DNA from: Paenalcaligenes faecalis
GTDB taxonomy: Bacteria; Pseudomonadota; Gammaproteobacteria; Burkholderiales; Burkholderiaceae_B
Direction of reading: 5' to 3'
Assembly (NCBI RefSeq): GCF_027557445.1
Contig: NZ_CP106841.1
Location: 2,156,001-2,220,000, forward strand
DNA: 64,000 nucleotides
Positions 1 through 64,000 of this stretch are shown one piece after another (positions within the stretch are counted from its first letter, which is position 1; the number at the start of each line of letters is the position of its first letter). The notes beneath the pieces are model-generated. The model was not told where the DNA came from, searched no databases, and saw only the letters and a list, made by a program, of their open reading frames with translations. Position numbers and translations under genes: made by a program.

Positions 1-2213
1 TACGTTCGATTTAAGCGAGATAGAGTTTGAACACATTCCACGCCGCCTAGCTTTTTGTCTACATACATAGCGCATAGCTTAGGTTGGTCAAAGCCAGTCT
101 GGAATTTATTGGCTGCAATCATGACTTGGTAGTCATCACTATCAAAGGCTTTACGCATTTCACGCCCTTTAAGCCCCGGGTTCATATTGCTTTCAGTGAA
201 TTTCTGGTTGAGTAGATGTGAGCTATCGTTGTCGCCTTCACTAAACGCCACCTCGCCTGAAAACGCTATCATGGATGCAATATGGCTGTACTTCTTTTCA
301 GTAATGTACTTATCAAAGGCGAGCTTATAGCGAACGGCTTCTTTACGAGAACTGGTCACAACCATGGCTTTGGCTTGCCTATTGAGTAGATGCGCTACGT
401 TTTTATTGAAATGCTCAATAATGACTACCACTTTTTGAGAGATGTTGTGCTCATGTAATCTGACCCATTGGTTAAGCTTAACTTTTGCTTTACGTGCATC
501 CACGTGTTGGTCATTCTCCAGCTTTTCTTTGAATTTGTAGACTGTGTTGTAGTTAGTGTAGTTTTTTAAGACATCTAAAATAAACCCTTCCTCAATAGCT
601 TGGCGCATGGAGTACACATGATAGGCTTCTGGCTTATTTGTCTTAGAAGGTAAGAGTTCAGGATTAGGTAGTCGCCCAAAAAGCTCTATGGTTTTCGCTT
701 TAGGGGTAGCCGTAAAGGCGTAGTAACTCAGATTACTCTTAACCCCACCCTCCTCAACGGAGTCATTTACGGCATCTTCAGCAGTACCTATGGTGTTTAA
801 GACATTTCTGAGTTCTTTAGCGGTTGAACCTGACTGTGACGAGTGGGCCTCATCCGCAATAATGGCGTAATTTCTGGCCTGTAGCACTTTACTTTTTTCA
901 ATTGCGGCAAGAACAAAAGGGAAAGTCTGAATCGTGACAATGATAATAGGTTGTGACTTTTCAAGCGCTTCCGCTAATTTCTCTGACTTAGAACCCGTTC
1001 CTACTTTGTCATTAATTCTTCCAACCACACCTTCGGCATGCTCGAATTGGTAAATAGTATCTTGTAGCTGGGAGTCGAGTACGGTTCTATCTGTGACTAC
1101 AATAATGGAATCAAACTGTCGTTTGCCTTCATCGTCTCGCAAGGTGGAAAGCTGGTGAGCAGTCCAAGCAATCGAGTTTGATTTACCAGAGCCTGCGCTG
1201 TGTTGAATTAGGTACTTATGTCCAGCCCCTTCATCCTTAGCCGCTTGGATGAGGTTAGTGACTACCTCCCACTGATGATAACGAGGGAAAATAAGAACTT
1301 CTTTTTTGCTTTCAAGGCCTTCGTAAGTTTGAACATCTTCTATATGCAAGTGAATAAATCGGCCCAAAATGTTCAAAAAGCTATCTGGGAGCAGAACTTG
1401 ATTCCAAAGGTAGCTCGTAGCATATTGATTTACATCTTCAGGAACATCATTACCCGCACCGCCTTCGCTAGTTCCTCTGTTAAATGGAAGAAAATACGTA
1501 TCATCCCCTTTTAACTGTGTGGTCATGTAGACTTCGAACTGACTTACTGCAAAATGCACCAACGCTCCACGCTTAAAGCTGAGTAAGGGTTCGGCTTTCT
1601 TCGTAGCCGGGTCGTTAGGAAGGCGTGTTTTTCGATATTGGGTAATGGCTCGCTCTACAGCCTGCTTAAATTCTGATTTAAGTTCTAGAGTAGCCACAGG
1701 GATACCGTTTACAAATAGAACTAAATCAATTCGCCAGTTCTTTGCCTTTGGGCTGCTAGGGTCTAGTGTTTCAGATGTTGTGGCATGAGGACTGTAAACA
1801 AGTTCTGGTACGATACGCAGGATGTTTTTTTGGTAATTAGCTAAAACCTCCGGGTTCAGGCTGTGTTCGGGCATAAATTGGCAGAGGGAAAACCGAGTGT
1901 TTCTGCTGCGTACACCATGCCGTAATACGCCTAAGGTTCCGTAGGTTCTAGACTGTTGGTCTGTAGCATTTATGTTCGCTTTTTTAAGTTGGGAGACGAC
2001 GACATCGCGGAAGTGGCGGTCGGTGTCGTTTGGATAAAGTCGAGTGAATTTTTCCCATTCTTTTGGCTGTGTGTTTTGGACGAAATTCAGCACATCCTCT
2101 TCATACAACGCCGTTTCCCGGTTATACCCCGCTGGCGTTCCTAGCTGCCAGCCGTTTGCTACCATCTGGTTGATGATATTTTGCTGAAAAACCCTCTCAC
2201 TAGCTTGCCCCAT
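1..2213 (-). CDS. hsdR: Type I restriction enzyme HsdR, R subunit (3' end beyond window)
   Basis: Motor and nuclease subunit of a type I restriction-modification complex: it translocates DNA using ATP and cleaves DNA that lacks the HsdM methyl mark. My reading of the minus strand from the ATG at 2213 stays open to base 1 (about 737 codons). The start MGQASERVFQQNIINQM is typical of the family. A PD-(D/E)XK nuclease core is visible around residues 160-180 (IDLVLFVNG then TLELKS). The SF2 helicase part has Walker A SAGSGKS near residue 340, IIADEAHSSQSG near 450, and FTATPKAKT. It follows hsdS by 79 bases that contain a hairpin. The C-terminal end, including the HsdM-binding region, is missing from the window. 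Family assignment is secure. Confidence 0.95.
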   Translation of the reverse strand, partial: MGQASERVFQQNIINQMVANGWQLGTPAGYNRETALYEEDVLNFVQNTQPKEWEKFTRLYPNDTDRHFRDVVVSQLKKANINATDQQSRTYGTLGVLRHGVRSRNTRFSLCQFMPEHSLNPEVLANYQKNILRIVPELVYSPHATTSETLDPSSPKAKNWRIDLVLFVNGIPVATLELKSEFKQAVERAITQYRKTRLPNDPATKKAEPLLSFKRGALVHFAVSQFEVYMTTQLKGDDTYFLPFNRGTSEGGAGNDVPEDVNQYATSYLWNQVLLPDSFLNILGRFIHLHIEDVQTYEGLESKKEVLIFPRYHQWEVVTNLIQAAKDEGAGHKYLIQHSAGSGKSNSIAWTAHQLSTLRDDEGKRQFDSIIVVTDRTVLDSQLQDTIYQFEHAEGVVGRINDKVGTGSKSEKLAEALEKSQPIIIVTIQTFPFVLAAIEKSKVLQARNYAIIADEAHSSQSGSTAKELRNVLNTIGTAEDAVNDSVEEGGVKSNLSYYAFTATPKAKTIELFGRLPNPELLPSKTNKPEAYHVYSMRQAIEEGFILDVLKNYTNYNTVYKFKEKLENDQHVDARKAKVKLNQWVRLHEHNISQKVVVIIEHFNKNVAHLLNRQAKAMVVTSSRKEAVRYKLAFDKYITEKKYSHIASMIAFSGEVAFSEGDNDSSHLLNQKFTESNMNPGLKGREMRKAFDSDDYQVMIAANKFQTGFDQPKLCAMYVDKKLGGVECVQTLSRLNRT

Positions 2214-2241
2214 ACCCCTACAACTCCCTTTTGATTTAACC

Positions 2242-2266
2242 AATAAGACCTGAGTTAGGTCTTATT
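2242..2266 (-). promoter_or_regulatory. Perfect hairpin between hsdS and hsdR
   Basis: Inverted repeat with 10-base arms AATAAGACCT and AGGTCTTATT around a 5-base loop, in the gap between the hsdS stop and the hsdR start. No T-run follows on the transcribed strand, so it is not a standard intrinsic terminator. It could be an mRNA processing or stability element or a weak attenuator lowering HsdR relative to the modification subunits. The function is inference; the repeat itself is directly visible. Confidence 0.6.
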
Positions 2267-2292
2267 GAGTGTATCTTTTAAATTTATCTTCT

Positions 2293-3615
2293 CTACTGTA
2301 ATTCAATATCACGTACGTCAATTTTCCCCGTAACCGCCGCCGAAATTAACGCCGTACGGCGTTCTTTGAGTAGGGAAATCATATCCTGACTATTTTTTTC
2401 CAATTTATCTAATTTTCGAACTCTGTCTTCTAAATAATTATGAATTAACAGCTGCTCATCATAATCAGGTATTACCACTCTAAAGCTCAACATACTCTCC
2501 AAACTAAGGCTGGCTTGATTTGCTGTACCATGGGCATTTAAATTTAAATGCTCTCTATACATAGAACTTTGTATCAACCAAAACAGATAGTTATTATTTA
2601 AATTTTCTTCAGGAGCGAAAATAACAGTATTTTGATTTAACAGACTGCCATTTAAATCAAGAGGAAGCATTCCAACTTGACCTACTGCACTGTTTTTCAC
2701 ATCAGGGGTACTGCCAACTGTACTTAAAACAATATCGCCCGTTTTTAACATTACGTTTTTATATTCATTTAAAAAAGCAACTGGAAGATAAACTCCTGAA
2801 TATTGAATAGTTTTATTTTTTATATCACTCGCTCTAACAACCTTCACACCCTCAGACACAAAATCTGCGGACTTAAAGGCAACTCCTTTTGTGGTTGAGA
2901 TTTTATGCTTAAAAGAAGTTGTTAACCAATGCTCCGGCACCTCCCCTAACCACTCAACCCCCGAATCCTTCATCCCCACCGCCCCATCCAGCCCCTTAGT
3001 CACCGCATGACTAATCACCGCCTGCCTCTTCTCCTGCAACAACTCAATAAGCCTTTCTTGCTTACTAATTAACGTGTCGATTTTGGCGGTTTCGTGGTCG
3101 AGAAATTTGGCAATTTGGACTTGCTCTTTAATTTCCGGAATAGGTAAATATATCGACCTCAGCTCTTCACCATCTACATGAGGTATACCCATACCTATAG
3201 CATATCGTCTCATTTGCTCTTCAAAGGAGCTACATAGATACCAATAGAAGTTAGAGTCAATGCGGTTGTTTTTTAAATTAGCAGCGGCCATTGTTGAAGA
3301 AAGAACCCCTTTCTTACCTTTAACGAACTCCCCTGAGTTAGAGCCATCCCAAATAATTAAAGGCTGCCCCTCTTCAACCAAGTAAAGTCCCGGTTTTAAC
3401 GGTGCGTACATTGCTTGAGCTCTACCTCTTAAAAAATCCATAGATAAATATGGGTAGAGGTTTTCTGCCGTTTCATCAAACAATTCTGCGGGATTTCTTC
3501 CCTTCGTATAATAAGCACAATACTTATTTTTTATAATAGGCCATTGACTAGGTATCTCTCCAATCCACTCAACCCCCGACTCCCTATACTCCAGATACGC
3601 TTTATATTTCCCCAT
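2293..3615 (-). CDS. hsdS: Type I restriction-modification specificity subunit HsdS
   Basis: DNA-sequence recognition subunit that directs both methylation and restriction. At 440 aa it has the classic two-repeat plan. Each target-recognition domain opens with a family signature (SGVEWIGEIPSQWP near residue 13, SGVEWLGEVPEHW near 218). Each ends in a conserved dimerising helix (LLQEKRQAVISHAVTKG near 193-207 and LLKERRTALISAAVTGKID near the end). The start codon overlaps the hsdM stop by one base (TAATG), so translation is probably coupled. The variable TRDs are more AT-rich than the conserved helices, as is usual for reassorting hsdS alleles. The recognition sequence cannot be read from this. 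Confidence 0.95.
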   Translation of the reverse strand: MGKYKAYLEYRESGVEWIGEIPSQWPIIKNKYCAYYTKGRNPAELFDETAENLYPYLSMDFLRGRAQAMYAPLKPGLYLVEEGQPLIIWDGSNSGEFVKGKKGVLSSTMAAANLKNNRIDSNFYWYLCSSFEEQMRRYAIGMGIPHVDGEELRSIYLPIPEIKEQVQIAKFLDHETAKIDTLISKQERLIELLQEKRQAVISHAVTKGLDGAVGMKDSGVEWLGEVPEHWLTTSFKHKISTTKGVAFKSADFVSEGVKVVRASDIKNKTIQYSGVYLPVAFLNEYKNVMLKTGDIVLSTVGSTPDVKNSAVGQVGMLPLDLNGSLLNQNTVIFAPEENLNNNYLFWLIQSSMYREHLNLNAHGTANQASLSLESMLSFRVVIPDYDEQLLIHNYLEDRVRKLDKLEKNSQDMISLLKERRTALISAAVTGKIDVRDIELQ

Positions 3616-5879
3616 TACGAATGCACCTCCTGCAGCAACTCCATAATCTCCTTACTCACCGCATCCAACTCCGCATCAATCTCAGCCAAGTCTCTAGGCG
3701 GCTCGTAGACGTAGAAGTGACGATTAAAAGGAATCTCATAGCCGACAATACCGACATCCTCATCGGCTTCATCAATCCTATCGCCATTAATCCAGGCATC
3801 CGGCACATGAGGCAATACCTCTTTAGTCACGTACTCTTCAACTAGTGTGTTGGTATCTAGCTCCGGGTTAAGGGCTATATTCTCGAAATCGCGTAAATCT
3901 CCATCTGCCTCAAACTCAACGACTTTACCGTTATAACTAAAGAGTCCGTACATAGGATTCGCATCAGCCTTAACAACCTTCTTAATAACCGGCTCCGCCT
4001 CTGGGTTCTTCCAGGTGACAGCGTCTAGGAACTGGCGTCTTTGTCGAGCTGTCCATTTAATTTCTGCATCTTTTAGGGCTTTTTTGAGCTTATTGTCAAA
4101 GACGTTGAAATCATTGTAGAGCTCATCGCCTAAAGCAGATTTAAGTATTTGTGCTTCACGTAATAGCTGTCTTTGCTCTGTCCATAGCTTTGGCTGAAGT
4201 AGAGTCTTGATATCTTTTTCTTTAAGCTCAGGGTAGTCCGCCTTAATAAGAGCGCGAATCTCAACTTCGTTTGTTTTCAAGTTTTCACCTTCGCCGTCTA
4301 ACCATGCATCACTATATTTTTCGTATAAAGCTGGCATGATGGCATTAAAGGGTCTAGGAGCGAAACGTAGGTTGGCGATGGCTTTATCAGTAAGCCGGGC
4401 AGATAAACGTAATGGGCGCTCAATTGTTACACGACGGTAGCCGAACTCATGGGTACCAAAAGCCTTGCTCACAACAGGAGGCTTCTTATCTCTCTCTATC
4501 GATTGCATATCGCCATAGCTTTTTACGATGGCGTTGATATCTTCATCGCTCAAATAGTTACGCTTGGAGCCAAGAGACTTACGCATTTTTGAGCCCAAGC
4601 CGGTTGCATCGATGAGCTGCACCTGACCTTTGCGCTCGTCTGTTTTCTTATTCGATAAAATCCAAACGTAAGTAGCAATGCCGGTGTTATAAAACATATC
4701 TGTTGGCAAAGCGACAATGGCTTCAAGCAGGTCTGCTTCCAAGATATAGCGGCGGATTTCACTTTCGCCACTGCCTGCACCACCTGTAAACAAGGGCGAG
4801 CCGTTGAGAATGATGCCAATGCGGCTGCCATTTTCGTCTCTAGGTTTCATCTTCTTAATCAGATGCAGCAAAAAGAGCAGGGAGCCATCTGAGACACGAG
4901 GTAATCCAGGGCCAAAGCGTCCTTCGTACCCTTTTTCTAGATGCTCTGCTTTAATCTCGTCCTCGATACGTTTCCAATCCACCCCAAACGGTGGGTTTGA
5001 GAGCATGTAATCAAACGTGTTGGACACTAGCTGGTCATTTGAGAGAGTATTGCCTAATTTAATTAAGCTAACGTCCTGACCTTTAATGAGCATATCAGCC
5101 TTACAAATAGCATAGGATTCGGCGTTAAGCTCTTGCCCGTAGGTTCGCATAACAGCTTCGGGGTTTAGCTTAAGCAGGTGCTCCATGCCCTCACTAAGTA
5201 GGCCACCTGTTCCAGCGGTTGGGTCATACGCGGTTCTAATCACCCCTTCTTTAGTTAGAGCCTCGTCATCGTCTGCAAACACCAGGTCGGTCACAAGTCT
5301 AACAATGTCTCGTGGTGTAAAGTGCTCCCCAGCAGTGTCGTTAGCACTTTCAGCAAAGCGACGAATTAGCTCTTCAAAAACTAGTCCCATGTCGTGGTTG
5401 GAAATAGTCTTTGGGCTTAGGTCACTGTTGGAGAATATCTCTACTACCTTATATAGTAGGTTTGTGTCATCAAGTAAGCCAATAAACTCTTCAAATTTGA
5501 AGTGGTCAAAAATCTCTCGAGCATCTTTTGAGAAGCTCTGAACATAATGACTTAAATTTTCTTTAATATCAGATTGCCCCATCTTGCTTAAATCCATGGG
5601 GGAAGTATTGAAAAAGGCTAAACCTGGGTCATCCTCACCTACTTTAGTGGCTCGCAACAACATCATTGCTTGAGCCTCTTCTGGTAAGTTCATCTGCTTA
5701 ATTTTGGCATGCTCTGCTAAAACGGCTTCTTTTGTATCCGCTAGCACACACTCTAAACGACGCAGTAGCGTAAATGGCAAAATGATTCGTCCATATTGAG
5801 ACTGCCTAAAATCCCCTCGAAGTAAATCAGCGACGGACCAAATGAAGGCTGCGACCTTGGAAAAATTACTGTTATTCAA
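3615..5879 (-). CDS. hsdM: Type I DNA adenine methyltransferase HsdM
   Basis: Modification subunit that transfers methyl groups from SAM to adenine N6 at the HsdS-chosen site. The longest frame opens with a GTG at 5891 (758 aa). I prefer the TTG at 5879 because GAG sits seven bases upstream and the product then begins [16 protein letters not shown], as relatives do (754 aa). In longest-frame numbering, the N-terminal helical domain is followed by SAM motif I DPTAGTGG at about 223-230 and catalytic motif IV SNPPFG at about 298-303. Both are intact, unlike the adjacent 5948-7723 protein. The long C-terminal region marks the larger (about 750 aa) HsdM class. It sits in an operon with hsdS and hsdR. 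Confidence 0.93.
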
Positions 5880-5947
5880 TTTACATCTCACAAATAAAAA
5901 ACGGATGGTGACTTTTTTCGTTGTTGCCTTGTAATGACGGCATCAAG

Positions 5948-7723
5948 TCAACTTAGCAATGGCTTCTCTATGGCTTTTATTTCCTCTTCTAACTCAGATA
6001 TCCTTTTTTCCAAATCACATAAATTTCGATATTTGCTAACAGTAGCTAGCTGCTCGCTTTCTGTTGGTAGCGGAACCTTAAAGGACTCTAATAACGCACG
6101 GTTATTTAGATGCTTCATATTAGCCCCTGTTTCCAAACTTTTGAATTGGGCAACAGCGGATTGAGTACGCAAATAGACCAACAGGTATTCTGGCGTTATT
6201 TTCCTCGCTATTTCACTGTCTTTTAGTCGAAGTGCCACGCAGCTTTGCGATACAACAGTACTTTCACTGGGCAAACACCCGACGATAGCGCTTTCTCCTA
6301 TTGTCCCCTTCACCGAAAGCACCACATCTCCTTCTTCTAAGAAAGCAATATCTCTAGCCCTTAGATGGATTTTCCTAGTTAATGGTCCATTTACGGGACT
6401 CCAGCTCCCCAGGTGTGGTATTCCAAATTCTAGCGCACTCTTATCTTCCTCATTTTTACTTAAAGCTGATGGTCTGATTAATGAGCAGATTTGGCTGAGG
6501 GGTATCGCATTTGGCCCAATATCGGCCGGAATGTTTACATAACGGTTTGGGTTTAGCAGATACCCTTCCTCACGTACCTCTTGAATGTTTACGGTACGAG
6601 ATACCCCCTCTTTTTCTTCTCTGCCGAGAATAAGGTTTTTGTTTTCTTCCAGTGCCTTTGCGGCGGTTTCATTAAAGCGCAGTGGGATATCACTCAAATC
6701 TACCATGTGGATATCTTGGCCCTTTTCCTGGTTGAAAACCATATCCATAATCGCTATAGAGAGTGGAGTATGGCTGTAAACTCTTGGAGGCGTTAGGATA
6801 ATAGAGCTTAGCTGTTGGCCATGCTTCTCATCATCAATAATATATTCACGTAAAAGCCTTTCTTGGCCAACTGTATAAAGTGTGTTTTGACTAACACAAA
6901 ATATAGCCTGCTTAGTTATGCGTGCTGATAGCTCATGAATTAGCCAAGGTTCAAATCGAGCATAGTTTTGTTCCTTGCAGCTTTCGTTTGAACTCCACAG
7001 CTCAATGGTTTTTCTATTAAACCCACCTGAGCTTAACCCTAGAGGGGAGGTAGTTATCACATGAGTAGATTTAAGTTGATGTACTTCTTGGCTAGATAAG
7101 GCTGTTGAACTAATTTTTTTATGGGAGGGTTGTCCGTACACTATGATGAGCAGAAGAGGGAGAAAGTTTCTAGGTAGGTTTAAAATTTGTGTGTGATTAA
7201 CTTTCCATCCGCGACGAACTGCCTGTAAGGCTTGCATTCCAATAACATCAAAGGGTAGCCAAAGTACGTCCTTTTCTTCAGGCTTTTCTAACATATCCAA
7301 TAAAAGCTCAAATGTCTCAAGAGCTAATACACCACCACCATACGATGCTTGGCTATTTTGTATAAAAAACTGTTGCAGGATTTGCAGTAGGTCGCCAGAA
7401 AAAGCACCTTCGGTATCACATAATCTTTCAACGATAGTAATCGCTTTGGATAAAAGTGCTTTATCTTCATTAATGACCTTAGTGGAGAAATAGGACGAGT
7501 TCTCCAGGGGTATCCCTGCGGCTCGTATTTTTTCCCAAGCGCCATCACTCATTAACTCCCATAAGTCTTTTAGGTCTGGGATATTACTTTCAGACTGCAT
7601 ACGGCCTATAGCTAACCAAGTCAGCGCAAAAGATAAGAGTTCATCTTCCCGAGCATAAGCACGACCTAGTTCTAAAAGACTTTGCAGTGTTTTGGATAAT
7701 ACTTGTGTAGAGTTAGTTTTCAC
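5948..7723 (-). CDS. Degenerate N6-adenine methyltransferase fused to an HsdS-like target-recognition domain
   Basis: A 591-aa protein in the type I operon, 68 bases upstream of the proposed hsdM start and 21 bases after the DUF4258 gene. The start is GTG with AAGGAA seven bases upstream. Residues 1-150 look helical. About 154-345 keeps an adenine-methyltransferase outline but not its catalysis: the motif I region reads LPFDVIGMQALQAVRRG where a G-rich loop is expected, and motif IV reads ITTSPLG (224-229) where (N/S)PP(F/Y) is needed. VREEGYLLNPNRYV (383-396) matches the end of HsdM-type domains. About 400-570 resembles one HsdS TRD (DVVLSVKGTIGESAI, TGANMKHLNNRALLESFKVPLP), followed by a short coiled coil. 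It is probably a non-catalytic DNA-binding or accessory subunit. The fold is inferred by eye. Confidence 0.65.
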   Translation of the reverse strand: MKTNSTQVLSKTLQSLLELGRAYAREDELLSFALTWLAIGRMQSESNIPDLKDLWELMSDGAWEKIRAAGIPLENSSYFSTKVINEDKALLSKAITIVERLCDTEGAFSGDLLQILQQFFIQNSQASYGGGVLALETFELLLDMLEKPEEKDVLWLPFDVIGMQALQAVRRGWKVNHTQILNLPRNFLPLLLIIVYGQPSHKKISSTALSSQEVHQLKSTHVITTSPLGLSSGGFNRKTIELWSSNESCKEQNYARFEPWLIHELSARITKQAIFCVSQNTLYTVGQERLLREYIIDDEKHGQQLSSIILTPPRVYSHTPLSIAIMDMVFNQEKGQDIHMVDLSDIPLRFNETAAKALEENKNLILGREEKEGVSRTVNIQEVREEGYLLNPNRYVNIPADIGPNAIPLSQICSLIRPSALSKNEEDKSALEFGIPHLGSWSPVNGPLTRKIHLRARDIAFLEEGDVVLSVKGTIGESAIVGCLPSESTVVSQSCVALRLKDSEIARKITPEYLLVYLRTQSAVAQFKSLETGANMKHLNNRALLESFKVPLPTESEQLATVSKYRNLCDLEKRISELEEEIKAIEKPLLS

Positions 7724-7744
7724 TGTTGCTATTCCTTGTTTTTC

Positions 7745-8023
7745 TTAATGACGGTGTGAAACTGTTAATACAGCGTCGTTTTCTACGTTAACAACTGCAT
7801 AGACACCTTGTATCTTGTCTAGCAAAGGGACGGGGCCCAGTAGTTTCTCAAGCTTTTTAATTGAGCGTTTATTCATAAAGTATCGGATTCCGCCTCTTCC
7901 GTCATACTCTTTTTGCCCATATCCGAGGACTAGGGGTAGGTAGTCCTGAGTAATACCCCTTTGCTGCATACGCGTTTTGGCGTGGTTGGATACTTTATAT
8001 TGCACTGGTCTTGAGTAGCTCAT
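7745..8023 (-). CDS. DUF4258-type small protein
   Basis: Small basic protein of 92 aa, first gene of the restriction-modification operon. The start chosen is the ATG at 8023, because a strong GGAGG lies five bases upstream; a longer frame opens at 8044. It shows the DUF4258 pattern: an N-terminal HAKTRMQQRGI motif and a C-terminal strand VVNVENDAVLTVSHRH. DUF4258 is a compact RelE/BrnT-like fold with poorly defined function; some relatives are annotated as toxins, but no antitoxin partner is evident here. It precedes the methyltransferase-like gene by 21 bases, suggesting cotranscription. The divergent neighbour is the 8179 gene. Confidence 0.6.
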   Translation of the reverse strand: MSYSRPVQYKVSNHAKTRMQQRGITQDYLPLVLGYGQKEYDGRGGIRYFMNKRSIKKLEKLLGPVPLLDKIQGVYAVVNVENDAVLTVSHRH

Positions 8024-8062
8024 AGCCGCCTCCGTAATCATCATGATTTAAATAGTATCATT

Positions 8063-8077
8063 CTACTTTTTAAAAGT
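8063..8077. promoter_or_regulatory. Palindrome in the divergent promoter region of the RM operon
   Basis: TACTTTT-T-AAAAGTA, a perfect 7-base inverted repeat about 40 bases before the DUF4258 start and about 100 before the 8179 gene. Its position suits an operator controlling the defence operon; the binding protein is unknown. Confidence 0.4.
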
Positions 8078-8178
8078 AAATCCTACTATCAATCTTTGTT
8101 GTTTTTGTTAACGGGCGTTATATGTAATAATTAGTTTCAAGAAAAATAAGCTACTTAACCATATATAGGAAATAAACC

Positions 8179-8442
8179 ATGCTACGAGTCGGCGACCAAA
8201 TTCGATTAACCGCAGAGGAGAAAAGAACCGTTGATTTGTTTTGTGACGGGGCTAACTTGCCAGCACCTACTACTGTGCAAGAGCTTGAGAAGATTTTGTT
8301 AGATGCGAAGGCTTGCTATGAACAGGAGAATCAATTTGACGATAACCCTGAAGCAAAGCTTTTAGCAGTGATGGCGGAAGACTTTTACCATCAACTTATG
8401 GGGCTTCCTTGTGTCGCCGATGAAATGAATGATAAGGCCTGA
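8179..8442 (+). CDS. Uncharacterised small acidic protein, last residues altered by IS insertion
   Basis: I do not recognise this 87-aa protein (MLRVGDQIRLTAEEKR...). It is acidic and mostly helical in composition, with no signal peptide or membrane segment. AGGAAA lies a few bases before the ATG. It is divergent from the type I operon. The IS3-family element begins at 8430 inside its last codons. Removing the element and one GAA copy restores a product ending ADEMNA instead of ADEMNDKA, so the insertion changed only the C-terminal tip and the gene is probably still functional. A role linked to the restriction locus is possible from position alone. Confidence 0.55.
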   Translation: MLRVGDQIRLTAEEKRTVDLFCDGANLPAPTTVQELEKILLDAKACYEQENQFDDNPEAKLLAVMAEDFYHQLMGLPCVADEMNDKA

Positions 8443-8495
8443 CTAACCCCGACACTTTTTATGGTAAAAAGATGAACAACCATAAGGGGTTAAAC

Positions 8496-8792
8496 ATGAG
8501 CAAAGGCTACCGTTATTCAGATGAGTTTAAGCAAGAAGCTGTCAACCAAGTGACCATCCATGGTTATGCTGTTGTAGACGTTGCTACGCGCTTAGGCATC
8601 AGTGATAAGACGCTGTACAACTGGATTAAGATCTTTTCCAAACCGGTTAAAAAACGACTGGAAGATAATGATTTACAAACAGAAATCGCCCGTTTAAAGC
8701 GCGAACTGAAGCGTGTTGAGCAAGAGCGCAACATCTTAAAGGAAGCCGCCGTGTTCTTTGCCAGCGAGTCAAAGAACGGTACGCGTTCATAA
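8496..8792 (+). CDS. IS3-family transposase OrfA
   Basis: 98-aa DNA-binding half of the transposase. A helix-turn-helix (KQEAVNQVTIHGYAVVDVA then GISDKTLYNWIK) is followed by a leucine-zipper-like coil (DLQTEIARLKRELKRVEQER). The ATG at 8496 is preferred over 8472 because AAGGGG lies just upstream. The end overlaps the orfB frame, where a -1 ribosomal frameshift would normally create the OrfAB transposase. Confidence 0.85.
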   Translation: MSKGYRYSDEFKQEAVNQVTIHGYAVVDVATRLGISDKTLYNWIKIFSKPVKKRLEDNDLQTEIARLKRELKRVEQERNILKEAAVFFASESKNGTRS

Positions 8793-9593
8793 AATCTCGT
8801 CGCCACCGTTATCCTGTACGCTTGCTTTGCAAAGTGATGCGTGTTCATCACAGCAGCTATTACGCTTGGGTTAAAGCGCCAGAGAGCAAGCGGTGGACAC
8901 TATGGCTATCGCAACATCCATCTTGATCTTGCTGAGGCTGGTATCAAATGTGGGCGCGATCGAACACTGAGATTAATGCGATTGGCGCAAATTTGTGCGC
9001 AACGCGGCTATAAAAGACCTAAAGGTTATTATAGTGGTAAGCCTTATATCACAGCGCCCAACACGCTCGACCTTGCTTTTAATGTGTTTGCGCCGAACCA
9101 ATGGTGGGTCAGCGATATCACCTACATTCCCACCCAGGAAGGCTTCTTGTTCTTAGCGGTAGTCATGGACTTGTTCGCACGCAGCATTGTTGGCTGGTCG
9201 ATGTCTGAGCGGATGACTGACACTCTGGTTCAAGATGCTTTAATGGCTGCTTATTGGCGCCGTAAACCAGAAGGCACTGTGCGACTGCATTCGGATCAAG
9301 GCTCTCAATACAGCAGCCGTGATTTTAGGGCGTTGCTCAGTTCACTTAATATGGAAGCCAGCATGAGCCGCAGAGGCAATTGTTGGGATAATGCAGTTGC
9401 TGAAAGCTTCTTTAGCAACCTTAAAAAAGAAAAAATACGCCGCCATAAGTACAAAACACGGGAAGAAGCAAAGCGGGCTATATTTCATTACATCGAGATG
9501 TTTTACAATCCAAAACGCAGGCACACGCACAATCAGCGGGTGTCACCAATGAACTATGAAAAGCAGTATTTTATGAATCAAAAAAGTGTCTGA
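8753..9593 (+). pseudogene. IS3-family transposase OrfB, frameshifted by an internal deletion
   Basis: The DDE integrase half. The first part, in the frame of the TAC at 8780, reads VKERYAFIKSRRHRYP then LLCKVMRVHHSSYYAWVKAPE, the normal OrfB beginning. Near 8880-8895 the frame changes directly to SGGHYGYRNIHLDL, skipping about 20-25 residues found in relatives. The remainder is intact, with catalytic D in SDITYI, D in HSDQGSQY and E in AESFF. The GTG at 8841 that would open the second frame is not a natural start. Presumed inactive. Confidence 0.8.
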
Positions 9594-9598
9594 GAAAG

Positions 9599-9781
9599 TC
9601 AGGCCTTATCAGAACGCTTAATAAGCTCTTTTGCGACCTCTCCTACTATTTGACAATGATCAAAGACAGAGCGCCCTAGCTGCTTATTTCCACTCTCATC
9701 TTCATATGTTTTTGCTGGGCAGTCTTGATATGCTATAAAAGAGTTCTCTTTTTTAGAATATAAATTTCTTTTTCTCAGCAT
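9599..9781 (-). pseudogene. HD-nuclease/Cas3-like N-terminal stub, ended by the IS
   Basis: A 60-aa frame with GGGA upstream of its ATG. Residues 21-57 (DCPAKTYEDESGNKQLGRSV then FDHCQIVGEVAKELI) resemble the beginning of Cas3-type HD domains, where a conserved His sits in an HxxxVGxxA segment. Its last three residues come from the IS end. Before the insertion the frame would have run only about eight residues further than the present stop, so the gene was already truncated. It follows the WYL regulator in the same direction, an arrangement seen in defence operons. No other cas gene or CRISPR array is present. The Cas3 link is by eye only. Confidence 0.4.
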
Positions 9782-10018
9782 CTTTATTTCCCACGTTATT
9801 TCATATTGCTAGAATCTAGCCTTATTTTTAACCTGCTCATTGAGTTAAATGAAAATTAGATTTCAAGTTCGATGAATTTAGCCTTTACCCCGTCTTTTTT
9901 ATTAATACTCTACTACATTCTGATACATAATTATGGCTATAACCAACTTGTATAAAAAGACAGGTTTACTTAACGTACAGGTGAGCAGCTAGTTCTGCGC
10001 CTTACTCACTAAGTTTAT

Positions 10019-10858
10019 TTAACCAAACAACCAAGGTTGGATTTCTTGATAATTCGTTAAAATAAGCTGTTGGGCTGTTGGATTCCCGTCTAGCATTTTT
10101 ACGTTAACTTGCATTTCCTGTAATAGGTAATGTGCTAAAGCGGCTCGCACCTTAATTTTAAGCTCACCTTTTTTCATCCCATAGTCATGCTCTAATACAG
10201 CCTGTTGCGCGGGCGTTAGACGTGGATCAGGCTGGATACATAACATGAGATGTGTGTTCCAATGCGTATCTTCAGGCAAGGAAGTCAACCATTTCCCTTC
10301 CATTACAGGTGTACCTTGAAAACGACTGAGTACAAAGTCTCGATACGCCTGCGCTTTTTCGCACCAGGCGCGTAAATGCCAACGCTGCCCTGTATTCACA
10401 AAACGCACTGGAACAATAATGCGACCCTCATAGTTAGGGTTACTGACACTAATATAGTTAATTTCTATACGCATCTTCTGACGTAAAGCTTGAACAAGTG
10501 AGCGCATGATGACTGGCTTAACCAAGCGTGCTGGTGTCATCATTACCGCAGTATCTACATGATACTTTCCTGCTTTTTCGAATTGATAGGTCTGTTGTCC
10601 ACTCATCCAATTTAGATACTCAGCGACTTCTTCACTAATAAAATGAGGGGTAAAAGTTGCAGAGGGTAGGAAAGTCTTCTCTGAAGAGCAATAATCCAAT
10701 TGACTGGAATAGTCACTTTGATAGCACGAAATCGTCTTACTTGCTTGCTGGCGCCCCAGTTGACAATAATGCTGTAAATAACCACTATTTACTCCCCCCT
10801 CCCAATTAGCGAATAACTCAATTAACCAATACCGCCGCTCTATATTTGTTTTAATCAT
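10019..10858 (-). CDS. WYL-domain transcriptional regulator, BrxR/CapW-like
   Basis: A defence-associated DNA-binding regulator. The N-terminal winged helix (RYWLIELFANWEGGVNSGYL, then QASKTISCYQSDY) matches the BrxR/CapW pattern. It is followed by a WYL domain of about 70 residues (MRIEINYISVSNPNYEGRII, then FVNTGQRWHLRAWCEKAQAY) and a WCX-like C-terminus. The ATG at 10858 (279 aa) is favoured by GGGA upstream and by family length; a longer frame starts at 10894. Family members control BREX, CBASS and CRISPR loci as repressors. Here the gene is followed only by the HD/Cas3-like stub, so it looks like the surviving control gene of a lost defence module. Confidence 0.8.
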   Translation of the reverse strand: MIKTNIERRYWLIELFANWEGGVNSGYLQHYCQLGRQQASKTISCYQSDYSSQLDYCSSEKTFLPSATFTPHFISEEVAEYLNWMSGQQTYQFEKAGKYHVDTAVMMTPARLVKPVIMRSLVQALRQKMRIEINYISVSNPNYEGRIIVPVRFVNTGQRWHLRAWCEKAQAYRDFVLSRFQGTPVMEGKWLTSLPEDTHWNTHLMLCIQPDPRLTPAQQAVLEHDYGMKKGELKIKVRAALAHYLLQEMQVNVKMLDGNPTAQQLILTNYQEIQPWLFG

Positions 10859-10925
10859 CGTAAGTCCCGTATAACCAAACCTAAATACCTCCATAATTTA
10901 ACTGAATTACTGTATGAAGACGTAG

Positions 10926-10964
10926 AAAAACCCCAAAAAACACATCTGGTTTTTTGGGGTTTTT
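10926..10964 (-). terminator. Intrinsic terminator of the peroxiredoxin gene
   Basis: Perfect 16-base inverted repeat (arms AAAAACCCCAAAAAAC and its complement) with a 7-base loop and T-runs on both sides. It lies just after the peroxiredoxin stop on the minus strand. Confidence 0.85.
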
Positions 10965-10994
10965 AATTATGCCTTTTAAGTCTTAGGCTAACGA

Positions 10995-11657
10995 TTATTT
11001 AGCATTTGGGTCTTTAGTAAAGCGCAGGTAAGGCAATTTAATATCTAAGGAGCCAAATTTTTCTTTAGCTTGCTCATCATTCAAACCTAAGCCCACGATC
11101 ACATCCTGACCGGGCTGCCAATCAGCAGGTGTAGCAAGAGGCACGCCGTCTGTCGCTTGAATTGCATCTAAAGCACGTAGAATTTCAGCAAAATTACGAC
11201 CTACGGACATGGGGTAAGACATGGTTAAACGGATCTTTTTATCAGGTCCAATAATAAATACGGTACGCACCGTAGCACTGTCAGCCGGTGTACGACCATC
11301 AGGCAAATACGCATCCGCTGGCAACATATTATAGAGTTTAGCCACCTGCAATGACGTGTCATCAATAATAGGAAAGTCTGCTGGCGCACCAGAGAACGCC
11401 TCGATGTCACGCTTCCATTTTTTATGATCCTCTACATCATCCACCGACACACCCATAACCTTTGTGTTGCGTTTTGCAAATTCAGGCGCTAAACGTGCCA
11501 CAGCACCGAATTCAGTGGTACATACAGGCGTAAAGTCTTTAGGGTGTGAAAATAAAATCGCGTAGCTATCACCCATCCAATCGTGCAGCGTTAACTCACC
11601 AGCGGTAGAGTCAGTCGTAAAGTTTGGTGCAACATCATTAATACGCAATGACATCAT
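10995..11657 (-). CDS. 1-Cys peroxiredoxin (Prx6 type)
   Basis: Thiol peroxidase that reduces hydrogen and organic peroxides in the cytoplasm. At 220 aa it fits the Prx6 subfamily, which carries an extra C-terminal dimerisation domain. The peroxidatic cysteine lies in the signature DFTPVCTTE near residue 47. Conserved motifs GVSVDDVEDHKKW and FIIGPDKKIRLTMSYPMSVGRN follow. AAGGGG precedes the ATG at 11657. It is a single-gene unit ended by a strong terminator. No OxyR gene lies nearby. Confidence 0.93.
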   Translation of the reverse strand: MMSLRINDVAPNFTTDSTAGELTLHDWMGDSYAILFSHPKDFTPVCTTEFGAVARLAPEFAKRNTKVMGVSVDDVEDHKKWKRDIEAFSGAPADFPIIDDTSLQVAKLYNMLPADAYLPDGRTPADSATVRTVFIIGPDKKIRLTMSYPMSVGRNFAEILRALDAIQATDGVPLATPADWQPGQDVIVGLGLNDEQAKEKFGSLDIKLPYLRFTKDPNAK

Positions 11658-11824
11658 GATTCCCCTTTTAATAGTTAGTACAAATAGCTACTTCAATCTT
11701 AGCACAACCTGACTCAGTTATTTAGCTCTTCCTTCGTTATATACAATCAACTTTTTTATCTCAAAGAACATCTCTGCTACTATCTTCTTTTTACGTTAAA
11801 AGTATGACAAAAAGGAGATTCATC

Positions 11825-12829
11825 ATGAAAATTAAAAAATGGCTAGCTCTTGGCGTAGCCTGCTTTGCCCTCAGCAGCACAGCGGCACTGGCTCAAGAAA
11901 CACGCGAGTTCTCTGTTTCCACCGTCCTATCTGACGCTTTCCCTTGGGGGCAAGCAGCCGAAAAATGGGCTGAACTGGTTAAAGAGCGTTCCGATGGGCG
12001 CATCACATTAAAAATCTACCCGAATGCTCAGTTAGTATCGGGCGATCAGACCCGTGAGTTCTCTGCCATGCGCAGTGGCTTAATTGATATGGCTGTAGGT
12101 TCTACCATTAACTGGTCAACTCAAGTTCCCGAAGTTAACCTGTTTTCACTCCCTTTCTTAATGCCTGATAATGCAGCAGTAGACGCCATCACTCAGGGCG
12201 AAGCAGGTAAAATGGTATTTAACGCGATTGAAAAACGTGGTGTAATGCCATTAGCGTGGGGCGAAAACGGCTTTCGCGAGATCTCTAATTCTCGTGCCGC
12301 TCTTTCTAATCCCGAAGACCTAAAAGGCCTAAAAATTCGAGTCGTAGGCTCACCTTTATTTTTAGATACCTTTAATGCTTTAGGTGCTAACCCCACCCAA
12401 ATGAGCTGGACAGATGCGCTACCCGCGCTGACAACCGGTGCCGTTGATGGTCAAGAAAACCCCTTGGCTGTTTATGACGTTGCTCGAGCAGACCGTGCCA
12501 ACCAAAAATACCTAACACTTTGGCACTACATGAATGACCCCCTAATTTTTGGTGTAAGCCAGCGTGTCTGGAGCACCTTATCCCCCGAAGACCAAGCGCT
12601 TCTAAAAGAAGCCGCTGTTGATGCTGGTAAATGGGAAATCGAAAAATCCCGTACTGAATTAGCCGACACGCTAACTAGCATCCGTGAACGTGGTGTAGAA
12701 ATTACCGAACTCACACCAGAACAACACAAAGCTTTTGTAGACGCCACTCAAAGCGTATACGAAAAATGGATTCCCCGTATTGGTAAAGATCTCGTTGATG
12801 CGGCTCAAAAAGCCATAGCAGAACGTTAA
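11825..12829 (+). CDS. dctP: TRAP transporter solute-binding protein, DctP family
   Basis: Periplasmic binding protein of a sodium-driven TRAP importer for an organic acid. A signal peptide (MKIKKWLALGVACFALSSTA, cleavage after ALAQ) begins at the ATG at 11825, which has AGGAG upstream; the frame also has an ATG at 11804. The mature protein has the DctP layout, including the substrate-carboxylate arginine region (LKGLKIRVVGSPLFLDTFNALGANP begins near residue 160) and VDGQENPLAVYDVA. It is followed by a hairpin and then the membrane subunits. The substrate cannot be assigned from sequence. Confidence 0.93.
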   Translation: MKIKKWLALGVACFALSSTAALAQETREFSVSTVLSDAFPWGQAAEKWAELVKERSDGRITLKIYPNAQLVSGDQTREFSAMRSGLIDMAVGSTINWSTQVPEVNLFSLPFLMPDNAAVDAITQGEAGKMVFNAIEKRGVMPLAWGENGFREISNSRAALSNPEDLKGLKIRVVGSPLFLDTFNALGANPTQMSWTDALPALTTGAVDGQENPLAVYDVARADRANQKYLTLWHYMNDPLIFGVSQRVWSTLSPEDQALLKEAAVDAGKWEIEKSRTELADTLTSIRERGVEITELTPEQHKAFVDATQSVYEKWIPRIGKDLVDAAQKAIAER

Positions 12830-12844
12830 TCTTACATAACCAAT

Positions 12845-12875
12845 GGGCGCAGCAACTCTGCGCCCTTGTTTTTAT
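12845..12875 (+). terminator. Intercistronic terminator between dctP and dctQ
   Basis: Arms GGGCGCAG and CTGCGCCC with a 5-base loop, then TTGTTTTTA. Its position suggests partial termination, giving more binding protein than membrane subunits, as is common in TRAP operons. Confidence 0.7.
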
Positions 12876-12888
12876 TGTTGATTTACTT

Positions 12889-13365
12889 ATGTCTAAACCT
12901 AGAACCCGTATCGAGTCGTGGCTAGGGGTTATTGCCTTAGCCGCTATTTGTATTATTAGTCTGGCCAACGTTGTGGTGCGCTACACCACCAATGCCTCTT
13001 TTGCTTTTACCGAAGAATTTTCTGTCTTTTTAATGGTGATCTTAGCGTTTGCGGGTGGCGCTGTCGCCGCGCGCAGCAATGAACATATTCGTATCACCCT
13101 CTTAGAGCAAATGGTGGGGCTCACCGGACGCCGTATTCTTTACATACTGCAATGGTTAGGAGCCGTTGTGGTTTTGGGTTTGGTCGCATGGTATGGGGGC
13201 AAGCTCACCTACGAAGAATATGCGTGGGACTCCCTCTCTCCTGGTCTGGGTTATCCTACTTGGATTTATTTAATCTGGCTCCCTTTATTATCAGTTGCCA
13301 TTATTATTCGTTGTACACAAAATCTCGTAGACCGACTACGTCAGACTGACAAGGAGCAGGCATGA
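12889..13365 (+). CDS. dctQ: TRAP transporter small membrane subunit, DctQ family
   Basis: 158-aa inner-membrane protein with four predicted transmembrane segments (about 11-35, 45-67, 87-107, 128-148). It shows the DctQ pattern: FTEEFSVFLMVILAFAGGAVAARSNEHI. It forms the small subunit that pairs with DctM. Its stop overlaps the dctM start by four bases (ATGA), indicating coupled translation. No strong Shine-Dalgarno sequence is visible before its ATG. Confidence 0.92.
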   Translation: MSKPRTRIESWLGVIALAAICIISLANVVVRYTTNASFAFTEEFSVFLMVILAFAGGAVAARSNEHIRITLLEQMVGLTGRRILYILQWLGAVVVLGLVAWYGGKLTYEEYAWDSLSPGLGYPTWIYLIWLPLLSVAIIIRCTQNLVDRLRQTDKEQA

Positions 13366-14660
13366 GCCCAGATTTATGGATGTTAGTGGCTTTTGGCCTT
13401 TGTTTGCTCATTGGTATGCCCGTTGCCTTTGCGTTGGGCTTAGGTGGTGCTGCTGGTATTTTGATGGGGCTCTCGCCCGATATGTTGGCCACACTAGGCA
13501 CCAACACTTACAACAGTATCGCTAAATACCCATTAATTGCGATTCCGCTATTTATTTTAACTGGGCTTATTTTTGAGCGTGCTGGGGTCGCGGCTAGCTT
13601 AGTCACCTTTGCTCAATCTCTCATTGGTCAACGCCATGGCGGTTTAGCTCTGGTCGCCGTTCTCGTCTGTTTAATCATGGGTGGTATGAGTGGCTCAGGT
13701 CCAGCTGATGCTGCAGCTGTTGCGATGGTGATGTTACCTAGCATGACCAAAGCCGGTTATCCCCGTCCTTTTTCGGCTTCATTAATTGCGGCCGCCTCCT
13801 CAACCGCCATCCTTATCCCCCCTTCTATTGCCTTAATTCTGTACTCAGTCATGATGCCTGGGCTGGATTTACGTGCCTTATTTGCAGCGGGCCTATTCCC
13901 TGGCATTTTAGCGGGTGCCTCTTTATTAGTACCTGCCTACCTCTTAGCTAAACGCAATGGATGGGAGTCCGAAAAAACAGAAAACCGCCCCGCTATTAAA
14001 GACAGTTTTTTCAAAGCCCTGCCCGCCTTATTTGCCCCTGTGATTATTCTAGGTGGCTTACGTTCTGGGTTATTTACACCCACAGAGGCGGCCGTGGTTG
14101 CCGTCACCTATGGTCTGTTACTTGGTGTAGTCGTCTACCGACAACTGACGTGGCGGTCGCTACTAGAGATGTTTAACGAGGCAGCTAAAATCTCTGGAGT
14201 CGTATTACTCATTATTGCTCTAGCCGGTATTTTTGCTTGGGCTGGCACGACCTTAGGTACATTTACCCGTCTTGCTGATGTGATTCTATCTATCTCGGAT
14301 AATTCCTGGACGCTTTTATTATTAGTCATGTTTTTGGTTCTATTAGCAGGCATGCTATTAGATGCCATTTCCATCTATTTAATTCTCACACCCGTCCTCG
14401 TCCCATTGATTAATCACTTTGAGTGGAATCCCATTTGGTTTGGTATCTTACTAGCTATGAATATCGCCATTGGTCAATTCACTCCCCCTGTTGCCGTCAA
14501 TCTAATGGTTACGACCAAAGTCGCCAATATTCGTCTTGAGCACACCTTTGGGTGGTCCATGCTGTTTATGGTGACCATGTTTAGCGCTCTACTCTTAGTT
14601 ATGATCTTTCCCGGAATTGCCCTCTGGCTTCCCGAATACCTTGGCTTTGCTATTGACTAA
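13362..14660 (+). CDS. dctM: TRAP transporter large membrane subunit, DctM family
   Basis: 432-aa multi-span permease that carries the ion-coupled transport step. It has the hallmark GGMSGSGPADAAAVA, SSTAILIPPSIALILYSVMM and IGQFTPPVAVNLMVTTKVA motifs of DctM/SiaM proteins, and about 12 hydrophobic segments. It is last in the dctPQM operon and is followed by a good terminator. The operon as a whole has no local regulator. Confidence 0.95.
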   Translation: MSPDLWMLVAFGLCLLIGMPVAFALGLGGAAGILMGLSPDMLATLGTNTYNSIAKYPLIAIPLFILTGLIFERAGVAASLVTFAQSLIGQRHGGLALVAVLVCLIMGGMSGSGPADAAAVAMVMLPSMTKAGYPRPFSASLIAAASSTAILIPPSIALILYSVMMPGLDLRALFAAGLFPGILAGASLLVPAYLLAKRNGWESEKTENRPAIKDSFFKALPALFAPVIILGGLRSGLFTPTEAAVVAVTYGLLLGVVVYRQLTWRSLLEMFNEAAKISGVVLLIIALAGIFAWAGTTLGTFTRLADVILSISDNSWTLLLLVMFLVLLAGMLLDAISIYLILTPVLVPLINHFEWNPIWFGILLAMNIAIGQFTPPVAVNLMVTTKVANIRLEHTFGWSMLFMVTMFSALLLVMIFPGIALWLPEYLGFAID

Positions 14661-14674
14661 AATGGCATAAAAAA

Positions 14675-14704
14675 CCCTTGGGGTAGTTTTCACTATCCCA
14701 AGGG
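14675..14704 (+). terminator. Terminator after dctM
   Basis: Arms CCCTTGGGGTAG and CTATCCCAAGGG (one G-T pair), with an A-run upstream. It could serve convergent transcription from the copper-receptor remnant. Confidence 0.65.
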
Positions 14705-14738
14705 CCACCACAGGTACTACTTCACAAAATCAATACAA

Positions 14739-15487
14739 CTAGAAACTGATATTTAGGCTCGCCCAGATAGTACGGCCTGGATCATTAACTATTGTGTTTC
14801 CAGCATAACCAAAACCGGCATTACCAGCTAGGTTTAAATGCTCAGAATACGACCGATCAAACACATTATCCACCCCAATCGTCAAACGACTGGTTTTAGT
14901 TGGCTGATACCCCGCGTGCAATGCCAATGTGCTGAAACCTGAGCTAGCACCAAAGTCTTTACCCACCACATTACCCTGATGTTTCGCATAACGTGTTTGT
15001 TTAGCGACGACGCGCCATACCGCCCCCGCTGACCAATTCTCACGCTCATAATCCACATTAAAGCGCGCCTCCAATGGAGGCATTTGAGGCAAAGCGATAC
15101 CATCGGTACGGTTTTTACCCCAAGCATAGGCCCCATATTAGGGGAGATCAACTCCCAGTAATCGGGCATACGCTGTACATGGCCCAACCCAGCATACAGT
15201 TTAGTATGTTGCAAATCATGCTCATAGCGTACAAAACCACTTGGTAGGGTTTCGGTACGCTTTAGCCCTTGTGTAGGATTGGCTCGCACCATATTTCCCA
15301 TACCGGTCGTTGCACGAAAATCCTTAGCCGTAGCCCGATCTATACGTGCCCCCGTGATCCAGCGCTGGTGGTTACTTTGATCCCACGTTAACTCTGCAAA
15401 CACCCCTGCATTCGTAAAGTGCGCGTCTTTAATCCGTGGATTTGATTTGTATGGCATGGACCCCATACTACGGCGCAATCGGTGGCG
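14739..15487 (-). pseudogene. oprC: TonB-dependent copper receptor (oprC-like), remnant with deletions
   Basis: Remains of an outer-membrane TonB-dependent receptor of the OprC/NosA copper type. Central barrel sequence (RIKDAHFTNAGVFAELTWDQ down to MPDYWELISPNMGP) is in one frame. It then joins directly, at about 15130, to YAWGKNRTDGIALPQMPPLE in another frame. The C-terminus is normal (VDNVFDRSYSEHLNLAGNAG, ending WASLNISF). The plug domain, the N-terminal half and an internal barrel segment are missing. At the upstream end it abuts a truncated DUF2946 gene, the usual neighbour of oprC. Two deletions are therefore inferred. It cannot make a functional receptor. Confidence 0.85.
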
Positions 15488-15488
15488 G

Positions 15489-15701
15489 CTATTTTGATAA
15501 ATCTTCAAGTGCCAATGAGATCGTGGTCCCGTCGGCCGTACAAAAGGTCATCGTCACTTGACCATTACGCCACGCCTCGGGGTCCGGCATATAACCAATC
15601 GGTATCAAGCTACGTATCAATAACCCACACAACAACACAAGCACGCCACATAGCGTGCCACATTGTCGCAATACGAGTTCTAGAGACGTCATTTTCCGCA
15701 T
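15489..15701 (-). pseudogene. DUF2946 protein, C-terminally truncated
   Basis: 70-aa remnant with the intact N-terminus of a DUF2946 protein: one membrane segment (about 12-34), then LIPIGYMPDPEAWRNGQ and VTMTFCTADG. The family is usually 110-140 aa with a His/Cys-rich tail; here it stops where sequence from the middle of oprC begins. DUF2946 genes commonly precede copper-receptor genes, so one deletion probably fused the two and removed the tail plus the receptor's N-terminus. Confidence 0.7.
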
Positions 15702-15841
15702 TTTCAGTTATATATCGAATTTGTATCTAATTATTTGATCAAATCGGTGCTAAGTATATAACGATCCGAGTACAATCCCGCTTGATTATGTAGCAGTCTC
15801 ACCACGCAGTTTTTGTTTTACTGTTTTTTGGAGCCCTAGCG

Positions 15842-17254
15842 ATGTCTAGTACTTTGGCTATTATTGTCTCTCTACTGCTATTGATGTTTTTGGCATATAG
15901 AGGGATTACGGTTTTATTGTTAGCCCCGTTGATGGCGGCACTAGCTGTGTTTTTATCCGGTGATCTTGGCTTTTTATTGCCCATTTACACCGAAACATTT
16001 ATGAAAGCCCTTGGTGGCTATGTACTCCAGTTTTTACCCATCTTTTTGCTAGGGGCTCTTTTTGGGCAGCTCATGGCTGATTCTGGCGCTGCGAATACTA
16101 TTGCCCGCTGGATTGTAAAGCGCTTAGGGCCTAAGCACTCTCTGGCCACTGTGGTTATTGCATGTGGCCTGCTAACCTACGGCGGCGTTTCTTTATTTGT
16201 GGTGGCCTTTGCCATTTACCCCATTGCTCGTGATCTATTCCGTGCTGCTGAGATTCCCAAACGTCTTATTCCTGCGACCATTGCGCTGGGTTCCTTTACC
16301 TTCACAATGACCGCCATGCCGGGCACACCAGCTATTCAAAATGCCATCCCTATCCCCTACTATGGCACGAACGTCTTTGCCGCCCCAGGGCTAGGTCTCA
16401 TTGCCTCTGCCATCATGTTAGTTGGTGGTCTATGGTGGCTACAAACTCGTGTCAATAAAGCGAAAGCCGCTAGCGAGGGCTATGGGGATCATGAAAGTGA
16501 CCGCAATATCCCTATGGATGGCAATATTGAATACGAAAAAGGGCCTTTATCCACCATGCCATTGTTTTTGGCGCTATTACCATTAATCTTGGTTATTGGT
16601 GTGAATGCGATTTTTACCTATTTAGTTTTCCCTAAAACGGATTTCAGTGCACTAATCGAAAAATTCCCTCAGGTCACGCCGCAAAAAATGGCGGGTCTAT
16701 GGGCATTAATTATTGCACTCGTGTCAGCGTGTTTTACCCTAGTGGTGACGCGTCTGGGTAAATGGGAAAACCTAAAAGAAACCGTAAACCAAGGGGTATT
16801 TGGTTTTATGCTTCCCCTATTTAATACGGCTTCTGAAGTAGGTTATGGTGCAGTTATTGCGGGCCTAGCTGGATTTACTATTATTCGTGATGCCGTATTG
16901 AACTTAACCCCAGGTAACCCATTGATTTCCGAAGCCATTGCAATGAACGTTTTGGCTGGTATCACTGGTTCTTCATCGGGTGGTCTTAGTATCGCTTTAC
17001 AGACCTTAGGCGCCGATTATTTAGCCATGGCACAACAAGCTGGGATTAGCCCTGAGCTTATGCACCGTGTCGCTGTAATGGCTGCGGGTGGCTTTGATAC
17101 ACTGCCCCACTGTGGTGCTATTATTACGCTTCTGGCGATTTGTAAACTAAATCATCGCCAAGCTTACTTAAATATAGCAATGGTGACGATGATAGCGCCT
17201 GTTTTTGCTATTATTACCGTCATTACATTAGGTACATTATTCGGTAGTTTCTAA
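15842..17254 (+). CDS. GntP-family permease
   Basis: 470-aa inner-membrane symporter of the GntP/CitMHS-like group, which imports gluconate, hydroxybutyrate or related carboxylates. About 12-13 hydrophobic segments are visible, with conserved FLPIFLLGALFGQLMADSGA, FTMTAMPGTPAIQNAIP and NVLAGITGSSSGGLSIAL. No catabolic gene adjoins it, so the substrate is open. GGAG lies a few bases before the ATG. It is a single-gene unit with its own terminator. Confidence 0.85.
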   Translation: MSSTLAIIVSLLLLMFLAYRGITVLLLAPLMAALAVFLSGDLGFLLPIYTETFMKALGGYVLQFLPIFLLGALFGQLMADSGAANTIARWIVKRLGPKHSLATVVIACGLLTYGGVSLFVVAFAIYPIARDLFRAAEIPKRLIPATIALGSFTFTMTAMPGTPAIQNAIPIPYYGTNVFAAPGLGLIASAIMLVGGLWWLQTRVNKAKAASEGYGDHESDRNIPMDGNIEYEKGPLSTMPLFLALLPLILVIGVNAIFTYLVFPKTDFSALIEKFPQVTPQKMAGLWALIIALVSACFTLVVTRLGKWENLKETVNQGVFGFMLPLFNTASEVGYGAVIAGLAGFTIIRDAVLNLTPGNPLISEAIAMNVLAGITGSSSGGLSIALQTLGADYLAMAQQAGISPELMHRVAVMAAGGFDTLPHCGAIITLLAICKLNHRQAYLNIAMVTMIAPVFAIITVITLGTLFGSF

Positions 17255-17272
17255 TACAGAAGATTTAGGCTA

Positions 17273-17302
17273 AACGCTCTCTTCAAAGAGGGCGTTTTTT
17301 TT
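17273..17302 (+). terminator. Terminator after the GntP permease
   Basis: Hairpin with arms AACGCTCTC and GAGGGCGTT (one wobble pair), then an eight-base T-run. Confidence 0.85.
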
Positions 17303-17384
17303 ATCACATCTCTTACAAATTACAACTATAGAATCTGGCCTAAAATAAGCTCCCTTATCTTACTGCTCTGCTTATTTCTTTTAT

Positions 17385-18647
17385 ATGCTTGAGACTTATT
17401 CCGCCTCATCGGCCATGTCCCGCTATTGCGGCATCGCCATATTCCTTTTTGCCCTACTTGCTCTCACAGTACCAAGCGGGTATTCCTTAGGGGCGATGTT
17501 GTTACTTTTAGGCGGTCTCTATACGCTAACCCAGTTTAAGGTTGAGCTTAATCGCTCAGACTATGTGCTATTGGGTGTATTAGCGTTATTTAGTATAGAG
17601 GGAGCGATCAATAATCTTTGCCATCAGTTAGGGCTAAATTCCTATGACAAGATTATTCGCTTTGCCTTTGCTATACCTGTTTTCTTCTTGATACGTTGGA
17701 CAAAGCCTCAACTGCATTGGGCTTGGTTAGGCTTAGGTATTGGGACTATAGGAACTGGAATCACCGCCACAGTCCAAAAATTTATGATGGGAATTAGCCG
17801 TGCAGAAGGTTATACCCACACCATTCAATTTGGTAACTTATCCATGTTGTCAGCCCTTTTTTGCCTAGCGGGTTTAGGTTGGGCATCTGGACTTGAACAT
17901 CACAAACGAAAACCTTATCTAATCCTGCTCTCTTTAGGGGCTGTGAGCGGTATTTTTGGGTCATTATTGTCAGGCAGCCGCGGAGGTTGGGTGGGCCTGC
18001 CCTTTGTACTACTTGTACTATTTAAGGCCTACCATCCCTTTTTTCGCTTCAGAACCAAAATCATAGCAAGCGGTCTACTGACTATAGCCGCCCTAGCTGT
18101 TTTTTTTACGCCCCAACTCCATGTAAAAGATCGCATTTATGACGCTTTTCAGGATGTTCAGCAATATCAAGAAGGAAACAGCAACACATCTGTCGGTGCC
18201 CGTTTTGAAATGTGGTATGGAGCGATACAGCTCATTAAAGAGAAACCCATCACTGGCTGGAGCAAAGGCGGCTACCAACCTGCCATGCAGCATTTAGCTG
18301 AACAAGGTAAGGCCAACCCCGTCGTTAGCCAATTCGGACATGCTCACAATGAACTCATTGATCAAACCGCAAAACGTGGTCTAGTAGGACTGATGACGTT
18401 ATTAGCATTATATTTAGTCCCGCTCTGGTATTTTAGTCCCTACTTAAGTCACTCCAACCTTGCCATTCGCTCCATTTCCGTCGCAGGTACATTACTCTCT
18501 GTTGCGTATATTGACTTTGGTTTATCTCAAGTCTTTTTTGCTCATAACAGTGGCGTTATGATGTTTGCCTTTTGGTTGATGATTTGGGCTGGACTATTGC
18601 GCAATACTATCGAGCACTACACGATGTCTGCTGCCAATCAGCAGTAA
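17385..18647 (+). CDS. O-antigen ligase family membrane protein (WaaL/Wzy_C)
   Basis: 420-aa polytopic protein with about 10-12 membrane segments and a large periplasmic loop near residues 220-330. The Wzy_C signature is present (LLSGSRGGWVGLPFVLLVL; HAHNELIDQTAKRGLVGL). The family includes O-antigen ligases, polymerases and pilin glycosyltransferases; no LPS or pilin genes lie nearby to decide which. The 3' end overlaps the convergent DUF3617 gene by 41 bases. Family secure, role open. Confidence 0.85.
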   Translation: MLETYSASSAMSRYCGIAIFLFALLALTVPSGYSLGAMLLLLGGLYTLTQFKVELNRSDYVLLGVLALFSIEGAINNLCHQLGLNSYDKIIRFAFAIPVFFLIRWTKPQLHWAWLGLGIGTIGTGITATVQKFMMGISRAEGYTHTIQFGNLSMLSALFCLAGLGWASGLEHHKRKPYLILLSLGAVSGIFGSLLSGSRGGWVGLPFVLLVLFKAYHPFFRFRTKIIASGLLTIAALAVFFTPQLHVKDRIYDAFQDVQQYQEGNSNTSVGARFEMWYGAIQLIKEKPITGWSKGGYQPAMQHLAEQGKANPVVSQFGHAHNELIDQTAKRGLVGLMTLLALYLVPLWYFSPYLSHSNLAIRSISVAGTLLSVAYIDFGLSQVFFAHNSGVMMFAFWLMIWAGLLRNTIEHYTMSAANQQ

Positions 18648-19176
18648 AGTTATTGCGTAAATGGACTTGGGGTTGCACCCTGCCCAACAACAGCAACTGC
18701 ACCGGAGGGGGCAATGTCCCCACCCCCTCTATAAAACCTGTCACCTGTGTCTGACTCTGATAGTTAAGTTGCCCATTCACTTTACCCTCTATCCCGTGTT
18801 TAGAGGCATCGCAGTAACCACTAAATGTCATGGCATTATGCGTTTGACTGTCCAATTGCAACTGACATTGACCCAAGGCTTTGACTAAAAAATCCATACT
18901 CTTTTGCGGATCAGCTAAAACAGAGGCCTGAGTAGGTGTTAAACACTCATTAAACTGACTAGGATCATATTTATTGAGTTTTTCTAACTGCGCAGGCTTT
19001 AAAAAGGCAGCCGCTTGCTGTTTAATAAGCAGTAATTGTGGCCCAACGTTATTCCCCTCTACAAAAGTCTGTGTGCTAACTTGCCATTCTCCAGGCTGTG
19101 GTTGTACCGAAAAAGGGGCCGCCTGCATAGGCAAGGCTACACACAATAACAACGAGCCAACTGCAATTTTTTTCAT
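18607..19176 (-). CDS. DUF3617 domain periplasmic protein
   Basis: 189-aa exported protein with a signal peptide (MKKIAVGSLLLCVALPMQAA). The body matches DUF3617: QPGEWQVSTQTFVEG near the start, a conserved NECLTP cysteine, and the pattern CQLQLDSQTHNAMTFSGYC ending in a Cys near the C-terminus. The function of the family is unknown. It converges on and overlaps the O-antigen-ligase-like gene. Confidence 0.75.
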   Translation of the reverse strand: MKKIAVGSLLLCVALPMQAAPFSVQPQPGEWQVSTQTFVEGNNVGPQLLLIKQQAAAFLKPAQLEKLNKYDPSQFNECLTPTQASVLADPQKSMDFLVKALGQCQLQLDSQTHNAMTFSGYCDASKHGIEGKVNGQLNYQSQTQVTGFIEGVGTLPPPVQLLLLGRVQPQVHLRNNFTADWQQTSCSAR

Positions 19177-19241
19177 AAATGCCTTCTTAACTTAGCCAAT
19201 AAAACGAACTCGTTTTCAACATTAGCACAACTGGAATCCCG

Positions 19242-19772
19242 ATGGATCACATTGACAATCATTTACCTATAGGCGCAATCGTACACGAAAGCGCAGACGC
19301 CGCTGATGAGCATTTACAAGCCTTTATTCAATATGCCCAAGAACAAGGCAAAGTAGTGCTAGGTGTTACACAGGCTCCTGAAGAGGTCAGCTTCGCCTAC
19401 CGCAGCAAAATGGGTATCATCAATTTGACCAACGGCGAATATATCTCCATCGCCCAAAATTTAGGCGAACACAATACCAGCTGCTGTTTAGACTCAGAAG
19501 CCATTAGCAATGCCAGTGTAATCCTACAAAAAGCCCGCACACAAAACCCAGACCTAATTATTGTGAACCGTTTTGGAAAACTAGAAGCCGAAGGCGAGGG
19601 TTTTGCCGATGAAATGCTAGAAATCATGAGCCAAGGCCACCCTATGCTCACCGTGGTTGCCACTCGTTTCTTAGATGCTTGGCGCGAGTTTTCTGGCGGA
19701 TTAGCCACAGAACTAGAGGCCGACCTTAATCACATACAACATTGGTTTAATAGTCTCCCCGCTAATAACTAA
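19242..19772 (+). CDS. DUF2478 domain protein
   Basis: 176-aa cytoplasmic protein. The DUF2478 motif IIVNRFGKLEAEGEGFADEM sits in the second half, followed by VATRFLDAWREFSGGLATEL. Relatives are often near molybdate-transport genes and are annotated as putative nucleotide-binding or molybdenum-related proteins; no molybdenum genes are adjacent here. It precedes the TauE/SafE gene by 63 bases in the same direction, so they may be cotranscribed. Confidence 0.75.
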   Translation: MDHIDNHLPIGAIVHESADAADEHLQAFIQYAQEQGKVVLGVTQAPEEVSFAYRSKMGIINLTNGEYISIAQNLGEHNTSCCLDSEAISNASVILQKARTQNPDLIIVNRFGKLEAEGEGFADEMLEIMSQGHPMLTVVATRFLDAWREFSGGLATELEADLNHIQHWFNSLPANN

Positions 19773-19835
19773 AAAGAATAAGCATATAAGGTTATACTAT
19801 ATGGATAAATTCATCTCTTATAAGTAACGTTCAAT

Positions 19836-20642
19836 ATGCTGAGCAGTCTTTTAGGTTTTATTGTGGGGCTGACCCTAGGCTTAACCGGAGCAGGTGGCGG
19901 GATTCTGGCTGTGCCTGCCTTAGTGCTTGGCGTAGGCCTAAGCATGACAACCGCAGCGCCTATTGCCTTAATTGCCGTTGGTTTAGCCGCCTTAACCGGC
20001 GCCATCGATGGATTACGCCGACGTATGGTGCGTTACAAAGCCGCCTTGCTTATGTCCATCGTAGGTGGGGTCATCTCACCGCTAGGGGTCTGGCTCGCAC
20101 AGCGTCTTCCCGAACTCTGGCTTATGGTGCTATTTAGTCTGGTGATGTTTATTGTTGCTGGGCGCATGTTTAATCAAGCTCGCCACACACAAAAATCAGG
20201 CCTATCACCGCATGACAGCCGTGCTAAAGCATGTATGGTGTCAGATAACTCGGGCAAATTTGTTTGGACTATGCCGTGCTTTTTGACTATAGGTAGTATT
20301 GGGGCTGTATCGGGTCTACTAACTGGATTGTTAGGCGTAGGAGGCGGTTTTATTATTGTTCCTATGCTCAAACGCTTTACTAATCTAAAAATGCATAGCA
20401 TTGTGGCCACATCGTTGATGGTTATTGCCTTAATTTCTGCCGTAACCGTCATCAATGCCCTCACCTCGCATGTTGCCTTGCCCCCGGTCACATGGCCTTT
20501 TGTTTCCTTTGTGGTAGGCGGAATGATTGCAGGGCGTATTGTTGCCCCCAAAATCCCAGCCACCTTTATACAAATGGGTTTTGCTTCTTTGTGCGCCTTA
20601 TCTGCCTGTATCGTACTGCTAAATGCATTTAATATTTTATAA
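19836..20642 (+). CDS. TauE/SafE family membrane exporter
   Basis: 268-aa membrane protein with two repeats of about four membrane segments. The repeat signatures are GLTLGLTGAGGGILAVPALV at the N-terminus and GLLTGLLGVGGGFIIVPML in the second half. The family exports sulfite, organosulfonates or other small anions, or is uncharacterised. The substrate is not predictable. It ends at a strong bidirectional terminator. Confidence 0.88.
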   Translation: MLSSLLGFIVGLTLGLTGAGGGILAVPALVLGVGLSMTTAAPIALIAVGLAALTGAIDGLRRRMVRYKAALLMSIVGGVISPLGVWLAQRLPELWLMVLFSLVMFIVAGRMFNQARHTQKSGLSPHDSRAKACMVSDNSGKFVWTMPCFLTIGSIGAVSGLLTGLLGVGGGFIIVPMLKRFTNLKMHSIVATSLMVIALISAVTVINALTSHVALPPVTWPFVSFVVGGMIAGRIVAPKIPATFIQMGFASLCALSACIVLLNAFNIL

Positions 20643-20665
20643 ATAGACTTTCCACCTCTTATCAA

Positions 20666-20695
20666 CTAAAAAAGCGGCCTAAGCCGCTTTTTTAG
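20666..20695. terminator. Bidirectional terminator
   Basis: Perfect 13-base arms (CTAAAAAAGCGGC and complement) with a 4-base loop and T-runs on both strands, between the convergent TauE-like and binding-protein genes. Confidence 0.9.
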
Positions 20696-20704
20696 TTATG
20701 TTAA

Positions 20705-21856
20705 TTATTTAACCAACGTCCATGCGCCATTTTTAACCGTGAGTAGCTCTACCCCACGCTCATCGAACCCACTATGGTCTTCGGGCGTCATGTTATAGAT
20801 ACCTTGAGTACCCGGTAATTCTTTAATGTTTTCTAACGCTGTTCGCAAGGCTTCTCGGAACTCTACCGTGCCCGGCTTAGCGCTTGTAGCTGCTACTGGT
20901 AAGGCTTCCATGAGCAATAAAGAGGCATCATACACATTACCGCCAAATGTCGCTGGCATGTGCCCATATCGCTCGTTGTAATTATTCATGTAGTCTAGGG
21001 CAATCGCTTTAGACGGATTATCATCTGGAATCTCGGTAGGCACTAACATCAAACTACCACCCAAAATCGTATTTTCTACGGCTTGACCACCCAAACGTAG
21101 GAAATCATTCATGGCTGCACCATGAGTTTGATAAATTGTACCTTCGTAATGGCGATCGAATAATGTGGCCTGCGGCAACACAGAAGGCCCACCCGGAGCA
21201 GCAATCAATACCGCATCAGGTTTAGCCACCATCATTTTCACAACCTGCCCTATCACAGAAGTATCTGGACGTTTAAAACGTTCATTAGCGACTAAGGTAA
21301 TGCCTTTGGCGGCCAATCTTTCGTTTAGTACCCCATACCATGTCTCGCCGTACGCATCAGCTGTCCCAATAAACGCTAAGGTTTTAACTCCGTTATCCTG
21401 CATATGCTGCAGTAGCTTATCTGCGACCAAGCCATCATTCTGCGTAGTTTTAAATACCCACTTCCGTTTTTCATCCATCGGCAACACCACTGAAATGGAG
21501 CCCACCGGAGCCAGCAATGGCGTTTTTGCCTCGCTAATTAAATCAATCAGCGCTAATGCATGCGGAGCACCTGATGGCCCAATAATGGCATCGACCTGTT
21601 CTTCTGTCAGCAGCTTTTTAACGGAAGTCACCGTATTATTTGGCTCACTGGCATCGTCTAAATGAATATATTCGATGGTTAAGTCACCAATTTTAGTGGG
21701 CAGCATCATCGCTGTATTACGCTGTGGGATTCCGATGGCCGATACCATCCCAGTAGACGAAGCAATCGTACCGATTTTTACCTGAGCAAATACGGAAGAT
21801 GCTGTCATAGCAGCCACTGCTGCACTAAATAAAACAACGGTGTTTTTTACTTTCAT
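20705..21856 (-). CDS. Periplasmic branched-chain-amino-acid-type substrate-binding protein (copy 2)
   Basis: 383-aa LivJ-like (Peripla_BP_6) binding protein with a signal peptide ending VFAQ. Conserved features are KIGTIASSTGMVSAIGIPQR, DAIIGPSGAPHALA and GTADAYGETWYGV. It is a close paralogue of the 25221-26369 product, about three quarters identical by eye with a nearly identical C-terminus (DERGVELLTVKNG). No ABC permease or ATPase gene is adjacent, so it must work with components encoded elsewhere. It is last in the catabolic cluster, 101 bases after the TetR gene, and may have its own promoter. Confidence 0.88.
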   Translation of the reverse strand: MKVKNTVVLFSAAVAAMTASSVFAQVKIGTIASSTGMVSAIGIPQRNTAMMLPTKIGDLTIEYIHLDDASEPNNTVTSVKKLLTEEQVDAIIGPSGAPHALALIDLISEAKTPLLAPVGSISVVLPMDEKRKWVFKTTQNDGLVADKLLQHMQDNGVKTLAFIGTADAYGETWYGVLNERLAAKGITLVANERFKRPDTSVIGQVVKMMVAKPDAVLIAAPGGPSVLPQATLFDRHYEGTIYQTHGAAMNDFLRLGGQAVENTILGGSLMLVPTEIPDDNPSKAIALDYMNNYNERYGHMPATFGGNVYDASLLLMEALPVAATSAKPGTVEFREALRTALENIKELPGTQGIYNMTPEDHSGFDERGVELLTVKNGAWTLVK

Positions 21857-21957
21857 GTTTTTCCCTTGGGCTAAGCTAAGTCAATGCTCTGATTATCTAT
21901 CATTTAACACAAATAAAAAACAACTCAACAAAGAGATCCATTACCTCATCTGTTTTT

Positions 21958-22569
21958 TTAATTTAGAAAATCAGGATCAAGACCGTCTATCCCTTTAAGG
22001 AAAATTTGCAAAATCATATCAACTAAAGTGTCTGCGTCCATTTGTCCATTTGGCTTAAACCACACATGGATCCAATTCGTCATACCAAACAACATCATCG
22101 ATAGCGCTTTTAGCTTATGACGACTAATTTCTTGATCCGGACGCAAATCTTGAATAATTACAACTGCTCTACGGATAATCCTCTCCTGAATCTCTCCTAC
22201 TGAGCGCAACGCTGGCTTTGTTAAATAGCGAGTTTGCGTCAGTAAAACCGTAATTTCTTCAGGAACACGGATATATTCTTTCACTAACGTGGCTATTAAA
22301 GCACGCAACTGCTGCTCTGGCGCTCGAAGGGCTTCTGTAGCGGCCTCTACTTTCCAGGCTAAGTCCTCAATTTTCCAAGCAATTAAACCATGCAAAATAG
22401 CATGTTTAGAACGATGATAATGGTAAAGAGATGATTTTTTAATACCGCTTATTTCAGCAATATCCTCTAAAAGAGTTTCACTGTATCCCTTTTTTGCGAA
22501 TAAGATTGCTGCATTTTTTAAGATCGCACGTTTACGATCTTCATAATCCAAAGCCTGTGGTCTTGCCAT
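21958..22569 (-). CDS. TetR/AcrR family regulator
   Basis: 203-aa repressor-type protein. The N-terminal HTH is clear (DIAEISGIKKSSLYHYHRSK, residues about 39-58), and the C-terminal ligand domain is helical. It starts nine bases after the GST stop in the catabolic operon, so it is likely the local regulator. A 20-base palindrome at 30014-30033, in the divergent promoter region at the head of the operon, is the best candidate operator. The ligand is presumably a pathway substrate or CoA thioester (inference). Confidence 0.85.
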   Translation of the reverse strand: MARPQALDYEDRKRAILKNAAILFAKKGYSETLLEDIAEISGIKKSSLYHYHRSKHAILHGLIAWKIEDLAWKVEAATEALRAPEQQLRALIATLVKEYIRVPEEITVLLTQTRYLTKPALRSVGEIQERIIRRAVVIIQDLRPDQEISRHKLKALSMMLFGMTNWIHVWFKPNGQMDADTLVDMILQIFLKGIDGLDPDFLN

Positions 22570-22578
22570 AATAATAAG

Positions 22579-23205
22579 CTAGGCACGTGCAGCTAAACGC
22601 TTATCAGCCTCTAAGCGCTGAATGGTTGGTCGCTGTGCACAGAATGCCAAATAAGAAGAAATAGGAGTATCCATAAAAATATCCTCTAAGCCTAACACTT
22701 TTAAGGCATGCTGTATGGTTTTGAAATGGACCCAAGCCACAACATCAACTAAAGAAAACTCAGTGTTTAAAAGGTATGGTTGACAGCGAACCCTACTCAA
22801 TATCACAGCCAATCCTTGTTTGACTTGATCAAGCACACTCAAACAAAGCTCACTATCAATCGGTTTCCCCCAATAAGCCATAGGGTATAGCGTTTTCATA
22901 GGGGCTTCTAGATATAGTTCTATATAGAATAGAACTTCGCGAATCTGCGCGGCTTGCACCAAATCAGATGGTAGAAGAGAGGATTGATGCTTTGCACACA
23001 AATACTCTACTATTGCTTGAGATTCAAAAAGAAAGGTATTGTCCTCACACTGTAAGTAAGGAATTTTGCCACTGGGGCTTCCTCCTTGTGGCCAATTTCT
23101 TTTAGGGAATTCCAATTGCTCTTGAAAGGGCAATCCCATCTCAAGCAAACACAACTTTACCTTATTATAGTAATTGCTTAATGGTGTGCCATATAAAACA
23201 TACAT
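22579..23205 (-). CDS. Glutathione S-transferase family protein
   Basis: 208-aa protein with an N-terminal thioredoxin-like domain (MYVLYGTPLSNYYNKVKLCL, then GKIPYLQCEDNTFLFESQAI with the cis-Pro and glutathione-binding ES) and a helical C-terminal domain. It overlaps the ligase gene by one base, so they are translationally coupled. In aromatic catabolism such enzymes often isomerise maleyl intermediates or conjugate reactive ones; which applies here is unknown. Confidence 0.85.
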   Translation of the reverse strand: MYVLYGTPLSNYYNKVKLCLLEMGLPFQEQLEFPKRNWPQGGSPSGKIPYLQCEDNTFLFESQAIVEYLCAKHQSSLLPSDLVQAAQIREVLFYIELYLEAPMKTLYPMAYWGKPIDSELCLSVLDQVKQGLAVILSRVRCQPYLLNTEFSLVDVVAWVHFKTIQHALKVLGLEDIFMDTPISSYLAFCAQRPTIQRLEADKRLAARA

Positions 23206-25118
23206 TAAATCACCTTTCCATCCTGAGAAATTAACCGAACAGAGCCGGAGGAAATTTGTGCTGTATAAAGCAAATTTACTATTTCCTGTCGATTCTTTAA
23301 CACACCCTTTTGATTAATATGACCTTTGTCTGTTAACTCTCCGAGCTCTATATCAGGCAATGAATCTAAGACACACCATCTTGCAACGCGTGTACTGCTA
23401 GCAGGATACTGAATATTATGCTTATTAATCGCTTGCTCTATGGCCATAAGCACAGGCTCGTAACAGGCCAACTGAGCATCCGTTAACAAGCAAGTCTCTA
23501 CAAATAGCTTTTCTATTTGCTGACGATTTAAAAAAATTAGTGCCCCTAACTCATCTCTATTGGGTTCTGCCAATACCACATCGTGCGCAAACGGATGCAG
23601 CTGATTAAGGAGTAAATTACGCAAATGTGCTACAACCACCCAAGTACCAGTAGCTAATTTAAAATTTTCCGACAAACGTCCTGCATACACTAAGCCATGC
23701 TCTAAACAGTGTGGGTTAGCAAAGTCTACGGCATCACCCGTAATCAAAAAACCCTCTTCGTCAAATGAGGTCTTATTAGCCTCATCATCTAAATAATATC
23801 CAGTCGTAATACTAGGCCCTTTGAATCTCACTTCATACTTATCGGCATAAGGAATAAGCTTCGTCTCAACCCCTGGCGCGGGTAAGCCTAATGTACCTAG
23901 TACAAGTGGCTCCCACCAAACCAAGGTAGCAGGCATCGTCGTTTCTGTAGAACCTAATGAGGCGGAAATCGGTATACGATATCCGGTATGAGCCGCCGAC
24001 AATTGCTCAAGCTTAATCATGGTATGCTCAGAAAGAGCGGCTCCACCATATACAATAATATCTAGATTTGGAAAAATATCAGCGGCTAAATCTGGATCTT
24101 CCTCCATGCGAGCTACTATCATATCTAAGCCTCTAGGGACATTTATCATGATATTTGGCCTAATTTGCCGTAGATTTAATATCGTTCGATCAATTAAGTG
24201 AGGGACTGGTTTGCCATCATCAATATAGAGCGTTCCCCCATGACGTAGTACCATGCTAAAACCACCATGAGAACCTGCTGTGTGATTCCAGGGTAACCAG
24301 TCCACCATCACTAATGGTTTATCAGATAAAAAAGGCCAAACCTGATCCCACAACATCCCTGAGGCCAGCATGTTGCGCTGAGTAATCACTACGGCCTTAG
24401 GTAGCCCTGTAGAACCAGAGGTCAATAATAAGCGAGCTGTGTGATCTAGCCCTATCTGAGCCTCCGCTTTCTCAACCTCAGCTGTTACACAGGTGCTTAA
24501 TGCCTCCACTAAACTACTATGACTAAGGCCTGAGCGATGATCAGTGACTCGATGCGCTAACGGTGCATTTTTCTTCACGACCTCTAACGCTATGGCATAA
24601 CGCTGAGCATCATCTGCATAAACTAAAGCAGGATCAAAACGCTGACATAAATCCGCAATACGACTACAAGTTTTAGAAAGTAAACTATAGGCTGGTGATA
24701 ATGGCATCACGGGGATAGCGACTTGCATAGCCGCTAATTGCAACAGTGCATTTAAAATCGCGTTATCACTCAGGACAAATAAAGGTTTACCTTGAGGAAG
24801 ATCTAAATTTAACAACCATTGAGATAATGCATTTACCTGCTGTAGAGCCTCTTTATAACTGATAGTACGCCATCCACCTTGACCGTTAGGCTCAGCTAAA
24901 AAGCGTTGCTCAGGCCGCTCTCTAGCATATTTAAATAAAAACTCACCAAAATGCCTAACTGTAAAAGGTTGCAGAGCCTCTTGATTAGAGATGAGCCATC
25001 CTCCTGTCGGCAGAGGCGTCTTCATTACATTTACCTGAGAAAACCGTAACTTTCTAAAAGGAGCATTAGGACGTTGTAATTCGATATTTTTATCCATAGT
25101 CTCAGCCATCATCACCAT
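23205..25118 (-). CDS. Acyl/aryl-CoA ligase, feruloyl-CoA-synthase-like
   Basis: ANL-superfamily enzyme that activates a carboxylic acid to its CoA thioester via an adenylate. P-loop LLLTSGSTGLPKAVV is in the N-terminal third, and a feruloyl-CoA-synthase-type segment VDWLPWNHTAGSHGGFSMVL follows. YGGAALS and SASLGSTETTMPAT come next, then the hinge region ITGDAVD. The ATG at 25118 (637 aa) follows GGGAGG; the longer frame opens with TTG at 25139. The C-terminal adenylation lid seems divergent from the usual K-containing tail (ends VRLISQDGKVI). The product is probably an aromatic acyl-CoA. Confidence 0.8.
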   Translation of the reverse strand: MVMMAETMDKNIELQRPNAPFRKLRFSQVNVMKTPLPTGGWLISNQEALQPFTVRHFGEFLFKYARERPEQRFLAEPNGQGGWRTISYKEALQQVNALSQWLLNLDLPQGKPLFVLSDNAILNALLQLAAMQVAIPVMPLSPAYSLLSKTCSRIADLCQRFDPALVYADDAQRYAIALEVVKKNAPLAHRVTDHRSGLSHSSLVEALSTCVTAEVEKAEAQIGLDHTARLLLTSGSTGLPKAVVITQRNMLASGMLWDQVWPFLSDKPLVMVDWLPWNHTAGSHGGFSMVLRHGGTLYIDDGKPVPHLIDRTILNLRQIRPNIMINVPRGLDMIVARMEEDPDLAADIFPNLDIIVYGGAALSEHTMIKLEQLSAAHTGYRIPISASLGSTETTMPATLVWWEPLVLGTLGLPAPGVETKLIPYADKYEVRFKGPSITTGYYLDDEANKTSFDEEGFLITGDAVDFANPHCLEHGLVYAGRLSENFKLATGTWVVVAHLRNLLLNQLHPFAHDVVLAEPNRDELGALIFLNRQQIEKLFVETCLLTDAQLACYEPVLMAIEQAINKHNIQYPASSTRVARWCVLDSLPDIELGELTDKGHINQKGVLKNRQEIVNLLYTAQISSGSVRLISQDGKVI

Positions 25119-25220
25119 AAAACCTCCCATTGGGCGCAAAAAACCCTTTGAGCCTGAGTCACCACAGGCTCAAATCTTCAATAAAAACAAAAATGTAAAT
25201 ATAAAAAGAAGAGGTTTATT

Positions 25221-26369
25221 CTAGTTAACTAAGGTCCACTGTCCATTTTTCACAGTTAGCAACTCTACCCCTCGCTCGTCAAAACCGCTATGGTCATCAG
25301 CGGTCATGTTGTAAACGCCCTGTGTACCAGGCAGCTCTTTAATTTGCTCTAGCGCGTCACGTAAAGCAATACGAAAAGCCTCTGTCCCAGGCTTAGCTTG
25401 AGCTGCAGCTTTTGGCAAAGCCTCTTTCAAGAGCAACCCAGCATCATAAACATTTCCACCAAACGTTGCGGGGGTATGAGCGTGAAGTTTCTCATAGGCT
25501 TGGATATAGGACTGAGCTATAGACTTAGAGGGGTTAGAGTCCTCTATCTCCGCTGTTACCAACATTAAACTCCCCCCAAGAATTGTATTTTCTACTTTAT
25601 CTCCACCTAAACGTAAAAAATCATTTAAAGCAGCGCCATGTGTCTGATAAATGGTTCCTTTATATTTCAAATCATGTAACGCAGCTTGGGGTAATACAGC
25701 GGGTCCTCCAGGAGCAGCCACCAATACAGCATCAGGCTTAGCAGCAAAAATTTTTAATGTTTGACCTGTCACTGAGGTATCTGGACGCTTAAAGCGCTCA
25801 TTAGCTACTATTTTTATACCGGCTTGATCTAGGCGATCTTTAACAACGCCATGCCATGTCTCTCCGTAAGTATCACTAGTACCAATAAAAGCTAATGTCT
25901 TAACTCCTTTATCCACCATATGCTGAATGAGCTTATCAGCGACTAGCCCATCATTTTGTGTAGTCTTAAACACCCAATGACGCTTCTCATCCATCGGCAA
26001 CACAATAGCAATCGTGCCTACAGGAGCAAGAAGAGGTACTTTCTCCTCACTGACTATATCTAAAATAGCCATCGCATTAGGACTACCAGTTGGCCCAATA
26101 ATCGCGTCAACCTTTTCTTCAGTTATTAACTTCCTTACAGCCGTAACCGTATTATTTGGCTCACTGGCATCATCAAAACTAATATATTGAATAGTTAAAT
26201 CACCAATTTTTGTTGGTAACAACGGTACGGTATTACGCTGTGGTATACCAACCGAAGCCACAGGCCCAGTGGCTGACGCAACAGTACCAATCTTTACTTG
26301 AGCACTAACACTACCTAATGTGCCAAATACACCCAACACCAATGCAACAGCTATTTTTTTATGTTTCAT
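25221..26369 (-). CDS. Periplasmic branched-chain-amino-acid-type substrate-binding protein (copy 1)
   Basis: 382-aa LivJ-like binding protein with a signal peptide (MKHKKIAVALVLGVFGTLGS, ending VSAQ). Motifs parallel its paralogue at 20705-21856: KIGTVASATGPVASVGIPQR, DAIIGPTGSPNAMA, GTSDTYGETWHGV. It lies between the flavin reductase and the CoA ligase in the catabolic operon, suggesting it captures the pathway's aromatic or heterocyclic substrate. Membrane components are not in the window. Confidence 0.88.
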   Translation of the reverse strand: MKHKKIAVALVLGVFGTLGSVSAQVKIGTVASATGPVASVGIPQRNTVPLLPTKIGDLTIQYISFDDASEPNNTVTAVRKLITEEKVDAIIGPTGSPNAMAILDIVSEEKVPLLAPVGTIAIVLPMDEKRHWVFKTTQNDGLVADKLIQHMVDKGVKTLAFIGTSDTYGETWHGVVKDRLDQAGIKIVANERFKRPDTSVTGQTLKIFAAKPDAVLVAAPGGPAVLPQAALHDLKYKGTIYQTHGAALNDFLRLGGDKVENTILGGSLMLVTAEIEDSNPSKSIAQSYIQAYEKLHAHTPATFGGNVYDAGLLLKEALPKAAAQAKPGTEAFRIALRDALEQIKELPGTQGVYNMTADDHSGFDERGVELLTVKNGQWTLVN

Positions 26370-26413
26370 ATTGTCTCCTCTTTTATTTTTAGAAAAGAAA
26401 GTTGTTTATTAAC

Positions 26414-26887
26414 TTAAGCAACTGCTCGCCCATAGTTTCCTTGCCAGTAAACTAAAGGCTCACCGTGTTGGTAATCGTAATCTTGTATATCTCCTAGCAC
26501 AATATCGTGATCCCCTATCGATATCATGCTGCGTAAATCACAAACAAAAGCAGCAAGGCAGCCATCAATAACAGGAAGACCTATTTCATTAAATCGATAC
26601 GAGACTCCATCAAAACGCTGATCTATAGGCCCAGTCATTCTTTTTGAGAGAGCTTGTTGCTCACTGGAAAGTATATGAACCATGAATGATTTAGCTCGTG
26701 ATATAACCTCATGAGCGCGTGAGTTATGCATCACATTCCAACTTAAAACAGGTGGCTCTAGCGACACACTAACAAAAGAATTAATGGTTAGCCCATATGG
26801 ATTCCCTTGCTCATCAATAGTCGTAATTACAGCAATCCCTGTAGGGAAACGTCCAAATGCATGACGTAAATTAAGTGGACTACTCAT
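26414..26887 (-). CDS. Flavin reductase (HpaC-like) of a two-component monooxygenase
   Basis: 157-aa FMN/FAD:NAD(P)H reductase of the HpaC/RutF type, which supplies free reduced flavin to a partner oxygenase. Characteristic segments are RHAFGRFPTGIAVITTIDEQ, GLTINSFVSVSLEPPVLSWN and FMVHILSSEQQALSKRM. The ATG at 26887 has a strong AAGGGGAG; it overlaps the end of the upstream oxygenase-like gene by eight bases, so the two are coupled. The longer frame from 26917 is unlikely. Confidence 0.88.
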   Translation of the reverse strand: MSSPLNLRHAFGRFPTGIAVITTIDEQGNPYGLTINSFVSVSLEPPVLSWNVMHNSRAHEVISRAKSFMVHILSSEQQALSKRMTGPIDQRFDGVSYRFNEIGLPVIDGCLAAFVCDLRSMISIGDHDIVLGDIQDYDYQHGEPLVYWQGNYGRAVA

Positions 26888-28139
26888 CTCTCTCCCCTTC
26901 CTTATAAAGCAAACCATAACCTAAACGGTCAATACAAATTTCAGCTGTCCACGGCAACATTAAAGCCCCACATCGGCTATCTCGAAACATACGCTCTAGG
27001 GGAAAGGTTTTCAACATAGCTTGACCACCACAAACCTTTACTGCTTCAGAACAAATTTGTGCGCAATACTCCATCACAGTATATTGACATGCAAAAGCTC
27101 GCATACGCGCCTGTCGAGAGGGACTGTGTTGGAACTCTGAGGTAGCCCAATGAAACAAAGCCCAAGCTTGCTGTAACTTTACAAACATATTTGCCACGCC
27201 TACCTGCTTAGTCGGATACATACGACGCTTTACAGGAACCCCATCTACCTCGCCTCGCAAATATGCAACTGTAAAATCAAAGGCAGCCTGCGCTACCCCC
27301 ATATATGTGGGAGTTAATGTCATAAACATATGCGGGTGGTGCATCGCCGCCTGAATATAAACACCTGAAGGCATCATTTGTGCAGTGGTAGGAATTTTTA
27401 CATTATTAAAAAGCAAGGTTCTAGATACGGTCGCTCGCATGCCCAATGGATCCCAATCACCAACGACTGATACACCCTCTGCGTCCGCTGGAACAGCCAT
27501 GAAAAGGGTATTCGCCATAGTAGGGTTTTCCACGTCCTCCGTACAAAGGACACCATAATAGTCAGCAGAGCCTGATAAAGAAGCAAAAATCTTTTTGCCA
27601 TTTAAAACCCAACCATCTGCTGTTTTTGACGCCACAGTTCCAAAAGGCTGACGTCCAGCGGCGGCGCCACTCCCTTCAGAGAAAGGTTGAGAATAAATTT
27701 TTCCATCAATCATATTTTGATAATGAATACGGCGATTATTCTCATGGAGTTCTCGCTGCTGTTCTGTCAACTCCATCCCATCAACCATATCAGCTGTCCA
27801 CAATGCATTTGCATTGTGCATATTAAACGTGTTGGCGGTACTGCCACAGTAATAAGCAATACGTGATGCCACTAACATATAAGTACGATAATCAGCTCCT
27901 AAGCCCCCTAAGCGTTTGGGAACGCATAGAGCCAAAAATCCCATTTGCTTCAAATCCTCGTAGTTCTCAGTAGGAAAACTCGCATTAACATCATGTTCAA
28001 AAGCACGCTCAGCCCACTTAACCCCGTACTCATCTACTGCTGCAATCAGCTCACGCTGTAACTCTGTAATGGGTTGACCATCAAAAAAGGTATTACCATC
28101 AGCCGATTTTGCATATTCATTTAAATAATTACTATTCAT
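26880..28139 (-). CDS. Acyl-CoA-dehydrogenase-fold flavin monooxygenase
   Basis: 419-aa protein with the acyl-CoA dehydrogenase fold: LKQMGFLALCVPKRLGGLGA, SQPFSEGSGAAAGRQP, ADGWVLNGKKIFASLSG and a C-terminal FRDSRCGALMLPWTAEICID. Its translational coupling to a flavin reductase points to the group D monooxygenase group (DszC/IacA/HpaB-like), using reduced flavin and O2 to hydroxylate an aromatic or heterocyclic substrate, rather than to a true dehydrogenase. The exact substrate is unknown. It sits 19 bases after the alpha/beta hydrolase gene. Confidence 0.78.
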   Translation of the reverse strand: MNSNYLNEYAKSADGNTFFDGQPITELQRELIAAVDEYGVKWAERAFEHDVNASFPTENYEDLKQMGFLALCVPKRLGGLGADYRTYMLVASRIAYYCGSTANTFNMHNANALWTADMVDGMELTEQQRELHENNRRIHYQNMIDGKIYSQPFSEGSGAAAGRQPFGTVASKTADGWVLNGKKIFASLSGSADYYGVLCTEDVENPTMANTLFMAVPADAEGVSVVGDWDPLGMRATVSRTLLFNNVKIPTTAQMMPSGVYIQAAMHHPHMFMTLTPTYMGVAQAAFDFTVAYLRGEVDGVPVKRRMYPTKQVGVANMFVKLQQAWALFHWATSEFQHSPSRQARMRAFACQYTVMEYCAQICSEAVKVCGGQAMLKTFPLERMFRDSRCGALMLPWTAEICIDRLGYGLLYKEGERDE

Positions 28140-28158
28140 TTTTATTTCCTATGTAAAA

Positions 28159-28947
28159 CTAGGCTTTGGTTACGCCTTGAGTCTTGAAAAACGTGGAGAG
28201 GACTTGATTGAACTCATCAACAACCTCCAAATTAGCCATATGTGAGACCTGCTCAAATACATGAAACTGACTTTGTGGTAACTGCTGAGCTAAACGCTGC
28301 ATCCCCTTAGGAGGGGCCTGCGTATCTAGCTCTCCAGCCAATAACATCACTGGCACATCAATACGAGAGAAAGCCTCTTTTTGATTAAAAGTCAGCAGCA
28401 GCTGCATATAAGACAGATAGGCTTCTTTCGTAATTCCTTGGGCAGATAACACCCCCAACCCTTTCCATAAAGGGGTAATTTGAGGACCAACTAACCCCTC
28501 TAAGAGTCTAGGAGCAGCTAACGCAAAAGTAGGATAATCATCCAACGCTTTTTGACGCTGCTCTATAAACTCTCTTTGAAAACTAGGGTCTAAACTTCCA
28601 AATCCAGCGCTACTAGCCGACAGCGTCAATGACCTAACCCTATCTGGATATAAGTGATAAACCATTTGCGCTATCATTCCACCTATTGAATGCCCAACTA
28701 CATGTACCTTTGAAGCATCCAACTTATCTATTACATGAATCACCTGATGTGCTAGGGCCTCCCAACTTAAGACCCCCATGTCCTTTGAGCAGCCATAACC
28801 AGGGGCAGTCCAAGCTATTACTTGCTGTGAGGCTCCAAAATACTCTAATTGAGGTAGCCAAACAGAGGCGGTTGAACCCATACCATGTAGGAACAAAATA
28901 GGTTCTCCACCGACTCCAGCACTCAACCAAGAGGGCATGCTTCTCAT
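28159..28947 (-). CDS. Alpha/beta hydrolase, possible N-formylmaleamate-deformylase-like role
   Basis: 262-aa serine hydrolase. The oxyanion HG motif is FLHGMGST, the nucleophile elbow is VVGHSIGGM (Ser near residue 97), the acid is in LLAGELDTQAP, and the catalytic His is in EQVSHMANLE. It starts four bases inside the NicX-like dioxygenase gene, so it is coupled to it. In nicotinate and picolinate catabolism the gene after the dioxygenase encodes the N-formylmaleamate deformylase NicD, also an alpha/beta hydrolase; that role here is inference from position. Confidence 0.82.
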   Translation of the reverse strand: MRSMPSWLSAGVGGEPILFLHGMGSTASVWLPQLEYFGASQQVIAWTAPGYGCSKDMGVLSWEALAHQVIHVIDKLDASKVHVVGHSIGGMIAQMVYHLYPDRVRSLTLSASSAGFGSLDPSFQREFIEQRQKALDDYPTFALAAPRLLEGLVGPQITPLWKGLGVLSAQGITKEAYLSYMQLLLTFNQKEAFSRIDVPVMLLAGELDTQAPPKGMQRLAQQLPQSQFHVFEQVSHMANLEVVDEFNQVLSTFFKTQGVTKA

Positions 28948-29984
28948 TTAAAGGCCTCCCAAATGACTTCTCCGGCTTCAACTACAGCTTGGCCATCAAT
29001 CTCTACAGTACATGCACGTAAAGGCAGGTCAAAATGTCCTAGACTATGTCGCCCAGCTACGTCATTCGCCCCAGTAGAATATAAAAAATTACCCGCAAAT
29101 GCCCGTAGCTCAGTACCGTTCGTCTCTGTCTTATCGAACATCTGCAACGCATCCCAGCGCGCCAAAGGATTCATACCCCAACCTACATGACTAACAGCGT
29201 ATGCATCCCTATCATTCCATGCCTTCATATAACTACGCATTAGCTCAGCATCCAGGTTATCTCCCTCGATATGAGAAATATAATCATTCTCAATATGTAG
29301 CGTAATAGGCTGTTCCAAGTAACGCTTGAATGTAAGATTGACATCCCCCGTATTTAGAACAAGAGTTCCATTAACGGAGCCTGCGGCAGGAAAGGCTAAA
29401 CAAATGCCTCCTGGCCAGTGTTGTACTAACCCAGGTCTATCAGCCCCTCCCCAAACCCCACCTACTTGAGCTCCCTCTAAATTAATTCTTAAGTTAGTTC
29501 CGGCCTTGGAACGTACTTGCATACTCTTTCCTTTCGCAAGTAAGCGAACACCATTTTTAACGGGACGCTCTAAATCCAAATCCTGAGTTAATCGTTCTAA
29601 GATTTCAGGGTGCTCATTACTAATCATCATGACCCTAGCCCCACTACCCAACAATGCAGGCAATTCTGGGGCATGCAACAAACCTTCGACTGTTAGGTCG
29701 ACTATTAAGCCATCACCAGATAGCGCATCCATCACAGGACGCATATTCTGAATTACATGTGAAGCCCCTGTTGATCGAACAGGTACAGGTGTTTCTACTG
29801 CTAAGGATGGGACTTTAATCTGAACTGGAACAGCACCCATCCTAGCCAAGGCCAACTCTGAGAGCATTACATTTATTGGCCTACTATCTGTTTCACAAAG
29901 AATCCTAACCACTTCATTAGGTTGCACTTTACATTTTTGGAATATTTTTTCAAAAGTATGAATCCACCGATCTTGCACTTGCAT
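28944..29984 (-). CDS. NicX-like 2,5-dihydroxypyridine 5,6-dioxygenase family (M29-like) protein
   Basis: 346-aa protein matching, from memory, the NicX pattern along most of its length: LHAPELPALLGSGARVMMIS, MQVRSKAGTNLRINL, WPGGICLAFPAAGSVNGTLV, then YMKAWNDRDAYAVSHVGWGM and a C-terminal HSLGHFDLPLRACTVEIDG. NicX is a mononuclear Fe(II) enzyme that opens 2,5-dihydroxypyridine to N-formylmaleamate. The His/Glu/Asp-rich second half that carries the metal ligands is retained. It is the first gene of a nine-gene operon, directly after a divergent promoter with a palindromic operator. The ring actually cleaved may differ from pyridine. Confidence 0.75.
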   Translation of the reverse strand: MQVQDRWIHTFEKIFQKCKVQPNEVVRILCETDSRPINVMLSELALARMGAVPVQIKVPSLAVETPVPVRSTGASHVIQNMRPVMDALSGDGLIVDLTVEGLLHAPELPALLGSGARVMMISNEHPEILERLTQDLDLERPVKNGVRLLAKGKSMQVRSKAGTNLRINLEGAQVGGVWGGADRPGLVQHWPGGICLAFPAAGSVNGTLVLNTGDVNLTFKRYLEQPITLHIENDYISHIEGDNLDAELMRSYMKAWNDRDAYAVSHVGWGMNPLARWDALQMFDKTETNGTELRAFAGNFLYSTGANDVAGRHSLGHFDLPLRACTVEIDGQAVVEAGEVIWEAFK

Positions 29985-30013
29985 TTCTTTACCTATCCAC
30001 CTTAATTAGTCGA

Positions 30014-30033
30014 CCTATTAGTCGAATAATAGG
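30014..30033. promoter_or_regulatory. Candidate TetR operator in the divergent catabolic promoter
   Basis: Inverted repeat CCTATTA-N6-TAATAGG. A second, overlapping repeat TCGAC-N6-GTCGA runs from 30010 to 30025, and the segment ATTAGTCGA occurs twice 12 bases apart. The site lies 30 bases upstream of the NicX-like start and about 130 upstream of the CoA ligase at 30167. The local TetR protein is the likely binder (inference). Confidence 0.6.
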
Positions 30034-30166
30034 AGTAAACCTTTTATAGGTCAACATTTTAGGTTATGGGGTTTATCCCTATCAAAAATATACTTTTCGC
30101 TCTGCCCTTCCTACGATTCTCAAGTTAAGATTAAGAACTACAAGATTTGTATTACGGAGACTCACT

Positions 30167-31819
30167 ATGGAAGCAACTGGGCTTATCGACCATTTTGCTC
30201 GCAATAATCTGCCCCCACAGGAGCAGTGGCCTGTGTTATTACTAGACAACAATCCAGATGTTGCCTATCCAGATCGACTAAATGCAGCGACTGAACTACT
30301 GGGGGCGCAAATTGAGCGCGGCCTAGGTGACAATGTTGCCTTGCAGTGGTTAGAAAATAACGAAGAAAAACAAATTACCTATAAAGAACTAGATAATCTG
30401 AGCAATCAAATTGCTCATGTCTTTGTCGATGAAATGGGCTTAGTTAGTGGCAACCGTATTTTATTGCGCGGCCCTAACAACCTAATGATGGCGGCAAGTT
30501 GGTTAGCGGCATTAAAAGTAGGTCTTGTCACGGTGCCTACCATGCCCTTACTGCGTGCAGTAGAGCTAAAAACCATTTTGGATAAAGCGGAAATTCAGGC
30601 CGCTGTGTGTGATGCGCACTTAGCTGATGAACTCAACTTCTGCATGGATGCTGCACATCCTAGCCATAGTACATTTTTAAAAACAGCTTTGTTTTTCAAT
30701 GACAATGACCCACAAAGCCTAGACTCCTTAGCCAAAACCAAATCCACAGAGTTCACTGCCTGCGATACGGCAGCCGATGATGTGTGCTTAATTGCCTTTA
30801 CCAGTGGCACCACAGGTCAGCCTAAAGGGTGTATGCATTTCCACCGTGATGTACTCATCATGTGCGATACCTTTGGCAAGCATATTTTGCGTCTCACCCC
30901 CGAGGACAAAGTCTGCGGCACGCCACCTTTAGCGTTTACGTTTGGTTTAGGTGGTCTGTTATGTTTTCCATTACGTGTAGGCGCTAGCTCTGTCTTAGCC
31001 CAAGGCCTAACACCCAAAACCATGTTGGAATACGTAGACCGCTTTGGCATTACGATGACCTTTACAGCGCCCACCTTTTACCGACAAATGGCGGGCTTGG
31101 TTAATAACTATTCCTTAGCCTCTTTAAAAAATACCGTCTCTGCTGGCGAGGCCTTACCACAAGCCACTCGAGAACTTTGGAAAGCCGCTTCGGGCATAGA
31201 AATGATTGATGGTATTGGTGGAACAGAAATGATTCACGTTTACGTATCCAGTCGTCCTGAAAATGTACGTCCTGGCGCTATTGGTCAGGTCGTACCGGGT
31301 TTTCAAGCCCAAGTCGTGGATGACAACTTACAGCCAGTTCCAAATGGCACTGTGGGTCGTTTAGCCGTCAGAGGCCCTAGTGGCTGTCGCTACCTCAGCG
31401 ATCCTCGTCAAATGCAATTTGTTCAAGATGGTTGGAACCTGCCCGGTGATACCTTTACTATGGATGACGACGGTTACCTGTTCTATCAGGCCCGTAATGA
31501 TGACATGATTATCTCATCGGGCTATAACATTGCAGGTCCAGAGGTTGAAGACTGCCTATTAAAACACCCTGCCGTCTCTGAGTGTGGCGTAGTAGGTGTA
31601 CCTGATGATTTACGTGGACAGATTCTAAAGGCCTATATCATCCTCAAAGAGGGACACTACCCAGATGATGACCTAGCCAAAGAACTACAAGACTTTGTAA
31701 AACAAAATGCAGCGCCCTATAAGTACCCGCGTGCCATTGAGTTTGTCGATGATCTGCCCCGTACAGAAACCGGTAAATTACAACGTTTTATGCTGCGTAA
31801 AATGGCCTTAACTAGCTAA
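30167..31819 (+). CDS. Benzoate/2-aminobenzoate-CoA-ligase-like acyl-CoA synthetase
   Basis: 550-aa ANL enzyme complete with both domains: P-loop AFTSGTTGQPKGCMHFHRD, PPLAFTFGLGGLLCFPLRVG, A5 region DGIGGTEMIHVYVSS, ISSGYNIAGPEVEDCL and the C-terminal LPRTETGKLQRFMLRK with the catalytic lysine. The overall pattern is that of benzoate- and 2-aminobenzoate-CoA ligases. It is transcribed away from the NicX-like operon across a shared palindromic operator, so it probably serves the same catabolic pathway, giving that locus two distinct CoA ligases. Confidence 0.85.
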   Translation: MEATGLIDHFARNNLPPQEQWPVLLLDNNPDVAYPDRLNAATELLGAQIERGLGDNVALQWLENNEEKQITYKELDNLSNQIAHVFVDEMGLVSGNRILLRGPNNLMMAASWLAALKVGLVTVPTMPLLRAVELKTILDKAEIQAAVCDAHLADELNFCMDAAHPSHSTFLKTALFFNDNDPQSLDSLAKTKSTEFTACDTAADDVCLIAFTSGTTGQPKGCMHFHRDVLIMCDTFGKHILRLTPEDKVCGTPPLAFTFGLGGLLCFPLRVGASSVLAQGLTPKTMLEYVDRFGITMTFTAPTFYRQMAGLVNNYSLASLKNTVSAGEALPQATRELWKAASGIEMIDGIGGTEMIHVYVSSRPENVRPGAIGQVVPGFQAQVVDDNLQPVPNGTVGRLAVRGPSGCRYLSDPRQMQFVQDGWNLPGDTFTMDDDGYLFYQARNDDMIISSGYNIAGPEVEDCLLKHPAVSECGVVGVPDDLRGQILKAYIILKEGHYPDDDLAKELQDFVKQNAAPYKYPRAIEFVDDLPRTETGKLQRFMLRKMALTS

Positions 31820-33183
31820 GGCAAGCGTATCTGCACGCGCAGCCCACCCAAAGGCGAGCGCGTTGCAGAAACGTCCCCCCCATAGAGCTGAACCAGCTCA
31901 TCCACTATAGACAAACCTAACCCAGAGCCCGGTGCAATCTCATCAGCACGCATACCACGCTTAAAGATTTGCGTATATTTTTCTGGTGATAAGCCAGCCC
32001 CATCATCATCGACCTGAATGACTAAAACAGAAGGACTATTGATGGCTTCAACCCGCCTCACGGTTACCTGTATCTGTGTCGAGCACCATTTAAATGCATT
32101 ATCCAAGACATTACCTAACAGCTCGTGCAGGTCTTGAGCCTCTCCCTTAAAGTACAAGTCAACCCGATCCGAGCTAACCTTTAGATCAACCGATTTAGAC
32201 GCATAGGCCCGTTGTAACCATTTAGTTAAACTATGAATCGCAGGCACTACAGGGGTGCGTACCCCTACCGTTTTTACCGCTGCGGCTACCCTAGCTCTAG
32301 ATAAATGATAATCGACCTGCTGCTGAGCCCCAGCCACCTGCTCAATCACTAAGTCCGCTAAGGACTCATCATTTTGCTTAGCCGCATTAGCTAAAACAGC
32401 CAGTGGAGTTTTGATCGCATGGGCAAGATTTCCTGCTTGTGTACGAGCCCGCTCTACAACTTGGGCATTACTTTGCAAGACCCGATTAAACTCTGACACC
32501 AAGGGTTGGATTTCTTGGGGATACTGCCCATCTATATACGCACTATGCCCCTCGTGCACAGCGCTTAAACGACGACGCAACTGTCGTAAAGGACGCAAAC
32601 CTAAGCGTAGCTGCCACCATACCCCCGCCACCAGCACACTCCCCAATAAAGCAAGTGTTAACACGAGCATCCACACAAAGCGCTGCAAGGGTTCAGCGAT
32701 AAGCTCCTTTTGTGCGGCAACCCAAAACTGCAGAGGCTGATCATTTTCCGTATCAGCTAAAGTGATACTACGTCCCACCACATAGAGTTCCCCTAGATCT
32801 GGGTCTATGTATCTAAACCACGTATCTTTCCCCATTTGAGCCCGAGGAGGCTGCAGGCTTTCATCCCACAAAGAACGCGAGTGCAGCGACGCTGAGGTAG
32901 GGCCTGTGGATTGAATCTGCCAATACAGCCCGCCTAAAGGCTGAGCAAAACGAGGATCACTAAGAGACTGGCTAAGATGCAGCTGATTATCTTCGATGGA
33001 TAGCTGCGTAATAAGCTGCAATAAATGCACGCTTAATTCTTTGTTTAGCTGTTGTTCTACATGCTGCTGGAAAAGCTGGTTTAGTAAAACCCCTGCCGCC
33101 ACTAAACTACATAACACCCACAATAACGCCCCTAACAAAAGACGCTTAGTGAGTGATAACGTAGACAGCCATTTTTTAAACAT
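31816..33183 (-). CDS. Sensor histidine kinase (PhoQ-like)
   Basis: 455-aa membrane kinase. Transmembrane helices at about 14-35 and 168-190 flank a periplasmic sensor of roughly 130 residues. A HAMP-like linker (LRLGLRPLRQLRRRL), an H-box LAHAIKTPLAVLAN (His near 257), N-box LGNVLDNAFKW and G-boxes DDDGAGLS and GSGLGLSIV follow. It overlaps the response-regulator gene by eight bases. It converges with the CoA ligase, overlapping by four bases. The signal is unknown; nearby PepSY proteins may be its targets or accessory sensors. Confidence 0.92.
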   Translation of the reverse strand: MFKKWLSTLSLTKRLLLGALLWVLCSLVAAGVLLNQLFQQHVEQQLNKELSVHLLQLITQLSIEDNQLHLSQSLSDPRFAQPLGGLYWQIQSTGPTSASLHSRSLWDESLQPPRAQMGKDTWFRYIDPDLGELYVVGRSITLADTENDQPLQFWVAAQKELIAEPLQRFVWMLVLTLALLGSVLVAGVWWQLRLGLRPLRQLRRRLSAVHEGHSAYIDGQYPQEIQPLVSEFNRVLQSNAQVVERARTQAGNLAHAIKTPLAVLANAAKQNDESLADLVIEQVAGAQQQVDYHLSRARVAAAVKTVGVRTPVVPAIHSLTKWLQRAYASKSVDLKVSSDRVDLYFKGEAQDLHELLGNVLDNAFKWCSTQIQVTVRRVEAINSPSVLVIQVDDDGAGLSPEKYTQIFKRGMRADEIAPGSGLGLSIVDELVQLYGGDVSATRSPLGGLRVQIRLP

Positions 33184-33841
33184 GGGGCTCTACTAGCTTA
33201 TATCCTAAGCCACGTACGGTCTGTATATAATCCGACGGTAGTTTTTTTCGTAATCGACCTATAAATACATCAATAGTATTGGAATCTCTATCCTGATCTT
33301 GAGCATAAATATGTTCTGTTAATTCAGTGCGAGACACCACCTGACCCTGCCGATGTATTAAATAAGCAAGTACTTTATATTCATGTCCCGTAAGCACAAG
33401 ACTTTGGTGATCTAAAAAAAACTGAGACTGCCGAGTATCTAAGACCAAGTCGCCACATAATAGGGTTGCGCTAGCATGCCCCGTTGCGCGGCGTAACAAC
33501 GCCCGAATACGGGCAAGCAACTCTTGGGTATGAAAAGGCTTGGTGACATAATCATCTGCCCCTGCATCCATACCACTGACTTTTTCATGCCAACTATCCC
33601 GTGCTGTCAAAATTAAAACGGGCATAGTCATATTTTCAGCCCGCCAGCGTTTCAAGACCGTAAGCCCATCAATTTGCGGCAAACCTAAATCCAGTACCAC
33701 CGCATCAAAGGGCTCTACGCTACCCATATAGTGAGCTTGCTCTCCGTCTGTTGCGGTATCCACCACATAACCCTGCCCGGTCAGCACCTCTTTGATTTGC
33801 TGCAATAAATGCAGATCATCCTCTACAACCAAAATACGCAT
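33176..33841 (-). CDS. OmpR/PhoB-family response regulator
   Basis: 221-aa regulator: receiver with acidic pocket VEDD, phospho-acceptor Asp in VVLDLGLPQIDG (near residue 51), LTARD and DDYVTKPF, then a winged-helix DNA-binding domain (LTGHEYKVLAYLIHRQGQVV, IDVFIGRLRKKL). It is first in a coupled pair with the sensor kinase and starts two bases after the PepSY gene stop. Direct repeats at 34224-34240 spaced by one helical turn are a plausible binding site. Confidence 0.94.
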   Translation of the reverse strand: MRILVVEDDLHLLQQIKEVLTGQGYVVDTATDGEQAHYMGSVEPFDAVVLDLGLPQIDGLTVLKRWRAENMTMPVLILTARDSWHEKVSGMDAGADDYVTKPFHTQELLARIRALLRRATGHASATLLCGDLVLDTRQSQFFLDHQSLVLTGHEYKVLAYLIHRQGQVVSRTELTEHIYAQDQDRDSNTIDVFIGRLRKKLPSDYIQTVRGLGYKLVEPHV

Positions 33842-33843
33842 AA

Positions 33844-34176
33844 CTATTTCCTTCGGTGCGACTGCCGACTTTTTTCGTGTAAAACCTGCGCTGTATTCGC
33901 ATCTACGGTGAGTTTTGTTATATATCCCTCGGTCTGCAAAATACGAATTTTATACATGTATTGACCATGCTTTTGTACCAAATCAGCATCCAGCACACGG
34001 CCCGGATATTGCGCATGTATTTGTCGCAATATCCAACGCAATGGTTTGATCTCATCATTATGGCGGGCCTCTCTTATTTGCTCGCGTGTCAGGCTACACG
34101 AAGCCTGCACCGGCAAACCCACAGCCATGCCTAAGAAAATCACAAAAAGAAGTGAGGAGAATCGACGACGCGTCAT
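33844..34176 (-). CDS. Exported PepSY-domain protein
   Basis: 110-aa small secreted protein with a signal peptide (LLFVIFLGMAVGLPVQAS) and a PepSY-like domain (KPLRWILRQIHAQYPGRVLD, then MYKIRILQTEGYITKLTVDA). The ATG at 34176 is used; a GTG just upstream is possible. It is first in an operon with the response regulator and kinase. PepSY proteins beside PhoPQ-type systems are common and may modulate signalling. Confidence 0.78.
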   Translation of the reverse strand: MTRRRFSSLLFVIFLGMAVGLPVQASCSLTREQIREARHNDEIKPLRWILRQIHAQYPGRVLDADLVQKHGQYMYKIRILQTEGYITKLTVDANTAQVLHEKSRQSHRRK

Positions 34177-34223
34177 CACGTTAAATAAGTAGAGAGAGAA
34201 AACCTTAGGGTAAAAAAATCAAC

Positions 34224-34262
34224 ATGAACCAAAGATGAACAAGTGCTTCATTTTGAGTTCAT
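34224..34262. promoter_or_regulatory. Candidate response-regulator binding repeats
   Basis: ATGAAC occurs at 34224-34229 and 34235-34240 (11-base period, one helical turn), and its complement GTTCAT at 34257-34262. The site lies between two divergent PepSY genes, one leading the two-component operon. The spacing is typical of OmpR/PhoB-family sites; the assignment is inference. Confidence 0.45.
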
Positions 34263-34323
34263 GTGACCTATTGCACAATACAACCACTCACTCGAACAGC
34301 TCATGTTTTTATTTGGAGACCTC

Positions 34324-34752
34324 ATGTCTAAAAAACTATTTATCTCGACCGTTACTGCAATGGCTACTGCCGGAGCCTTGCTTAGCTCCCCTATTTTCGC
34401 ACAATCCACTCAGACCATGGCCCCTATCATTGTGGCCGCCAATCAAACCGAGGCCCCTGAACTCAAAGGGGGTAAAACACCCAAAGCAGAATTACCCGCT
34501 CGCGCTGAATGGATGACGCTTAAACAGGCTTACGACGCACTAGAAAAAGCCGGTTATAAAGATATTCGCAGTATTCATAGTAGTCGCTATGGGTATATTG
34601 CTCAGGTCTTTGACACCGAAGAAAAACGAATCCGCTTACTGGTTCATCCTACCGATGGCACCGTCACTATCCAAGAAAACCGTCGCCGAGACGAGCGCCG
34701 TAAACACCATCGTGATGATCGGGATAAAAACTGCGACGATAACAACTCATAA
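34324..34752 (+). CDS. Exported PepSY-like protein
   Basis: 142-aa protein with a signal peptide (FISTVTAMATAGALLSSPIF, cleavage after AQ). A central PepSY-like region (MTLKQAYDALEKAGYKDIRS, IHSSRYGYIAQVFDTEEKRI) is followed by a strongly charged tail rich in Arg, Lys, Asp and His (RRRDERRKHHRDDRDKN). The ATG at 34324 is preceded by GGAG. It is divergent from the two-component operon and may belong to its regulon. The charged tail could bind metals or polyanions (inference). Confidence 0.72.
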   Translation: MSKKLFISTVTAMATAGALLSSPIFAQSTQTMAPIIVAANQTEAPELKGGKTPKAELPARAEWMTLKQAYDALEKAGYKDIRSIHSSRYGYIAQVFDTEEKRIRLLVHPTDGTVTIQENRRRDERRKHHRDDRDKNCDDNNS

Positions 34753-34771
34753 ACTCTGATCGATCTCATAC

Positions 34772-34833
34772 AAAAAAGCCTTCACTCCAGACCGCCCTAC
34801 AACAGCGGGCTGATCAACAGTGAAGGCTTTTTT
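34772..34833. terminator. Terminator after the PepSY-like gene
   Basis: 15-base arms (AAAAAAGCCTTCACT and complement) with a long internal loop, ending in a T-run. It lies between the convergent PepSY and cytochrome b561 genes and can act on both strands. Confidence 0.8.
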
Positions 34834-34855
34834 AGCAGAAATCCGTATATATCGT

Positions 34856-35383
34856 TTATTTACCTAACATTCTAGGCAGCACATCCTCGGCTCCGCCCGC
34901 CATGCGATGTTTAATTGTCATCAAAATATGACCAATAATTAAGGCAAATAAAATCCAACCGAGCAAGCCGTGAAAATTATTACCCAAATCCACCATCCAC
35001 TGTGTTTTTTCCTCAGAGGCGGATAGCACAGGAATCGTATTCCAATAGGTAAAAGCACGCCCACCACCCATCATGCGCAATACGGCAAATATCGGGACAA
35101 TAACCATTAGTGCATACATGGCCATATGTCCCAGCGTAGTCAACATATTCTTTTCTGGACGGTTTTTGCTCTGACTCAATGCCCATAAAATACGCAAAAC
35201 CCCCATCCATAGAATAGTAAATCCGACTTGGCCATGAAACTGGAATACCGCTTTAGTAAAGGCAGCATCCTTATCAATAAAACGCGCACAGGCTGTTAAT
35301 AGCATCCAAGCAAAACCTAGGGCCATTAGCCAATGAAAAAAACGTGATACAAAACCATATCGTATCGAAGAGTCACCCATCAT
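34856..35383 (-). CDS. Cytochrome b561 family protein
   Basis: 175-aa inner-membrane diheme cytochrome of the CybB type, with four hydrophobic segments. Heme-ligand candidates are His in RFFHWLMALGFAW, FHGQVGFT, NFHGLLGWI and IIGHILMTIKHR. Such proteins pass electrons from ubiquinol, for example to superoxide or periplasmic partners. It is a single gene ending at the shared terminator. Confidence 0.88.
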   Translation of the reverse strand: MMGDSSIRYGFVSRFFHWLMALGFAWMLLTACARFIDKDAAFTKAVFQFHGQVGFTILWMGVLRILWALSQSKNRPEKNMLTTLGHMAMYALMVIVPIFAVLRMMGGGRAFTYWNTIPVLSASEEKTQWMVDLGNNFHGLLGWILFALIIGHILMTIKHRMAGGAEDVLPRMLGK

Positions 35384-35454
35384 TGCTCGTACTCCTTAGT
35401 AAATTTAATAACGACAAAACGCAATTAGTGTACCTACAACAGATTACATTGCAA

Positions 35455-36519
35455 TCAATCCTTTAAATCAATTTCACCGTTATGCACCCATTCTCGCCAA
35501 ATGGCAACCAATAACGCCATTAAGACTGGGCCAATAAATAGACCCACTATGCCCATTGTTTTTACGCCCCCTACCAGACCAAAAAAGGTGGGCAAAAAAG
35601 GAAGTTTTACTGGTCCACCTACTAAACGCGGACGTAATGTTTTATCAACAATAAAGAGTTCAATCGCCCCCCATAAAAACAAGGCGATACCCGCTACCAT
35701 ATTACCCGAGCCTATTAAGTACAAAGACACTAAACTAAAGGATAATGGAGCCCCGCCGGGGATGAGGGCCATGAACCCTGTCACTGCCCCAAGCAATGCG
35801 GGGGACGGTACACCGGCAATCCAATAGGCAATACCTAGTACAACCCCTTCACCTATCGCTATGACCCCCATCCCAGTCACTGTGGAGTTTACGGTTGCAG
35901 GAACTACGCGTGAAAAACGCTGCCACCGAGTCGGCAAAATGCGCTCCCCGACGATATCTATTTGCGATAAGATCCGATCGCCATCCTTATATACAAAAAA
36001 CAAAGTAATTAATAAAAACAGCAGGGTCAACAAAAGATGGAATACATTACCGGTAGCACTAAGGACCATTCGATAAATATTTCCTAAGTGCTCTCCACTC
36101 ACTATCTCTACCAGCGCCCCTAAAGCATGTGGCTCACCTAAATAAAGCTGCCAATACTCGGCCATTCTGGGCCCGACGATAGGCAATGCGGGAATCCAGT
36201 CAGGAACCGCTACCCCATAGCGATTCGCCGCCAAAGCCCAGATAATGAACGAGCTTGCCTCTTTAATGACATAAGTTAAAGCAAAGGATAAGGGAACGAT
36301 AATGACACCAATCACTATCAATAAAGCCACTGTCGCCGCAATCAGCGAACGACCATTAAAATACGCCAGTATTTTTTTATAAGCTGGCCAACTACTGAGC
36401 CCAATAATTAAAGCCCCTAACACGGGAACAATAAAGTCTTGTAAAAAAAACAGGCCCGCTAATACCACTAAAAGTAGTAACCAGCGGGCGATAAGAAACG
36501 GGGGTAATACAGGATGCAT
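35455..36519 (-). CDS. AI-2E family transporter (YdiK/PerM-like)
   Basis: 354-aa membrane protein with seven or eight hydrophobic segments and the family layout: an N-terminal pair of helices (FLQDFIVPVLGALIIGLSSW), a central soluble region, then GIAYWIAGVPSPALLGAVTG, FMALIPGGAPLSF and a C-terminal FLPTFFGLVGGVKTMGIVGL. The family exports small solutes or ions; autoinducer-2 export is established only for a few members. The nadE gene ends eight bases upstream of... its start, so the two may be cotranscribed in the order nadE then this gene. Confidence 0.87.
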   Translation of the reverse strand: MHPVLPPFLIARWLLLLVVLAGLFFLQDFIVPVLGALIIGLSSWPAYKKILAYFNGRSLIAATVALLIVIGVIIVPLSFALTYVIKEASSFIIWALAANRYGVAVPDWIPALPIVGPRMAEYWQLYLGEPHALGALVEIVSGEHLGNIYRMVLSATGNVFHLLLTLLFLLITLFFVYKDGDRILSQIDIVGERILPTRWQRFSRVVPATVNSTVTGMGVIAIGEGVVLGIAYWIAGVPSPALLGAVTGFMALIPGGAPLSFSLVSLYLIGSGNMVAGIALFLWGAIELFIVDKTLRPRLVGGPVKLPFLPTFFGLVGGVKTMGIVGLFIGPVLMALLVAIWREWVHNGEIDLKD

Positions 36520-36527
36520 AAGATCAG

Positions 36528-37373
36528 TTAGTGTGCTGCTGAAAGAGGTGAGGCAGGGAGCTGTCGTTTATGTTCTCCGCTGCGATAGTGACGCAAAATA
36601 ATATCAAACGCCTGCGTAGACACCTCGTGCCCTGTTAAAAAAGCATCTATTTCTTTATAGCTTAAACCAAAGGCTAGCTCGTCTGGACGCAATGGAGTGA
36701 GAGATTCCAAATCTGCGGTTGGGGCTTTTTCAATTAAATGCAAAGGCACCTCTAGTTGTACCGCAATATCACGCACCTGTTCTTTTACTAGGCCAGCTAA
36801 AGGCATTAAATCAGCCGCCCCATCACCGTACTTTGTAAAGAACCCCATCAACACCTCTGCAGCATGATCACTACCTAACACTAAACCTGAATTGGCGGCA
36901 GCCACCGCATAGCACATCACCATGCGTTGACGGGCTTTTACATTACCCATCACAAAATCTTGTTGTCCCGCTGAACTAAAACTTTGTCCCGCCTGACGTA
37001 GCGAATGCAAGACCGCATCAGTAGCGGCCTGAATGTTAATACTTAACACCCGATCTGGTTGAATATGGCGTACCGCGGCATCCGCGTCTACCGCATCCGC
37101 CTGCACACCATAGGGTAAACGCAGCGCAATAAACTGCGCCTCTAGCCCCTCATCACGTAACTGCTCTACGGCACGCTGAGCCATGCAACCCACCACTAAC
37201 GAATCAATGCCTCCGCTAATACCTATCACTAGACTACGCGCGCCACTGCGGCGCAGGTAGTCTTTAATGAACTGGACGCGATGCATCAGTTCATCTGCGG
37301 CCTTCGTCACTGATTTAACACCTAATTCAGCAATGATTTGTTGTTGAATATGTTTCTGCTCTGGACTCAGCAT
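36528..37373 (-). CDS. nadE: Ammonia-dependent NAD synthetase
   Basis: 281-aa enzyme converting nicotinate adenine dinucleotide, ATP and NH3 to NAD. It has the PP-loop LVIGISGGIDSLVVGCMAQR and the downstream KARQRMVMCYAVAA, GSDHAAEVLMGFFTKYGDGA and LVKEQVRDIA segments. The length matches the single-domain, glutaminase-free class (about 275 aa). It is 25 bases after ilvD in the same direction. Confidence 0.94.
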   Translation of the reverse strand: MLSPEQKHIQQQIIAELGVKSVTKAADELMHRVQFIKDYLRRSGARSLVIGISGGIDSLVVGCMAQRAVEQLRDEGLEAQFIALRLPYGVQADAVDADAAVRHIQPDRVLSINIQAATDAVLHSLRQAGQSFSSAGQQDFVMGNVKARQRMVMCYAVAAANSGLVLGSDHAAEVLMGFFTKYGDGAADLMPLAGLVKEQVRDIAVQLEVPLHLIEKAPTADLESLTPLRPDELAFGLSYKEIDAFLTGHEVSTQAFDIILRHYRSGEHKRQLPASPLSAAH

Positions 37374-37398
37374 GATAATTCCGTAGAGTTAAGTAAAA

Positions 37399-39264
37399 CT
37401 ATTTACGTAAAATTTGGCTTACATCACGTACCGCACCACGGTCAGCGGACGTAGCCAAGGCCGCATAAGCACGTAATGCCTGAGAAACGACTCGACCACG
37501 CTCTTCGGTAGGTTGCCATGCGTCTTTGCCTCGGGCATTCATTGCATCTCGACGTGCCTGCAGGGTCTCGTCGCTAACGGCTAAATGAATACGACGATTC
37601 GGAATATCAATCTCAATCGTATCGCCGTCTTCGACTAAGGCGATATTGCCACCTTCTGCCGCCTCTGGTGAGGCATGACCAATCACCAAGCCCGAGGAGC
37701 CACCCGAAAAACGACCATCAGTTAGCAAGGCGGCATGTTTGCCTAAGCCCATTGATTTTAAGTAAGACGTGGGATAGAGCATTTCTTGCATACCCGGGCC
37801 ACCTTTAGGGCCTTCGTAGCGAATGATAACCACATCACCGGCCTTTACCGTGCCATCTAAAATACCAGCAACAGAGGACTCTTGGCTTTCAAACACGCGC
37901 GCTTTGCCCGTAAATGTCAAAATACTTTCATCCACACCTGCCGTTTTTACAATACAACCATTGATAGCTAAGTTACCGTACATAACAGCCAAGCCACCAT
38001 CTTGGGAGTAGGCGTGTTCTTTGCTACGAATACAGCCATTTTCTCGGTCTGTATCTAAGGCTTCGTAATAGCGATCCTGACTAAAGGCGACTTGGGTTGG
38101 TACTCCACCAGGAGCACTTCGATAAAAGGTATCAACTGCTTTTGCATTGTCGCCTTTTACGTCCCAACGTTTAATCGCCTCGCCCAATGTGCCGCTATGC
38201 ACATTACCTACATCCATATGTAGTAAATTGGCTCGGCCTAATTCACCTAAAATACCCATAATACCGCCAGCACGGTGCACATCTTCCATGTGGTAGTCTT
38301 CTGTTGCGGGTGCAACTTTACACAAACAAGGTACCTGACGCGAAATACGATCAATATCAGCCATCGTAAAATCAACCTCAGCCTCTTGGGCTGCGGCTAA
38401 CAAATGCAAGACGGTATTTGTTGATCCACCCATCGCCACGTCTAAGGCCATTGCATTCTCAAAGGCTTCTAGCGTCGCAATACTGCGTGGCAATACGGCA
38501 GCATCATCTTGCTCGTAGTAGCGTTTGCACAGCTCTACAATTAGCGTGCCTGCATTTTCAAACAAGCCACGGCGACGAGCGTGCGTAGCAACCAAGCTAC
38601 CATTACCCGGTAATGCCAAGCCCAAAGCCTCGGTTAAGCAGTTCATCGAGTTAGCGGTGAACATACCGGAACAAGAACCGCATGTAGGACAGGCACTGCG
38701 TTCAATGTCAGCCACTTCTTCGTCGCTAACAGAGTTATCTGCGGCCTTGACCATGGCATCCACCAAGTCCAATTTACGCACAACAGTTTTACCGTCTTTA
38801 GCGATAACCTTACCGGCCTCCATCGGACCGCCAGAGACAAAAATCACTGGAATGTTAATACGCAATGCGGCCATAAGCATTCCGGGGGTGATCTTATCGC
38901 AGTTAGAAATACACACCATCGCATCCGCACAGTGTGCATTTACCATGTATTCCACTGAATCAGCGATCAACTCACGAGAAGGCAAGGAATACAACATGCC
39001 ATCATGGCCCATCGCAATCCCATCATCCACCGCGATAGTATTGAATTCTTTGGCTACACCGCCTGCGGCTTCAATTTGACGAGCCACTAATTGGCCCATG
39101 TCTTTTAAGTGCACATGTCCTGGCACAAACTGGGTAAAGGAGTTAACCACAGCAATGATGGGTTTTTCAAAATCCCCATCTTTCATGCCGGTGGCGCGCC
39201 ACAAAGCGCGCGCGCCCGCCATATTGCGGCCATGAGTCGAAGTACGTGAACGATATTGTGGCAT
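37399..39264 (-). CDS. ilvD: Dihydroxy-acid dehydratase
   Basis: Fe-S enzyme of valine, leucine and isoleucine synthesis that dehydrates 2,3-dihydroxy acids to 2-keto acids. Cluster-ligand cysteines sit in [12 protein letters not shown] and [16 protein letters not shown]. Other signatures are [13 protein letters not shown] and [16 protein letters not shown]. The ATG at 39264 (621 aa, [13 protein letters not shown]) matches relatives; a TTG six codons upstream would extend it. It leads a minus-strand run with nadE and the AI-2E-type gene. Confidence 0.96.
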
Positions 39265-39590
39265 TTTTATAGTCTCTAGCAAAAAAGCATAATAAAGATG
39301 TTTATGATAGACGGGTATCCCGCTTTAGGCGAATAAAAAGACCGTCAGATTAAGACAATTAGACAGAATCATGCAAACAGACGCATCTGGCACAGTATCT
39401 GGCCCCAGTCTTATTCAATATAGCTGAAATCATACGTGAATTATTTATAGGTCGAACTTTTAGCTCGTTATGGGCATCATGTTGCGCTAGAACGTGATAC
39501 AACCTTGTTTCAGTCATCCATTCTTATCACGATGAATGAGACTACCGCAGGCTTGCGTAACTCGGTATATCGCCCCTCTCTTTTACCTCT
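39265..39590. other. Intergenic region between ilvD and the small membrane gene
   Basis: About 330 bases holding the ilvD promoter and upstream signals. I see no RNA gene or clear operator. The plus strand from roughly 39404 to 39590 contains protein-like stretches in two frames (VLFNIAEIIRELFIGRTFSS, then HHVALERDTTLFQSSILITM) without a usable start. They may be a decayed gene, but I cannot name a family. Confidence 0.3.
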
Positions 39591-39764
39591 ATGAAACAAC
39601 TGCTCACTAAACCGGTTTTACTTGCCTTTTTGATCAGTCTACCTTTGTGGATTGTGATGGGTAATTACCTCTTAGCCGCTTTTAGCGCTATTTTATTTAG
39701 CTTTTTTATTGGTATGGTTCGTGCCTTGATCACGCTGTCCAAAAACTCCAAAGATCAATCCTAA
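39591..39764 (+). CDS. Small membrane protein upstream of the MidA-like methyltransferase
   Basis: 57-aa frame, MKQLLTKPVLLAFLISLPLW and onward, with two hydrophobic segments (about 8-24 and 27-48) and a charged tail (SKNSKDQS). Its TAA overlaps the ATG of the next gene (TAATG), a strong sign that it is translated. It could be an inner-membrane helper or a leader for coupled translation; I do not recognise the family. Confidence 0.6.
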   Translation: MKQLLTKPVLLAFLISLPLWIVMGNYLLAAFSAILFSFFIGMVRALITLSKNSKDQS

Positions 39765-40978
39765 TGCAGCAACTACATAGCCCTATTTATCCTAATGGTT
39801 TACCCACCTTAGAAGCAGAACTACTGCCGATTCTAGATCAAAACTACGCCTATCTCACTGAGCTTATCGTAAAAAACGCGGGCTTTTTACCCTATGATCA
39901 ATGGATGCAAGCTGTTCTGTATGCACCTGAAATAGGCTATTACAGCGGTGGCAGCACTAAATTCCATACGGCTGGCGATTTCACTACCGCCCCAGAGCTT
40001 AGCCCCTTATTTGGTCAAACCTTAGCCAATCAAGTTCAGCAAATTCTACTGCAGTGTGGAGAACATAACGTATTGGAGTTTGGCGCAGGCTCAGGCGCAT
40101 TAGCCGAGTCGCTATTGATTGCACTCAATGATCTAGGTCTTAACCACATTAACTATTCTATTCTTGAGCTTTCGCCCTCATTACGAGCGCGTCAGCAAGA
40201 GCGGTTAGCTCCGTATGCAGGTCAAGTTCGCTGGCTAGATCATTTACCCACAGACTTTGTAGGCTGCGTGATCGCCAACGAGGTGCTCGATGCCATGCCA
40301 GTACATCTAGTGCAGCGCGATACAGATGATCAAGTTCTAGAGTTAGGCGTAGCAGTCAATGCACAACCCTCTGCTCACGCCCCCTCACCTTTTGTCCTAG
40401 TCGGCCGTCCAGCCACGGGCGACCTACTGAGTACCGCCCAGCAACGATTGCCTCACATCACCGGCTATAAATCTGAAATTAACTTACAGGCAGAGAGTTG
40501 GATACGTGAAATGGGACTGTGGCTCAAAAAAGGAGCCGCCCTCCTGATTGATTACGGTTTTTCTCAACGAGAATTTTACCACCCACAACGCGCCACCGGC
40601 ACACTGATGTGCCACTTTAGGCATTTTGCGCATGATGAATCTCTAATCCTGACGGGCCTTCAGGACGTGACGGCCCACGTCGATTTCACTGCTATGGCTG
40701 ATGCAGCATTAACAGCCCGTCTAGAGGTGCTGGGTTATGTGTCCCAGGCTCACTTCCTATTGAACTGTGGCATCACGCAGTTACTAGAGCAATTACAAAT
40801 GCAGCTAGACATGGCAAATCCACGTCACGTACAAAGCTGGACCCAACAGGTCTCTGCAGTCCAAAAATTAGTGTCTGAGGCTGAAATGGGCGAGCTATTT
40901 AAAGTCATTGCCATTGCCAAAGACATAGATCCTCCACTTATTGGTTTTATGATGCGTGACCGACGCGATTTTTTATAG
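39764..40978 (+). CDS. SAM-dependent methyltransferase, MidA/NDUFAF7 (DUF185) family
   Basis: 404-aa Rossmann methyltransferase. The family opening is FLPYDQWMQAVLYAPEIGYY, then FTTAPELSPLFGQTLANQV, the SAM loop VLEFGAGSGALAESLL, VIANEVLDAMPVHLVQ and LLIDYGFSQREFYHPQR. Eukaryotic NDUFAF7 methylates an arginine of a complex I subunit; the bacterial role is not settled. It is translationally coupled to the 57-aa membrane protein upstream. Confidence 0.88.
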   Translation: MQQLHSPIYPNGLPTLEAELLPILDQNYAYLTELIVKNAGFLPYDQWMQAVLYAPEIGYYSGGSTKFHTAGDFTTAPELSPLFGQTLANQVQQILLQCGEHNVLEFGAGSGALAESLLIALNDLGLNHINYSILELSPSLRARQQERLAPYAGQVRWLDHLPTDFVGCVIANEVLDAMPVHLVQRDTDDQVLELGVAVNAQPSAHAPSPFVLVGRPATGDLLSTAQQRLPHITGYKSEINLQAESWIREMGLWLKKGAALLIDYGFSQREFYHPQRATGTLMCHFRHFAHDESLILTGLQDVTAHVDFTAMADAALTARLEVLGYVSQAHFLLNCGITQLLEQLQMQLDMANPRHVQSWTQQVSAVQKLVSEAEMGELFKVIAIAKDIDPPLIGFMMRDRRDFL

Positions 40979-40985
40979 GCCCATC

Positions 40986-41900
40986 ATGAATATCGTTCCT
41001 ACCCAAGTCTTTAGTCGGCACATTTCCATTCTTATTTTATTGACCGTAGGCTGTTGTTTTGCCAGCGCTCATATTGCAGCTCGTATTTCATTCGATCATG
41101 GCACGGGGTTATTAACTGCCGTCGTTTTTAGATCGGGCATTAGCCTGCTACTGCTCAGTGTTATTGCCATCTGGCAAAAACAAAGCCTGTCGATGAGCTG
41201 GAAAACTGCACCATGGCAGCTGGCATTAGGTTTACTGATTGTCATTCAAAGCATTAGTATTTACTCTGCAGTTTCTCGAATTCCTGTCGGCATTGCCTTA
41301 TTGGCCGCTAATACCTTTCCTGCACAGTTAGCCCTTATTTCGTGGGCTTTAGGCGGACAGCCTCCCACCCGTAAAGTCGCGATTTTAATGGGAATTATTC
41401 TCATTGGCTTATTGCTCGCCCTTGATATTCCAAGCCTATTACATTCCGATATGAGTAATATCATGCAATGGGTTATCGGTATTGGCTTTTCTTTATCTGC
41501 CGCTTTTTCTTTTGCGATTGGGCTCTGGATTACTGAACATAAGCTTCTGCATTTAAAGGGCAGCACACGTAGCTTTTACACCATGCTAACCGTGATCTGT
41601 TTTAGTTATTTCATTGGTAAATCAGAGCTTTTATTTGGCGGGATTACGTGGCCTACAGACCTAGTTGGCTGGGGCACACTTAGTCTGCTGGGCTTTTTAT
41701 ACGCTGGGGCATTTATTATGTTGTTTATGCTCGCCCCGCGCTTAAATTTAAGCCAAAATGCACCAGCAATGAACATTGAACCCATTGCCTCATTAACCTT
41801 AGGCTGGATTATCCTAGGCCAAGCGCTCAGCCCCATGCAAATGGTAGGGGGTGTGGTGGTTGTCAGCTGTATTGTGGCCTTTGCTTATACTAAGAAGTAA
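40986..41900 (+). CDS. EamA/DMT-family transporter
   Basis: 304-aa membrane protein with ten hydrophobic segments in two EamA repeats (FASAHIAARISFDHGTGLLT at the front; PAMNIEPIASLTLGWIILGQ at the back). It is a likely drug/metabolite exporter of unknown substrate. The ATG at 40986 is taken; a GTG at 40956 inside the previous gene would add ten residues. Its end overlaps the convergent cca gene by 11 bases. Confidence 0.82.
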   Translation: MNIVPTQVFSRHISILILLTVGCCFASAHIAARISFDHGTGLLTAVVFRSGISLLLLSVIAIWQKQSLSMSWKTAPWQLALGLLIVIQSISIYSAVSRIPVGIALLAANTFPAQLALISWALGGQPPTRKVAILMGIILIGLLLALDIPSLLHSDMSNIMQWVIGIGFSLSAAFSFAIGLWITEHKLLHLKGSTRSFYTMLTVICFSYFIGKSELLFGGITWPTDLVGWGTLSLLGFLYAGAFIMLFMLAPRLNLSQNAPAMNIEPIASLTLGWIILGQALSPMQMVGGVVVVSCIVAFAYTKK

Positions 41901-43026
41901 GAGCTAAGGCCTGTAGTCTGGCCTGCCATACGGCGGCTGGAATCTGTTTGCCTTGGCCCACATGGGCCTTGGCGATCGCGCCCGCATCCACCTTTTTGAA
42001 CGCTGCCGCATAACGGCCCCATTGCGCCCTATTAAACGCAAAAGCACAGCTTGCAGCATCTAATACCTGATCAAAGCGTTCTGGTCGACGCAACACATCA
42101 CAACGTTGTAATAGATTGGCAATGTCCTCGATGGATACAGCCTCTGATAGACCACGCATAAATAAAGGCAGCAAACGCGCTAACTCTTTATAAGCTGTAG
42201 GCGCCCGTAACTGCACAGCCAACTGCTCTGGCTCGGGACTCTGATAGCACAACAAGGCAAAACGTTGCTCTGTACTTAGTTCAGTTTGAACTGCACAAGC
42301 GAGTGCAGCCTCAACCGAGTGATTGAGCATTAATCCCGGCATGACGCGCCCTAACGCACCACACTCATCAAGCACCTGCATCATGCGCATCGGATGCGCC
42401 GTCAGCAAGCCTTTGTGTAACTCTTGCCATACCCGCTCAGGCACTAAGGCATCCACCTCTCCGTTCTCTACCAGCTGTTTGGCTAGCTCTGCCGTTTGCT
42501 CTGCAATGGAAAAATCAGCAAAGCGAGCGGCAAACCGTGCCAAACGTAAAAGACGCACCGGATCTTCAATAAAGGCTTCGCCTATATGGCGCAGCGTGCG
42601 CTGCTCAAGATCGTTATAGCCCTGTAAAGGATCATGTAACTGCCCTTGTGCATCCACGGCCAGGGCATTGATGGTTAAGTCTCTACGCCTTAAATCATCC
42701 GCTAAAGACACATCCACACCAGTATAAAAGGTAAATCCTTTATATCCTTTACCGGACTTACGCTCCGTTCGAGCTAAAGCAAACTCCTCTTTCGTCTTTG
42801 GATGTAAAAAGACAGGAAAATCACCGCCTACAGGAATAAATCCGCGCTGAGCCAGCTGCTCGGGTGTGGCTCCCACCACAACCCAATCACGGTCCCCTGC
42901 GGGCAAGCCAAGCAACGCATCGCGCACAGCCCCTCCTACCACATAACACTCAAGCCCCTCTAATAGCGGATCTTTGGGTGGGAAAAGGTTCTGTAATACA
43001 GGATATTGTGCGCCATGTACTGTCAT
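41890..43026 (-). CDS. cca: CCA-adding tRNA nucleotidyltransferase
   Basis: 378-aa class II enzyme that builds or repairs the 3' CCA end of tRNAs. The N-terminal nucleotidyltransferase domain shows GGAVRDALLG and the metal-binding pair in GDRDWVVVG. RRDLTINALA follows, and the ATP/CTP-selecting DPVRLLRLARFAARF motif lies at about 145-165. It lacks a visible C-terminal HD phosphohydrolase motif, so it is the shorter form. It overlaps the slt stop by one base. Confidence 0.93.
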   Translation of the reverse strand: MTVHGAQYPVLQNLFPPKDPLLEGLECYVVGGAVRDALLGLPAGDRDWVVVGATPEQLAQRGFIPVGGDFPVFLHPKTKEEFALARTERKSGKGYKGFTFYTGVDVSLADDLRRRDLTINALAVDAQGQLHDPLQGYNDLEQRTLRHIGEAFIEDPVRLLRLARFAARFADFSIAEQTAELAKQLVENGEVDALVPERVWQELHKGLLTAHPMRMMQVLDECGALGRVMPGLMLNHSVEAALACAVQTELSTEQRFALLCYQSPEPEQLAVQLRAPTAYKELARLLPLFMRGLSEAVSIEDIANLLQRCDVLRRPERFDQVLDAASCAFAFNRAQWGRYAAAFKKVDAGAIAKAHVGQGKQIPAAVWQARLQALALTS

Positions 43027-45149
43027 TACGGTAAAGAGGTTCCTGAGTTAGCAGTGGGAGCGATCGTCCCCAAGCGTTGTCTTAATGAATGCGGTTGCCC
43101 ACTAAAAACCATTGAGTAATAGGTCGCATTCGACAACACATTTTTGACATAAAGACGTGTTTCGGTAAATGGAATGGTTTCCGCAAACACAGCACCCTCT
43201 ACCGGCCCTTGCAAGCGAGCTCGCCAATTCAGGGGTCTTTTAGGCCCCGCATTATAGCCAGCAGAAGCCAGCACTTCTGATCCATTTAGCTGTTGTAAAA
43301 CCATATTTAGATAGTTGGTTCCTAAGACCGTATTTACCTCAAAATCATTCACCATTGAGGGCTGGAAATCCGTCATTCCGATTTTATTAGCGGTCCATTT
43401 TGCAGTGGCAGGCATAATTTGCATTAAGCCAGAAGCCCCCACCCCGGAACGGGCATCAGTCATAAAACGAGACTCTTGACGAATCAAACCATAAACCCAT
43501 GCAGGATCTAGGCCTATTAAACGCGCTTTCTGTGTAACGCCACCCTCAAAAGGAGCAACAAAACGTTGGCTAAAATCTATCTCTTGCTTGGTCAATAATG
43601 AGGTATTCACCACACGATCATATACATGGTTATTACGCGCTAACTCTGCGGCTGCACGCAACTGCCGATCATTCATACCCCGCAAAGCAAAGCCCCATTC
43701 AGGAGTCGCCTCTGGGCGCCAGCCCATTTTAAATAGCTCTAAAGAACGCAGTAATGCGGGACGAGTTTGTACATCCTGCATCTCAGCTAGCGTCACCGCT
43801 GCCGGTTTAGGAGGCAACGGTATCGCACGCCCTAATTCCTCATTTGCTAATTGGCCATAGAAATTTAAATCACCTGTGATCGACTCAAAGGCAGCGCGGG
43901 CCTCGGCTTTTTTCCCTTGGGCATCAAGAGCGCGGGCATGCCAATACACCCACACCGGCTCTGAGGCCTGTGCTGCAGACATTTTCTCAATCGCTTGCTG
44001 TACGTATTTCCATTCTATTGGATACTGGCGTAATTCAGCACGGACCTCCCATGCTGCGTTGTAATCCGTTTTAGGTGTATTACCGGATTTTCTGTACCAA
44101 CGTGCCGCGTCACTTTCTACACGCAAAGCAGGTACCAAACCAAACTGGCCCCATACCCAATTTAAATTATCAGCAGGGATTTTCCCTTTCCAGTTTTGCT
44201 CTATGTAATCGGCTTGAGTGGCTCGGTTCGACTCTCGACCCAAGCGAGACAAGGCCAATGACACCAACTCAATATCAGCCTGACCCGCAACCGTTGATTT
44301 TTGATTCAACCACGTACGGGGGGATTTCAACAACGCCGTGTAATCCTGCATCTGCTTACCATTAAAGATAATGGAAGCAAAGCGGCGCGCATCATTGGCT
44401 TTCCCTTGCTCTAAGGACGAGCGCATAAGATCTCGCACATCATTAAAGCCTACGACCTTATCGGCCCACAACTGATCCAATAAAGTCCAGCAGCTAGAGC
44501 CAGGTCTAAACTGATCCAGCAAGCGTTGTGTGTCTAGGGATTGCTGTGTCATATGCATCCCATAAGCTACGGCACAGCGCACCTGCGAATTACCCAAATC
44601 CGCTGGATTTAATTTATTTATCAGCGTAAAGTCACCGCCTCTAGCTGCCGCAATAGCCCAATCCCCTTTTAATCGCTGAGCCAAATACTCATCATCGTAC
44701 TCGCGCAAAAACTGCCATAACTGATCTGAAGGAACCGGACGGGTCGTGTTGTAAAGCTGTTGGCGTAAATGCCAGTAAGCAGGATAAGCCCCTAATACAG
44801 GATCCGCTTTTGCGGGCTGGACTAATTCAGCAAGACGTTTCCAGTTTTTTGCCTGCACCGCCTCTCTGGCCTCAAGAACAGCCGAGCGAGCAGCAGCAGG
44901 TACCTCAGGCAACTGCTGCCAGCGTACCGATGGAGGAGGTGCGGCGGCTTGGCTCAGAACAGGACTCGCAAGAGCTGTTACCTGCTGTGCATCCCCTGTT
45001 TTTTGATTCTTTTCACCTTGGGTAGGAGCATCTGCCCCAGCACATCCTGCTAAAAATAGACTGCCTAATAACGTTATGCTAACTAATGAACGATTTAGGC
45101 GTCTTTTCGTGCCTAAAGCCGTGTTTTTCTGATACCGTATTAACAACAT
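43026..45149 (-). CDS. slt: Soluble-type lytic murein transglycosylase, lipoprotein
   Basis: 707-aa peptidoglycan lytic transglycosylase of the Slt70 type. A signal sequence with lipobox LAGC (Cys near residue 36) suggests outer-membrane anchoring. A long helical superhelix region (about 70-530) is followed by the SLT domain: catalytic Glu in LIRQESRFMTDARSGVGASG, then LMQIMPATAKW and SAGYNAGP. Its stop overlaps the cca start by one base, so the pair is probably cotranscribed. Confidence 0.93.
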   Translation of the reverse strand: MLLIRYQKNTALGTKRRLNRSLVSITLLGSLFLAGCAGADAPTQGEKNQKTGDAQQVTALASPVLSQAAAPPPSVRWQQLPEVPAAARSAVLEAREAVQAKNWKRLAELVQPAKADPVLGAYPAYWHLRQQLYNTTRPVPSDQLWQFLREYDDEYLAQRLKGDWAIAAARGGDFTLINKLNPADLGNSQVRCAVAYGMHMTQQSLDTQRLLDQFRPGSSCWTLLDQLWADKVVGFNDVRDLMRSSLEQGKANDARRFASIIFNGKQMQDYTALLKSPRTWLNQKSTVAGQADIELVSLALSRLGRESNRATQADYIEQNWKGKIPADNLNWVWGQFGLVPALRVESDAARWYRKSGNTPKTDYNAAWEVRAELRQYPIEWKYVQQAIEKMSAAQASEPVWVYWHARALDAQGKKAEARAAFESITGDLNFYGQLANEELGRAIPLPPKPAAVTLAEMQDVQTRPALLRSLELFKMGWRPEATPEWGFALRGMNDRQLRAAAELARNNHVYDRVVNTSLLTKQEIDFSQRFVAPFEGGVTQKARLIGLDPAWVYGLIRQESRFMTDARSGVGASGLMQIMPATAKWTANKIGMTDFQPSMVNDFEVNTVLGTNYLNMVLQQLNGSEVLASAGYNAGPKRPLNWRARLQGPVEGAVFAETIPFTETRLYVKNVLSNATYYSMVFSGQPHSLRQRLGTIAPTANSGTSLP

Positions 45150-45178
45150 GGATTAGCCCTTAATAAAAAATACGCACT

Positions 45179-45799
45179 ATGTCTCAAAACTATAACCTGC
45201 GCCAAACCCTTCTGGATTTACGTTCTAAACAAGACTACAACCAAATGCGTCGTGGCGCGTTATTGATGCGTGGTCGTTTATTTACATGGCTCAATAGCTA
45301 TCGTAGCCAGCTTAATGAGTCTCAACGCAATCGGCCCTTGCATATTGCCGCCTTTTGGGCACTTGAAAACGAGCCAGACTTAGGCCCGCTATTAACTCAG
45401 TGGGCCGAAGAGGACACCATTCATATTTCATTGCCCTGCATGGTAGATGAGACAAGCCCCTTGATTTTCAAACCGTGGGATAGCTCTACCACGATGAAAA
45501 CTGCGGCCTTTGGCGTCCAAGAACCAGACACCACTGTCATTGCCCCCAACCCGGACATTATTCTGGTCCCTACACTAGGATTTACTCGTACTGGCGACCG
45601 TATCGGCTATGGAAAAGGGTATTATGACCGGACTTTAGCGCATTTCAAAGCCCAGAATCACGAAGCCATTAGTATAGGCATTGCTTGGGCTGTGGGGGAT
45701 TTGTCTAATTATAACTATAGCCCGGCTGACCACGATCAGCCTTTACACTCGGTCTTAACCGATAAGGGCTGGGCAGTGCCTGCACCTACTGTGTCATAA
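45179..45799 (+). CDS. 5-formyltetrahydrofolate cyclo-ligase
   Basis: 206-aa folate enzyme converting 5-formyl-THF to 5,10-methenyl-THF with ATP. The C-terminal signature GDRIGYGKGYYDRTLAHF is intact, with LVPTLGFTRTG before it. An N-terminal helix rich in Arg (DLRSKQDYNQMRRGALLMRG) is usual. It is divergent from slt with 29 bases between starts. The family is often named YgfA/Fau. Confidence 0.92.
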   Translation: MSQNYNLRQTLLDLRSKQDYNQMRRGALLMRGRLFTWLNSYRSQLNESQRNRPLHIAAFWALENEPDLGPLLTQWAEEDTIHISLPCMVDETSPLIFKPWDSSTTMKTAAFGVQEPDTTVIAPNPDIILVPTLGFTRTGDRIGYGKGYYDRTLAHFKAQNHEAISIGIAWAVGDLSNYNYSPADHDQPLHSVLTDKGWAVPAPTVS

Positions 45800-45848
45800 C
45801 CAAAGCAAAAGCCGTGGCTTTCAAAAGAGAGCTTTACGTGTATTCAAT

Positions 45849-45880
45849 ATGCGCGTGCAGATTTTTTTCTGCACGCGCAT
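45849..45880. repeat. Perfect 13-base inverted repeat with a T6 loop
   Basis: Arms ATGCGCGTGCAGA and complement, separated by six T. It lies between the convergent 5-FCL and holin-like genes and probably acts as a transcription end or RNA-stability hairpin, although only a short T-stretch follows (CGTTTT). Confidence 0.55.
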
Positions 45881-45901
45881 CGTTTTGAGCACACACCAAT
45901 A

Positions 45902-46240
45902 CTAATTAGGGATTAGGTTTGATAATAGGCTGGTCGCAATACTATAAACAATCGCGCCAATAAATGCCCACCAAAAGCCTGCGACCTCAAAACCTTTTAA
46001 CATTGACCCCGCCATCCAAAATAACAAGGCGTTGATAACTAATAGAAACAAGCCTAGTGTCACTATAGTGAGAGGCAGTGTTAGAACTTGCAGCACAGGT
46101 TTTAGCAGCATATTTAACAACCCCAACACCACTGCTGCGATTAATGCCGAACCAAAACTGGCTACATTAATGCCAGGTAAGATATACGCCACAATTAACA
46201 AAGCAACGGCATTTAGAATCCACACTAAAAGTAAAGTCAT
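45902..46240 (-). CDS. Phage-holin-family (PF04020-type) membrane protein
   Basis: 112-aa integral membrane protein with four hydrophobic segments and the family pattern: NAVALLIVAYILPGINVASF, LGLLNMLLKPVLQVLTLPLT and LFLLVINALLFWMAGSM. Despite the database name it is a common chromosomal protein with no phage genes nearby. The function is unknown. Confidence 0.82.
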   Translation of the reverse strand: MTLLLVWILNAVALLIVAYILPGINVASFGSALIAAVVLGLLNMLLKPVLQVLTLPLTIVTLGLFLLVINALLFWMAGSMLKGFEVAGFWWAFIGAIVYSIATSLLSNLIPN

Positions 46241-46361
46241 AGCAACACTCCGTTATAAAAATGATACATCTAGCCTTTTATAAAAATAGGCTTATAAGCT
46301 ATTACATTACCACTTTAACCCCATCCGTTATCATCACTTTACTTATTTTTTTATCATAAAT

Positions 46362-46396
46362 AAAAACGCCCACCCACTGTTCGCGTGGATGGGCGT
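46362..46396 (-). terminator. Terminator of metK
   Basis: Stem ACGCCCA(T/C)CCAC with a 7-base loop and, on the minus strand, TTTTTATT immediately after. It lies 22 bases downstream of the metK stop. Confidence 0.8.
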
Positions 46397-46417
46397 GATA
46401 AAAAAGCCGATAAAAGC

Positions 46418-47587
46418 CTAAATGGCTGCTCGTAGTGCGGCGGCCTTATCAGTCGCCTCCCAGGAGAACTCAGGCTCGCTACGACCAAAGTGGCCATACG
46501 CTGCCGTCTTTTTATAAATAGGACGCAACAAATCAAGCATCTGCACAATACCGCGAGGACGCAAGTCGAAGTGATCACGTACCAATAGGGCGATTTGGTC
46601 ATCAGGCACGATACCCGTACCGTTCGTGTAGACCGTAATATTGATGGGCTCTGCCACACCGATGGCGTAACTGACTTGAACCTCGCACTGGCGAGCTAAG
46701 CCTGCCGCTACAATATTTTTAGCAACATAACGCGCCGCATACGCTGCGGAACGGTCTACCTTAGAGGGATCTTTGCCGGAAAAAGCACCACCACCATGCG
46801 AACATGCGCCACCGTAGGTATCTACAATAATTTTGCGACCTGTTAAACCACAATCACCGTTAGGGCCACCAATCACGAACTTACCAGTCGGATTCACTAA
46901 AAATCGAGTGTTGTCAGTTAACAGACCCTCAGCAAAAGTCGGGCGAATAATTTGCTCAATCACTGCCTCATGAATTTCGGGCTGGCTGATTTCAGGGTGA
47001 TGCTGTGTTGATAACACTACCGTATCCACCTCTGTAGGACGACCATCCACATAACGGAAAGTCACCTGAGCCTTTGCATCTGGACGCAACCAAGGTAGGC
47101 GACCATCTTTGCGTAGCTCACTCTGACGCTGCATCAGACGATGAGAGTACCAAATAGGTGCAGGCATTAAATCAGGGGTCTCGTCACATGCAAAACCAAA
47201 CATCAAGCCTTGATCCCCTGCGCCCTGATTCATTAACTCTTCGGGGGCTCGGTCTACACCTTGGGCAATGTCTGGGGATTGTTTATCGTAAGCCACTAAA
47301 ACTGCGCAGCTCTTATAATCAATACCGTAATCGGCATTGTCATAACCAATTTGTTTTAAGGTCTCGCGCGCTACATCAATGTAGTTTACATTTGCAGTAG
47401 TCGTGATCTCTCCGGCCATTACCACTAAACCCGTATTACATAGGGTTTCAGCGGCTACACGTGCATTAGGATCCTGTTCAAAGATCGCATCTAAGACGGC
47501 ATCGGAAATTTGATCTGCTACTTTATCGGGATGGCCTTCGGAAACAGATTCCGAAGTAAATAGAAAGTCATTATGTGCCACAGTCAT
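46418..47587 (-). CDS. metK: S-adenosylmethionine synthetase
   Basis: 389-aa enzyme making SAM from methionine and ATP. It begins [20 protein letters not shown], with the ATG at 47587 and AGGA upstream; the frame continues open to 47713 but without homology. Signatures are [15 protein letters not shown] and [20 protein letters not shown]. It is a single gene with a roughly 180-base leader containing hairpins. Confidence 0.97.
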
Positions 47588-47780
47588 ACATCCTGTAGGT
47601 TTTTTAATTAAAGCAATGGCGTTGCACCACGAAAAAAAGCCTAGGTTAGACCTATCAGGGCGCGACGCTTTAGCGGGAATTTTTGATCTCTTAATGAGAG
47701 TATCGCTCCGCAAGTTGTCGGTTAACTCAGCGATCCTTCTATTTTAAGCAAAAATACGCGAAGATTCATACTATATTGTT
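47588..47780 (-). promoter_or_regulatory. Long structured metK leader
   Basis: A TATAGT -10-like box on the minus strand near 47770 implies a leader of about 180 bases. Visible structure includes a hairpin CTCT-N5-AGAG and, about 55 bases before the start codon, TAGGT-CTA-ACCTA flanked by CC/GG and followed by CTTTTTTT, which resembles an attenuator. No known SAM or SAH riboswitch consensus was recognised. Regulation by attenuation is a hypothesis. Confidence 0.35.
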
Positions 47781-47807
47781 ATTTACCTCCACAACAGTCC
47801 TGCCATC

Positions 47808-48659
47808 ATGTTTTTGTTTTTCTTAAAAATGCTAGCAAAGCTCCCCTTACGGTGGCTTCACAGCATCGGTGCTTTAATTGGTACCGTGGTTTATTTACTA
47901 CCCGGTCGCTATCGTTCGCGATTACAAAAAAACACAGCCCAAGCTGGCTATACCGACCCCGCTTTTGCACGTCATGCTGCCGCCCAAACAGGTGCGATGA
48001 TCTTAGAAACCCCTAAAGTCTGGCTTGATGCACAACGTTGTTTACAAAAATGCATATCGGATGATGAGGCCATTGTTCAAGAGGCTCTTGCTGAACAACG
48101 AGGCATACTCTACCTCACCCCTCATTTGGGGTGCTTTGAGATTACGGCCCGAGCCTTACTCAAACATGGCCCTATTACCGTCATGTTTAGGCCGCCTCGG
48201 CAGCAGTTTATTGAACCCGCAATGCAAGCATCACGTAATATGCCGGGCCTCAATGCCGTCCCCGCCTCGGTTCGAGGCATTCGAGAGTTTTTACGTGCTT
48301 TAAAAAGGGGTGAGGCCGTCGGTATGTTACCGGATCAAGTGCCTAGTTCTGGCGATGGGATCTGGGTCCCTTTTTTTGGCAAAGCCGCCTACACCATGAC
48401 TCTTGCAGCAAAACTAGCCTTGCAAGCCAAGGTTCCTGTGGTCCTAACTGCCGGAGAGCGACTACCTAAAGGACAAGGCTGGCGCATTCATTATTTAAGA
48501 CTAACTCTACCGGCAGAGCCGTCTATAGAGAATATGGTCACCGCTATCAATCAAGCCATGGAGCAACTCATTCAACGCTTTCCTGAACAATACCTCTGGA
48601 GCTATAACCGCTATAAAATCCCACCTGAAGCCCCCGCTATCCCGGATGCTTTAAAATAA
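47808..48659 (+). CDS. Lysophospholipid/lauroyl acyltransferase (LpxL/HtrB family)
   Basis: 283-aa inner-membrane acyltransferase that adds secondary acyl chains to lipid A or related lipids. An N-terminal membrane helix is followed by the HX4E catalytic motif in LTPHLGCFEITARALL (His near residue 104), then FRPPRQQFIEPAM, MLPDQVP and a C-terminal YLWSYNRYKIPP. It is divergent from metK and followed by DUF484 and xerC. Confidence 0.88.
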   Translation: MFLFFLKMLAKLPLRWLHSIGALIGTVVYLLPGRYRSRLQKNTAQAGYTDPAFARHAAAQTGAMILETPKVWLDAQRCLQKCISDDEAIVQEALAEQRGILYLTPHLGCFEITARALLKHGPITVMFRPPRQQFIEPAMQASRNMPGLNAVPASVRGIREFLRALKRGEAVGMLPDQVPSSGDGIWVPFFGKAAYTMTLAAKLALQAKVPVVLTAGERLPKGQGWRIHYLRLTLPAEPSIENMVTAINQAMEQLIQRFPEQYLWSYNRYKIPPEAPAIPDALK

Positions 48660-48689
48660 AATACATCGCCTTTTATCTAGGGGTCATCT

Positions 48690-49364
48690 ATGAGTCATAT
48701 CTCTTTGCAAGCGGATGATATTGCTGCTTTTTTAAAACAAAATCCGCAGTTTTTCCTAGAGCATGAATACCTATTGCATGATCTAAAGCTGCCTCACCCT
48801 CGCTCTGATAAAGTGATCTCACTCTCAGAGCGTCAAACCATGCATTTACGCAAGCATACACAACAGCTAGAAAAACAAATCACCCAGTTTTTACACAATG
48901 CCCGCAAAAATGAATTAATCAGTCGAGCCTTACTAAGCTGGGCCTGCGACTTACTGGCCTTTAATGGCAGTCATCACAATGTGTGCGAGCTAATTTGTCA
49001 CAGCCTACAGACCCGATACGGCCTCCAAGAGGTGCAGCTACGCTTATGGTGGCGAAATCACCCTTTTGACGCCCCAGACTGCAGCCCCAGCACCAAACGC
49101 TGGGTTGAAGCTCTAGAGGCTCCGTATACAGGCCCTACACACAACCAAGAAGCAGCAAGCTGGTTTCATCAGCCTATGGCCTCAATGGCAATTATTCCCT
49201 TGTATTCATGGAGCCACCATGACTGTGTGGGGGCTTTGGCCTTAGGCTCGGATATCAGTAGGCGTTTCACCTACAACATAGGCACTGATTTTTTAGTTGC
49301 TATGGGGCAAATTTTTATGGCGATATTAGCGCGATTTTATGAACAAAACCCCTCACTTGCCTAA
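48690..49364 (+). CDS. DUF484 family protein
   Basis: 224-aa cytoplasmic protein with the DUF484 opening (DDIAAFLKQNPQFFLEHEYL, then LKLPHPRSDKVISLSERQTM), a coiled coil and a GAF-like second half (DCVGALALGSDISRRF). DUF484 genes commonly sit directly before xerC. It overlaps the xerC-like gene by 26 bases, so they are coupled. Function unknown. Confidence 0.85.
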   Translation: MSHISLQADDIAAFLKQNPQFFLEHEYLLHDLKLPHPRSDKVISLSERQTMHLRKHTQQLEKQITQFLHNARKNELISRALLSWACDLLAFNGSHHNVCELICHSLQTRYGLQEVQLRLWWRNHPFDAPDCSPSTKRWVEALEAPYTGPTHNQEAASWFHQPMASMAIIPLYSWSHHDCVGALALGSDISRRFTYNIGTDFLVAMGQIFMAILARFYEQNPSLA

Positions 49365-50331
49365 TACCGAGGCCGCCGTTACGCAATGGCTGCAACATTT
49401 ACAAACCAAAGGCTTAGCCAAAGACACTTTGGCTGCTTATCAACGGGATATCACCCACTTAATCACACGCTATCCACTGCCCACCCCTACCTCCTATGAG
49501 CAGAATCATTTACGTTTTGCATTAGGGCAATTACATGGGGCAGGAATTCAGCCCAGAAGCCTTGCGCGTATGCTATCGGCATGGCGTAATTTCTTTAATT
49601 GGCTTAGTGAGCACTATCAAACGGGCTATAACCCAGCTATAGGTGTACACCCACCGCATGGCAACTACCCTGATCCTAAAATTCTGTCTATTGAACAAAC
49701 AGAATTACTATTGAATTATCCTGTGGACCCTCATGACCCGATTGCGGTACGCGATCAAGCTATTTTTGAGCTCCTGTATTCCAGTGGATTACGCTTAGCT
49801 GAAATTATGGCTTTAGATGTGCAACCTATATCCGAGCCGGGTTATGAATCACATTGTTGGATTAACCTAGAAGACAACGAGGTAGAAATTCAAGCCAAAG
49901 AGCAACGACAACGCACTGTTCCCATCGGCTCCAAAGCCATGCTCGCCATCAAACTCTGGTTAGCTCAGCGTCATCATTTATTGCTTTCTGAGTCAAAAAA
50001 TGCAAGCTCAGCAAATATCGATGCCTTTGCGGCCTTATTTCTGGGCTCCAGAGGCAACCGAATCAGCCCACGAGTCATTCAAAAACAACTACAGCAACGA
50101 GCCCTAGCTGTAGGGATTACTAAGCCCGTTTATCCTCATCGTCTTCGCAACAGCTTTGCGAATCATTTATTAGAATCCTCTAATGATGTACGGGGGGTAC
50201 AACAACTATTAGGCCATGCACAGATCAGCTCAACCCAAAGTTTAAGTCAGCTCAATCCTGAACAATTACTACAGTTCATGCAAGCGCACCCCAAACGCAA
50301 AAAAGCTCACGAACCAGACACTGAGTCGTGA
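49339..50331 (+). CDS. xerC: XerC-like tyrosine recombinase lacking the catalytic tyrosine
   Basis: 330-aa protein homologous to XerC, which with XerD resolves chromosome dimers at dif. The N-terminal SAM-like domain is present. The catalytic domain has Arg152 (SSGLRLAEI), Lys187 (AKEQRQRTVP), His267/Arg270 (PHRLRNSFANHLLES) and His293 (LLGHAQISSTQ). Where relatives read TQIYTHLD it reads TQSLSQLN, so residue 302 is Leu instead of the nucleophilic Tyr, and no nearby Tyr can substitute. The reading frame is open to the normal C-terminus (AHPKRKK). Either a partner supplies cleavage, or this copy has lost recombinase activity. Confidence 0.88.
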   Translation: MNKTPHLPNTEAAVTQWLQHLQTKGLAKDTLAAYQRDITHLITRYPLPTPTSYEQNHLRFALGQLHGAGIQPRSLARMLSAWRNFFNWLSEHYQTGYNPAIGVHPPHGNYPDPKILSIEQTELLLNYPVDPHDPIAVRDQAIFELLYSSGLRLAEIMALDVQPISEPGYESHCWINLEDNEVEIQAKEQRQRTVPIGSKAMLAIKLWLAQRHHLLLSESKNASSANIDAFAALFLGSRGNRISPRVIQKQLQQRALAVGITKPVYPHRLRNSFANHLLESSNDVRGVQQLLGHAQISSTQSLSQLNPEQLLQFMQAHPKRKKAHEPDTES

Positions 50332-50351
50332 GCACGTCTGACAAACCGCGG

Positions 50352-51335
50352 TTAATCAGGTCGTAATACCTCTAGCAGCGCTTCGGCATTCCACTGCATC
50401 ATTCCTAAGTAGGTATCCGCTGGGTGTGGTGCTTTGGCTAAAGCATCTGAATATAAATGTTTACCTACCTTTGCGCCGGTTTCTCGTGCTATTTGCTCGA
50501 TAAGCTTGGGACTAGAGATATTTTCCATGAAAACAGCTTGTACCCGATTGTCTCTCATGTACTCAATCAATCCCGCTAACTCTTTAGCGGATGGCTCCGC
50601 TTGGTTTGACGCACCCAATAACGACAAAAACTCCACCCCATAGGCTTGGCCCAAATAGTTAAACGCATCATGCGATGTCACAACAGATCGCTGCGATGCC
50701 GGAATTTTTTCAAACTCAGCTAACAATCGCACATTCAATGCCTGCATGGCTTGTATGTAGTCTGCGGCACGCTTTTGGTAATACACGGTATTATCAGGGT
50801 CCGTTTCACTGAGCGCATCTCGGATCGTAGATACATACATCTGGGCATGCTCTAGGCTTTGCCAAGCATGAGGGTCATAATCCCCGTGGTCATGGCTGTG
50901 ATCGTGGTCGTGATGATGTGCATGGCCCTCTGTATGCGCATGTGTTTGGGTATGGCTAGGGTCATGCTCATGTTCATGCTCGTCCTCATAGGCGCGTAAA
51001 GGCACACCTTGAATTGCCTCTACTACCTTGCCTTTATAGCCTGCCGCCTGACTCAGTTTAGGTAGCCAAGCCTCAAAATGGGCGCCATTAATAATCAATA
51101 AATCTGCGCTTTGTAATGTTTTGGCATCACTGGGACGTGGCTCAAAACTATGGGCATCACTTTCAGGTCCAATGATGCTAATCGATTGCACCTTGTCACC
51201 CCCAACCTGATGAACCAAATCCCCTAAAATAGAAAAACTACTTACCACTTTAAGCGGTTCCGCCATCGCCACAGGGTGACCTAGCGCCGCATAAAGCATC
51301 ATCGTCGATACCGACATCATCAGAGTTTTTTTCAT
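50352..51335 (-). CDS. znuA: Zinc ABC transporter periplasmic binding protein
   Basis: 327-aa metal-binding protein with a signal peptide (MMSVSTMMLYAALGHPVAMA). It has a His/Asp/Glu-rich flexible loop of about 35 residues near 118-155 (HEHEHDPSHTQTHAHTEGHA, then HHHDHDHSHDHG), typical of ZnuA. Candidate zinc ligands are His in DAHSFEPRP, DPHAWQSLEHAQ and TSHDAFNYLGQAYG. It is last in znuCBA, with a four-base overlap with znuB, under the Zur box at 53094-53115. Confidence 0.94.
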   Translation of the reverse strand: MKKTLMMSVSTMMLYAALGHPVAMAEPLKVVSSFSILGDLVHQVGGDKVQSISIIGPESDAHSFEPRPSDAKTLQSADLLIINGAHFEAWLPKLSQAAGYKGKVVEAIQGVPLRAYEDEHEHEHDPSHTQTHAHTEGHAHHHDHDHSHDHGDYDPHAWQSLEHAQMYVSTIRDALSETDPDNTVYYQKRAADYIQAMQALNVRLLAEFEKIPASQRSVVTSHDAFNYLGQAYGVEFLSLLGASNQAEPSAKELAGLIEYMRDNRVQAVFMENISSPKLIEQIARETGAKVGKHLYSDALAKAPHPADTYLGMMQWNAEALLEVLRPD

Positions 51336-52222
51336 TTTTTCCCTTGAGCTATACGTTGACGTCTAGCAGCAGACTGGCGTAATGAATACCAAATCCCACC
51401 ATGACGACCAAAAAAGATAGAAATAAAATAGACTGACCCCGCCACCAAGATAATGGAGGGCGACGCGGGCACATTGACATGAAAAGACAGCAACAAGCCC
51501 CCGTAAGAGGTCACTGCACCTATTACTGCAGCACATATCATTTGGCTGCTGGCTGAATGCACCCAAAACCGAGCCGAGGCGGCGGGCAACATCATGATCC
51601 CTACGACCATCAACGTTCCTAATACCTGGAACCCTGCCACCAAAGTCATCACCAGCAAGACTAAAAACACAGCATGAACCCAACCGCTGCGTCGACCTTG
51701 AGCACGTAAAAACAACGGGTCCAAACACTCCATCACCAATGGTCTATAAATAGCGGTTAATACCAGCAGAGCCACTGAAGACGTTCCTGTTACCAATAAC
51801 AAGGCCGCATCGTCTAAACCCAGTACCGTTCCGAACAGCACATGCAGTAAATCCATATTCGAGCCGCGTAATGACACCAACAGCACACCTAGACCGAGTG
51901 ACACCAAATAAAATGCCGCAAAGCTAGCGTCCTCTCGAAGCGGCGTAATACGCGCTACGGCTCCTGCAAGTAAAGCCACCACTAACCCGGTAATCACACC
52001 ACCTAAGGCCATGGCGCCGAGTGAAAAACCTGCAGTCAAAAAACCAACCGCCACTCCGGGCAAGATGGCATGCGCCATCGCATCACCCATCAGGCTCATA
52101 CGGCGTAAAATTAAAAACACACCCAAAGGCCCTGCTGCAATGGCTAAAGCAAAAGAGCCCGCTAAGGCTCGGCGCATAAAGCCAAAATCAACAAAAGGAG
52201 AAACCAGCCACTCCATCAACAT
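51332..52222 (-). CDS. znuB: Zinc ABC transporter permease
   Basis: 296-aa inner-membrane permease of the ABC-3 family with about eight to nine membrane segments: FMRRALAGSFALAIAAGPLG, VFLILRRMSLMGDAMAHAIL, GVAVGFLTAG and VGIMMLPAASARFW. The ATG at 52222 overlaps the znuC stop by one base; the frame remains open to 52243. It operates with ZnuC and ZnuA in high-affinity zinc uptake. Confidence 0.93.
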   Translation of the reverse strand: MLMEWLVSPFVDFGFMRRALAGSFALAIAAGPLGVFLILRRMSLMGDAMAHAILPGVAVGFLTAGFSLGAMALGGVITGLVVALLAGAVARITPLREDASFAAFYLVSLGLGVLLVSLRGSNMDLLHVLFGTVLGLDDAALLLVTGTSSVALLVLTAIYRPLVMECLDPLFLRAQGRRSGWVHAVFLVLLVMTLVAGFQVLGTLMVVGIMMLPAASARFWVHSASSQMICAAVIGAVTSYGGLLLSFHVNVPASPSIILVAGSVYFISIFFGRHGGIWYSLRQSAARRQRIAQGKK

Positions 52223-52938
52223 TATAAAAAATCTCCAGCACACAAATGGCGAGCCAAATGCAGGTTTTCAGAGCTAAGAACCTCTTGGCTTTTTCCCCAT
52301 GCCACCAACTGTCCCCCAAGCAGCACACTGGTTGGAAAGTGATTTCTCACCATATCTAACTCGTGTAATACCGCAATGACGGTACGACCTTGTGCATGCC
52401 AATCTAAAACCAAACGCAATAAATCATGTGTGGTATCTGTGTCGACCGCAGCAAATGGCTCATCTAATAAAATGACAGAGGCATCCTGCACTAATAACCG
52501 CGCAAATAACGCACGTTGAAACTGCCCACCTGATAGCGTATTAATACTGCGTGCCGCAAACCCGGCTAGACCTACCGTGTCTAATGCCTGCTGAATACGT
52601 TGATGCTCTGTCGCATTCACACCACGCCAAGCGCCTATGCGCGACCATGCTCCCATTGCGACAACGTCATACACAGTGATGGGAAAGCTGCGATCAATAT
52701 CGGCTTGTTGCGGTAAAAAAGCCAAATCGGTCATTGCATCCACCTGCAGGCGAATCTGCCCTTGAACGGGTGCGATTTCACCCATGAGCCCTTTTAAGAG
52801 GGTCGATTTCCCCGCCCCATTCGGGCCAACTAACGCATACAGCCCACCCGCCTCAAACTGCCCACTAATATCTCGTAGCGCAATTTTGTCGCGCCAGCCT
52901 AAACTTACGTGTTCTAATTCAATGATAGGGGTACTCAT
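52222..52938 (-). CDS. znuC: Zinc ABC transporter ATPase
   Basis: 238-aa ATP-binding subunit: Walker A GPNGAGKSTLLKGLMGE, Q-loop LPQQADIDR, signature LSGGQFQRALFARLL, Walker B VILLDEPFAAVD and H-loop VLHELDMV. I choose the ATG at 52938 because it overlaps the stop of the upstream 42-codon gene by four bases (ATGA), implying coupling, and gives a standard length; the frame extends to 52971. Confidence 0.92.
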   Translation of the reverse strand: MSTPIIELEHVSLGWRDKIALRDISGQFEAGGLYALVGPNGAGKSTLLKGLMGEIAPVQGQIRLQVDAMTDLAFLPQQADIDRSFPITVYDVVAMGAWSRIGAWRGVNATEHQRIQQALDTVGLAGFAARSINTLSGGQFQRALFARLLVQDASVILLDEPFAAVDTDTTHDLLRLVLDWHAQGRTVIAVLHELDMVRNHFPTSVLLGGQLVAWGKSQEVLSSENLHLARHLCAGDFL

Positions 52939-53063
52939 AGCCATCCCAATGCCCATGCGCTTAATAACCACATGAGTATAATTACAGCTATTGCCCCGAT
53001 TAAGCGTTGGGCTGCCGACAACAGCAGAGCCGATCCCAAATATGTGCGAGTTGATCTACGCAT
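52935..53063 (-). CDS. 42-aa membrane micropeptide leading the znuCBA operon
   Basis: A short gene, MRRSTRTYLGSALLLSAAQR and onward, ending LLSAWALGWL. It has a basic N-terminus and one or two hydrophobic stretches (about 10-18 and 22-42). AGGAAG lies just before its ATG, the Zur-type palindrome starts 31 bases upstream, and its TGA overlaps the znuC ATG (ATGA). These three features argue that it is a translated first gene of the zinc operon. It may be a structural helper of ZnuB, a stress peptide, or just a coupling leader; no family recognised. Confidence 0.7.
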   Translation of the reverse strand: MRRSTRTYLGSALLLSAAQRLIGAIAVIILMWLLSAWALGWL

Positions 53064-53093
53064 GAACTTCCTATCAAGCCATTTTTTATGAGT

Positions 53094-53115
53094 TTGATAT
53101 GTTATAACATATCAA
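53094..53115. promoter_or_regulatory. Zur box, perfect 22-base palindrome
   Basis: Half-site TTGATATGTTA followed by its exact complement, matching the known Zur consensus core TGTTATAACA. It lies 22 bases before the zur start and 31 before the zinc-operon micropeptide, so one site can repress both divergent units when zinc is sufficient. Confidence 0.88.
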
Positions 53116-53136
53116 CCCTGATTTTATACAGCGCTT

Positions 53137-53610
53137 ATGCCTATTCATGTACTTACACCTCAAGCAATAGAACAACAATTACAAAATGCCGAAATACTTT
53201 GTAAGCATCGACAAAAACGACTTACACCCATAAGAAAGCAGGTTTTAGAATTGTTAATACGAGCCCAGCGGGGGCTAAAAGCCTACGAGCTTTTAGATCA
53301 AGTCCGCGCGCTGCAACCCAATGCTGCCCCACCTACGGTATACAGAGCTTTAGATTTTTTAACAGAGCTAGGCCTGATTCATCGTTTAGATGCCATTAAT
53401 GCCTGGACGGCTTGTGTAGATGTGGCGGGTGAACCACATGATCTTTTAGTGGTTTGTACCCAATGTGGTTCTGTTGCCGAGCTAAGCGCTCCTACCCTTA
53501 GTCAACAAATTAATGACTGTATTTTGCAAGCGGGTTTCGCTTTAAGTAGCAATGAAACGGAATTACGAGCCGTCTGCTTGCAATGCCACAAATCGTCCCC
53601 ACATAGGTAG
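53137..53610 (+). CDS. zur: Fur-family zinc uptake regulator Zur
   Basis: 157-aa repressor. The winged-helix part is HRQKRLTPIRKQVLELLIRA with PPTVYRALDFLTELGLIHRL. The C-terminal dimerisation domain holds structural-zinc cysteines in VVCTQCGSV and VCLQCHK, plus His in EPHDLL. Location opposite znuCBA across the Zur box supports Zur over Fur. Likely autoregulated. Confidence 0.92.
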   Translation: MPIHVLTPQAIEQQLQNAEILCKHRQKRLTPIRKQVLELLIRAQRGLKAYELLDQVRALQPNAAPPTVYRALDFLTELGLIHRLDAINAWTACVDVAGEPHDLLVVCTQCGSVAELSAPTLSQQINDCILQAGFALSSNETELRAVCLQCHKSSPHR

Positions 53611-53682
53611 GCATTCTTTGTTGTAGTTTGCGCTTCAGCCTATGCTGTGCTGTAATCGCATAAATTTATTATGAGGCCCCTT

Positions 53683-54744
53683 ATGAACGCCGCTCTAGAA
53701 AAAATGGTCCCTGTTACGGTCCTCACTGGCTTTTTAGGTGCAGGGAAAACCACCCTACTTAAACGCATTTTATCCGAGTTCCACGGACGCCGTATTGCGG
53801 TCATTGAAAATGAGTTTGGGCCAGAAAACATTGATAACGAATTATTAGTTCAAGACAGCCAAGAAGAAATTATCGAACTAAATAATGGCTGTATTTGTTG
53901 TACTGTACGCGGTGACTTAATGCGTACATTAAATGAATTACGTATCAAACGAGAAAAAGGCGAGCTGAATTTCGAGCGCGTCATTATCGAAACAACCGGT
54001 ATGGCCAACCCAGGCCCAGTATGTCAAACCTTCTTTATGGATGACGACATTGCAAACTACTACCGACTAGATGCTGTCATTACTGTGGTTGATGCCAAGC
54101 ACGGCATGGAAACCCTAGACAAACAAGACGAGTCACAAAAACAAATTGGTTTTGCTGATAGAATTTTGATCTCTAAAAAAGATTTAGTCTCAGACGAAGA
54201 ATTCAATGCATTACGAAAACGTATTGTACGAATTAATCCTCGTGCTACTATCTCTGCGGTACATTTTGGCGAAACAGAACTCAATGAGATCTTAGATATC
54301 AGTGGTTTTAATCTCAATGCTATTTTAGATATTGATCCTGAGTTTCTCGCTAATGAAGAACACGATCATGAGCACCATCATGACCATGATCATGACTGTG
54401 ATGATCATTGCGATCATGATGATCATCACCATCACAAAGCACACCAAGACAGCGTGAGTGCTTTTGTGTTTAAGTCACGTCGTCCATTTGATCCTGAACG
54501 ACTTGAGGATTTTTTAGGCGGCGTGGTACAAGTTTTCGGTCCTGACTTACTGCGTTACAAAGGCATCATTTACATGAAAGGCGCTAATCGTCGTATGCTG
54601 TTTCAGGGGGTACATATGATGATGGGTGCTGAGCCAGGGAAACCATGGCTAGGTAAAGAAAAGCCTGAAACAAAATTAGTCTTTATCGGACACAACCTTC
54701 CAAAAGAGGTATTCATGCAAGGGCTAGAGCAGTGTCTCGTTTAA
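53683..54744 (+). CDS. COG0523 (CobW-like) GTPase, putative zinc chaperone
   Basis: 353-aa G3E GTPase: Walker A TGFLGAGKTTLL, the metal-binding GCICC motif (NNGCICCTVRGDL), ETTGMANPGP and ISKKDL for guanine. A His/Asp-rich stretch of about 30 residues (near residues 225-255) precedes the C-terminal CobW domain. Position after zur suggests the zinc-allocating ZigA/ZNG1-like subgroup instead of cobalamin synthesis. The ATG at 53683 has GAGG upstream. Confidence 0.85.
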   Translation: MNAALEKMVPVTVLTGFLGAGKTTLLKRILSEFHGRRIAVIENEFGPENIDNELLVQDSQEEIIELNNGCICCTVRGDLMRTLNELRIKREKGELNFERVIIETTGMANPGPVCQTFFMDDDIANYYRLDAVITVVDAKHGMETLDKQDESQKQIGFADRILISKKDLVSDEEFNALRKRIVRINPRATISAVHFGETELNEILDISGFNLNAILDIDPEFLANEEHDHEHHHDHDHDCDDHCDHDDHHHHKAHQDSVSAFVFKSRRPFDPERLEDFLGGVVQVFGPDLLRYKGIIYMKGANRRMLFQGVHMMMGAEPGKPWLGKEKPETKLVFIGHNLPKEVFMQGLEQCLV

Positions 54745-54825
54745 CCCTTGTACTTGGCCTACCATTTTAAAAGGCTTAACTTAGGCAGGAGCTTTGGCTC
54801 CACGATGAAAAAAAAGGGAATAATC

Positions 54826-55269
54826 ATGGCAAGCAACTCGAATGTCAGTACAAACCCAGATCAACTGTTAACAGTGGACGAACTCTTAGCAATGCCCGAA
54901 GACCAGTACATGAATGCGGCTCAATTGGCATTTTTTCAGAACCGTTTGCGTGAACTAGAGCAAGAGATCTTAGCCAATGCAGGGGCAACCACCGAGAATC
55001 TACGCGAGACTCAGTTTGTTCCTGATCCCGCTGATCGCGCAACCATCGAAGAAGAGCATGCTCTAGAACTTCGTACCCGTGATCGTGAGCGTAAACTACT
55101 CAAAAAGGTTCAACAATCTTTAGGATTGATTGACTCCGGTGAGTATGGCTGGTGTGAGGAGACCGGTGAACCCATCGGCCTGAAGCGTTTATTGGCACGC
55201 CCTACCGCAAACCTATCACTAGAAGCCCAAGAGCGTCGCGAAAAGCGTCAAAAACTCTACGGCGACTAA
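54826..55269 (+). CDS. dksA: RNA polymerase-binding factor DksA, zinc-finger-less form
   Basis: 147-aa transcription factor that works with ppGpp at the RNA polymerase secondary channel. A coiled coil with the tip region (DPADRATIEEEHALELRTRD) is followed by a degenerate zinc-finger domain: GWCEETGEPIGLKRLLARPT retains one Cys, while the other three are replaced (LSLEAQERREKRQKLYGD). This C-less layout is, as I recall it, normal for many beta- and alphaproteobacterial DksA proteins and would make it zinc-independent. The ATG at 54826 is preferred over an upstream extension to 54748. Confidence 0.85.
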   Translation: MASNSNVSTNPDQLLTVDELLAMPEDQYMNAAQLAFFQNRLRELEQEILANAGATTENLRETQFVPDPADRATIEEEHALELRTRDRERKLLKKVQQSLGLIDSGEYGWCEETGEPIGLKRLLARPTANLSLEAQERREKRQKLYGD

Positions 55270-55299
55270 TGCGGTAACTCTACGCTTTGCCATTTTGAG

Positions 55300-55328
55300 A
55301 GCCACTCTATTTTGGGTGGCTTTCTTTA
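55300..55328 (+). terminator. Terminator after dksA
   Basis: Stem AGCCAC/GTGGCT with a 10-base loop, followed by TTCTTTAT. It is moderately strong. Confidence 0.65.
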
Positions 55329-55389
55329 TGCCCCTTGAATTATTACCTTACAGCCCCACCTACAAAAACACACAACGCAAAGGATCATA

Positions 55390-55923
55390 ATGGAACAATA
55401 TCACGCCACTACTATTATCGCCGTGCGTCGCGGCAACGAAGTCGCCATTGGTGGCGACGGTCAAGTGACCCTAGGTAATGTGGTCGTTAAAGGCACTGCG
55501 CGCAAAATTCGCCGCCTTTATAAAGACCAGGTGTTAGCCGGTTTTGCCGGAGCAACTGCAGATGCATTCACTCTACAAGAACGTTTTGAGGCCAAACTAG
55601 AAAAACACCAAGGTCACTTATTACGTGCAGCCGTAGAGCTAACACGTGACTGGCGCACAGACCGCGTCTTACGCAAACTTGAAGCCATGCTCATTGTGGC
55701 CGACAAAGAACACACCTTAATTCTGACAGGTAATGGCGATGTACTAGAACCCGAGCACGGCATTGCAGCCATTGGTTCGGGAGGCTCTTACGCGCAATCC
55801 GCTGCCTTGGCGTTACTACATAACACCGAACTTAGCCCGGCAGAGATTGTAAAAAAATCCCTAGAAATCGCTGGTGATTTGTGTATTTACACCAATCAAA
55901 ACCACGTCCTCGAAACTCTATAA
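55390..55923 (+). CDS. hslV: HslV, ATP-dependent protease subunit (ClpQ)
   Basis: 177-aa proteasome-like peptidase. A short propeptide (MEQYHA) precedes the nucleophile TT (THR7) in [20 protein letters not shown], which must be exposed by self-processing. Conserved [19 protein letters not shown] and [16 protein letters not shown] follow. It forms the proteolytic core of HslVU and is cotranscribed with hslU 20 bases downstream. Confidence 0.96.
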
Positions 55924-55943
55924 TCATTTAGCAGGTCACTACT

Positions 55944-57278
55944 ATGTCAGCAACAACAATGACCCCCGCCGAAATCGTTTCCGAACTAGATAAAAACATC
56001 GTGGGGCAAAACAATGCCAAACGCTCGGTCGCTGTGGCACTTCGTAATCGCTGGCGCCGCCAGCAGGTCGCCGACCCATTACGCAATGAAATCGTTCCTA
56101 AAAACATTCTCATGATTGGCCCTACTGGTGTAGGTAAAACAGAAATTGCACGTCGTTTAGCCAAACTCGCTAATGCACCGTTCATCAAAGTTGAAGCCAC
56201 TAAATTCACTGAGGTTGGTTATGTAGGTCGTGATGTAGAAACCATCATTCGTGATTTAGTTGATGCATCCGTCAAGCAAACGCGTGAAATTGAAATGCGC
56301 CGCGTCAAACATCAGGCTGAGGATGCCGCCGAAGACCGCATCCTTGATGTGCTTATTCCTCCGTCACGCAATGCCATGGGCGAGCCTGAAAGAAATGAAG
56401 ACTCCAGCGCACGCCAGACCTTTCGTAAGCGTTTACGCGAAGGGACGCTAGACGACACAGAGATTGAGATCGAATTAGCTCAAGCGATGCCGCAAATGGA
56501 AATCATGGCGCCTCCCGGTATGGAGGAAATGACGGAACAGTTACGCGGTATGTTTGCAGGTATTGGACGCGAAAAAACCAAACCACGCAAAATTAAGATT
56601 AAAGAGGCTCTAAAACTCTTAATCGAAGAAGAAGCCGCTAAACGGGTTAACGAAGAAGATCTACGCACTGAAGCCGTGCGTAATGCGGAACAAAATGGCA
56701 TTGTGTTCCTAGATGAAATTGATAAGATTACTGCCCGCGAAGGCAACACCAGTGGCGAGGTCTCTCGTCAAGGTGTTCAACGTGACTTACTCCCCTTAGT
56801 CGAAGGGACAAACGTCACCACCAAATACGGTGTAGTACGCACGGATCATATTCTATTTATTGCCTCAGGCGCTTTTCATCTATCACGTCCCTCTGATCTC
56901 ATTCCCGAGCTTCAGGGCCGTTTCCCTATACGAGTAGAATTAGACTCCTTGAGTGCAGATGACTTTGTACAAATTTTGTCTGATACCGACGCTGCATTAA
57001 CTAAGCAGTATTGTGCTCTGATGGCTACCGAAGACGTGACACTAGACTTCCAGCCCGAAGGGATTCGACGTTTGGCTGAATTGGCGTTCGAGGTCAATGA
57101 GCGAACTGAAAATATTGGTGCTCGTCGTCTTTATACTGTAATGGAAAAACTGCTTGAAGACTTATCTTACGAGGCAGGCTCTAAAGGCGCACAACAGGTC
57201 ACTATTGATGCGGCTTATGTCAATGACAAACTAGAAGAAACCGCAGGTAGCCAAGATTTAGCCCGTTACGTGCTCTAA
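55944..57278 (+). CDS. hslU: HslU, ATP-dependent protease ATPase subunit (ClpY)
   Basis: 444-aa AAA+ unfoldase that feeds HslV. Walker A is [17 protein letters not shown] and the GYVGRD pore motif follows ([17 protein letters not shown]). An I-domain runs from about 110 to 240, and Walker B is [10 protein letters not shown]. The C-terminal LARYVL inserts into HslV. A strong bidirectional terminator follows. Confidence 0.96.
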
Positions 57279-57296
57279 CTATCTGACCTTGATGAT

Positions 57297-57332
57297 AAAA
57301 AATATCGCGGCTTTAGGCCGCGATATTTTTTA
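57297..57332. terminator. Bidirectional terminator between hslU and the CusF-like gene
   Basis: Near-perfect arms (AAAAAATATCGCGGC and complement) with a short loop; the right arm overlaps the stop codon of the convergent gene. Confidence 0.88.
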
Positions 57333-57632
57333 TTTGTTGATCTTCACAATCACATAGTCGCCATCTCGGCGCTCTGCGGTAAATTTGACTTTATCACCCG
57401 GTTTAATATCCCCTAACAAAGCGGGGTCCACTAAATAAACCAAGGTCATACCGGGTAATTCCAATGCATCAATACTGCCGTGTTTGAGGGTGATTTTTCC
57501 TGCAGCCGCATCAATACGACGTACCTCACCAGTCGCTGAACCTTGTTGCGCCATAACAGGACTAACGACCGCAGCCGTAGCACCTAAAGCAAAAATAGCG
57601 GCAGCGGTGTGACGTGTAAATAATAAAGACAT
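57330..57632 (-). CDS. CusF-like periplasmic copper-binding protein
   Basis: 100-aa exported protein with a signal peptide ending VMAQQG. A CusF/CzcE-type OB-fold domain shows GEVRRIDAAAGKITLKHGSI, then ELPGMTLVYLVDP and KVKFTAERRDGDYVIVKI. The metal-site residues of CusF (His36, Trp44, Met47, Met49 in E. coli) are partly kept as H in LKHG and M in PGMT, but Trp is absent from the aligned spot. It is isolated from any Cus efflux pump genes. Confidence 0.75.
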   Translation of the reverse strand: MSLLFTRHTAAAIFALGATAAVVSPVMAQQGSATGEVRRIDAAAGKITLKHGSIDALELPGMTLVYLVDPALLGDIKPGDKVKFTAERRDGDYVIVKINK

Positions 57633-57682
57633 ACAATCCCCTTTTAGTTGGTGTCTCTACTATATTACAACGAGGTCTACGC

Positions 57683-58213
57683 GTGAGTGAAGTTTTTGGC
57701 AACTATGTGTTGCGCCCTGCTACCCCTACCGATATCCCCCAAATCGTCAATTTAATGCGCGATATGGCTATTTTTGAAAAAATGCTGGATCAGTTTGAAG
57801 CCACTGAAGACGCTATTTTTGAAAATATATTTGGCAAAGAGCCAGCGGCCAAAGCCTTAGTCATCACCCCAAAAGATCAACCAGATCATCTTATTTCTTA
57901 TGTTTTCTGGTTTCATAACTACTCCACCTTTAAGGCCAAGCGCGGCTTATATCTAGAAGATATTTATATTGCTCCTGAACACCGCAATCAAGGTTTAGGC
58001 AGTTTTGTATTAAAGCACCTTGCGCAAAAAGCAGTTGAGCTTAACTGCGGACGTTTTGAGTGGGTCGTTTTAGACTGGAACCAAAATGCAATTGAGTTTT
58101 ACCAGCACCATGGTGCCCGTGTGCTCCCAGAATGGCGTATTGTCCGATTAGAAGGTGACGCATTACGCGAGCTGAGCAGCAGATCCTTAAAAAGCAGCAA
58201 CAAGACCTGCTGA
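57683..58213 (+). CDS. GNAT N-acetyltransferase (SSAT-like)
   Basis: 176-aa acetyl-CoA-dependent transferase. The acetyl-CoA loop is YIAPEHRNQGLGSFVLKHLA, with EWVVLDWNQNAIEFYQHHGA typical of the diamine/spermidine acetyltransferase subgroup. The start is GTG with GAGG nine bases upstream. It converges with the RpiR gene. The substrate is unproven. Confidence 0.82.
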   Translation: MSEVFGNYVLRPATPTDIPQIVNLMRDMAIFEKMLDQFEATEDAIFENIFGKEPAAKALVITPKDQPDHLISYVFWFHNYSTFKAKRGLYLEDIYIAPEHRNQGLGSFVLKHLAQKAVELNCGRFEWVVLDWNQNAIEFYQHHGARVLPEWRIVRLEGDALRELSSRSLKSSNKTC

Positions 58214-58223
58214 AACTAATCGA

Positions 58224-59102
58224 TTATTTCCAATAAGCCCCTGTCTGATGCAGTTGGTTTTCAGCTGACTGCAATCCGCTGAGGGCTTTTTTTCCTGTAC
58301 GAGCTAATATCTGCTCAATCAACCCCTCTACTAATGCAATCGCTGCGGCACTGGAGGGAAAGAAAGAAGGAACGTCTGTGCCAAAAATTAAATTGCACTC
58401 CGATTCCAAAGCAATAGGCGCCACTTTACTATCACACAGCGCAATGACCTTACAGCCACTCTCAATCGCTGCCTCATAGACTCGTACAATTTCATGCGAA
58501 TACGGCGCAAAGGCGGTTAACACCACCACATCACCCGCCTGCAAGGCTCGTAGCTCCATCTCTAAGGTCCCTGCCTCTGAACGCAGCATAGCTACTGAAG
58601 GCCTAAATAAGCGATATAAATAATAAAAGGTAAAAGCCGGTGCATGAGAGGCTCTAAACCCAGCCACATAGACCCGTTTTGCTTTCACTAACAAATCAAC
58701 AGCCACAGGGATCGCCTCGGCATTAAGCTCAGGTAAATTCGCAACATTACGGGCTTGAGCCTGAGTCGCCTGACTAAACATCGCTAGTGGATTACGACTA
58801 CGCACCACTGCTTTGGCCTGCTCTGTATAGGCCGAGGGCATCTGACGTAAGGACTGTACAAAGACATCCTTTAGCCCTGACCAACCGCTATAACCCAGCG
58901 CTTGGGCTAAACGAACCAACGTAGCAGGTTGCACACCAGCTTGTGCCGCAATAGTCCGCATAGACGCAATAGGTATATCTCCAGGATGATCGATTAAATA
59001 ACGAGCACTAATTTGAAATTGCGTCGGCATCTCGGCATAGGTCGACTGCAAATGTTGAATCAGGGCTTCAAGAGTTTGTGGGGCTCGGTGTTTTTTACTC
59101 AT
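58224..59102 (-). CDS. MurR/RpiR-family transcriptional regulator
   Basis: 292-aa regulator with an N-terminal HTH_6 domain (PQTLEALIQHLQSTYAEMPT, ASMRTIAAQAGVQPATLVRL) and a C-terminal SIS domain (VYVAGFRASHAPAFTFYYLY, VVLTAFAPYSHEIVRVYEAA), which binds phosphosugar or other ligands. The ATG at 59102 matches the family start; the frame is open to 59150. It is divergent from the aminotransferase operon, and nested GTTTC/GAAAC half-sites lie between them. Confidence 0.87.
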   Translation of the reverse strand: MSKKHRAPQTLEALIQHLQSTYAEMPTQFQISARYLIDHPGDIPIASMRTIAAQAGVQPATLVRLAQALGYSGWSGLKDVFVQSLRQMPSAYTEQAKAVVRSRNPLAMFSQATQAQARNVANLPELNAEAIPVAVDLLVKAKRVYVAGFRASHAPAFTFYYLYRLFRPSVAMLRSEAGTLEMELRALQAGDVVVLTAFAPYSHEIVRVYEAAIESGCKVIALCDSKVAPIALESECNLIFGTDVPSFFPSSAAAIALVEGLIEQILARTGKKALSGLQSAENQLHQTGAYWK

Positions 59103-59160
59103 AAATCGAAGTATATCGTGTTTATTGATGTGTTTAGGCAACATCGACATGATTCATCAT

Positions 59161-59247
59161 GTTTCATTCTACCTACCTATTGATTTATTTGTTTCATGCG
59201 CTATGCTAGTAAGAAACAACTGTTGCACAAATAACATTATACGAAAC
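59161..59247. promoter_or_regulatory. Nested inverted repeats, candidate RpiR operator
   Basis: GTTTC half-sites at 59161-59165 and 59191-59195 and GAAAC half-sites at 59213-59217 and 59243-59247. Like copies are exactly 30 bases apart, and both pairs share one centre of symmetry at 59204. The inner pair extends to TTGTTTC-N17-GAAACAA. The region separates the RpiR gene from the aminotransferase gene. Confidence 0.6.
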
Positions 59248-59290
59248 AGTTGATTCGCCAACCGTATCTCTTTTATTACAGCAGGCCACC

Positions 59291-60643
59291 ATGACACACG
59301 TTTTTCATCGTAATCCGCATAATACCTTGCCTACCGCCGTTTCTGGAGAGGGTATTGAACTCATTGACCAATCGGGCAAACGCTATATTGATGCCTCTGG
59401 TGGCGCTGCTGTATCCTGTTTAGGCCACAGTCATGCAGATGTGATAAATGCCATTCATCAACAAATTGATGCCGTGGCCTACGCTCACACGTCTTTTTTT
59501 ACTAATGATGCTGCCGAAGAGCTAGCTACTTTTTTAGCAGAGCGTGCTCCCGGTGACTTAAATCATGTTTATTTTGTCTCTGGTGGCTCCGAGGCCGTAG
59601 AGGCTGCATTAAAACTGGCTCGCCAATATTTTGTAGAAATAAACCAACCTAGCCGTCGTTTATTTATTGCTCGTCGCCAAAGCTACCATGGGAATACCTT
59701 GGGCGCCTTAGCCATTGGTGGTAATGCCTGGAGACGCGCACCTTTTCTGCCTTTACTGACCGAAGCCCATCATATTTCACCTTGCTACGCCTACCGTGAA
59801 CAACAAGAGCAAGAAACAGAACAGCAATATGCCCAGCGCTTGGCGGATGAACTAGAGCAAAAAATTCTTGAATTAGGTGCTGATAATGTGGCGGCCTTTG
59901 TTGCTGAAACCGTGGTTGGCGCGACTGCGGGTGTGCTTCCTGCGGTCAAAGGATATTTAAAAGCCATACGTGCTGTCTGTGATAAATACGGGGTACTGTT
60001 AATTTTGGATGAGGTCATGTGCGGTATGGGCCGCACCGGTCACCTATTTGCTTGTGCCGAAGACGAAGTCGCTCCAGATCTACTGACTATTGCTAAAGGC
60101 TTAGGTGCGGGGTATCAGCCCATCGGCGCCATGTTAGCTAGCAGTAAAATCTACAATACCATTGTGAATGGCTCTGGATTTTTCCAACACGGGCATACCT
60201 ATATGGGCCATGCCACAGCCTGTGCAGCGGCGTTGGCCGTCCAAAAAGTCATTGAACGCGATCAGCTACTACAAAATGTCACCGAACGCGGACAACAGCT
60301 AAGAGACGAACTGCATGCGGCATTAGATGCCCACCCCAATGTAGGTAATATTCGTGGCCGAGGCTTAATGGTGGGGATTGAGTTTGTGGCTGACAAAACC
60401 ACTAAAGCCCCATTAAATCACACCGAAAAAACGCATGCCAAACTACGTAAGGTCGCGATGGAAAAAGGCTTGTTAATATACCCAATGGGAGGAACCGTAG
60501 ACGGAGTTCACGGTGATCATGTTTTATTAGCCCCCCCATTTATTTGCACTCCTGATGATATTTCGCGTATTGTAGAATTGGTTAGCGCCTCTATTTTTGA
60601 GGTATTACCTTTTGCTATAGAACCTATCGCGTTACGCGCTTAA
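59291..60643 (+). CDS. Class III pyridoxal-phosphate aminotransferase
   Basis: 450-aa PLP enzyme of the omega-aminotransferase type. The PLP-binding region is VSGGSEAVEAALKLARQYF, with ILDEVMCGMGRTG and the Schiff-base Lys in TIAKGLGAGYQPIGAMLAS. HGHTYMGHATACAAALAV fits the taurine/diaminobutyrate/aspartate-aminotransferase-family annotation group. It heads an operon with the CMD-like gene, probably under RpiR control. The amino substrate is not defined by sequence. Confidence 0.88.
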   Translation: MTHVFHRNPHNTLPTAVSGEGIELIDQSGKRYIDASGGAAVSCLGHSHADVINAIHQQIDAVAYAHTSFFTNDAAEELATFLAERAPGDLNHVYFVSGGSEAVEAALKLARQYFVEINQPSRRLFIARRQSYHGNTLGALAIGGNAWRRAPFLPLLTEAHHISPCYAYREQQEQETEQQYAQRLADELEQKILELGADNVAAFVAETVVGATAGVLPAVKGYLKAIRAVCDKYGVLLILDEVMCGMGRTGHLFACAEDEVAPDLLTIAKGLGAGYQPIGAMLASSKIYNTIVNGSGFFQHGHTYMGHATACAAALAVQKVIERDQLLQNVTERGQQLRDELHAALDAHPNVGNIRGRGLMVGIEFVADKTTKAPLNHTEKTHAKLRKVAMEKGLLIYPMGGTVDGVHGDHVLLAPPFICTPDDISRIVELVSASIFEVLPFAIEPIALRA

Positions 60644-60659
60644 TTATTGGAAGTGATTT

Positions 60660-61193
60660 ATGGCCCGTTTGCCCTATGCTGATTTAGCTCAACCTCAAAT
60701 TAATGAACTCGTAACACAGATCGAAGCCGAGCGCGGCAGTGTCATACACCTGTATCAAATGCTACTGCACAGCCCTGCCGTGGCCCAAGGGTGGTTAAAT
60801 CATTTAACTGGAATACGCCTCAACAGCCAAGTTCCAGGCGACCTACGAGAGCTAATCATTATGCGCGTTGCTATCTTAAACCGCGCGCCCTACGAGGCAG
60901 ATCAACACGCCCCCATTGCATTAAAAGAGGGGGTTACTCAGGCTCAGCTAGATGCCTTAGATGATTGGCGCGATGCGAAAGACATCTTTACCGAACAACA
61001 ACGTGCTGTTTTAGCCTACACCGACGAAATGACCCTAAATATCCAAGTCCCTAAGGATATTTATGATGCGGTAGAACAATTATTTAATGAGCAATTAGTA
61101 GTAGAAATTACCGCTACCATTGCCACATATAATATGGTCTCTCGCTTTTTAGAGGCACTGCAAATTCATACGGATGATGCAGATCAAAAATAG
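60660..61193 (+). CDS. Carboxymuconolactone decarboxylase family protein
   Basis: 177-aa CMD/AhpD-fold protein. The core is ELIIMRVAILNRAPYEADQH, then APIALKEGVTQAQLDALDDW. The CxxC redox motif of AhpD is absent (APYEADQH occupies that position), as in the EWxxH subgroup with decarboxylase or unknown functions. It follows the aminotransferase by 16 bases, so it is cotranscribed. Confidence 0.82.
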   Translation: MARLPYADLAQPQINELVTQIEAERGSVIHLYQMLLHSPAVAQGWLNHLTGIRLNSQVPGDLRELIIMRVAILNRAPYEADQHAPIALKEGVTQAQLDALDDWRDAKDIFTEQQRAVLAYTDEMTLNIQVPKDIYDAVEQLFNEQLVVEITATIATYNMVSRFLEALQIHTDDADQK

Positions 61194-61208
61194 CTATTAT
61201 GCATAATC

Positions 61209-61231
61209 GATCGCGGGCTAAGCCCGCGATC
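61209..61231. terminator. Hairpin terminator between convergent operons
   Basis: Perfect 10-base arms GATCGCGGGC and complement with a 3-base loop, 15 bases after the CMD-like stop. There is only a weak T-tract, so efficiency is uncertain. Confidence 0.6.
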
Positions 61232-61249
61232 ATTGCTTTAGCGCCAGCC

Positions 61250-62110
61250 TTAGAGCTGGCTTTGTACATAATCTGCAATCGCTTTAGACAAACCCGCTAA
61301 ACTACGCTGCAAACGCACAAATCCAGCATTTTTCTCAAACGTGATCTCATTCATATAAAGCGTACGATTAATTTCGACTTGAATGCTGTGTTTGTTTTGG
61401 GCTGGCTGTCCCATACGCTCAATGAGTGCGACCCCTTTATAGGGATCATTACGTGCCACAGAATACCCCTCCTCGAGCAAAAACTGTTCAATACACGCAA
61501 TAAAGCCTTCATCACACGTCGTCCCATCACGGTCTCCCAGAACGAAATCGGCGAGTGGTTTATCTGCCAAGCCTAAACCCACATACGCATCTGAGGGCAT
61601 TGAATGCAAATTAACATGCCATAACGCCCCAAACTGCTCATATAGTGCTGATGCCCTGTCTGCCAACGCCTGATGATAAGGTCTATAGTAGTTTTCTATA
61701 CGGCTCTGAACCTCTGCAACCGTCAATGCGCGGTTATAAATCTCTGCGCCTCTGACTTTCTTCCAAATCAATCCATAACCAATTTCGGTTTTAACCGTTG
61801 GTTGTAAAGGATGAGGCCATTTTTCACCCGAAGCGAACAACGCACTATCAATATCATTTTCATCTCGATTAGGATCTATATAGGTACGAGGAAAATTGGC
61901 CTCTAAGAGCGATGCCCCAAACTGGGGCAAAGCTTGCCATAACTCATCCACGTAGGTGTCCTCTCCCTGCCGCAATAAGGGCATCGCTAGGGCCACATTA
62001 AAATCTGCTGGATAAATAATGCCACTGTGTGGCGAATCACACAGTAAAGGCAAGGTAGAGCTCAAAGGTTCATGTAAAACAAATGGTTTAAAGTCAGTGC
62101 TAACCGGCAT
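61250..62110 (-). CDS. N-formylglutamate amidohydrolase-family hydrolase
   Basis: 286-aa metal-dependent amidohydrolase of the FGase family (PF05013): LLCDSPHSGIIYPADF, ANFPRTYIDPNRDENDID, LWHVNLHSMPSDAYVGLG and HSIQVEINRTLYMNE provide the zinc-type His/Glu/Asp pattern. In histidine breakdown FGase yields glutamate and formate, but no hut genes are nearby; here it is ten bases after a peptide-type ABC importer, suggesting hydrolysis of an imported N-acyl or formyl amino acid. The final role is inference. Confidence 0.83.
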   Translation of the reverse strand: MPVSTDFKPFVLHEPLSSTLPLLCDSPHSGIIYPADFNVALAMPLLRQGEDTYVDELWQALPQFGASLLEANFPRTYIDPNRDENDIDSALFASGEKWPHPLQPTVKTEIGYGLIWKKVRGAEIYNRALTVAEVQSRIENYYRPYHQALADRASALYEQFGALWHVNLHSMPSDAYVGLGLADKPLADFVLGDRDGTTCDEGFIACIEQFLLEEGYSVARNDPYKGVALIERMGQPAQNKHSIQVEINRTLYMNEITFEKNAGFVRLQRSLAGLSKAIADYVQSQL

Positions 62111-62119
62111 GGTACACCC

Positions 62120-63136
62120 CTATAAATGAGTTTTATTATCAATTAAATGACAAGCACTACGATGTTCAATATTCATGTTTGTATCCACTACCTGCAATAC
62201 CGGTTGCTCTAGGCGGCATCGATCAAAGGCATGTACACAACGTGGATGAAAAGCACAACCTGAAGGTGGGTCTAAAGGCGAAGGCAGCTCGCCTTGAATA
62301 GGTATAAAGTCTCGTTTTTCTGCCTGCAACTGAGGCAGTTCCTTTAGTAATGCCTGAGTATATGGGTGCTGAGCATGCGAAAAAATGGTTTCTACATCCG
62401 CTATTTCGACCACACGTCCTAAATACATAATAGCCACTCGATCAGCGATATGGCTCACCACACCTAGGTTATGGCTAATAAATAAATAGCTCAGCGTAAA
62501 CTCCGACTGCAACGCCTTAAATAAATTCAGCACCTGAGCTTGTATAGAAACATCTAAAGCCGCTACGGCCTCATCACACACAATCACAGAGGGATTTAAG
62601 GCCAAGGCTCGCGCTATGCCTATACGTTGTCGCTGCCCACCAGAGAACTGATGCGGGTAGCGAAAACGAGTGCTTGGATCTAAGCCTACTTTTTGCATTA
62701 ACCCAATGACAAAATCCTCTAGGTCTGCCTGACGAATCAACCCATGCACCACCGCAGCCTCGCCAATGCTGTCCAACACCCTCATGCGTGGATTTAAGGA
62801 TGAAAAAGGATCTTGAAAAATCATTTGCACCCGCAGCTCGTACTCTTTGCGCGCACGAGCCGACAGCTCTGTAATAAGCTGTCCATTATAGAAAATCTGA
62901 CCGTGACTTGGATTCAGTATCCCCGCCACCATACGTCCCAATGTCGATTTACCACAGCCTGATTCACCCACAATCCCAAGCGTTTCACCTGTACGTAATT
63001 GCAAATCCACCTGACTTACTGCATGCACACTCGCCAAGGGCTTTTGACCACTTAGACGGCGTATGAAACGAGAAAACACATCTTCGTCGGGAGAAAAATC
63101 GCGCCCCAGTTGTTTAAGTTCAATCACATTATCCAT
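62120..63136 (-). CDS. Dipeptide/oligopeptide ABC transporter ATPase (DppF/OppF type)
   Basis: 338-aa ATPase: Walker [18 protein letters not shown], signature [18 protein letters not shown], Walker [15 protein letters not shown] and the C-terminal oligopeptide-transporter segment [17 protein letters not shown], which often binds Fe-S in relatives. It overlaps the preceding ATPase gene by eight bases. It is followed by the amidohydrolase. Confidence 0.92.
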
Positions 63137-64000
63137 ACGTCACCTGTTGAGCATGCCAGCAACGATGCGAGTGCCACGGGCTGAGTTGAACTTGCTTTGG
63201 GTCACTATTGCATTGCTCTGTGGCTCGTTGACACCGCATCCTAAATGCACAGCCTTGCCCTAAATTCAGCACAGAAGGCGTACTGCCTTGAATCTGGTAT
63301 AGGGGCTGCCCCCGTGTTGCCGCAGAGGGGATAGAGGCCATTAGCCCTTGGGTATAAGGGTGTACAGCATGATGAATGATATCCTCAGCTGTGCCTGTCT
63401 CTACTATGCGCCCCGCATACATCACTGCCAAGCGGTCAGCCAGCCCCGAGACAACCGCCAAATCATGAGTAATCCAAATCAGCGCTGTACCTAGCTCAGC
63501 ACACAGCTTTTGTATTTCATACAGAATTTGTCCTTGAATGGTGACGTCTAAAGCTGTGGTAGGTTCATCAGCGATGATGAGCTTGGGCTCATTCAATAGC
63601 GCGATCGCTATTGCAACCCGTTGTCGCATTCCCCCAGAAAGCTGATGCGGATAAGCGATCAACCGATCCTCTGCCGCAGGAATCCCCACCTTTTTCAGCA
63701 CAGCTAGACTGCGCTCTCGGGCCGCAGTTTTAGAGACTGTGTGATGGGCGCGAATTGCCTCTATCATTTGTGTATCTATACGCAACGTCGGATTGAGGGT
63801 CATCATCGGATCTTGAAAAATCATAGCCAGCTGATTACCCCGTAACTGCCTATAGCTTTCTTGATCCAAAGACAACAAATCCACGCCATCAAATAACATA
63901 CGATCTGCCGTAATTTTGCCAGGATGATCTATCAACCCCATAATAGAAAATCCTGTGATACTTTTTCCAGAGCCCGATTCGCCAACCAAGCCCAGTATCT
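63129..64000 (-). CDS. Dipeptide/oligopeptide ABC transporter ATPase (DppD/OppD type, N-terminus beyond window)
   Basis: First ATPase of the pair. The frame is open to the right edge; the sequence just inside it reads LGLVGESGSGKSITGFSIMG, the Walker A region, so roughly 40 N-terminal residues are missing. Signature QLSGGMRQRVAIAIALL, Walker B LIIADEPTTALDVT and the C-terminal CAFRMRCQRATEQC are present. Permease and binding-protein genes presumably lie further right. Confidence 0.92.
   Translation of the reverse strand, partial: ILGLVGESGSGKSITGFSIMGLIDHPGKITADRMLFDGVDLLSLDQESYRQLRGNQLAMIFQDPMMTLNPTLRIDTQMIEAIRAHHTVSKTAARERSLAVLKKVGIPAAEDRLIAYPHQLSGGMRQRVAIAIALLNEPKLIIADEPTTALDVTIQGQILYEIQKLCAELGTALIWITHDLAVVSGLADRLAVMYAGRIVETGTAEDIIHHAVHPYTQGLMASIPSAATRGQPLYQIQGSTPSVLNLGQGCAFRMRCQRATEQCNSDPKQVQLSPWHSHRCWHAQQVTYG

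What the first reader, a model, noticed from the sequence alone, without database searches (positions are those of the whole stretch)
5948..7723. Inactive adenine-methyltransferase/TRD fusion embedded in a type I restriction operon
Beside an intact hsdM ([14 protein letters not shown]), a second methyltransferase-like protein has lost both SAM motif I (LPFDVIG) and catalytic motif IV (TTSPLG) but keeps the HsdM-like domain ending and a C-terminal HsdS-like TRD. A single-chain, non-catalytic M-S module beside a full HsdMSR set suggests a second recognition head, a decoy/regulator, or an extra defence effector. I do not know of a described system with this composition.
Basis: partly seen in the sequence, partly recalled or inferred. 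Interest (0 to 1): 0.75.

Follow-up and report, generated by a model that had tools for sequence, protein, structure and literature searches.

The report
Dead methyltransferase paired with toxin-like gene
Beside a complete DNA restriction system sits a protein built like the system's own DNA-marking enzyme but with its active site replaced; the same dead protein recurs in distant bacteria, usually right behind a small toxin-like gene, suggesting an undescribed accessory module that watches, regulates or arms restriction systems.

Summary
ORF 5948-7723(-), 591 aa, is an HsdM-like domain fused to one HsdS-like TRD, with SAM motif I and catalytic motif IV both gone. It is not a decayed copy: eleven full-length relatives (plasmids of Proteobacteria, Campylobacterota, cyanobacteria; one IMG/VR contig) also lack both motifs and many share a replacement near VYCP[FY]DS. 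The eleven members put in a tree lie on one strongly supported side of a branch. Their TRD is the best conserved domain, the reverse of ordinary type I systems. In 8 of 12 loci the preceding gene encodes a small DUF4258-like protein (RelE/ParE toxin superfamily; most score below Pfam's cut-off); one locus was found by a DUF4258 search blind to the M-S protein. In 8 of 12 loci hsdM and/or hsdS lies in the same gene row. I read the module as a non-catalytic M-S scaffold that restrains or senses for the DUF4258 protein and couples it to the restriction system. Composition, motif loss and linkage are shown; the mechanism is inferred, and no structure could be modelled with confidence. I found no description of this composition in the open-licence literature searched.

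The parts
7745..8044 (-). DUF4258-like small protein (99 aa), first gene of the row; relative of the RelE/ParE (BECR) toxin superfamily, probable partner of the M-S protein
   Evidence: Pfam PF14076 E 2.7e-4, 21.6 bits, below the 25-bit cut-off; aligned with the small proteins of other M-S loci; model pLDDT 49, too poor to use
5948..7723 (-). Dead M-S protein: HsdM-like N-terminal region and methyltransferase core fused to one HsdS-like TRD and a C-terminal helix, 591 aa
7238..7258 (-). Position of SAM motif I: LPFDVIG instead of DPxxGxG
   Evidence: family consensus near VYCP[FY]DS
7037..7054 (-). Position of catalytic motif IV: TTSPLG instead of (N/D)PP(F/Y)
6074..6511 (-). Single TRD-like region (about residues 405-550), best conserved part of the family
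5954..6061 (-). C-terminal long helix (residues 555-590), the only confidently modelled element; probable coiled coil
   Evidence: block pLDDT 65-90
3615..5891 (-). hsdM, intact motifs DPTAGTG and SNPPFG
   Evidence: (PADLOC MTase_I E 2.6e-276)
2293..3615 (-). hsdS, two Methylase_S stretches
3..2243 (-). hsdR, cut by the window edge; complete in the genome (1083 aa), followed 24 nt later by a GmrSD_N/DUF262 protein (581 aa) outside the window
8045..8178 (.). AT-rich intergenic stretch between the DUF4258-like gene and a divergent 87-aa ORF; likely promoter region of the row (inferred)
   Evidence: no inverted repeat found and promoter-like matches not above chance

Best explanation
The 591-aa protein is a member of a conserved family of catalytically dead, single-chain methyltransferase-specificity (M-S) proteins. 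It is encoded in one gene row with a DUF4258-like, RelE/ParE-superfamily protein and the type I enzyme. Most likely mechanism: the M-S protein binds the DUF4258 protein and keeps it harmless (an antitoxin or sensor role), while its pseudo-M domain, conserved TRD and C-terminal helix let it bind DNA or type I subunits as a decoy of the modification enzyme. If the restriction enzyme is blocked, for example by a DNA-mimic anti-restriction protein, or the gene row is lost, the DUF4258 protein is released and stops growth. Shown here: composition, motif loss across the family, the replacement motif, the conserved TRD, DUF4258-first gene order, linkage to type I genes. Inferred: toxicity of the DUF4258 protein, its neutralisation by M-S, contact with HsdM/HsdS/DNA, and the trigger.
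For: Motifs I and IV are absent in all 12 full-length members, in Proteobacteria, Campylobacterota and cyanobacteria. Eleven of them lie on one side of a branch with 99/98 support. The DUF4258-like gene lies directly upstream in 8 of 12 loci, with gaps of about 1-22 nt or an overlap in seven and 189 nt in Oscillatoria. A DUF4258-profile scan of IMG/VR that used no M-S information returned one confirmed locus, and its next genes are a dead M-S and hsdM. By arithmetic, about 14 M-S records and 23 DUF4258 records among 72,556 plasmids predict about 0.004 shared plasmids; 8 are seen (6 distinct). DUF4258 is listed as a BECR toxin family with toxin-antitoxin fusions (PMC11980606). A type I system holding back a host-stopping RNase is an established principle (PrrC/EcoprrI, PMC12707154).
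Against: No toxicity, binding or phage data. Pfam matches of these DUF4258 proteins are weak: of eight, two pass the cut-off and one has no match at E 0.1. Close DUF4258 relatives occur without M-S, beside HTH or other small genes, so the DUF4258 protein does not always need an M-S partner. Four of 12 M-S loci have no detectable DUF4258 gene. A 600-aa protein would be unusually large for an antitoxin. Both structure models were low confidence (pLDDT 38.8 and 49.1).
Confidence: 0.4

Rival explanations
1. The dead M-S protein is a DNA-binding repressor of its own row. With one TRD it dimerises through its C-terminal helix and occupies a fixed site, delaying restriction gene expression when the plasmid or island enters a new cell, doing for a type I system what C proteins do for type II systems.
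For: TRD conserved rather than diversified; many loci lie on plasmids, several of them conjugative; an inactive MTase mutant can still act as a repressor (EcoRII, PMC12707154); the M-S gene lies near the start of the row.
Against: No inverted repeat or evident operator upstream of the row. Does not explain DUF4258. A 600-aa M-like body is more than a repressor needs.
Confidence: 0.25
2. It is an alternative, non-catalytic partner of the type I enzyme: M-S takes the place of one HsdM or of half of HsdS in the complex, changing specificity or blocking cleavage.
For: HsdM and HsdS folds by homology; 8 of 12 loci have hsdM and/or hsdS in the row; type I enzymes with two different M subunits exist (PacII M1M2S, PMC9613975).
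Against: PacII M1 and M2 both keep catalytic motifs (NPPF, NPPY). Loci such as Synechococcus elongatus carry M-S and DUF4258 with no type I genes in the stretch read. BLASTP finds no significant similarity between the window M-S and its neighbouring HsdM, so it is not a recent duplicate tailored to this enzyme.
Confidence: 0.2
3. It is a decaying gene without function.
For: The window copy is among the most divergent members at motif IV (TTSPLG) and has a long branch.
Against: Open reading frame of family-typical length, ribosome-binding site and row position kept; the same losses and a shared replacement motif in other phyla.
Confidence: 0.05

Closest known systems
HsdM (type I N6-adenine methyltransferase subunit, PF02384)
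   Same: Methyltransferase core over about 280 residues; profile matches to EcoR124I M and other solved M subunits
   Different: No motif I, no (N/D)PP(F/Y), no Pfam HsdM_N match, TRD fused at the C-terminus
HsdS (type I specificity subunit, PF01420)
   Same: One Methylase_S/TRD region and following helix
   Different: One TRD, not two; TRD conserved between phyla instead of variable; carried on a pseudo-M body
Non-canonical type I enzymes with two M subunits (PacII M1M2S)
   Same: Two M-like proteins in one type I system
   Different: Both PacII M subunits are catalytic (NPPF and NPPY) and S is separate (PMC9613975)
PrrC with EcoprrI
   Same: An accessory gene in a type I operon, proposed here to be a held-back host-stopping effector
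   Different: No PrrC-like gene in this row; the effector candidate is the DUF4258-like protein and the partner a dead M-S protein
DUF4258 toxin-antitoxin modules (PF14076, RelE/ParE superfamily)
   Same: DUF4258-like small protein in a tight two-gene unit
   Different: Partner is a 600-aa dead methyltransferase, not MqsA or another small DNA-binding antitoxin; the DUF4258 gene comes first, whereas PMC11980606 lists DUF4258 as antitoxin first
MADS MAD5
   Same: Best PADLOC hit of the C-terminal third
   Different: 37.8 bits against an NCBIfam cut-off of 400; no MADS-level match among the row's other proteins scanned

Membership tests
Type I HsdM | N6_Mtase domain | tested here: met
   40.6 bits, cut-off 20.4; hhalign probability 99.5%
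Type I HsdM | SAM motif I DPxxGxG | tested here: not met
   LPFDVIG at the aligned place
Type I HsdM | Catalytic motif IV (N/D)PP(F/Y) | tested here: not met
   TTSPLG at the aligned place
Type I HsdM | HsdM_N domain | tested here: not met
   No Pfam match, while the neighbouring hsdM has one
Type I HsdS | Two TRDs separated by conserved helices | tested here: not met
   One Methylase_S stretch
Functional single-chain M-S methyltransferase | Intact catalytic motifs in the family | tested here: not met
   0 of 12 full-length members
DUF4258 (RelE/ParE-type) toxin-antitoxin module | Toxin-family domain in the small gene | tested here: inconclusive
   PF14076 at E 2.7e-4 but below the 25-bit cut-off; two of eight small proteins pass it
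DUF4258 (RelE/ParE-type) toxin-antitoxin module | Adjacent partner gene in one unit | tested here: met
   21 nt apart in the window; same order in 8 of 12 loci
DUF4258 (RelE/ParE-type) toxin-antitoxin module | Toxicity and neutralisation | not testable with these tools
   Needs expression assays
PrrC-EcoprrI type guard | Accessory gene in a type I operon | tested here: met
   DUF4258-like gene and M-S precede hsdMSR
PrrC-EcoprrI type guard | PrrC anticodon nuclease | tested here: not met
   No such domain among the row's proteins scanned
MADS | MAD5 score above cut-off | tested here: not met
   37.8 against 400 bits

The most novel reading that the evidence does not exclude
A widespread but rare class of dead methyltransferase-specificity proteins serves as the sensor and restraint of interchangeable small effectors (DUF4258-like in one branch; NYN, DUF2325 or uncharacterised proteins in deeper branches), so that type I restriction systems carry a built-in alarm that fires when restriction is disabled.
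Probability: 0.28. Interest if true: 0.87.

Novelty: new variant of a known kind. Interest (0 to 1): 0.68.

Why it matters
Pseudoenzymes kept by selection usually have a regulatory or sensing job. A dead modification enzyme conserved beside live ones, next to a toxin-superfamily gene, would give type I restriction a built-in guard comparable to PrrC but of different make. It would also mean that proteins now annotated as 'N-6 DNA methylase' or 'subunit M/S' in such rows probably do not methylate DNA, which matters for methylome prediction.

Tried and rejected
Simple decay of one copy: rejected, the whole family lacks the motifs. MADS membership: rejected by score. Recent duplicate of the neighbouring hsdM: no significant BLASTP similarity. 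Collection scans: single-protein patterns found no relatives in genome contigs, and the pairwise-alignment scan of genome contigs gave only an ordinary HsdM; viral-contig scans with four M-S proteins and the pair alignment found nothing; an alignment of five was too divergent for patterns. Searches of genomes from the own family, class and phylum gave no further clear member; only the three best candidates were scored in many genomes, so absence is not proof. The phages collection has no match. Operator repeats upstream of the row: none. No paper on DUF4258 with a methylase-like partner, or on inactive HsdM paralogues, was found in the held library. Monophyly of all 16 M-S rows, the SAM-motif-keeping ones included, is neither shown nor rejected (AU p 0.475).

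Full report
What is there. The ORF at 5948-7723 on the minus strand is open and 591 aa long. It starts with GTG behind AAGGAA and lies 21 nt behind a 99-aa ORF (7745-8044) and 56 nt ahead of hsdM (3615-5891), then hsdS (2293-3615) and hsdR. Beyond the window the row continues: hsdR is complete (1083 aa) and 24 nt later comes a 581-aa GmrSD_N/DUF262 protein. The Aromatoleum relative's row also ends with a GmrSD protein.

Domains. Pfam finds N6_Mtase (40.6 bits, cut-off 20.4) and one Methylase_S stretch (31 bits, cut-off 22), and no HsdM_N. A family profile matches solved M subunits (7vru_A E 2.3e-31, 7bst_D E 1.6e-29) over the middle and solved S subunits (5ybb_D, 3okg_A, about 3e-16) over the C-terminal part. 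Profile-profile comparison with HsdM gives 99.5% probability and puts LPFDVIG opposite DPTAGTG and TTSPLG opposite NPPFG.

Is it only this copy? No. tblastn against plasmids found relatives in Aromatoleum, Roseovarius, Roseomonas, Sulfuricurvum, Aliivibrio, Oscillatoria, Geminocystis, Cyanobacterium Dongsha4, Annamia and Synechococcus elongatus, plus a Delftia fragment beside IS1071. In Roseovarius and Roseomonas the protein is split into two overlapping ORFs, which I joined for comparison only. With the window and one IMG/VR locus (L063) this makes 12 full-length members. In none of them does the aligned stretch show a DPxxGxG motif I or an (N/D)PP(F/Y) motif IV. At motif I the commonest reading is CP[FY]D; at motif IV the commonest is FPP followed by a hydrophobic residue. 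The motif IV alignment is uncertain in Roseovarius and Roseomonas. All ten neighbouring HsdMs aligned keep NPPF or NPPY there.

Tree. On the methyltransferase core, the eleven members then known are one side of a branch with 99/98 support. Several end branches are long, the window's among them (2.9), so the order inside the group and the window's exact place are unsure, and long-branch effects cannot be excluded. L063 and the Delftia fragment were not in the tree.

A second, deeper set. Salimicrobium, Paenibacillus, Lactococcus cremoris, Lactobacillus amylovorus and Mycolicibacterium alvei carry M-S proteins of the same build that keep a motif I-like DxxxG but read NFPF, HPPL, VPPF, FPPI and EPPF at motif IV. 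In four of the five, type I genes follow; Paenibacillus has none in the stretch read. The genes upstream differ: DUF2325 in Salimicrobium, NYN in Mycolicibacterium, proteins without a Pfam match in Lactobacillus and Paenibacillus, a transposase in Lactococcus. Whether these and the first set share one origin is open (AU p 0.475).

Conservation pattern. Within the first set the TRD is the best conserved domain: mean pairwise identity 29.5% against 22.2% for the M core, with 42 of 141 columns at least 60% conserved. All 55 TRD pairs score at least 60 in local alignment (mean 154). TRDs cut crudely from the neighbouring HsdS proteins average 45, and shuffled controls 30. In the neighbouring ordinary subunits the order is reversed: HsdM 34.7%, HsdS 18.8%. 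The HsdS halves hold TRDs of different types, so part of this contrast means only that the M-S TRD has not been swapped. That is still unlike a recognition head under diversification.

Partner. A DUF4258-like gene lies directly upstream in the window, Aromatoleum, Roseovarius, Sulfuricurvum, Oscillatoria, Roseomonas, Synechococcus elongatus and L063; the other four loci show none by profile. The window's own DUF4258 assignment is weak (21.6 bits against 25), but the protein aligns with the others. L063 is the independent case: it came from a DUF4258-only scan of viral contigs, and the next genes are a dead M-S with VFPPFG and an hsdM with intact motif I. A search with the L063 M-S in turn lists almost only this set of plasmids (16 records) instead of the thousands that ordinary HsdMs share. 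DUF4258 is also found without M-S, in Acinetobacter, Aeromonas and Moraxella plasmids and beside HTH genes in Thauera.

Neighbours. hsdM and/or hsdS lies in the same gene row in 8 of 12 loci (window, Aromatoleum, Roseovarius, Sulfuricurvum, Aliivibrio across the plasmid origin, Oscillatoria, Roseomonas with a damaged set, L063). In Dongsha4 an hsdM is nearby but divergent. Geminocystis, Annamia and Synechococcus elongatus have none in the stretch read.

How it most likely works. DUF4258 is listed among BECR-fold RelE/ParE families with unknown target and with DUF4258-MqsA fusions (PMC11980606). In the EcoprrI system, inhibition of the type I enzyme by a phage peptide activates the linked nuclease PrrC (PMC12707154). 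The simplest reading of a dead look-alike of the modification enzyme in one row with a toxin-superfamily gene is a restraint-and-sensor unit of the same logic. This is inference: nothing here shows toxicity, binding or a trigger. The main rivals are a repressor of the row and an alternative subunit of the type I complex.

Limits. Structure prediction failed to give usable models. The family is small in the collections I could search, and no close strain of the window's copy was available to test selection directly. The literature search covered only the open-licence library.

Noticed in passing
genome C1 about 2153222-2154967 (L067:3223-4968), just outside the window: A GmrSD_N/DUF262 protein of 581 aa follows hsdR by 24 nt; the Aromatoleum row (L003:14201-16072) also ends with a GmrSD protein, so a type IV-like enzyme may be part of the same cassette.
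   Followed up: partly
window 2241-2267: Perfect inverted repeat CAATAAGACCT...AGGTCTTATTG between hsdS and the start of hsdR; its core occurs only here in the genome. Possible attenuator or terminator ahead of hsdR.
   Followed up: partly
L052:6619-7134 and L050:7022-7345: In deeper M-S loci the gene directly upstream is a NYN-domain protein (Mycolicibacterium alvei) or a DUF2325 protein (Salimicrobium), at the place where DUF4258 sits in the window's family.
   Followed up: no
L047 (Synechococcus elongatus plasmid): DUF4258-like gene and dead M-S are followed by a Swt1-like HEPN protein with no type I genes in the stretch read, so the pair can exist apart from type I restriction.
   Followed up: no
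L061:7689-7937 and 7984-8175: Moraxella osloensis plasmid carries further DUF4258-like ORFs close to a viperin-family antiviral protein.
   Followed up: no
window 8472-9593: IS3-type transposase pair beside the row, consistent with a mobile island.
   Followed up: no
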